Source: a virus
Direction: 5' to 3' (one strand)
DNA: 23,968 bases
Virus record (IMG/VR): IMGVR_UViG_3300027522_000038
Location: 1-23,968 of that record
The first letter of the stretch is position 1. Each line of letters starts with the position of its first letter. The notes under the pieces were generated by a model. It had not been told where the DNA came from. It did no database searches and worked only from the letters and a program-made list of their open reading frames with translations. The translations under genes and the position numbers were made by a program. This document shows positions 1 through 23,968 of the stretch, piece by piece.

Positions 1-1716
1 ACGGAAGTCTTTATTTCCACTATCTTCATTAAAGACTGTACCTGTAGCTCCAAAAACAACTAGGCGATCTAAGTCAAACAGACTTGCAGAACTGGTATTG
101 TCATTAGTAGCATAAAATTGAATGTCTCCGTTGTCATTGTCACCCCCAGCATTAAAAGATATGCCGCACATTGCCTTAGTAGCACTATTAAATGACACAA
201 TAGCACCACGGGATTGCGTACTTAAACCAGCTTGGAGACGTTGGAGTGCTATAGTTGCTGAGTCGTTACCGTTACCACTAATATGTAACTCTTCTAAAGG
301 AACGTCTTCGTTTATACCAACCCGATCTTCAGCCCCATCCACAAACAAACAAGCGGTATTGTTGGCTGATTCAACACGGAAGTCTAGGTCCAGACTCTCT
401 TGGTTAATAACGATAGACGATTTAGCAATTGTAATGCGTTCTCTGAGAGTTCCAGCAACTTGAGATTGAATAAAAACTGTACTCCCTTCAGATGATGCGT
501 CTGATATTTGTGTTCCAATAGAAGCATAGGTTATAGTGTTTGCCGAACTATCCGTTCCTTTAAAAAGGATAGAGCCTAAATTATCGCTATTAGCACCTGT
601 TGCGTTTCGAAAGAGTTCAAGATTCGGTCCAGCGTTGGCGTCACTATCAGTGCAACGCAACGACAAAACCGTTCCATCTGCTTCGCTTTCTATGACTGCG
701 ATAGGTGTGCCAGTGCCATAAACATTTAAAACACCACCACGATCAGAGTCTATGCCAATATTAACATGATTATTACCAGCATCCACAAACAACATATGAG
801 CATTGCCATCTGATTCAACACGGAAGTCTATGTCAGCTTGACTCTCGTTGAATACTGTTTCCGCAGGAAGTGCCTCAAGTCTTGATGTGTCAGTTCCACC
901 AACCATTGAAAAAAGTGCAAACCTAGCACTTTCAGCTCCGTCACTAGCGTCTTTTATTTGATTAACAAACTGAGCATAATTCACATCTTGGCTATTATCA
1001 TTACGTCCTGTAAATTTAATTTTTCCTAGTTGATTATCATCCTCAGGAGAAGCTGAGTTTCTATAAAGGATTAAATTTGGACCAACCGCAGCATCTGCAT
1101 CAGTAGAGATAAGTGTAAGTGTATCCGTATTATCAGCGGTACTAATCGTTGAGCCATCATTACTAGCAAACCCACCGTTAAAGACAGTTGCAGCCGTGGT
1201 GGTCAGGACGCCTGTTACTAAGGCAGTGCCACCAATCGCAGCATCATCCGTAACCGTCAGATCGTCTTGAACCTTGAGGTCGACAACAGACAAAGAGGCA
1301 AAAGCATCTACAACTTTAGCTCCAGATCCTGCACCATCTAAATAGACAGCCTTAGTATCTCCTGGTGGGATAGTAATTGTTGCACCAGATCCTTGCTTAA
1401 TAATAATATTCTGAGAGCCAGATGTTCCGTTCTCAATAAAACAGACTTTGTTTACTGTGTTTGGTGCAATGGTAATTGTACACGCTGAGTCGAGCGTACC
1501 CGTATATTCAACGTACAAAGCCCTAACAGGGTCTGTAGAACCATCGGCGATGGTTGATGTGTGCGTATTAGCATTGGTTGTGATTCCCTCTGTGCCGTAA
1601 CCTAGAGCCTCGCCAATCAATTCTAAGTTGGTGTTAGTGACGTTTCCCCAAGTGCCACTGTTATCACCAGTAGCCATTTCTGAGAGTCTGAGATCATTTA
1701 CAAAGGTTATTGTCAT
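1..1716 (-). CDS. Tail fibre / receptor-binding appendage protein, C-terminus off the window
   Basis: An uninterrupted reading frame of 572 codons starts with ATG at 1716, one base after the stop of the upstream gene (TGATATG), and runs off the left edge without a stop. The N-terminus (MTITFVNDLRLSEMATGDNS) has the style of phage fibre proteins. The body is rich in Ser, Thr, Asp, Asn and Gly. It holds modules in which a GPNLxLxRN block is followed by LGxIxFxG and then by DFRVES...LFVDxGxxxVxIG. DFRVES occurs near residues 296 and 444 and begins again near 570, so the module repeats with a period near 148 residues. Such repeats are typical of beta-structured trimeric fibre shafts. The inferred role is host recognition. 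The family is inferred from composition and position, and the receptor-binding tip is not in the window. Confidence 0.75.
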   Translation of the reverse strand, partial: MTITFVNDLRLSEMATGDNSGTWGNVTNTNLELIGEALGYGTEGITTNANTHTSTIADGSTDPVRALYVEYTGTLDSACTITIAPNTVNKVCFIENGTSGSQNIIIKQGSGATITIPPGDTKAVYLDGAGSGAKVVDAFASLSVVDLKVQDDLTVTDDAAIGGTALVTGVLTTTAATVFNGGFASNDGSTISTADNTDTLTLISTDADAAVGPNLILYRNSASPEDDNQLGKIKFTGRNDNSQDVNYAQFVNQIKDASDGAESARFALFSMVGGTDTSRLEALPAETVFNESQADIDFRVESDGNAHMLFVDAGNNHVNIGIDSDRGGVLNVYGTGTPIAVIESEADGTVLSLRCTDSDANAGPNLELFRNATGANSDNLGSILFKGTDSSANTITYASIGTQISDASSEGSTVFIQSQVAGTLRERITIAKSSIVINQESLDLDFRVESANNTACLFVDGAEDRVGINEDVPLEELHISGNGNDSATIALQRLQAGLSTQSRGAIVSFNSATKAMCGISFNAGGDNDNGDIQFYATNDNTSSASLFDLDRLVVFGATGTVFNEDSGNKDFR

Positions 1717-1717
1717 A

Positions 1718-2158
1718 TCAATCTATCCTGACGATGGCATTTGAAGCAGTGGCGGCAGGTAGCACTATCTTAAAAGTGCCACCAGCTACGGTAAAATCGC
1801 CACCAAAATCTAAAACTGCAATTGCACCTCTAGCGTTTGATGAAGCATCACCCAGCGTCTTGTTATAAATTAAAGCACCTCGTGCCGTAAATGTTGCTGA
1901 TGTCCACGCTGGGTCAGCTGCATCAAAAACTCCACTTGTGCTGTTTTCAGTTACAGCCTTGCTTGTGAGAGCTTCGCCACCAGTGGTGTATCCGTTGCCG
2001 TTAGCCACTTCATTGGATGTTATATATCCATCTGTTGCTGCGCCTAGACTTGCTGAACTTGTGTACAGTGCGATATGAAGTGTGTCTGAATCTAAGTGTT
2101 GGTCACCCAGAAGGACATCCTTCTTAAACAATGTACACATTGCCTGTGATATAGCCAT
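1718..2158 (-). CDS. Conserved phage tail/virion structural protein (146 aa)
   Basis: The start ATG at 2158 follows directly on the TAA of the upstream gene. Its strong GGAGGT ribosome-binding site is supplied by the Gly-Gly codons that end that gene. The protein begins with a Lys-containing helix and then becomes Gly/Thr/Ala-rich beta sequence: LHIALYTSSASLGAATDGY, a GYTTGGEAL turn, WTSATFTARGALIYN, and AVLDFGGDFTV near the end. I recognise this as a virion protein type common in marine phages, sitting next to the adaptor and fibre genes, but its exact position in the particle is not known to me. It lies between a connector-type protein and the fibre gene, so a role at the tail or fibre attachment is a reasonable inference. 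Confidence 0.7.
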   Translation of the reverse strand: MAISQAMCTLFKKDVLLGDQHLDSDTLHIALYTSSASLGAATDGYITSNEVANGNGYTTGGEALTSKAVTENSTSGVFDAADPAWTSATFTARGALIYNKTLGDASSNARGAIAVLDFGGDFTVAGGTFKIVLPAATASNAIVRID

Positions 2159-2809
2159 TTATAAACCTCCGTTATATTCTGCTGCGTAATCTCTTTGCAT
2201 CTCTTGGACAAATAGTTGTGCAGCTTCATCAAATTGCGCTTTATATAGTTTTAGCGTTTCTCCAGCTTTAAGGAAAGCAGAAGTTTCGTAAAGTGCTGCT
2301 GCCAGTAAAACAGCAGGAGCATTTGTATCGATCCAAGTGTTTGCATTGCTTGAACTTAGCCCCGCCTCTGGAGCAATGAAATCAACTTGATATGCTAGGG
2401 TTGCGTCTGGCGTAGGTGCAAGCGTAATGGTTGTTCTAGAAAAACTTGGTAATGCACTTCCTGATGACGTTGCATTTTTAGTTGAATACATTATCGGCTG
2501 TCCAGTGGTTGCTGACTTAGGCCAATAATCTCTTAAATAAGAATCCACTCTGTGGTTTAAATAAATAATATTTCCGTTTGAATCAGTCACAGAGACTTGT
2601 CTTATCATTCTGGCTGATGCGACAGTGTAATCAAAAGTTCCAACAACTAAGTTGGCTGTCGTTATCTTTCTAAAGCAAGGCAGATTAGCCAATCTCTGAA
2701 AGACCATCTCTTCAGCTTGAGCAATTATTGTGTCAATAGACGCAGTCAGCTCTGTCGAATCATCTTCGACAAAGTTTTGTATGTTAGCAACTAAGGTTGT
2801 ATAGCTCAT
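2159..2809 (-). CDS. Head-tail connector / adaptor-like virion protein (216 aa)
   Basis: The start at 2809 abuts the upstream stop (TAAATG). The N-terminal third is helical with an AEEMVFQRLANLPCFRK segment. The middle is beta-rich (LVVGTFDYTVASARMIRQVSV) and includes the turn TGQPIMYSTKNATSSGSALP. The C-terminal part is again helical (PAVLLAAALYETSAFLK, then YKAQFDEAAQLFVQEMQRDY). A helix-beta-helix layout with LAPTPDATLAYQVDF and WIDTNAPAVLL is typical of phage adaptor or neck proteins in marine phage genomes. The inferred role is in the connector between the portal/gp4-like adaptor and the tail. The position next to the gp4-like gene and the fibre supports this. The exact homology group cannot be confirmed by eye. 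Confidence 0.6.
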   Translation of the reverse strand: MSYTTLVANIQNFVEDDSTELTASIDTIIAQAEEMVFQRLANLPCFRKITTANLVVGTFDYTVASARMIRQVSVTDSNGNIIYLNHRVDSYLRDYWPKSATTGQPIMYSTKNATSSGSALPSFSRTTITLAPTPDATLAYQVDFIAPEAGLSSSNANTWIDTNAPAVLLAAALYETSAFLKAGETLKLYKAQFDEAAQLFVQEMQRDYAAEYNGGL

Positions 2810-3496
2810 TTAATTACCCCAAGTCCCTGCATTCCAAGATCCAGAGCCCCACTCTTGATCGACTACTACTCCAGTGGCATTACCAACACCACCAGTACCA
2901 GCGACACCTGCTTCTAGTATATTAACTTCAGGCACTTCAGTTCCTACAGCACCTGTACCAGCAACTCCGCTTTCTAGGATTGAAAGGTTAAGTGCCTCGA
3001 CACCGACATTACCAGCACCGCCACCACCAGAAACTCCTGTCACTTCTACAACTGGAACCTCGGCACCAACGCCACCAGTACCTGCAACACCTGCCTCATT
3101 GATAGACATTTCTGGTGTTTCAGTTCCTACAGCACCTGTACCTGCAACTCCTGATACTTCTGGATAAGCCTCGAAGTCTATTCTGTCTATTGATCCTGTG
3201 AAGCCATGACCAGGACATCCAATAGGAGGTCTTTCCTGTACTGGAATAAAAGGATCAAATGTATGGGCAAGGTAAATTACAACATCTTCACGATCTTGCC
3301 CAGTGGATCTAGGTTGGAATAGTTGCTGTGCATCAATGATGTTTTTGGCAGGAGTGAGCTGTGGATGTTTTGGTTCCCACTCATCAGGAGCAACACGCAA
3401 TCCATCCCAAGTGGTCTTCAATTGAGTATAGCGTACTCTCTGACCGCCTCTGTCGCTTATCGCATATGATTTTTTGCCTCGTGCGTATTTTGCCAT
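2810..3496 (-). CDS. Virion-associated protein with N-terminal conserved domain and VAGTGAVG repeats
   Basis: The start ATG at 3496 lies one base after the TAG of the gp4-like gene. Residues 1-90 form a conserved-looking domain (KKSYAISDRGGQRVRYTQL, TTWDGLRV, EWEPKHPQLTP). From about residue 115 the chain holds five imperfect copies of an 18-23 residue unit built on GVAGTGAVGTExPE, then ends in a Gly/Trp-rich tail (WGSGSWNAGTWGN). The DNA repeats too: 2938-2959 and 3121-3142 are identical 22-mers. The N-terminal motif and the Gly-Val repeat are both familiar from hypothetical proteins in marine phage structural regions. A fibrous or head-decorating role is inferred from the repeats and from the position between two connector genes. 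No enzymatic motif is visible. Confidence 0.65.
   Translation of the reverse strand: MAKYARGKKSYAISDRGGQRVRYTQLKTTWDGLRVAPDEWEPKHPQLTPAKNIIDAQQLFQPRSTGQDREDVVIYLAHTFDPFIPVQERPPIGCPGHGFTGSIDRIDFEAYPEVSGVAGTGAVGTETPEMSINEAGVAGTGGVGAEVPVVEVTGVSGGGGAGNVGVEALNLSILESGVAGTGAVGTEVPEVNILEAGVAGTGGVGNATGVVVDQEWGSGSWNAGTWGN
2874..3166 (-). repeat. Imperfect tandem repeat coding for VAGTGAVG units
   Basis: This stretch encodes five degenerate units of about 54-69 bp inside the 228-aa virion protein. The best conserved pair, at 2938-2959 and 3121-3142, is identical over 22 bp and matches at 30 of 31 positions when extended. Conservation at the DNA level suggests recent duplication or gene conversion between units. 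Confidence 0.7.
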
Positions 3497-3497
3497 G

Positions 3498-4166
3498 CTA
3501 TGCCAAATTCAATGCTGTTGGTTGTATTCGTAAACTCACACCATCGTTGTCAGAAGATGCTGCGAAACTAAAAGCTCTTTCATAAAGTTCGTTTAATAGC
3601 TGAAATCTATCGGGTGCGTATTTTAGAGATAACTTTGCAGCGAGCCCTGCTGATATGCAGTCACTCCACCGATAAGGAACATCTGTGTCTTGGTCAGCTG
3701 CAGTTATATCATCAAGTTGATTTACTGCCCAGTAAACCATGCTGTATGTACTTGTGTTGGGAACATTCCAAAAATAAACAACTGGGGTGTATTGCTTATC
3801 AAGCATAAATTGGCTTGGTTTCCCTGCTGTTGTCTTGTTTGGTATCTGGTTGTAGTCAGCGATTGTTACCCTGTTTATTGTCTGATCGTTTGTGCCTTCC
3901 CTTATGACAGCATCAATAATGTCTATTGTTCCTGCTGGGAGTTCATAAGCTGTCGTGCCATTTACAAGGGTAAGAGTTTTTTGGCTAACAGCCCAATAAT
4001 TTATGCCTCTATTTGCAAATTCTGAAAACAGTAGATTCAAACTTCTTCGTGCAGAAACAGCCTGATCACCAGTGCGAGTTTGCGGATCTATTCCGCAACG
4101 CTCATAGGCTTCAGTTACTACTTCTTCAACGTCTGGTCTAAATGCTACTGTTCCTGAAAGTGCCAT
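3498..4166 (-). CDS. P22 gp4-like head-completion / tail adaptor protein
   Basis: The 222-residue product starts VAFRPDVEEVVTEAYERCGI, followed by SARRSLNLLFSEFANRGINYWAV. This is the helical opening typical of the phage P22 gp4-like DNA-stabilisation/adaptor family (established family pattern). The middle is beta-rich with TTAYELPAGTIDIIDAVI and VVYFWNVP. The C-terminus is helical with WSDCISAGLAAKLSLKYAP and NELYERAFSFA. Proteins of this family bind the underside of the portal ring after packaging and give the platform for the tail. Its place after the capsid genes and before the connector/fibre genes fits. The length is a little above P22 gp4. I assign it from the N-terminal pattern and synteny, without an alignment. 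Confidence 0.7.
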   Translation of the reverse strand: MALSGTVAFRPDVEEVVTEAYERCGIDPQTRTGDQAVSARRSLNLLFSEFANRGINYWAVSQKTLTLVNGTTAYELPAGTIDIIDAVIREGTNDQTINRVTIADYNQIPNKTTAGKPSQFMLDKQYTPVVYFWNVPNTSTYSMVYWAVNQLDDITAADQDTDVPYRWSDCISAGLAAKLSLKYAPDRFQLLNELYERAFSFAASSDNDGVSLRIQPTALNLA

Positions 4167-4175
4167 TAATTTACC

Positions 4176-4781
4176 TTATGCAAAAAAGACGTTCGCTAAT
4201 ACAACTGTGGCAACTGTATACCCAACAGCCAATCCACTCTTAAACAACATACCTTCGTCTGGGATAGTATTATCTACAGTCGAGTTGTCTGTCCCGATTG
4301 TCTGAGCTTTAAAAATAATCGTCCCATCTTCTGGAGTGCCATTGTAGAAATCAACTAGACCTGCTGTTCCAGCAGAGACAATTGAGTATCCCTTTAGCCG
4401 TGTTCGTCCACCACCAGCTACTGCACTTGCACACAGCGAGCCAGATCCAACTGTGATGTTACCAGCATACTGAGCAGAACATTCCACTGCACTAACTGTG
4501 ACAAATAACTTAGCACCTGCTACTGCTTCAGCAGAACCTGTAGATGTTATTACTTCAGTTATCGCATTACCAAAAACATCTTCGCCAGTAATAGTACACG
4601 TTTTATTGTTATCACCAGTCCCTGCCGTAGTGACAGTTACATTTCGAGCACCGCCACCTAAGAAGGTAGTTGCTGCCATTGTTGCTGATGTATTCGGTCT
4701 AGCTGCTGTAACCAACCGATCTGGATCGGCTGCATTCTCATCAGCTATAAATTTGACTTGTACGTCTGTTTGTACGCCCAT
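4176..4781 (-). CDS. Gly/Thr/Ala-rich virion protein, possibly decoration or head fibre (201 aa)
   Basis: The start at 4781 (MGVQTDVQVKF) is preceded by an AGGAGATTAAC leader identical to that of the next upstream gene. The protein is almost all small residues and predicted beta strands: FLGGGARNVTVTTAGTGDNN, TCTITGEDVFGNAITEVI, NITVGSGSLCASAVAGGG. It ends in a hydrophobic strand (VGYTVATVVLANVFFA). No catalytic motif is seen. The composition and the position just after the capsid and a similar 202-aa protein suggest a surface or decoration protein of the head. An alternative is a tail-associated beta-sandwich protein. The final hydrophobic stretch is probably a buried strand rather than a membrane segment. 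Confidence 0.6.
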   Translation of the reverse strand: MGVQTDVQVKFIADENAADPDRLVTAARPNTSATMAATTFLGGGARNVTVTTAGTGDNNKTCTITGEDVFGNAITEVITSTGSAEAVAGAKLFVTVSAVECSAQYAGNITVGSGSLCASAVAGGGRTRLKGYSIVSAGTAGLVDFYNGTPEDGTIIFKAQTIGTDNSTVDNTIPDEGMLFKSGLAVGYTVATVVLANVFFA

Positions 4782-4791
4782 GTTAATCTCC

Positions 4792-4822
4792 TATAAAATA
4801 TAGGTGGGGCGTTAACCCCACC
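4792..4822 (-). terminator. Hairpin terminator-like element after the 202-aa virion gene
   Basis: On the minus strand, GGTGGGG (4822-4816) and CCCCACC (4809-4803) pair perfectly over 7 bp around a 6-nt TTAACG loop. A T/A-rich tract (TATATTTTAT) follows. It lies between two virion genes read in the same direction, so it probably acts as a partial terminator or an mRNA 3'-end stabiliser. Confidence 0.6.
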
Positions 4823-4832
4823 AAATTAAACA

Positions 4833-5441
4833 TTAGGCTGCGAAAGCAAACGTACCAGTAGTACCCGCGCCAAGATGCTGAAGGTTATACGATACATTCC
4901 ACAAACCTGCTGTTGTGCAAGTGAAGTAGATGTAAGAACCAATGCTCATCAAGTTCGTTGTTGCGTTAGCAGGAGTGTACTTTAATAAAGTCTCCCCAGC
5001 AGTGGACGCATCAAACGTGACTGCAGCACTTGTACGACTCTCCATAATACTACCTGTTTCATAAGCATCGCTACCTGCACAGTCAAAACTAAGGAAAGCA
5101 GTTCCTCCAGTAGTGTCTACCGACTGAGCGTGGATACACACAACGCCAACTGTCGCAGCTGGGAGAGTGGTAATCTGTTGTGCTCCTCCAGTGAATGGAT
5201 TTATGTTAATTCCAGCAACATAAGAAACAGTGCCAGATGTGGCTTTAGCCGTTACAGTAAGTCCACCTAAAGTGGGCATCCCACCTGAAAATACAGAACC
5301 AGCAACTGTTAAGTTTCCACCAATAGTAGCGTCATTATTGTATGTGGAATTTGTGGTGTAAGCACCAGTTGTTGCATTTTTGGTTACGTCTTGAAAACCG
5401 TTTTCGGAGCGTACTGCCCCTGTAAATGTAGTGTTACCCAT
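4833..5441 (-). CDS. Thr/Gly-rich virion protein downstream of capsid (202 aa)
   Basis: The start ATG at 5441 (MGNTTFTGAVRSENGFQDVT) has the same AGGAGATTAAC leader as the following gene. The N-terminal 60 residues include ATIGGNLTVAGSVFSGG, a style of repeated strand-turn found in phage fibre and decoration proteins. The rest is beta-rich with INPFTGGAQQITTLPAATVG and SIGSYIYFTCTTAGLWNVSY. It follows the major capsid gene and is flanked on both sides by hairpins, as expected for an abundant virion protein with its own expression level. I infer a capsid-surface or head-fibre role. The N-terminal GNLTVAGS block could also serve for trimerisation. Confidence 0.6.
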   Translation of the reverse strand: MGNTTFTGAVRSENGFQDVTKNATTGAYTTNSTYNNDATIGGNLTVAGSVFSGGMPTLGGLTVTAKATSGTVSYVAGININPFTGGAQQITTLPAATVGVVCIHAQSVDTTGGTAFLSFDCAGSDAYETGSIMESRTSAAVTFDASTAGETLLKYTPANATTNLMSIGSYIYFTCTTAGLWNVSYNLQHLGAGTTGTFAFAA

Positions 5442-5483
5442 GTTAATCTCCTGTCTGGGATAAGTCAGCTTTCGCTGTCAGGA

Positions 5484-5514
5484 TTAAAAGTTGAGGGAGA
5501 GCTAATGCCCTCCC
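5484..5514 (-). terminator. Hairpin terminator-like element after the major capsid gene
   Basis: Minus-strand GGGAGGGC (5514-5507) pairs with GCTCTCCC (5502-5495) over 8 bp, including one G-U wobble, around an ATTA tetraloop. TCAACTTTT follows. A second small hairpin with a GAAA loop lies at about 5468-5479. Placed right after the capsid stop codon, it probably limits read-through so that capsid mRNA exceeds downstream mRNA. Confidence 0.5.
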
Positions 5515-5523
5515 CCAGTAGTA

Positions 5524-6432
5524 TTATGCAGCACCTTCTGTGCCAAATATGCCACGCCAGTCGGTTGCTCCAAACGAGTATCGCTCACGAACTTTGTAGC
5601 GAACATTACCAGTCTCGAAGTCACCTTCCATGCCCTTCTTGAGAGGAGAGCGTTGGAACATTTTCAGTCCATCAGGAACATCTGTCTGCACGAAGAATGC
5701 GTCAGAGTCTGACAACCTTCGCATAATGTGATATCCTTTTGGCAGGTAACCCCCTGATTTTATTGCATTAATATCGTTATCAGCAGTTCCAGTGCGGAGC
5801 TGTGATTCCAATAAACGCTCAGCTACAAAAGTATATGCAGTTGGGATTATTAACTGGGTTCCTTGTGCAGCAATCCGTAGTCCACGATCATCTTTCATAT
5901 CCGAAATTTGGATAAGAATGGATTCAAGTGAAGTTTCAGATAAATCAGCAGCAGTTGCTAACACGTTAGACTGATTGCCATTAGTAGTTGGGTGAGATGC
6001 ACTTAAAAGTACAACACCGTCACCACCTGTGAAACCAGCAGTCTGTGCGTTGTTCAAAACATTCGCAGCTTTGATTTCCTTAGTGGAAGCCATTGAGCGA
6101 GCGAGAGCTTTGGTATAGCGAGAAGCGATTGAGCCATACTGACCATCTTCTTCAGCTTCCTCAGTAAGTGAGAATGCCAAAGCAACCGTTTCGTGCTGAT
6201 AGCGAGCTGTCCATTGCTGGCTCCCACTATCATAGCTAATTGCTGCACCTTCATCTTTAGTTGGTGCAGATCCAAAGCCTTGAAGAAGAAGATCTTCTTC
6301 GTATGCTTTGTTTGAAGTATTCGCTTCAAAGACAGCGGAATACTCTGGTGGATAACTGTCATACTCAAGACCAAAAAGAGTATTCAGTCCTGGCTCCAGC
6401 ATGGAGGCAAATTGTGCTCTATTCATAGCCAT
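5524..6432 (-). CDS. Major capsid protein (HK97-like fold expected)
   Basis: The 302-residue product has the features of a phage major head subunit. The N-terminal arm (MNRAQFASMLEPGLNTLFGL) is followed by an E-loop-like stretch (YDSGSQQWTARYQHETVALAFSLTEEAEED). A long spine-like helix comes next (YTKALARSMASTKEIKAANVLNNA), then LLSASHPTTNGNQSNVLA. The P-domain/A-domain pattern includes QLIIPTAYTFVAERLLES, and the C-terminal strand is FETGNVRYKVRERYSFGATD. The order scaffold-like, unknown, decoration-like, capsid, virion protein is the usual head cluster. The length fits HK97-fold subunits without a delta-domain protease. It was assigned by pattern and synteny; the fold itself is inferred. 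Confidence 0.82.
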   Translation of the reverse strand: MAMNRAQFASMLEPGLNTLFGLEYDSYPPEYSAVFEANTSNKAYEEDLLLQGFGSAPTKDEGAAISYDSGSQQWTARYQHETVALAFSLTEEAEEDGQYGSIASRYTKALARSMASTKEIKAANVLNNAQTAGFTGGDGVVLLSASHPTTNGNQSNVLATAADLSETSLESILIQISDMKDDRGLRIAAQGTQLIIPTAYTFVAERLLESQLRTGTADNDINAIKSGGYLPKGYHIMRRLSDSDAFFVQTDVPDGLKMFQRSPLKKGMEGDFETGNVRYKVRERYSFGATDWRGIFGTEGAA

Positions 6433-6446
6433 TGTTCATACCCTCC

Positions 6447-7001
6447 TTATATACCAGCTACGTTCGTACCAAGGATGTGCTCATTTATGAGTACCTCAAT
6501 GATAGAATTCGCGCCGAATGCGTTGTCTGGAGCATCGTACAAGCCAACAATCTTACAGGTAGCGATACCTGCAGCCATTGTGCCACTTGATTCAAATCCA
6601 GATTGTCCAGTTACAGTTGATCCTGCCCCAGCAACAACATCAGCACAATTACCGACATTAGTCTGAGCAGGTGATCCTGCACTTTGAACTTTATACACAG
6701 TATATGGATCATCATATACATATGCTACGATGTCTGTAGCGACTGTGCCTGTAGGCCAGTATTCACTATAAACGTATGAGCCATCTGATGCGGTATAAGA
6801 AACCCCAGCAAAGACACCAATGTTATTGGTTTCTCCAGCTGTGTGCGGAGTAAGCAAACCAGTGTTAATCAGAATTACTAAGTCACCTGTAAAGATGTTC
6901 TCAGCAAGACCACTAGCAATAGTGTACTTATTCGTGCGAGGTGCATTACCACTCATATGGCGAATTGGGACAAACCCAAAGGCTGCATCAACATTAGCCA
7001 T
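6447..7001 (-). CDS. Head decoration / capsid-associated structural protein (184 aa)
   Basis: The start at 7001 (MANVDAAFGFVPIRHMSGNA) is preceded by AAGGAGCG at good spacing. The protein is beta-rich: YTIASGLAENIFTGDLVIL, NNIGVFAGVSYTASDG, ATDIVAYVYDDPYTVYKVQ, TGQSGFESSGTMA. The opening 'ANxDAAFGFxPIRHxSG' and the TGDLV strand are typical of small head proteins found just before the capsid gene in marine phages. The inferred role is capsid decoration or head maturation. It lies 14 bp upstream of the capsid start, so the two are probably co-translated from one message at high level. No catalytic residues are apparent. Confidence 0.65.
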   Translation of the reverse strand: MANVDAAFGFVPIRHMSGNAPRTNKYTIASGLAENIFTGDLVILINTGLLTPHTAGETNNIGVFAGVSYTASDGSYVYSEYWPTGTVATDIVAYVYDDPYTVYKVQSAGSPAQTNVGNCADVVAGAGSTVTGQSGFESSGTMAAGIATCKIVGLYDAPDNAFGANSIIEVLINEHILGTNVAGI

Positions 7002-7027
7002 TATTCGCTCCTTTTCAGCGTAAAGTT

Positions 7028-7510
7028 TTAATCATCCATGACAGAGAGATCTCTGCCACGGCTCGAAGTGGACTTCCGATCTTGGTAGATTGGTTGTCCT
7101 GTTTTTCGTCCTAACGCATCAAGATCTCCTGCAACTGACTGGTTTGCCTCTACGCTCTTATTATTATAATAATTTTTCATCTGCCTATGTTTTTCTATAG
7201 GCATTTCGCAGAGTAACATTCCTTCAATTCCAACTGATCCTGCCCATTGTCCGTGATTGATGGTTGGAAACAACGCATCCTTCACACTATCGGCAGAGCG
7301 TGGGCTCCATCCCTCACGCATACGTTTGTATACGTTGTCTGGAGTTTCTTTACCCTGAATCGAGGTAGCAATCCATCGTTGAGTGTGACCTGGACGAGGT
7401 TCTGGTGCATCCAACAATGATGGTGGTTTCCATGTCGTTTCTGGGCGCGATTGCTCATCACGCATGGAGGATCGAGTTTCGTTTGCTCGCACGTTTCTTT
7501 TCTCAGTCAT
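7028..7510 (-). CDS. Conserved phage protein of unknown function in the head cluster (160 aa)
   Basis: The start overlaps the stop of the scaffold-like gene by 4 bp (ATGA). The product is basic and polar: an Arg-rich N-terminus (MTEKRNVRANETRSSMRDEQ), a central conserved-looking block (PEPRPGHTQRWIATSIQGKE, then NVYKRMREGWSPR), a hydrophobic segment (AGSVGIEGMLLCEMPIEKHR), and a polar end with GRKTGQPIYQDRKSTSS. I recognise the RPGHTQRWIATSIQGK/REGWSPR block as recurring in marine phage head clusters, but no function is known to me. Its place between scaffold and decoration/capsid genes suggests a role in head assembly or an internal head protein. Confidence 0.6.
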   Translation of the reverse strand: MTEKRNVRANETRSSMRDEQSRPETTWKPPSLLDAPEPRPGHTQRWIATSIQGKETPDNVYKRMREGWSPRSADSVKDALFPTINHGQWAGSVGIEGMLLCEMPIEKHRQMKNYYNNKSVEANQSVAGDLDALGRKTGQPIYQDRKSTSSRGRDLSVMDD

Positions 7511-8409
7511 GACTGGCTCCTTTGCTGACGTTTGATTTCAGCCTCGTATTTTTTAAGACTTGATTCATCTGTAATTCCAAGTTCACGAGCCATCCTAAGT
7601 TGATCTTGCGACATACGCACTCTGTTACTGCCCTTATAAGATGAACCGCCTGTAGTTGGCGCAACTGGTTGTCTACTTTTTGTTCTAGCCTTACTTGGAC
7701 TTGGGTTGGAGTTTAACTCAGGAAATACTTTTTGTAAACGATTATTCAAAACCTGATAATACTCATCAGAATCTTTATCATATCCCTCTAAATCAAGTTG
7801 GACATCAATAGACCTAGCCATAGCTGTTTCTCGCTCAAAACCACCAGTATTAAACCAACGATTTTGCTCCCACCAACCTTTGGCTTTTTCAGGAGTTGGG
7901 TTCTGCACAGCTTGCTGTGCTCTGCCAACAGTTGGAGACTGAGCTTGTTGCGACCTTTGTTGCTTCTGCATTTCTGCAATACGCATAGCAGCTCGCATAT
8001 CAGCCATTTGCTCTTGGAAGTTAACTTGAGCTTCTGTGTCACCCTCCTCAACCGCCTTAGTTAAAGCAGCCTTGGTTTGGCTGTAGCGTTGATTGAAAGC
8101 CTTCTCGCTGTTCTGAGCAGACCCCTGTTCTAGTCGAGCAAGCCTTGCATTGAGCTGGGCGTTCTGCTCTTGGATTTGTCTAGCTTGGATCTCAGCCTGT
8201 CTTCGCTGGTCAACAAGTTTCTTAATCCTCTTTTGGACTTTGGGGCCGTAATCCTCTTCTTGGCCTTCACTCGCTGCTTTTTCTTCTTCAACGATGTCCT
8301 TTACTTCTTCAACAGGATCATCAGTTATTTCAATTTGAAAATCTTCAGGCTCACCTTTCGCCTTCTTGATCTCATCTTCAATTTCATTGATTACATCTTC
8401 ATTTGCCAT
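7507..8409 (-). CDS. Scaffold / capsid assembly protein
   Basis: The 300-residue product has the layout of phage scaffolding proteins. An acidic N-terminus (Glu/Asp-rich through about residue 50) is followed by a long Gln/Ala/Arg-rich predicted coiled coil (about 58-165, e.g. LVDQRRQAEIQARQIQEQNA). A conserved-looking aromatic patch (KGWWEQNRWFNTGGFE) comes next. The end is basic and Ser-rich (about 235-300, KARTKSRQPVAP, SYKGSNRVRMSQDQLRMARE). Scaffolds guide capsid subunits into the procapsid and are then released or degraded. Position two genes before the capsid-proximal genes supports this. No protease domain is seen in it or fused to it. Assignment rests on composition and synteny. Confidence 0.65.
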   Translation of the reverse strand: MANEDVINEIEDEIKKAKGEPEDFQIEITDDPVEEVKDIVEEEKAASEGQEEDYGPKVQKRIKKLVDQRRQAEIQARQIQEQNAQLNARLARLEQGSAQNSEKAFNQRYSQTKAALTKAVEEGDTEAQVNFQEQMADMRAAMRIAEMQKQQRSQQAQSPTVGRAQQAVQNPTPEKAKGWWEQNRWFNTGGFERETAMARSIDVQLDLEGYDKDSDEYYQVLNNRLQKVFPELNSNPSPSKARTKSRQPVAPTTGGSSYKGSNRVRMSQDQLRMARELGITDESSLKKYEAEIKRQQRSQS

Positions 8410-8426
8410 GGTAGCGTTCTCCCAAG

Positions 8427-8855
8427 TTATGTCGCTAAGTATGCAGTGACATCGACATCTTCTGGTAGAATTGACGTTAATTCATCGTCATTCAGCAAAA
8501 GAAATCTTACACCATTGATTGTTACTTTCTGACCTGAGTATTTGCCATAAGTAACTCGATTACCAACTTGTGGAATATTCATCTTCCACGATGCCCCAGT
8601 ATCACGATCTTTAAATGCAAGATCACCCATAGAAGCAATTCGACCATGAGCAGTTAAATACTCCTCATTGTCTTTAGAAATCGTAGGCAGATGCAATCCA
8701 CCTCTTGTCTTCATTTTTACTTGATTGGGTTGTACTAGAACTTTCCAATTCAACGGAATTGGTAGTTGGTCAACTGTAACTTTTGAGTCTGTGGACTCGT
8801 CTTTGTAAACTGTTGCAGCTGTATTCACTTTAAAGGTAGCATGTTGATGAGACAT
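8427..8855 (-). CDS. GroES-like (Cpn10-type) co-chaperonin
   Basis: After a 35-residue polar leader the protein follows the Cpn10 pattern: a strand (IPLNWKVLVQPNQVK), a mobile-loop-like stretch (KTRGGLHLPTISKDNEEYLT), then AHGRIASMGDLAF, PQVGNRVTYGKYSGQKVTIN and the final NGVRFLLLNDDELTSIL. GroES has the same order: R/KVxVKxxE, GGIxLP, xGxVxAVG, VGDxVxFxxYxGxxV, xxxxLIMxExDILA. Such proteins cap GroEL and change folding-cage size; T4 gp31 is the classic phage example. The gene lies just upstream of the scaffold and capsid genes, so help in capsid folding is likely. I chose ATG 8855 because GAGG lies 6 nt upstream; ATG 8861, overlapping the previous stop, is possible. Confidence 0.75.
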   Translation of the reverse strand: MSHQHATFKVNTAATVYKDESTDSKVTVDQLPIPLNWKVLVQPNQVKMKTRGGLHLPTISKDNEEYLTAHGRIASMGDLAFKDRDTGASWKMNIPQVGNRVTYGKYSGQKVTINGVRFLLLNDDELTSILPEDVDVTAYLAT

Positions 8856-8857
8856 GG

Positions 8858-9055
8858 TCATTCATCCTCTTCATTTAATTTGTTTAATGTTTCGTTGATA
8901 ACCTCAGAGGCTTGTTCTAAACCCTCCGCAATACCTACGTTCTTCTGATATGACTCAAAGTCGGACACCCGACCTTGAATCAAACTTTCAGCTATCTCTA
9001 GCCTTCTCTCCTTCAGATTCTTTTTTATCTGATTGAGTAGATCCGTTACTGTCAT
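8858..9055 (-). CDS. Small helical protein, unknown (65 aa)
   Basis: The start at 9055 has AGGGGG upstream (spacing about 7 nt). The product is charged and entirely helical by composition: MTVTDLLNQIKKNLKERRLE, a RVSDFESYQKNVGIAEGLEQ block, and a Glu/Asn-rich end (NETLNKLNEEDE). It resembles small phage proteins that lie just before scaffold or co-chaperonin genes, but I know no function. It overlaps the preceding 44-aa frame by 68 bp in another frame, and it nearly abuts the GroES-like gene. This suggests translational coupling. Confidence 0.65.
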   Translation of the reverse strand: MTVTDLLNQIKKNLKERRLEIAESLIQGRVSDFESYQKNVGIAEGLEQASEVINETLNKLNEEDE

Positions 9056-9122
9056 TTTTCACACCCCCTGACATAGAAACGCCAGTGACATGGACAGTTA
9101 CATCTTTTTTATCTTCTGACAT
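8988..9122 (-). CDS. Micro-gene, 44 aa, polar and acidic/Lys-rich
   Basis: ATG 9122 overlaps the TAA of the MKKKPMG-repeat gene by one base (TAATG). The frame reads MSEDKKDVTVHVTGVSMSGG and then a Ser/Asp/Lys/Glu-rich tail (SDKKESEGEKARDS), ending at a TGA. Its last 68 bp overlap the following gene. The stop-start junction matches the whole upstream relay, which argues that it is translated. The large overlap and lack of any known motif argue for caution. No function can be assigned. Confidence 0.45.
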   Translation of the reverse strand: MSEDKKDVTVHVTGVSMSGGVKNDSNGSTQSDKKESEGEKARDS

Positions 9123-9274
9123 TAGTATCCTTTCTTTTTACCCATTGGTTTCTTCTTAGCTCCCATAGGCTTTTTCTTCATGCCCATCGGTTTTTTCTTC
9201 ATACCCATTGGTTTCTTTTTGCCGTACATAGTTTTCCTTCCTTTCATTAATTGACCAAAACTACTTCTATTCAT
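9122..9274 (-). CDS. Micro-gene with MKKKPMG tandem repeats, 50 aa, very basic
   Basis: ATG 9274 overlaps the preceding TAA by one base, and the frame runs MNRSSFGQLMKGRKTMYG and then four near-perfect KKKPMG(M/A/K) units, ending KKKGY. A shorter start at 9229 (MYGKKK...) is possible, since AAGGAAGGAAAAC precedes it. About 18 of 50 residues are Lys or Arg. The repeat is visible in the DNA as four blocks spaced by 21 bp between about 9128 and 9219. Such a peptide could bind nucleic acid or act as a packaged internal head peptide. This is inference only. Confidence 0.6.
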   Translation of the reverse strand: MNRSSFGQLMKGRKTMYGKKKPMGMKKKPMGMKKKPMGAKKKPMGKKKGY

Positions 9275-9465
9275 TACACTTGACCACCAGATAATTCACG
9301 AGCGAGCAATCGTAATGTCTCAATAAAACTTTTATCAAGCTCTTTTGCAGCTTTTGCAAATTGCTTGGGCGATATTTCGTCTGAATCAATATTCCTACGT
9401 TCTAGGAAACTTTTAGCAGCTCTAATTTCTGCCTGTGCTACTTTTTTAATTGCTGCTCTTGCCAT
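9274..9465 (-). CDS. Small basic helical protein, unknown (63 aa)
   Basis: I place the start at ATG 9465, which shares one base with the TGA of the 85-aa gene (TGATG). An upstream GTG at 9471 would add only two residues. The product, MARAAIKKVAQAEIRAAKSF followed by LERRNIDSDEISPKQFAKAA and ending LARELSGGQV, is a charged amphipathic helical protein. No known family is recognised. It belongs to a series of short, stop-start-coupled genes between the 846-aa protein and the GroES-like gene. Confidence 0.6.
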   Translation of the reverse strand: MARAAIKKVAQAEIRAAKSFLERRNIDSDEISPKQFAKAAKELDKSFIETLRLLARELSGGQV

Positions 9466-9722
9466 CACCACGCCTTACACGACCAATATCGTGCCTTTGT
9501 TTTAGGACCAGGCTCATCGCAGTTATGTCTTGCTCTGAAATTCTTCCTACGTCCTTTTTGGTTTTTCTTAATACGCATATTGGGGTCACCGAAAGTTACA
9601 CGCTTTATCTTATCACCGTCTGTCACATATACCACAGACTTCTTCTTGCCATAGCTTGTCTCGCCCTTTGCAATTCTGCGAGGATTATTTAATTTAACGC
9701 TTTTACCTTTGTAGGTTGCCAT
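9465..9722 (-). CDS. Conserved small phage protein with Cys/Arg-rich C-terminal block (85 aa)
   Basis: ATG 9722 overlaps the preceding TAA by one base. The product is strongly basic: YKGKSVKLNNPRRI, SVVYVTDGDKIKRVTFGDPN, MRIKKNQKGRRKNFRARHNC and a final YWSCKAW. The FGDPNMxIKK...FRARHNCD...KARYWSC block is one I recognise as widespread in phages of aquatic bacteria, usually within the head gene cluster, but without a known function. The two cysteines and one histidine (RHNC and WSC) could hold a metal ion or a disulphide. It may be a small virion or DNA-binding protein. This is a recurring protein, not a random frame, so its reality is well supported. Confidence 0.75.
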   Translation of the reverse strand: MATYKGKSVKLNNPRRIAKGETSYGKKKSVVYVTDGDKIKRVTFGDPNMRIKKNQKGRRKNFRARHNCDEPGPKTKARYWSCKAW

Positions 9723-9889
9723 TAGGCTTTAGCAAACTTCTTAGCTGTAGCCGACAGTCCACTCATGTGGACTAGAAGCTTGCTAGTCGCAGTGTGCTTC
9801 GCGCCAGACATAACTTTGCCGTTGGTTTTGTGGGTAGCACCCTTATGCTCTTTGCCGTTCTTAAAATAATGCTTTACACCTTTAGCCAT
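9722..9889 (-). CDS. Small basic protein, unknown (55 aa)
   Basis: ATG 9889 and the preceding TAA share one base, and the gene itself ends in TAATG with the next. The product reads MAKGVKHYFKNGKEHKGATH and ends SGLSATAKKFAKA. It is Lys/His-rich and polar. The phrase GVKHYFKNGKEHKG resembles other short phage proteins with a (K)HYxxDGxxY/H motif, but no function is known. It has no Cys and no membrane segment. Coupling to the neighbours is the best evidence that it is translated. Confidence 0.6.
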   Translation of the reverse strand: MAKGVKHYFKNGKEHKGATHKTNGKVMSGAKHTATSKLLVHMSGLSATAKKFAKA

Positions 9890-10056
9890 TATGCTTTCCT
9901 TTTCTTTACTGGCTTCTTTGCAGTCTTGGCTGCAGCTTTAAATGCACCTTTAGCTGGTGCACCTTTCTGGCCAACCTTGCGCATTTTCTCGCCAGATCCA
10001 GCGGCTATGCGCTTTTTCTTTGCCGCAATGTTAGAATACAATCCTTGTTTTGCCAT
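9889..10056 (-). CDS. Small Lys/Ala-rich protein, unknown (55 aa)
   Basis: ATG 10056 is preceded by AAAAGGGAAG, a good ribosome-binding site, and opens a chain of one-base-coupled genes. The product begins MAKQGLYSNIAAKKKRIAAG, has SGEKMRKVGQKGAPAKGAF in the middle, and ends in PVKKRKA. The opening 'GLYANIxAKKxRIxxGSGExMRKxG' is a known small-protein pattern in marine phages. The Lys/Ala-rich tail resembles histone-H1-like basic tails, which would fit DNA or RNA binding, but this is inference. The strong first ribosome-binding site suggests that ribosomes load here and pass down the relay. Confidence 0.65.
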   Translation of the reverse strand: MAKQGLYSNIAAKKKRIAAGSGEKMRKVGQKGAPAKGAFKAAAKTAKKPVKKRKA

Positions 10057-10092
10057 TTGCTTCCCTTTTAATGTTTTTAATATTTATGGAGT

Positions 10093-12633
10093 TTATGGTA
10101 TGCCAAGATTAGCTCTTTGCATTGGGTCTAAGTTATCTAATGCCCCTACGCTACCTCTAGAGCGATTGGTGAGCTGTGTAGCATTATCCTCTCGAACTCC
10201 CCCAGTATCTGTAGGTCTGATATCTTCTCTAGGGAGCCCTCCTCCTCCAGAAGGCTGTCGAACGCCCTGTCTAGAAAGGCGAGCTGCTTCTGTGACGGAA
10301 GAGCTAGTTTTTCTGTTCCCAAAACCTTTAAAATTCTCTGAGAGTATACGCTGGGCTGCTCCTGCTCGTTCATTGTCATTACCTCTCCATTTCATCACTA
10401 CAACGTCAGGGAAACCTCTGGATTCATCCCACCCAGTGCTTCTCCAATATGATAACAGCTCATTATACTGTTTTTCTGTATTTTCTGCAAGAAATACATT
10501 TTTGTCAAAGGGAACCTTGCCTACAGTCTCGAATCCATAGTCTTTATATATTCTTGGCAAAAATCCATTAGGGTATTTTGCAGATGGTACAGCAAAGGCA
10601 TCCAGTATAGTAACGCCTTCCTCAAGAGCCTTGCCCATAATGACTGGGATAGATACCCCACCTGTCGCAAGCTCATTGGCAACAACTCCAGTAAGTGCCA
10701 AGTCATTTGGTCCTGTCTTAATTGGATTGCCATTAAAGTCATCGACCCAGCTATAGTCAGGGTTCTTTTTAATGCCAAAGAATACATCTGTCGGGACAGC
10801 TCTGCCTTCGCCTGTCTTGCCACTTAGTTGGAAGTATTTTACGTCACCTTTTTTGATGGCTTTTGCATCGACTTTATCCAGAGATACACCACCAGCGTTT
10901 CTATTGAATGCTTCTTGAATTTTTGCAGGAGAGACACCACCTTGATTGACTGGAAGTCCAGTATCAATAAACTCTCCACGCCTACCCATAGATAAAAGGC
11001 GAGATGTTGTAGGATTTAATGTAGCAGCATAACCGATAGATCTTTCCATTATGTCAGCCGATTGAGGTGTAATAAGTTGTCTAGGATTAGAAAGATTAAA
11101 AGATCTTTTATCTCTATTTGCTGCTGCATCCTGTACACGAAAATCTAGCGATTCATTTCTACCCCTGCCACTACGACTTAATGCCTCTACGTCAGTTAGT
11201 GTTCCTCTGCTCTTATAAAAGTCAGGGAAAGCTGACTGACTTGATAAAGGATTTTCAAGCCTCGCAACAACGTCCAGATTTGCTCCATATTGATAACTTG
11301 GGTGGGGCATAACCCCTGCCTCTTTTAAATCAATTAAGCTACCAAAATCGCCCTCACCAGTACGAGGTTTTAAAACAAGCATAACATCGCCTGGATTCTG
11401 ACCTGCTAACTCTGGTTGTAGTGTCTGATCCAAAAGCCTTCTAATATTTGGGGCTCCCATTGCCTGAAGCTCTTTACTTGCCAACTTCTTGGAAATTGCA
11501 CTTCTTGCCTCAAAACTTAGACCTTGAATAAAGCTACCTATATCTTCATCGTCAAAAGACGTAAACTTTGCAAGTGGCTTTAACTGATCTTGCTTTGTAT
11601 TTAATCCTATATTCTTAATAGCATCATTCATAGCTGACAGTGCATTGCCACCAATTTTTCCTTCTCGTACAAACGCCTTAGTAGTCTCAATCATTGTCTG
11701 GACTAACGATGCATTGCTTTGGTGAGAAGCATCTCCCATTGCTGACACAAAAACAAAGTCAGCAGCTGTGCCACCTTTTTCTGGAGCGATAAGTTCTCTT
11801 GCCTGTTTTGGTCCTTGGCTTACCCATCCAACGCCTTCTTTGAAATATTGCTCTTGGAGAGGAAAAAATGGACCTCCTAGTAGTGGTTGGCCTTTATCTA
11901 GCTTAACGCCATCAAATTCATCAAACACTTTTCCTGCACGAGTTAAGTCAGCCTGTGTGCTTGATACAGTTGAACCTACAAGGGTTTGGGGATTTATAAC
12001 TGGTAGGTCTGCATAGCTCGATACTAATTTACCTGCACCTGCATCCTCTCCAACTCTTGTAGTTTTATTGCCAACTGCTGCTATGTTGTCTGCAATTTTT
12101 TGTGCGTTTTCTTCTCCAAGCCTCTTTACAAGATCGTCAGAGAAATCAACTTTTTTCTTAGGTTCATACCTAACATTGCCACCAAACGCACCCATCGTAT
12201 TCTTATCAACTTTGATGCTATCAGCAAGCTCAAGAGCGCCTCTAGCTGCACCAGACGCACCCATAGAAAAACCTGTAAGGGTATCTTGTACTGCCCTAGA
12301 TGCATTATCAGAAAGAAGTTTTGCTGCGTTAGGAGCTTGTTTTAAAATTGGTCTTAAAGCTACAGCCCCAGCGACAGGTAATGCTGCTAACGCTGTATTC
12401 GTAAGACCGCCAACAATATCTCCCTCTTGGAATGACACACTGGCATCCTCAAGCGGAATTATAGGATTTAATAATTCATTAACCGCACGAAGCCTATCTG
12501 GAATGCCTGTTGGCCCCAAATAATAATCCAACGGATCATCAAGGTACTTCTCAGAAAAATCTTCTAATGCCTGTCTTCTTGACTGACCTGCCTCTTTAGA
12601 GAAAAAGTCACCAATGGCAGTAAAGAAATCCAT
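10093..12633 (-). CDS. 846-aa virion-associated protein resembling phage polyvalent proteins, with a C-terminal GNAT-like block
   Basis: ATG 12633 shares one base with the stop of the preceding micro-gene. Residues 1-100 hold an opening helix and a hydrophobic Ala/Val stretch (about 75-97). Around 217-330 is a block (GGPFFPLQEQYFKEGVGWVS, then FVFVSAMGDASHQSNASLVQ) that I recognise from large phage and plasmid 'polyvalent' proteins. Around 645-750 a GNAT-type pattern follows: VTILDAFAV, GFLPRIYKDYGFETVGKVPF, FPDVVVMKWRG. The last 95 residues are polar and disordered. Polyvalent proteins are large multi-domain proteins thought to be co-delivered with the DNA and to protect it or act on the host (established for the class). 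Size, a portal-to-capsid position and domain mix make an injected internal protein a reasonable inference. Catalytic activity is not shown. Confidence 0.6.
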   Translation of the reverse strand: MDFFTAIGDFFSKEAGQSRRQALEDFSEKYLDDPLDYYLGPTGIPDRLRAVNELLNPIIPLEDASVSFQEGDIVGGLTNTALAALPVAGAVALRPILKQAPNAAKLLSDNASRAVQDTLTGFSMGASGAARGALELADSIKVDKNTMGAFGGNVRYEPKKKVDFSDDLVKRLGEENAQKIADNIAAVGNKTTRVGEDAGAGKLVSSYADLPVINPQTLVGSTVSSTQADLTRAGKVFDEFDGVKLDKGQPLLGGPFFPLQEQYFKEGVGWVSQGPKQARELIAPEKGGTAADFVFVSAMGDASHQSNASLVQTMIETTKAFVREGKIGGNALSAMNDAIKNIGLNTKQDQLKPLAKFTSFDDEDIGSFIQGLSFEARSAISKKLASKELQAMGAPNIRRLLDQTLQPELAGQNPGDVMLVLKPRTGEGDFGSLIDLKEAGVMPHPSYQYGANLDVVARLENPLSSQSAFPDFYKSRGTLTDVEALSRSGRGRNESLDFRVQDAAANRDKRSFNLSNPRQLITPQSADIMERSIGYAATLNPTTSRLLSMGRRGEFIDTGLPVNQGGVSPAKIQEAFNRNAGGVSLDKVDAKAIKKGDVKYFQLSGKTGEGRAVPTDVFFGIKKNPDYSWVDDFNGNPIKTGPNDLALTGVVANELATGGVSIPVIMGKALEEGVTILDAFAVPSAKYPNGFLPRIYKDYGFETVGKVPFDKNVFLAENTEKQYNELLSYWRSTGWDESRGFPDVVVMKWRGNDNERAGAAQRILSENFKGFGNRKTSSSVTEAARLSRQGVRQPSGGGGLPREDIRPTDTGGVREDNATQLTNRSRGSVGALDNLDPMQRANLGIP

Positions 12634-12755
12634 TAAGCTGTTCTTTTCCTAGGTGTCTTCCTAACTTTTTTTAGGTCAGCAGCAGTGATCTTTTTCTTAT
12701 TACCTGCAACTGCAGCCAGCTTCTTCTGCTTTGGAGAGTATTTACTATAAGGCAT
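12633..12755 (-). CDS. Micro-gene, 40 aa, very basic
   Basis: ATG 12755 lies one base after the TAA of the preceding gene, with GGGAGGCTAAT as ribosome-binding site. The product is MPYSKYSPKQKKLAAVAGNK, then KKITAADLKKVRKTPRKRTA. About a third of its residues are Lys or Arg. Its TAA overlaps the ATG of the 846-aa gene by one base (TAATG), so it may serve partly to bring ribosomes to that gene. The MPYSKYSPKQ opening is familiar from short marine phage proteins. No function is known. Confidence 0.6.
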   Translation of the reverse strand: MPYSKYSPKQKKLAAVAGNKKKITAADLKKVRKTPRKRTA

Positions 12756-12756
12756 A

Positions 12757-13041
12757 TTAGCCTCCCAGAATTTTATTCATCATTGCGTGGACATCGTCAC
12801 CAGAACCGACTTTCATAATCTTGACCTTAACGTCAGATCCATCGTGGTGCATATCTTCTTCCATCATTTCTTCTTCTTCGTACTCATCGCCAACGCCATA
12901 TTGCATATGGTGGCACAGCAATAAAAAGTTGACGAGCTGATCGTCAGACATTTCTAGACCTTCAGCGTTATGAGCAAAGCCCATTTTCTCCATGAAGAGC
13001 TCTGCATTCTCTTCCATGTTTTCTACATTTACTTCAGCCAT
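12757..13041 (-). CDS. Small acidic, Met-rich protein, unknown (94 aa)
   Basis: The start at 13041 (MAEVNVENMEENAELFMEKM) has a GGAGGCTAAT-type ribosome-binding site, the same leader as the following micro-gene. The protein is very acidic with an EYEEEEMMEEDMHHDGSD run and ends VGSGDDVHAMMNKILGG. It has about 14 methionines in 94 residues. No family is recognised. It follows another Met-rich protein and precedes a set of highly basic ones, so an acidic assembly or chaperone-like partner for them is conceivable but unproven. Confidence 0.6.
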   Translation of the reverse strand: MAEVNVENMEENAELFMEKMGFAHNAEGLEMSDDQLVNFLLLCHHMQYGVGDEYEEEEMMEEDMHHDGSDVKVKIMKVGSGDDVHAMMNKILGG

Positions 13042-13050
13042 ATTAGCCTC

Positions 13051-13761
13051 CTATTGGGTTGTACGTAATTGTGGACGAACAGCTGACGTTTCTGGTGGGT
13101 TGTTCATACGAAACATCATCTCTTGCTCTTCTTGAGCCCTACGATTGAACTCTGCATTAGCCTGAATAGCTCTCTCAGCGTCAGTCATAGTAGATCCAGA
13201 AGATTCCATCATAAGCTGATCTGGAGTAATTTCACCACGAGCAACTTTATCTGCGTAGCTATCTGGTGTCATTTGCTCCATGCGATCATCAACTTGGTAA
13301 CTTCCCATGTCCTGAACCATCATACCAGCATTCTTGGCTGACATCATTTCACGCTCAGTCATTTCCACTGGGTTGCCATCAACCATGTATGTCATGGTAT
13401 CTCCACCACCCATCATGCCACCAAGTGCATTACTAAGTTTTTCTAGAATTTCTTTAATACCCATAAACTCAGGCTCAGTTAAACCAGCTCCTTGGGCAAC
13501 TCTTGCTTTTGTTGTCTCCATGCCTTGGACAATGTCTTTTGTGCCTTCTGGGTCCATCTGCATAAGACCTTGCTGGGCTGACGTAATCATGTCTATCTCT
13601 GCCTGAGATACTGCGCCCATTCCTTCTGGACGCATTTTTGGTGGAGACATCATTTGCGTCTCCATGTCAGATGTAGAACCAGCCATTCTTGGTAGATCCA
13701 TCAAGGCTCCCTGATTACCATCCAAAAGCCTGTTCATCTGCTCAATTGTTTCTTCAGCCAT
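13051..13761 (-). CDS. Met/Glu/Gln-rich protein of unknown function (236 aa)
   Basis: I place the start at ATG 13761 because AAGGAGAAAATT precedes it at ideal spacing; an upstream in-frame ATG at 13797 falls within the end of the previous gene. The product is soluble and Met-rich (MEEs and MMs throughout): AEETIEQMNRLLDGNQGALM, a helical EFMGIKEILEKLSNALGGMM, then GGGDTMTYMVDGNPVEMTER. It ends with a Gln/Arg-rich helix and a Pro-rich tail. It resembles short-tailed phage proteins found just after the portal, but I cannot name it. It lies within the virion gene block, so a virion or assembly role is likely. Confidence 0.6.
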   Translation of the reverse strand: MAEETIEQMNRLLDGNQGALMDLPRMAGSTSDMETQMMSPPKMRPEGMGAVSQAEIDMITSAQQGLMQMDPEGTKDIVQGMETTKARVAQGAGLTEPEFMGIKEILEKLSNALGGMMGGGDTMTYMVDGNPVEMTEREMMSAKNAGMMVQDMGSYQVDDRMEQMTPDSYADKVARGEITPDQLMMESSGSTMTDAERAIQANAEFNRRAQEEQEMMFRMNNPPETSAVRPQLRTTQ

Positions 13762-13771
13762 AATTTTCTCC

Positions 13772-15280
13772 TTATTGATAATTAAATAAACCTGCATCCA
13801 CTTCTGGATCGTACAGGTCAGTGTAAGCTGTATCGGATACAGTTCCGTCAGGGTTTAGTGTCTGCGTACCAAGTAATACATTTTCTTCACCGATCTTCTG
13901 AGATACTGTCGGTCCACCTAACCTGACACCCTCCATAAGTTCAGGATTTAACAATGCACCATCTGCACCATAATAAAGTTTTGTTCCATCTTCTTGCTCA
14001 ACAACTCGAACCATTTCATCAATTCCTGCTGGAGTATAACCAAATCTTGTTAAGTAGGATGGTGCTCTGTTCCACATTCCTCCAGATCGACCACCTATAA
14101 AGTCACCCATTACATCTCGCATACCACGGACTTCTCTTGTTTTCTGGTAGCTGTCATCACTGCCAAAGTTATCAGCTCCATCGTTTGGTTGCCCAATAAC
14201 AACCTCATCACCAGCACCACCAACAAATGGATCTATGATACCATCAGCTATTGCTTGATTTACATCTGTTTCAAAAACTTCATTAGTGATTGGCGTATCA
14301 TCTACATATTGATAACCACCGCCCTCAGAGCTGACTACCATCTTGCTATCGTCACCAGTTTCTAAAAGAAGGTTTTTGCCAATCTCGTTTAGTATTGCTG
14401 CACCATTAACAGGTAGGTCTGTTTGGAAACCTACGCCCCCATCATAACTAGGACCAGCCATTACCTGTTCTCGTGGTCCAAAATTTATAGTCGCTGGATC
14501 TTGCCCATCATACGGAACGAATAAAGTTCCATCCTCGTTTGTGGACAATGATGCTGGATTATTAGGATCTAAACCGCCAACAACTCCGTATGATCCATCT
14601 GAACCATTGTATTGTAAGATAGGAGTATTACCAAGGTTGTCTGGCTCATCTGGCGTTTGCTTACCACCAAGACTTAGTATGCCAGCCTCTTTCATAGAGT
14701 CTGCATATTCCTGATATGCACTTCCACCAGCAGCATTAATAGCAATATTCGCTGCATCAGCTGCAGCTTGCGAGGAGTGAGCAACGCCATTTATATCATA
14801 GAAAACATCAGGAACTGTTGTCGTGGCTGTTGTTGCAGGTGTGGTATTTCCACCAGTTGCATCGTAAGTCAGATTATATTTGTCCTCGTTAAAAGTCTGC
14901 GTATCAGCACTACCAAGAGTTGCAATTTCCACCACAGTATCAACAGCTGCCTGTCCAACGTCACTTACAAAATTACTAGCAGCAGTCACACCAGAATTTA
15001 TCGCATTTCCTAGTCCTTCAGCTATGCTAGTAAAAGACCAACTGTCATCGCTGTCGTTATCATCACTGCTAGATGTGTCACTACTAGATGTGTCACTACT
15101 ACCACCCCAACTAAATCCAAATAAATAAGCAGGGACACCATCTGGACCAGCAACAGGAGGAATATTTCCTCTATAGTCTTGGATAAGACTTTCCTCTTCA
15201 GGATTAATATATGCCAACATATGTGGCTGACCACCAATAGTTGTTTGCCTTGGAATAGAATCTAAAGCTCCATATTTCAT
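13772..15280 (-). CDS. Large Asp/Gly/Ser-rich protein of unknown function, virion-associated (502 aa)
   Basis: ATG 15280 overlaps the previous stop by 4 bp. After a conserved-looking 55-residue opening (YGALDSIPRQTTIGGQ, SLIQDYRGNIPPVAGPDGVP) comes a Ser/Asp repeat at about 60-82 (built on SSDTS). An Ala-rich hydrophobic segment follows (about 85-120, GLGNAINSGVTAASNFVSDV). The rest is polar with many GG, DG and NP turns, and includes VPDVFYDINGVAHSSQAA. The C-terminal quarter has GDFIGGRSGGMWNRAPSYLT. The hydrophobic segment between low-complexity parts resembles internal head or ejection proteins. No enzyme motif is seen. Position after the portal supports a virion protein. No family is assigned. 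Confidence 0.55.
   Translation of the reverse strand: MKYGALDSIPRQTTIGGQPHMLAYINPEEESLIQDYRGNIPPVAGPDGVPAYLFGFSWGGSSDTSSSDTSSSDDNDSDDSWSFTSIAEGLGNAINSGVTAASNFVSDVGQAAVDTVVEIATLGSADTQTFNEDKYNLTYDATGGNTTPATTATTTVPDVFYDINGVAHSSQAAADAANIAINAAGGSAYQEYADSMKEAGILSLGGKQTPDEPDNLGNTPILQYNGSDGSYGVVGGLDPNNPASLSTNEDGTLFVPYDGQDPATINFGPREQVMAGPSYDGGVGFQTDLPVNGAAILNEIGKNLLLETGDDSKMVVSSEGGGYQYVDDTPITNEVFETDVNQAIADGIIDPFVGGAGDEVVIGQPNDGADNFGSDDSYQKTREVRGMRDVMGDFIGGRSGGMWNRAPSYLTRFGYTPAGIDEMVRVVEQEDGTKLYYGADGALLNPELMEGVRLGGPTVSQKIGEENVLLGTQTLNPDGTVSDTAYTDLYDPEVDAGLFNYQ
15069..15098 (-). repeat. Exact 15-bp tandem repeat (two copies) coding for Ser/Asp repeat
   Basis: CTAGATGTGTCACTA occurs twice in direct succession (15069-15083 and 15084-15098). 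It encodes the SSDTS-type repeat of the 502-aa protein. Exact tandem repeats of this kind can vary in copy number by slippage. Confidence 0.75.
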
Positions 15281-15501
15281 GCTGTAGCTGCTCCCTCTTG
15301 ACTTGGCATCTGATTAGGCTGTGGCATTGCAGCCATGACATTGCCCAACGCACCAAGTTTACCCTGCTTCATTTGCATTATTCTCTGCATTAAATATTGG
15401 CTTGCGTCAAATGGAGCTTCGTTCTGTGGTGGGCTGTCTTGTGGTAAACCGCCAAATGCAGCTGGATTAATAGGTCTTATCGAGGCTAAAAGCTCATCCA
15501 T
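15277..15501 (-). CDS. Small Pro/Met/Gln-rich protein following the portal (74 aa)
   Basis: ATG 15501 lies inside the last codons of the portal gene (8 bp overlap), and its stop overlaps the next start by 4 bp, so it is almost certainly translated by coupling. The product runs MDELLASIRPINPAAFGGLP, then a Pro/Gln-rich linker (QDSPPQNEAPFDASQYLM), a short helix (QRIMQMKQGKLGALGNVMAA) and a Pro/Gln tail. No family is recognised. A linker-helix-linker layout suggests a small accessory virion or assembly factor, but no function can be assigned. Confidence 0.6.
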   Translation of the reverse strand: MDELLASIRPINPAAFGGLPQDSPPQNEAPFDASQYLMQRIMQMKQGKLGALGNVMAAMPQPNQMPSQEGAATA

Positions 15502-17938
15502 CTTTCATTGCTTCCATTTGTATTTTAGCTTGATTCTTTTCTCGCTCCAACTGCAACTCAGCCTCCAGCTTCAATACTTTAGCCTGTAAATCTGCTTGAG
15601 CTTTCGCTGCAGAGATCTCCATGTCCTGTCGTGCTTCAGCCTGTTTGATCTCAATGGAAGACTTCGCCTTGGCTTGGTCTGCCTGTATCTGTGACTGAGT
15701 TCTTAGCTTCAGAGCCTCTGCCTCTAACTGGGCAAGTTGCTGTGCATATTGCAGTGGGTTAGCCTGTTGTCCCTGCTGACCTTGAGATTGTATCGCTGCA
15801 ATCTCTTTCATCTGTGGAGCTTCCTGAACCACTTGGGCAGCACGTTGACTAATCAGGCGATCAAGATCTGGATTGATATCCTCAACCTTGTAATCCTTAT
15901 TACCAAAGTCTGGAACTGGTGGAAGTGGCACACCGACACTTGCCTCCATTCTTGCCCTGTACAGCAACGCAACGTGCTCTGCTATGTGGGCAATCAATAT
16001 TGGCTGCATCGCTGCAGCACCAGGATTACCTGCCAGTGACGGATCTTTGATAAACTGCATATGGACAGCAATGTGAGCCTCATGCTCCTGATCAATAAAC
16101 GCTCGAATAGGCTTGCCATACATGATCGACATATTTTCATCAATCGGATCTAGTCGTGGAGCGTCTTCTGGTTTCTTTAGGATCTCATCAATATTCGGTA
16201 TTCTAATCGCCTCATACATACGTTTGTAGGCAACATACATATCATGCATCTCAGGAGCTGACTGAGCCATCTGCAAGATAGCTTGAGCCTGTGCAATGCG
16301 CTGGGCAGAACTAAAGATGTTGGGGTCACTGACTGGGAGGATATCAATGCGATCATTGAAGTCAGCAGCCATTATTTCAGAGCTACTGCCTATCAATGAA
16401 AACGTAAACTGTTCAGGCAAGTTCTCAGCATTCAAATCAGCGAGTAGCTTGAACTCCTGTCCCTGAGCATAATGCAACCGTTTGTGAATCGCTGAGAAGG
16501 CTTTTGAACCCTGCTCAATAAGTGCGACTGTCGAGCCAACAGGTGCATTTGGGTTTACGTCCCCAACATTTAAATCAGCAGTGCTGGCAAATCTCTGTCC
16601 TGCATCTACGATAAAGCCAAGCAGATTAAACAATGCGCTACTGGGTTCTTTAAATGGCAGTGGCATAATCGCCTTATTGACATCGTCAACAGTGGCATCA
16701 AGATCAACGAACTCGCCTGGATTGACCTGAACTTCACCACCTGAAACTCGACCTCGTAACTTGAAGCCACCCTGCATATTGCTAAACGCTGCAGAATCTA
16801 AGAGAGCTCGTAGAGATCCAGTTGCTGCCTTACCCAAGCCACCAATGAGATGATATAAGCCAAAGCCATAAAAACCAAGACCAGGAAGGAACTTATAAGA
16901 AACAAACCAATCCCTCCTAATTTTCCTATCGTCTTCTTCACGCCAGTTTCTGCGTATGCTTACAATATTCTCATTATCGTAATCGACAGTGACAACGTAT
17001 GGAATGCCAACAGCATTGCTATCGTCATCGTCAACATCATCCTCGAAGTTGTGATAAACGTGCATCTCAAGCAGTGTCATTACCTGATCTTGAGAATCAT
17101 CACCGTACTGATCAACACCCTCGATCTCACCGATTGTATCGCCAGATGGATCGATATCACCACCTGTATCGTCACTTGGCAGATAGTAACCTGACTGGAC
17201 GTATCGATTGTAGTCATTCTTTGGAATGCGGATAACGTGAGTATATCGAGGTGAGGTGTAGAGATCCTTGCTCTCTGGAGCCACCACAAAGTCTTCAGCC
17301 TTTACGAACTGGCTGCACTGGCGATCTAGGTTAGCGTCCCACCAGACCTTCTTGAAAGTCTGACCAACCAGTGGAAGGTGAAACAGCATCTGATCGAGGT
17401 CAGGAAAATACTCAGGCATTTCCTGCGTAATCTGGTAGTTCATATATTCACGAACTCTGCGAGACTGTGCCTCAAGCTCTTCATTTGGCTCACCGACAAC
17501 TACAGTCTTAACTGGACCACCTGACGGATAGAGCTCTGCAATAGCCTTCGCATTGAACTGGGTTGCAGCTTCTGCGATCATTGGATGCACAACTATTGAT
17601 AGACCACGAGTGGCACGTTCATTCTCAGATTCTTCCATACCACCGTCAGGATCTAAAGTCTTGAGACCCATCTTGTAGCGATCTTCCCACTCTGAGCGAG
17701 CCTCACGGTCATTGTTGTAATATGTGATTAGTTCTGATGCTGAGTTGTTGAGCTCTTTGCTGGACATATCTTCAGCAAGGTTTGCGTCAAAGTTGCTGTC
17801 TGTCTCGACAATATTGTCTAGCTCTGGATCTCCTATGAGAACGTCATCACCAATTTCTTCAACTTGCAAATCATCGGCAGGAGCTGTCTCAGAGAAGGGA
17901 GCTATGGATTGTTGAATTGAAATTGGTTCTCTAGCCAT
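15494..17938 (-). CDS. Portal protein with long helical C-terminal barrel
   Basis: The 814-residue product lies directly after the large terminase (8 bp overlap), the standard position of the portal gene. Residues 1-75 are acidic and probably disordered. The core shows portal-like blocks: a helical opening (LITYYNNDREARSEWEDRYK), SIVVHPMIAEAATQFNAKAI, LFHLPLVGQTFKKVWWDANL, WFVSYKFLPGLGFYGFGLYH and GSTVALIEQGSKAFSAIHKR. Portals form a 12-subunit ring at one vertex through which DNA enters and leaves. From about residue 710 on there is a Gln/Ala/Glu/Lys-rich coiled coil (e.g. QADQAKAKSSIEIKQAEARQ), like the barrel extension of P22-type portals. This makes the protein long for a phage portal. 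It is assigned by synteny and pattern. Confidence 0.82.
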   Translation of the reverse strand: MAREPISIQQSIAPFSETAPADDLQVEEIGDDVLIGDPELDNIVETDSNFDANLAEDMSSKELNNSASELITYYNNDREARSEWEDRYKMGLKTLDPDGGMEESENERATRGLSIVVHPMIAEAATQFNAKAIAELYPSGGPVKTVVVGEPNEELEAQSRRVREYMNYQITQEMPEYFPDLDQMLFHLPLVGQTFKKVWWDANLDRQCSQFVKAEDFVVAPESKDLYTSPRYTHVIRIPKNDYNRYVQSGYYLPSDDTGGDIDPSGDTIGEIEGVDQYGDDSQDQVMTLLEMHVYHNFEDDVDDDDSNAVGIPYVVTVDYDNENIVSIRRNWREEDDRKIRRDWFVSYKFLPGLGFYGFGLYHLIGGLGKAATGSLRALLDSAAFSNMQGGFKLRGRVSGGEVQVNPGEFVDLDATVDDVNKAIMPLPFKEPSSALFNLLGFIVDAGQRFASTADLNVGDVNPNAPVGSTVALIEQGSKAFSAIHKRLHYAQGQEFKLLADLNAENLPEQFTFSLIGSSSEIMAADFNDRIDILPVSDPNIFSSAQRIAQAQAILQMAQSAPEMHDMYVAYKRMYEAIRIPNIDEILKKPEDAPRLDPIDENMSIMYGKPIRAFIDQEHEAHIAVHMQFIKDPSLAGNPGAAAMQPILIAHIAEHVALLYRARMEASVGVPLPPVPDFGNKDYKVEDINPDLDRLISQRAAQVVQEAPQMKEIAAIQSQGQQGQQANPLQYAQQLAQLEAEALKLRTQSQIQADQAKAKSSIEIKQAEARQDMEISAAKAQADLQAKVLKLEAELQLEREKNQAKIQMEAMKDG

Positions 17939-19436
17939 ACAGAGTTATCCTTCTTCTCTCTTCGTAATCGTCTTCTTCAAAATCATTTGAGTGAGTAACA
18001 AACCACCCTTTTCTTAATCTCAGCCAGGCCTGCGTACAAGTATCTACTAAGTCATCGTGACCTTTAGGAAATTGAGCACAGGTGTCAATCAAAGTTTTAC
18101 ACCACTTTTTTCCTTTTGGATACCAAATTCTTCCGTCTTCCAAAAGTGCAGACGATGCGTGAGCTCGTGCCTGTTTGTCTCGATCAGGATTGTAAGCCAG
18201 TACAGGCAATCCAGATTGACGTAAATCTTGGAGTAGCGACTGACCTGATGCACGTTTCTCGATCAGGATTGTGTCAGGTTGCCACTCCTCATATGAGTCT
18301 TGTGCCATCTTCCTGAGATCAGGATAGCTCACTCGATCATACCACATTTCGAGAACTATGGCGTTCATCTGACCATTCATTTTGAAAACACCCCAAGTTG
18401 TGCGAGCTGAGTAGTCAGCAGTTTCTTTGGTGCTGAATGCAGTGTCATACGACTGTAGGACGTACTCAATATCAGGTAGGTCATCACTTTCCCATGGAAC
18501 CCACCACTCAGCCTTGAGAATACCACCACCCTTTGGAGATGGACGCTGTTGTAGCTGACCAGCTGCTGCATAAGAGCCCAGAGACTGTTCTAGGTTGGAA
18601 ACTGTCTTTTCATCCATGCGTTCAGGCCAGAGAAGCTCACCCTCCTTGGTGCGTGGATCTGTAAAGCCTAGAGATGACCTGACTGGCGTAGGGTGGCCTA
18701 TTTCGTATCGAGCTGGCAACATAAGATGATCCCAGTCGTTTCCTAGCTCTTGTGAAAGTATATGACCACATAGATCTTGCTCGTGGAGCCTTTGGGCAAT
18801 GATAATGAATGCACCAGTCTTTGGATCGTTCAAACGTGTCTGCATTGTCTGGTCCCACCACTCCATGACAGAGGTTCTCATGGCTGAAGACTGAGCATCA
18901 GAAGAACTGGCAGGATCGTCAATTAGCACTATGTCACCACCATCCCCTGTGGCTGCACCACCGACTGATGTAGCCAAACGGATTCCTGAAGCTGTATTTT
19001 CAAATCTGGATTTCTGATTCTGGTCATCAGTCAATTTGATGTCTGGGAAGTGAGCCTGATACCAAGGGCTCTCGATTAACCTACGGCACTTGGTGCTATC
19101 TCTGATCGAAAGTGAGGCAGCGTAGGATGCGTACATGAATTTCATACTTGGATCTCTAGTCCAAGCAAATGCTGGGAGTATAACAGCGGTGGAGAGGCTT
19201 TTCATGTGCCGTGGAGGTATATTGATGATCAGGCGTTTGATATCACCCTCGATCACAGCTTGGAGGTGCTCATTTATTGCGTCTATGTGCCAGTTGTTTA
19301 GGAATGGTACACCAGGCTCAATCGTCGGCCAAGCTGCCTTCGTAAACGTCTTTAGGCAACGACGATAGCGCTCTGCTTGCACTTTCTCCAGTGTCAGCCC
19401 TGCTAAATGCTGCTTCAATAGATTTGAGCTGTTCAT
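17931..19436 (-). CDS. terL: Terminase large subunit (packaging ATPase and nuclease)
   Basis: The 501-residue product has an N-terminal packaging ATPase and C-terminal nuclease. Visible motifs are a Walker A of the terminase type (PPRHMKS, 74-80), a Walker B (DIVLIDD, 168-174) and a coupling-motif region (IIIAQRLHEQDL, 211-222). Nuclease acidic residues are at D331 (SYDTAFS), E393 (LIEKRASGQSLLQDL) and D461/D462 (KGHDDLVDTCTQA). It cuts concatemeric DNA and pumps it into the procapsid through the portal. The N-terminus overlaps the small-subunit gene by 119 bp. The start at 19436 is chosen because the reading frame from there already carries the family-like segment (FTKAAWPTIEPGVPFLNNWH). Confidence 0.95.
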   Translation of the reverse strand: MNSSNLLKQHLAGLTLEKVQAERYRRCLKTFTKAAWPTIEPGVPFLNNWHIDAINEHLQAVIEGDIKRLIINIPPRHMKSLSTAVILPAFAWTRDPSMKFMYASYAASLSIRDSTKCRRLIESPWYQAHFPDIKLTDDQNQKSRFENTASGIRLATSVGGAATGDGGDIVLIDDPASSSDAQSSAMRTSVMEWWDQTMQTRLNDPKTGAFIIIAQRLHEQDLCGHILSQELGNDWDHLMLPARYEIGHPTPVRSSLGFTDPRTKEGELLWPERMDEKTVSNLEQSLGSYAAAGQLQQRPSPKGGGILKAEWWVPWESDDLPDIEYVLQSYDTAFSTKETADYSARTTWGVFKMNGQMNAIVLEMWYDRVSYPDLRKMAQDSYEEWQPDTILIEKRASGQSLLQDLRQSGLPVLAYNPDRDKQARAHASSALLEDGRIWYPKGKKWCKTLIDTCAQFPKGHDDLVDTCTQAWLRLRKGWFVTHSNDFEEDDYEERRRITLYG

Positions 19437-19800
19437 CAGGTATCCTTGTTAAATCGATAACGTGGTTTGTTTCCACGGTTGCTGCGATCTCTTGCTTATC
19501 CACCCACCCTGCTCTGTTCTTCAGGAAGAAGATGATGGCAGTATTATCACGCTCTACAGTGGCATTCTCGAAGAGAGCATTGGTCACGGCATCAATGCCA
19601 AGAGCCTGTCCCCTTTTTATAGCTTCCGAAAATTCCGAATTTTCTGACTGATGAAGCATGAAAGTTGATGTATGAATGCCTAGCATTCCAGCACACTGTT
19701 CTTTGGTTAAACCCTTTGCCATAAGGAGTTCTGTCTTCTCAAGAACTTCATCAGTGATCTCGAACTTAGGTCTACCGACTGGATTTTTACTCTTTGCCAT
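19318..19800 (-). CDS. terS: Terminase small subunit (DNA-binding)
   Basis: The 160-residue product begins with a short basic tail containing GRPKF (9-13), a minor-groove-like motif. It is followed by a helix-turn-helix (LTKEQCAGMLGIHTSTFMLH, about 31-50) and a helical core (SENSEFSEAIKRGQALGIDA; TVERDNTAIIFFLKNRAGW). Small terminases bind the packaging site and stimulate the large-subunit ATPase; IIFFLKNRxGW is a familiar signature of this family. The ribosome-binding site AAAGG lies upstream of ATG 19800. The final 40 residues overlap the large-subunit gene, an unusually long overlap for this compact layout. It lies first in the packaging-head block, just after a terminator-like hairpin. 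Confidence 0.85.
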   Translation of the reverse strand: MAKSKNPVGRPKFEITDEVLEKTELLMAKGLTKEQCAGMLGIHTSTFMLHQSENSEFSEAIKRGQALGIDAVTNALFENATVERDNTAIIFFLKNRAGWVDKQEIAATVETNHVIDLTRIPDEQLKSIEAAFSRADTGESASRALSSLPKDVYEGSLADD

Positions 19801-19844
19801 CTCTAACCTTTCTTGCAGTGGTAAGCTGTGTTTTTATTAATGTA

Positions 19845-19857
19845 GTGCAGAATGCAC
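19845..19857. promoter_or_regulatory. Short inverted repeat upstream of the terminase genes
   Basis: GTGCA (19845-19849) and TGCAC (19853-19857) form a 5-bp inverted repeat around GAA. It lies in the only long gap before the packaging genes, next to the terminator-like hairpin. It could be a regulator site or part of a promoter, but a -10 element is not clear. Confidence 0.25.
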
Positions 19858-19883
19858 AAAAAAGAAAGACCCACCTAAGTGGG
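19858..19883 (-). terminator. Rho-independent terminator-like hairpin before the terminase genes
   Basis: Minus-strand CCCAC (19883-19879) and GTGGG (19874-19870) form a 5-bp GC-rich stem with a TTAG loop. TCTTTCTTTTTT follows directly. It separates the small accessory genes from the terminase block, so it probably ends or reduces the upstream transcript. Confidence 0.6.
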
Positions 19884-19917
19884 CCTAGTTTGCGAGACAG
19901 TGTGTTTGGTAGTCTTA

Positions 19918-20208
19918 TCACCAAGCGAGCATTATGACAACTCCAACGACAACAGCCACTGTGAATGCAATTCCTGCGAGTATTTCTTTTGTGAGGAAGA
20001 TGATATTATCTGGCTTATCATCGTGGACAGTTATGTGACCTCTGAGGGAGATTGCGATATGTTCACCAGTTTGCACTGGGGTTTCACCAGCTTGTGTGTG
20101 GACAAATAGGTTTGGACTTCCCAGTCTTTTGCTTGAGTTATCCTGCAGCCACTTTGGCATTTCTTGTTTTGCCTCGAAGCCTTTAAATTTCCAAGATTTA
20201 AGTATCAT
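19918..20208 (-). CDS. Tail-anchored small membrane protein, unknown (96 aa)
   Basis: The start at 20208 has AAGGAATAAATTA upstream. The first 70 residues are polar (MILKSWKFKGFEAKQEMPKW; SPNLFVHTQAGETPVQTGEH) with beta-like strands (HIAISLRGHITVHDD). The last 22 residues form one hydrophobic helix (ILAGIAFTVAVVVGVVIM) that ends in LAW. One membrane segment at the C-terminus means the N-terminal part would sit on one side of the membrane. It follows a 19-residue membrane peptide, so the pair may act together at the inner membrane. Candidate roles, all inferred, are lysis control or host-envelope modulation. No family is recognised. Confidence 0.6.
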   Translation of the reverse strand: MILKSWKFKGFEAKQEMPKWLQDNSSKRLGSPNLFVHTQAGETPVQTGEHIAISLRGHITVHDDKPDNIIFLTKEILAGIAFTVAVVVGVVIMLAW

Positions 20209-20223
20209 TAATTTATTCCTTTA

Positions 20224-20283
20224 TTACATAATCATTGCGACAATAATTGTTCCAGCTATAAAGCCTATCAGTGATATTAGCAT
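20224..20283 (-). CDS. Micro-gene for a 19-residue hydrophobic membrane peptide
   Basis: ATG 20283 follows directly on the TAA of the zinc-ribbon gene, with GAGGAAG at 6 nt as ribosome-binding site. The frame reads MLISLIGFIAGTIIVAIMIM and then TAA. The peptide is a single hydrophobic helix of full membrane length with no charged residue. The ribosome-binding site and the following membrane-protein gene suggest it is real. It is too short for normal gene callers. A function cannot be assigned. Confidence 0.45.
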   Translation of the reverse strand: MLISLIGFIAGTIIVAMIM

Positions 20284-20472
20284 TTAATCTTCCTCATTAA
20301 AAATTGAATTACCTACATCGATTGGCAATTCTATTGTTGATATTCTGAAGTCACAAGACGGACACACTCTCCTTCTTTTGACTGTTGGAAAGCCATAGAC
20401 TGTGTGAGGTCTTGAGTCTTTAGCCTGTAGTTTTTTCTTACAGTCTGGGCAGTGGGTTACAGCGAGGGTCAT
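20284..20472 (-). CDS. NrdR-like zinc-ribbon protein without ATP-cone (62 aa)
   Basis: The start overlaps the preceding stop by 4 bp. Two CxxC knuckles (C8-P-D-C11 and C37-P-S-C40) hold KDSRP between them and are followed by RRRVCPSCDFRISTIE. This closely matches the N-terminal zinc ribbon of the bacterial regulator NrdR, which reads CPxC...VxDSRP...IRRRRxCxxCxxRFTTxE. NrdR represses ribonucleotide reductase genes and needs an ATP-cone domain for nucleotide sensing. Here the protein ends soon after the ribbon, so the ATP-cone is missing. It could be a stand-alone DNA-binding protein or a competitor of host NrdR. The ribbon is seen in the sequence; its target is inference. Confidence 0.65.
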   Translation of the reverse strand: MTLAVTHCPDCKKKLQAKDSRPHTVYGFPTVKRRRVCPSCDFRISTIELPIDVGNSIFNEED

Positions 20473-20798
20473 GATGCCTCCTTTATTTCACTAAAGGATT
20501 TGATTGAGCACTCTTCACTTTCGAGTTGATAGTCTTTGTGATTGTGACAGTTATCAGTGAACAGGAGATCTGGATCTTGATCATCCATGTAATCTTCTAT
20601 GTGTTGATTATAATATTCCTCTTTGGTGCAGGAGACTTCTGTAGCACCATCTTCAGGATCTAATGTTGGATCGACTTCCACTTCCTGATATGATCCGTAG
20701 GCATCATCCACAAACTTAATGAGGTCATCCATATTGATTGTGCATTGGACTGTGTAGATTTTCACATCAGTCTTTTCTATTGTTAATGTGAGGTTCAT
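20469..20798 (-). CDS. Small acidic protein, unknown (109 aa)
   Basis: ATG 20798 overlaps the previous stop by 4 bp, and its own stop overlaps the zinc-ribbon start by 4 bp. The N-terminal part has beta-like sequence (LTLTIEKTDVKIYTVQCTIN) and then a helical opening (MDDLIKFVDDAYGSYQEVEV). The rest is acidic (DPTLDPEDGATEVSCTKEEY; HIEDYMDDQDPDLLF) with Cys and His in TDNCHNHKDYQ and EECSIK. No family is recognised. The gene is part of a three-gene coupled run (67 aa, 109 aa, 62 aa), so the products may work together. Confidence 0.6.
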   Translation of the reverse strand: MNLTLTIEKTDVKIYTVQCTINMDDLIKFVDDAYGSYQEVEVDPTLDPEDGATEVSCTKEEYYNQHIEDYMDDQDPDLLFTDNCHNHKDYQLESEECSIKSFSEIKEAS

Positions 20799-20998
20799 GC
20801 TCCCGCCTCCTTTAGAAAACCATTACCCTCATCAACCCACTGGTCTAGGGACATATGATTTAGTCGGTAAGAATAGACACTGTGGTCAGCATAGTCTTTG
20901 ATGTTTCCAGTATCGTAAACAAAATAGAAGTAGCCTTTACCAGTGTATAAGTTCAGGTGAGGGTTGCCGATCTTCTTGATGATTTGGTTGCGTGTCAT
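20795..20998 (-). CDS. Conserved small protein, unknown (67 aa)
   Basis: ATG 20998 has the leader AGAAAGGAATACGAA. The product, MTRNQIIKKIGNPHLNLYTG, then GKGYFYFVYD and ending in MSLDQWVDEGNGFLKEAGA, matches a short protein I recall from many phages and prophages of aquatic bacteria. Those proteins share the sentence KIGNPxLxLYxGxGYFYFVYDD and SLxxWVxEGxxF. Function is unknown to me. The basic N-terminus and the YFYFVYD strand suggest a compact alpha/beta fold. Translational coupling with the next gene is visible as a 4-bp overlap. Confidence 0.65.
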   Translation of the reverse strand: MTRNQIIKKIGNPHLNLYTGKGYFYFVYDTGNIKDYADHSVYSYRLNHMSLDQWVDEGNGFLKEAGA

Positions 20999-21022
20999 TT
21001 CGTATTCCTTTCTAAAAGTTAA

Positions 21023-21391
21023 TTATTTATTTGTTTCACACTCGACACAAATCTTATCAGTGAAGGTATATCCATGAGATATGATTGTTGGGATACCTTT
21101 GATGCATTCGACTGAATCTTTCTTTGAAGAACCAAGTCTAACAGCTTTACTGAAGTAGCTATCACCTTTGAGGATTTTTGATGAACAGCAAGAGCAAGTA
21201 TATTCTTTGTTTGCTTTGGTAGATTTTTTAGCTTTAGCAATTTTTGTAGCTGTAAAGTCTTTGCTGGCAGGATTGATTAGCTTTGCATCGACCCATTTTT
21301 TGTAAGCATTGATAACTACAATTCTTTTGTCATCGCCTTTGAAGCTATCAGTAGTTCCTGTTTCAGTGTGTGTTACTTTGAAGTGTGTCAT
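21023..21391 (-). CDS. Predicted zinc-binding small protein (122 aa)
   Basis: I place the start at ATG 21391 (MTHFKVTHTETGTTDSFKGD) because AGAAAGGACGAAAAA precedes it. A start at 21463 would lie before the promoter-like element and give an unlikely hydrophobic leader. Residues 1-60 are basic and alpha/beta. Two cysteine knuckles follow: C66-x2-C69 (SCCSSK) and C115-x2-C118 (ICVEC). With the KGDSYF segment between them they look like a four-cysteine zinc ribbon. Such proteins often bind nucleic acid or act as small adaptor proteins in phage takeover. The family is not recognised. Confidence 0.6.
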   Translation of the reverse strand: MTHFKVTHTETGTTDSFKGDDKRIVVINAYKKWVDAKLINPASKDFTATKIAKAKKSTKANKEYTCSCCSSKILKGDSYFSKAVRLGSSKKDSVECIKGIPTIISHGYTFTDKICVECETNK

Positions 21392-21419
21392 TTTTTCGTC
21401 CTTTCTAAAAACTATATAC

Positions 21420-21450
21420 ATTATATAGTAGCTATATACAGTAGTATCAA
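21420..21450 (-). promoter_or_regulatory. Sigma70-like promoter for the small-gene operon
   Basis: Minus strand: TTGATA (21450-21445) is followed after 17 nt by TATATA, or after 19 nt by TATAAT (21425-21420). The start codon of the zinc-binding protein lies about 30 nt downstream. The element directly follows a terminator-like hairpin, the usual arrangement of a new transcription unit. Confidence 0.5.
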
Positions 21451-21471
21451 CCCCTAATATCAATAAAAGAT

Positions 21472-21501
21472 AAAAAAAGTTTTAAGCCAGATTAAGCTTA
21501 A
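21472..21501 (-). terminator. Terminator-like hairpin after the 120-aa gene
   Basis: Minus-strand TTAAGC (21501-21496) and GCTTAA (21487-21482) form a 6-bp stem with an 8-nt loop. AAACTTTTTTT follows. The stem lies in the last codons of the gene. Together with the promoter 20 nt downstream it separates two transcription units. Confidence 0.55.
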
Positions 21502-21844
21502 CTGGGAGATACCAGCCTTTCCTTCGATCTCTTTCACCTTCATCGAAGTTTCTTTCCCATCGTAGGACGTTCACTTCTTCGCTTTCTTCTGCAGCTATCA
21601 TGCAAGCGACCATGACTGCGATTGGATCTCCACCTCCAGCCCAGAGCAGGTAGTCATCTGGACTAAATCCCTGCATCACCTTTCGAGCTGTATCGATAGC
21701 CTTGCTTGGATTGAACTGTGGTTTGTCTTCAGGCTCGAAGACCACCTGCATTTTGTCAGCATACTTGGCTGCGTCTGTCAGGTCTGGCGTCCACCCAAAT
21801 TTATTCTCTCGTGGTCTTGTTACGATGTACACTGTGTTGGTCAT
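21482..21844 (-). CDS. Small protein of unknown function (120 aa)
   Basis: ATG 21844 has the leader AGAGAAAGGAAACGAC. The product starts MTNTVYIVTRPRENKFGWTP, a strand and turn reminiscent of small viral regulators. It has an alpha/beta middle (AAKYADKMQVVFEPEDKPQF; AIDTARKVMQGFSPDDYLLW) and a Gly-rich loop with a hydrophobic helix (AGGGDPIAVMVACMIAAEES). It ends in a basic strand (RDRRKGWYLPVKLNLA). The DYLLWAGGGDPIAVMVACMIAAE block is one I have seen in other marine phage small proteins, but I know no function. It follows the repeat-rich non-coding region and is the first gene of that unit. Confidence 0.6.
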   Translation of the reverse strand: MTNTVYIVTRPRENKFGWTPDLTDAAKYADKMQVVFEPEDKPQFNPSKAIDTARKVMQGFSPDDYLLWAGGGDPIAVMVACMIAAEESEEVNVLRWERNFDEGERDRRKGWYLPVKLNLA

Positions 21845-21887
21845 GTCGTTTCCTTTCTCTAAAACTAATTACGTCAATTTGTCTGAT

Positions 21888-21914
21888 TTATGGCATATAC
21901 CAAATCTGCCATAA
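21888..21914. promoter_or_regulatory. Inverted repeat of the TGCCATAA word (operator-like)
   Basis: TTATGGCA (21888-21895) and TGCCATAA (21907-21914) form a perfect 8-bp inverted repeat with an 11-bp spacer. The start-to-start distance of 19 bp is near two helical turns, as expected for a dimeric regulator. It lies about 45-70 bp upstream of ATG 21844. Confidence 0.5.
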
Positions 21915-21980
21915 TTCGCTCTGCTCTTCTTCCTTATTTATATAGTATATATTATATTATTATTATTATTACTATATATA

Positions 21981-21996
21981 TGTCATACTGTCATAC
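21981..21996. repeat. Tandem 8-bp repeat TGTCATAC x2
   Basis: TGTCATAC occurs twice with no gap (21981-21988 and 21989-21996). It belongs to the same TGYCATA word family as the other copies in this region. Confidence 0.6.
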
Positions 21997-22027
21997 CCAC
22001 CCCTACTACCCCACTTCTATGGGTATG
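21992..22027. repeat. GC-rich palindrome CATACCCA ... TGGGTATG
   Basis: CATACCCA (21992-21999) and TGGGTATG (22020-22027) pair perfectly over 8 bp around a 20-nt C-rich loop. A run of seven G follows directly (22027-22033) and could pair instead with the C-rich loop. It could form a hairpin in DNA or in RNA of either strand. Confidence 0.55.
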
Positions 22028-22067
22028 GGGGGGAGAGTAGAAAAGTGCTCTAAGGTGTCTGCCAATA

Positions 22068-22085
22068 TGACATAAATGCCATAAA
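22068..22085. repeat. Tandem 9-bp repeat TGACATAAA / TGCCATAAA
   Basis: TGACATAAA (22068-22076) is followed without gap by TGCCATAAA (22077-22085), differing at one base. These are further members of the TGYCATAA word family. Confidence 0.55.
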
Positions 22086-22094
22086 TAGTTTTAT

Positions 22095-22126
22095 GCCTTA
22101 TTTTATTGGGTGATAAGGCGTTTTTT
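22095..22126 (+). terminator. Terminator-like hairpin pointing rightward, against all genes
   Basis: GCCTTAT (22095-22101) and ATAAGGC (22113-22119) form a perfect 7-bp stem with an 11-nt loop. G and six T follow on the plus strand. On the minus strand no T-run follows, so it fits plus-strand transcription, although no plus-strand gene is seen. Confidence 0.5.
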
Positions 22127-22130
22127 GCAC

Positions 22131-22180
22131 TGTCATAAATACTGTCATAATTAATGCCATTAATACAATTTGCCATTAAT
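22131..22180 (+). repeat. Iteron-like array of TG(T/C)CAT(A/T)A words at 12-bp spacing
   Basis: Copies start at 22131 (TGTCATAAAT), 22143 (TGTCATAATT), 22155 (TGCCATTAAT) and 22171 (TGCCATTAAT). The first three lie exactly 12 bp apart. The last overlaps the final codons of the lysin gene. Directly repeated short words at fixed spacing are typical of protein-binding arrays such as replication iterons or cooperative operators. Confidence 0.55.
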
Positions 22181-22619
22181 CCACCAAGTTTGCAGGTCTG
22201 GAGAGTGGATGGAACAGGTCATCGTCTGTAACTTTGTAGAAGATATGTTTTCCAATCCTTCTGATCCTTTTGAGATCATCAGCCCAATAGGGATGCACTG
22301 TGTCGTTGTGATAATGGGTAGCTTCAGATCCGATCACACTGATGTAGTCACCCTCCTCCAACATGAGTTTTGCGAGAGCCTTAGACGTTCTCAGGGAGTT
22401 CTCTTCTCTGGGATAGTCTGACTTACCATCACACCACCAAGAGAACTGACAGCCCTCTGAGTTATCTTGCAGGACAACTTCACAGATATCATCTGGGTAG
22501 TTTGGTGAAGCCACTCGATTGAGCGTGACCTCTGCCACTGCGATCTGACCTTGAATTGGTTCTGACCTCGCCTCGAAGTAGATGTTTAATGCGAGACACA
22601 TAAGTGCTGTTTCTAACAT
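22176..22619 (-). CDS. Cell-wall hydrolase of the SleB type (endolysin)
   Basis: The 147-residue product is one catalytic domain with the SleB/Hydrolase_2 pattern. It opens with CLALNIYFEARSEPIQGQIA (E16 in YFEAR is the expected catalytic acid), then VAEVTLNRVASPNYPDDICE, CQFSWWCDGKSD, and the end block ATHYHNDTVHPYWADDLKRI followed by IGKHIFY. This family cleaves peptidoglycan, probably as a lytic transglycosylase, and phages use it as endolysin. No signal peptide or membrane segment is seen, so export would need a holin, none of which is evident nearby. The leader AGAAAGGAAAACAA precedes ATG 22619. It may act in lysis or in infection. Its position before the packaging genes rather than after the tail is notable. 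Confidence 0.85.
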   Translation of the reverse strand: MLETALMCLALNIYFEARSEPIQGQIAVAEVTLNRVASPNYPDDICEVVLQDNSEGCQFSWWCDGKSDYPREENSLRTSKALAKLMLEEGDYISVIGSEATHYHNDTVHPYWADDLKRIRRIGKHIFYKVTDDDLFHPLSRPANLVD

Positions 22620-22632
22620 TTGTTTTCCTTTC

Positions 22633-23454
22633 TTATTTATGCCAACCGTCCAAGACAGACTGTGGCAATTCTTCGTTCAATCTTTTTGGATAAGATTTAA
22701 TTAATTTTTCGATAGTTTTGAAATGCGTTTTCTTTGTCTTTCTATCTCCCCTAAATGCAAAGTATCTGCCTTTGGAATTTTGTTTTACTTTTTTAACATC
22801 TGGGTGATGTTTCTTTATTTCATCTAATGCAGTCGTTCCGAATCGTTGACGCATGTTTCTAGATCCATACAGCTTTCCGTTTATGACCCAAGCATCACGA
22901 TCACCTTTCCTGCTGTTAACATTTTTATTAGCATCTCTCATGCTTCCAATGTAATGAAATCCACAGGCTTGATATATAGTTCCGACTTCACCTGCCAGAT
23001 CATCTACAGTCGCTGTCACAACTTCATATTTGGCTGGCAACATTTTCATGGATTGTCTTATTAGTTTAGATGCAGAGTGTGGGTGAGCCCAGTGGACACA
23101 AGCACCACGATTTAATAAAATCATCTTACCTTCGAAGCCATACTTGGACCAGTCTGCAGCAGCCCTTCCCTGCTCTCTTGCGACTTTGCCCAAGTTCTCT
23201 GAATACTCTGGACCATAACAGACAACACCACCACAAACATTATCAAAGAATATTCCGTAGTAGAACCAATTTATAGCAGCCAAACATCCTAGCCACTCGT
23301 ATTCTTCTATAATAGTTTTTGCCGTTTCCTGTGTTGTTTTTCTTACAACTGCCTTTGAAATATCTGTATCGACATCATCCCACCAGTTACCAAACAGGTC
23401 ACCAGATTTTGTTTGTGCTACTTGCTCCCTGACAATTCTTTGGTGAGCCTTCAT
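22633..23454 (-). CDS. Mom-like GNAT-fold protein, probable DNA adenine hypermodification
   Basis: I place the start at ATG 23454 (MKAHQRIVREQVAQTKSGDL), one base after the methyltransferase stop. An upstream in-frame start at 23634 would overlap the methyltransferase by 179 bp and adds a non-matching leader. The 273-residue product follows the Mom/GNAT pattern: a strand-helix opening (AVVRKTTQETAKTIIEEYEW, 36-54), GCLAAINWFYYGIFFDNVCG (56-75), a core strand (KMILLNRGACVHWAHPHSAS, 110-129) and VVTATVDDLAGEVGTIYQAC (145-164), then GFHYIGSM. Mu Mom converts adenine to a carbamoyl-methylated form that blocks restriction enzymes. The C-terminal 80 residues are basic, probably for DNA binding. The exact chemistry here is inference. 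Pairing with a methyltransferase gene supports DNA modification. Confidence 0.75.
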   Translation of the reverse strand: MKAHQRIVREQVAQTKSGDLFGNWWDDVDTDISKAVVRKTTQETAKTIIEEYEWLGCLAAINWFYYGIFFDNVCGGVVCYGPEYSENLGKVAREQGRAAADWSKYGFEGKMILLNRGACVHWAHPHSASKLIRQSMKMLPAKYEVVTATVDDLAGEVGTIYQACGFHYIGSMRDANKNVNSRKGDRDAWVINGKLYGSRNMRQRFGTTALDEIKKHHPDVKKVKQNSKGRYFAFRGDRKTKKTHFKTIEKLIKSYPKRLNEELPQSVLDGWHK

Positions 23455-23455
23455 A

Positions 23456-23968
23456 TCACAAGATCCATTTAACTTTAGTTTCTTTAATGTCTTTCTTCCA
23501 GACAAACCATGCGAATGCCATGACCCCTCCAGACTTAAACTTGCCATCGACATTGAATGACAGTCGCTTCGAGAACACCCAGACAGTAGCTGGTGGATGC
23601 CTACTAAAGAACTCACCACGTTTGATACCCTCAAGGAACTGTAGACGCACTAGGAGAGCTAATTTGGTTGCTCCCAGATTGAGTGCCTTCTGTGCGAACT
23701 CGTGAGCCAGAGAGAATGGTGGATTGGTTATGATGTTTGGTGCAAGCAATTCCTGCTCTAACAGGAAGTCTCGACCACTGTTTCCATATCCATAGTCAAT
23801 CAGGTCTGTAGATATGACAGCATGATTTCGCCTCTCAAATAGTTTTGATATGGCTCCATCACCACAGGCTGGCTCCCAGACCTCGTGACTAAATAGCTCA
23901 CGATTTAGGAGAGCTTGGGTTGCTGAGTCTGGAGTGGGATAGAAGTCATTAGACTTACGCTTTTGACT
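23456..23968 (-). CDS. SAM-dependent DNA methyltransferase, 5' end off the window
   Basis: The frame is open through the right edge, and 170 residues are visible. It shows a FYPTP opening (9-13), methyltransferase motif I as WEPACGDGAIS (31-41), an acidic STDLIDYGYG following strand (53-62), and motif IV as TNPPF (81-85). The last is typical of N6-adenine or N4-cytosine amino-methyltransferases. The C-terminal part has LVRLQFLEGIKRGEFF and AFAWFVWKKD. The gene ends one base before the Mom-like start, so the two are translationally linked. The first few residues are missing from the window. The likely role is amino-methylation of DNA or preparation of bases for the Mom-like protein. The exact base and site are unknown. 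Confidence 0.8.
   Translation of the reverse strand, partial: SQKRKSNDFYPTPDSATQALLNRELFSHEVWEPACGDGAISKLFERRNHAVISTDLIDYGYGNSGRDFLLEQELLAPNIITNPPFSLAHEFAQKALNLGATKLALLVRLQFLEGIKRGEFFSRHPPATVWVFSKRLSFNVDGKFKSGGVMAFAWFVWKKDIKETKVKWIL

Follow-up and report, generated by a model that had tools for sequence, protein, structure and literature searches.

A word cluster in an intergenic gap

The genes of the window (the whole 23,968-bp stretch of viral DNA that was analysed) are annotated on the minus strand, and an endolysin-like gene and p120 are separated by a 331-bp gap in which short words related to TGHCATAA are concentrated. The features of the locus, from the right end of the window leftwards, are as follows:

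23456–23968, minus strand: DNA methyltransferase gene at the right end of the window
22176–22619, minus strand: flanking endolysin-like gene (PHROG 938)
21845–22175, minus strand: the whole candidate origin module, filling the gap between the endolysin-like gene and p120, with its outermost word reaching 22179; common to 17 distinct relatives
22131–22179, minus strand: array 1, with the words TTAATGGCA (22171), TTAATGGCA (22155), TTATGACA (22143) and TTTATGACA (22131)
22092–22125, plus strand: hairpin GCCTTAT...ATAAGGC-GTTTTTT, which lies in the spacer separating array 1 from array 2 and resembles a terminator when read on the plus strand
22068–22085, minus strand: array 2, with TTTATGGCA (22077–22085) and TTTATGTCA (22068–22076), 9 bp apart
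21996–22037, minus strand: C-run/G-run block, its composition kept at the same place in the compared modules
21981–21995, minus strand: tandem TATGACAgTATGACA with 8-bp spacing
21936–21980, minus strand: AT-rich block with (AAT)n and (TA)n, a presumed unwinding element
21887–21914, unstranded: inverted pair TTTATGGCA ... TGCCATAA beyond the AT-rich block, conserved at offsets 248/266
21482–21844, minus strand: small flanking gene p120 (PHROG 5888 / Pam3_gp32-like)

Because the gap is flanked by two minus-strand genes, the minus strand is preferred for reading its words, whose consensus is then TTWATGRCA. We read the whole module in this direction, which is the orientation of TerL and Prim-Pol.

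Exact TGHCATAA words occur 12 times in the window (3.5 expected), and six of these lie inside the gap, at 21888–22150, together with about four further variants. Under a local first-order Markov null, 0.08 exact words are expected in the gap, and none of 5,000 shuffles reached the six observed. The initial annotation, which reported a TGYCATAA-type cluster at a density far above chance, is therefore borne out: every word that it listed is present, and the inverted pair at 21888/21907, the tandem at 22068/22077 and the 12-bp series at 22131/22143/22155 are correctly placed. Three details needed revision. The tandem at 21981/21989 is a real 8-bp tandem, but its word is TGTCATAC-TGTCATAC and ends in C; the word at 22155 belongs to the 12-bp series, but its letters are TGCCATTA; and a further word, TGCCATTAA at 22171–22179, had been overlooked. 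This outermost word of array 1 is offset by 16 bp from the three words that are spaced at 12 bp.

Pairing is possible within the C-run/G-run block, but its folding is no better than that of shuffled sequence (z 0.1). The terminator-like hairpin is not conserved in one relative (L018).

Beside the module, the window encodes a Mom-like DNA modification protein (PHROG 1384) and then the DNA methyltransferase (PHROG 799), together spanning 22633–23968. It is possible that these proteins modify the phage's own DNA.

Conservation and genomic position of the module

Relatives were gathered through p120 and the endolysin, and 17 distinct ones (<95% identical) have in common a module of about 290 bp. 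Reading from the Prim-Pol side towards TerL, words occur at offsets 0/12/24 and 78/87/96, followed by the C-run/G-run block, TATGACAgTATGACA at 166/174, the AT-rich block and the inverted pair at 248/266. The 12-bp array is found in almost all relatives, and array 2 has up to three copies. Mean pairwise identity is 81% in the words versus 66% in the spacers, and the words are the more similar in 130 of 136 pairs. Loss of the words in relatives had been named as evidence against a binding array; instead, the words are retained and their spacing is preserved. The 'fixed spacing' of the initial annotation survives in altered form, as spacings of 8, 9, 12 and 18 bp that are each conserved at their own place rather than as any single spacing.

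The module is the top-scoring word cluster in each of three near-complete genomes (G001–G003). One stretch of less than 300 bp holds 7 of 11 TGYCATAA sites in G001, 7 of 13 in G002 and 7 of 11 in G003. Equal density elsewhere in the genome had also been named as a refutation, and it is not seen. In G001 and G002, the two genomes measured, the module also holds the 80-bp stretch with the highest AT content of the genome (85%). GC skew, which had been suggested as a further indicator, has local minima inside the module in all three genomes. These minima are suggestive, but they are confounded by gene direction in G002 and G003 and by the C-run/G-run block, and we did not accept them as proof of an origin. 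Third-codon skew is mixed and does not settle the matter.

The p120 operon is inverted and lies on the other side of the module in G001 (~40.1–47 kb) relative to G002 (~25–33 kb), whereas the orientation of the module to TerL is unchanged. The module is thus not part of p120. A comparison by presence and absence found no module-specific DNA-binding gene, and blastn of the gap against named phages gave no real match.

In the genome of a related phage (G004/L084, ~47950–48300), a different word array (CTGGGAA/TTCCCAG, TTGCAAGTGATTG) lies upstream of p120, where AT content is the highest in the genome and a GC-skew minimum is close by. This genome has no match to the 764-amino-acid Prim-Pol protein described below, and its array is probably another type of origin at the same locus.

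A primase-helicase with a predicted winged helix

In module-bearing contigs that extend far enough, a 764-amino-acid Prim-Pol protein is encoded upstream of the module. Three contigs (L078, L089 and L090) match the right end of the window with 100% identity over 1.9–6.8 kb and continue past it through a DUF6378 gene to the Prim-Pol/DUF3987 gene (L089:111–2405). The Prim-Pol/DUF3987 stop codon lies about 0.4 kb past the end of the window, and the gene is about 2 kb upstream of the module. Across the group to which the window belongs, the module is downstream of this stop at a distance of 0.8–4 kb rather than directly next to it. Pfam assigns Prim-Pol and DUF3987 domains, and no Toprim domain, to the corresponding protein of phage CRP-901 (gp11).

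The C-terminal 84 residues (681–764) are predicted to form a winged helix (pLDDT 86.6); the model of the full-length protein was poor (pLDDT 38) and was not used. The best Foldseek matches of this domain in the PDB are winged helices (probability 1.0, TM ~0.6), with E-values of 0.007 and above and none below 0.001, which indicates the fold class only. A sequence search of the PDB with the domain returned nothing significant. The model places residues 711 and 712 at the start of helix 2.

Words and two primase-helicase residues change together

Phages CRP-901 and CRP-902 and their relatives, whose module was found through a search of their Prim-Pol relatives, share the module, but their word is TTTATTGCA in place of TTTATGGCA. 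The TTTATTGCA words occupy the same 12-bp and 9-bp arrays and are accompanied by the C-run/G-run block, the AT-rich block and the inverted pair. That these phages might have no array at all is ruled out by their TTGCA words.

Among the contigs in which an array was found, proteins of the TER type accompany TGGCA words in 83 of 83 and proteins of the TES or TAS type accompany TTGCA words in 30 of 30 (113 contigs, 0 discordant). Two TER-type contigs with 2.5–3.4 kb of downstream sequence have no array there, probably because the module is farther away in their group (~3.9 kb in the group of G002). Across 34 distinct proteins, columns 711 and 712 of the 764 are the only ones that share no residue between the types: R-(D/E/A) goes with the TGGCA type and S-Q with the TTGCA type.

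On a tree of residues 1–680, the residue type and the word type each change three times, always together, and two independent pairs sit on well-supported branches. The clearest pair contrasts L405 (TER, with TGGCA words) with its neighbours L403 and L406 (TES), TTGCA words being seen in L406 and its near relative L404. Three evolutionary changes, two of them on well-supported branches, are too few for a sign test. Because the words and two adjacent residues of the primase-helicase change together, this co-variation points to the primase-helicase as the protein that reads them. The reading of G by arginine and of A by glutamine is a textbook contact, and we infer that residues 711 and 712 touch the base pair that changes.

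Two observations concern the annotation of CRP-901 (OQ401623.1). The annotated genes gp06 and gp07 overlap the TTGCA-word module (1614–2067) and may not be real genes. Upstream of terS, an unannotated open frame of 147 amino acids (52532–52975) appears HD-domain-like by eye.

Similar arrays in unrelated phages

Most sites returned by scanning for TATGACAGTATGACA were chance matches or belonged to close relatives, but a distinct minority have many more words nearby, often flanking an AT-rich stretch on both sides. Further arrays were found in bacterial genome contigs with a gapped scan. Eight clear cases have a TGTCATA/TATGACA array immediately 3′ of a primase-helicase gene, which encodes VapE (L211, L218, L238, L244, L320 and L325), Prim-Pol (L232) or DUF3987 (L327). 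VapE scored above the cut-off in 5 of 17 array contigs versus 0 of 21 contigs that had only a chance pair. A search of the array contigs with the PF13148 profile gave no matches.

Marinobacter phage PS3 (MF959999.1) has a dense GGTGACC/TGGTCA array directly 3′ of an annotated 'DNA primase' gene (~35170–35436; L414:1671–1937), which is likely to be an origin in a named isolate. Pseudoalteromonas phages C7 and H40/1 and Vibrio phage H188 have no clear array downstream of Prim-Pol.

Related words also occur in other settings. Two contigs from a Paludibacteraceae MAG (L322 and L330) and one from a Bacteroidales MAG (L321) have chromosomal inverted repeats, TATGACAgTATGACA ... TGTCATAcTGTCATA, around ~50–70 bp and away from replication genes. 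In L285 (296–724), an open frame that is antitoxin-like (Phd) by eye lies just before a terminase gene, and its start is overlapped by TGTCATA words, which are possibly an autoregulatory operator of another kind.

A probable iteron-type origin

We consider it likely that the word cluster is an iteron-type replication origin that is bound by the 764-amino-acid Prim-Pol/DUF3987 primase-helicase through its C-terminal winged helix. Very probably, DNA replication starts at this cluster in an abundant group of marine bacterial viruses. Several short, regularly spaced repeats, as in iteron origins, are concentrated at one place in the genome, and an AT-rich candidate unwinding element (the most AT-rich 80 bp in G001 and G002) lies between them. 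Co-variation suggests that the replicon supplies its own repeat-specific initiator. Recognition of iterons by the C-terminal domain of the helicase, as in SaPI-type systems, is supported indirectly, by the location of residues 711 and 712 in the predicted winged helix.

The initial annotation offered an operator, an iteron origin with adjacent AT-rich DNA and a packaging site as candidates. The origin is now strongly supported, whereas a pure operator and a packaging site are disfavoured, because the words vary together with the predicted DNA-binding domain of a primase-helicase and not with a repressor, because inversion of the neighbouring p120 operon leaves the module between replication and late genes, and because unrelated phages have similar arrays immediately 3′ of their primase-helicase genes.

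The best-surviving alternative, although unlikely, is an operator or promoter for late genes, at which a phage or host regulator bound to the words would drive or repress transcription towards p120, TerS and TerL. The fixed orientation of the module relative to TerL is consistent with such a role, as are the conserved ACTATAWRAATAAGG just after the AT-rich block and a TATGACA that precedes AATAAT by 16–18 bp and resembles a promoter on the minus strand. Yet promoter-like matches are no commoner than in shuffled sequence, and the p120 operon of G002 is oriented away from the module, which is followed by TerS. The type of word follows a pair of primase-helicase residues rather than any repressor, and unrelated phages keep their arrays by primase-helicase genes, not by late genes.

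Some pac and cos sites contain repeated short words, and in G002 and G003 the module is directly upstream of TerS, so a packaging site read by the small terminase subunit also deserves mention. We regard it as very improbable, given that TerS is ~2 kb away in the window and ~2.3 kb away in circularised CRP-901, that contig ends do not fall at the module and that the word type follows Prim-Pol residues. Sites such as attP and parS likewise combine short direct and inverted words within ~290 bp. An array of this kind, bound by a plasmid-like partition or recombination protein, is less probable still: its AT-rich core and exact tie to primase-helicase residues would not be expected, and CRP-901-type phages have been reported to be lytic and to carry no lysogeny genes (PMC10149686). 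A chance or low-complexity artefact of the gap, which is indeed AT-rich, is refuted by the local shuffles and by word positions that are kept in relatives despite diverged spacers.

At an iteron-type origin of this design, the winged helix would bind the ~9-bp TTWATGRCA words on both sides of the AT-rich block, so that two primase-helicase assemblies might form and flank it. The primase-helicase would then open the AT-rich block and prime DNA synthesis. More broadly, we marginally favour the view that a two-residue winged-helix code (R-D/E versus S-Q) in phage Prim-Pol/DUF3987 initiators sets the word that is read, that initiator and ~10 origin words have switched together at least twice to give incompatible replication types among close relatives, and that TGTCATA-like arrays of one class are used by VapE, DUF3987 and Prim-Pol replicons from different bacterial phyla.

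Comparison with known replication systems

By analogy, the module may work like the origins of SaPIs, P4 and pRN1. In SaPIs, the C-terminal domain of Rep acts on iterons just 3′ of its gene (PMC7581432). As in SaPI ori/Rep and SCCmec Cch2 (PMC7581432), there are several short iterons and an origin 3′ of the initiator-helicase gene, recognition is assigned to the C-terminal domain of the initiator, and the element supplies helicase and primase. Unlike in SaPIs, the presumed initiator is one Prim-Pol/DUF3987 protein in a phage group described as lytic, and the array is longer and more varied, having a C-run/G-run block and conserved spacings of 12, 9 and 8 bp. It also lies 0.8–4 kb from the initiator gene, although arrays are directly downstream in the unrelated phages.

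The alpha protein of P4 places a winged helix on origin repeats (PMC4234260) and is likewise a single primase-helicase with a C-terminal winged helix and repeats at its origin; however, its primase is of the bacterial (Toprim) type, in contrast to the archaeo-eukaryotic Prim-Pol and DUF3987 ATPase found here, and the words differ. In pRN1, the origin is downstream of a gene for Prim-Pol, helicase and winged helix (PMC4234260), an arrangement that the present system shares with pRN1 and similar phage Prim-Pol replicons. The pRN1 origin is a large stem-loop without iterons, whereas iterons and an AT-rich block dominate here. By eye, the module contains no DnaA boxes (TTWTNCACA), the conserved word being TTWATGRCA or TTTATTGCA.

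Kazlauskas et al. predicted origin recognition by winged helices in fusions of primase with VirE or DUF3987 ATPases (PMC5862659), and the domain plan of the Prim-VirE/DUF927/DUF3987-WH fusions is the same as here. They worked from proteins, whereas the present analysis sees the origin words themselves and ties the change in these words to two residues of the predicted winged helix, which supports their prediction. CRP-901-type roseophages (PMC10149686) are of the same phage group, and their Prim-Pol gene was reported; the module of CRP-901, unlike that of the window, overlaps gp06 and gp07 and has TTGCA words. The text of that report has no match for 'origin of replication' or 'iteron'. No description of this origin was found, and none of the titles listed for TGTCATA with origin of replication was relevant.

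The analysis names a concrete candidate origin, its likely initiator and the residues that probably read the words, and provides a motif rule for locating origins in many unannotated phages. The natural initiator/origin pairs offer a means to study how an initiator and ~10 scattered sites change specificity together. The module is probably an origin of the SaPI/P4 kind that is set apart by its initiator, its array plan and its two-residue switch.
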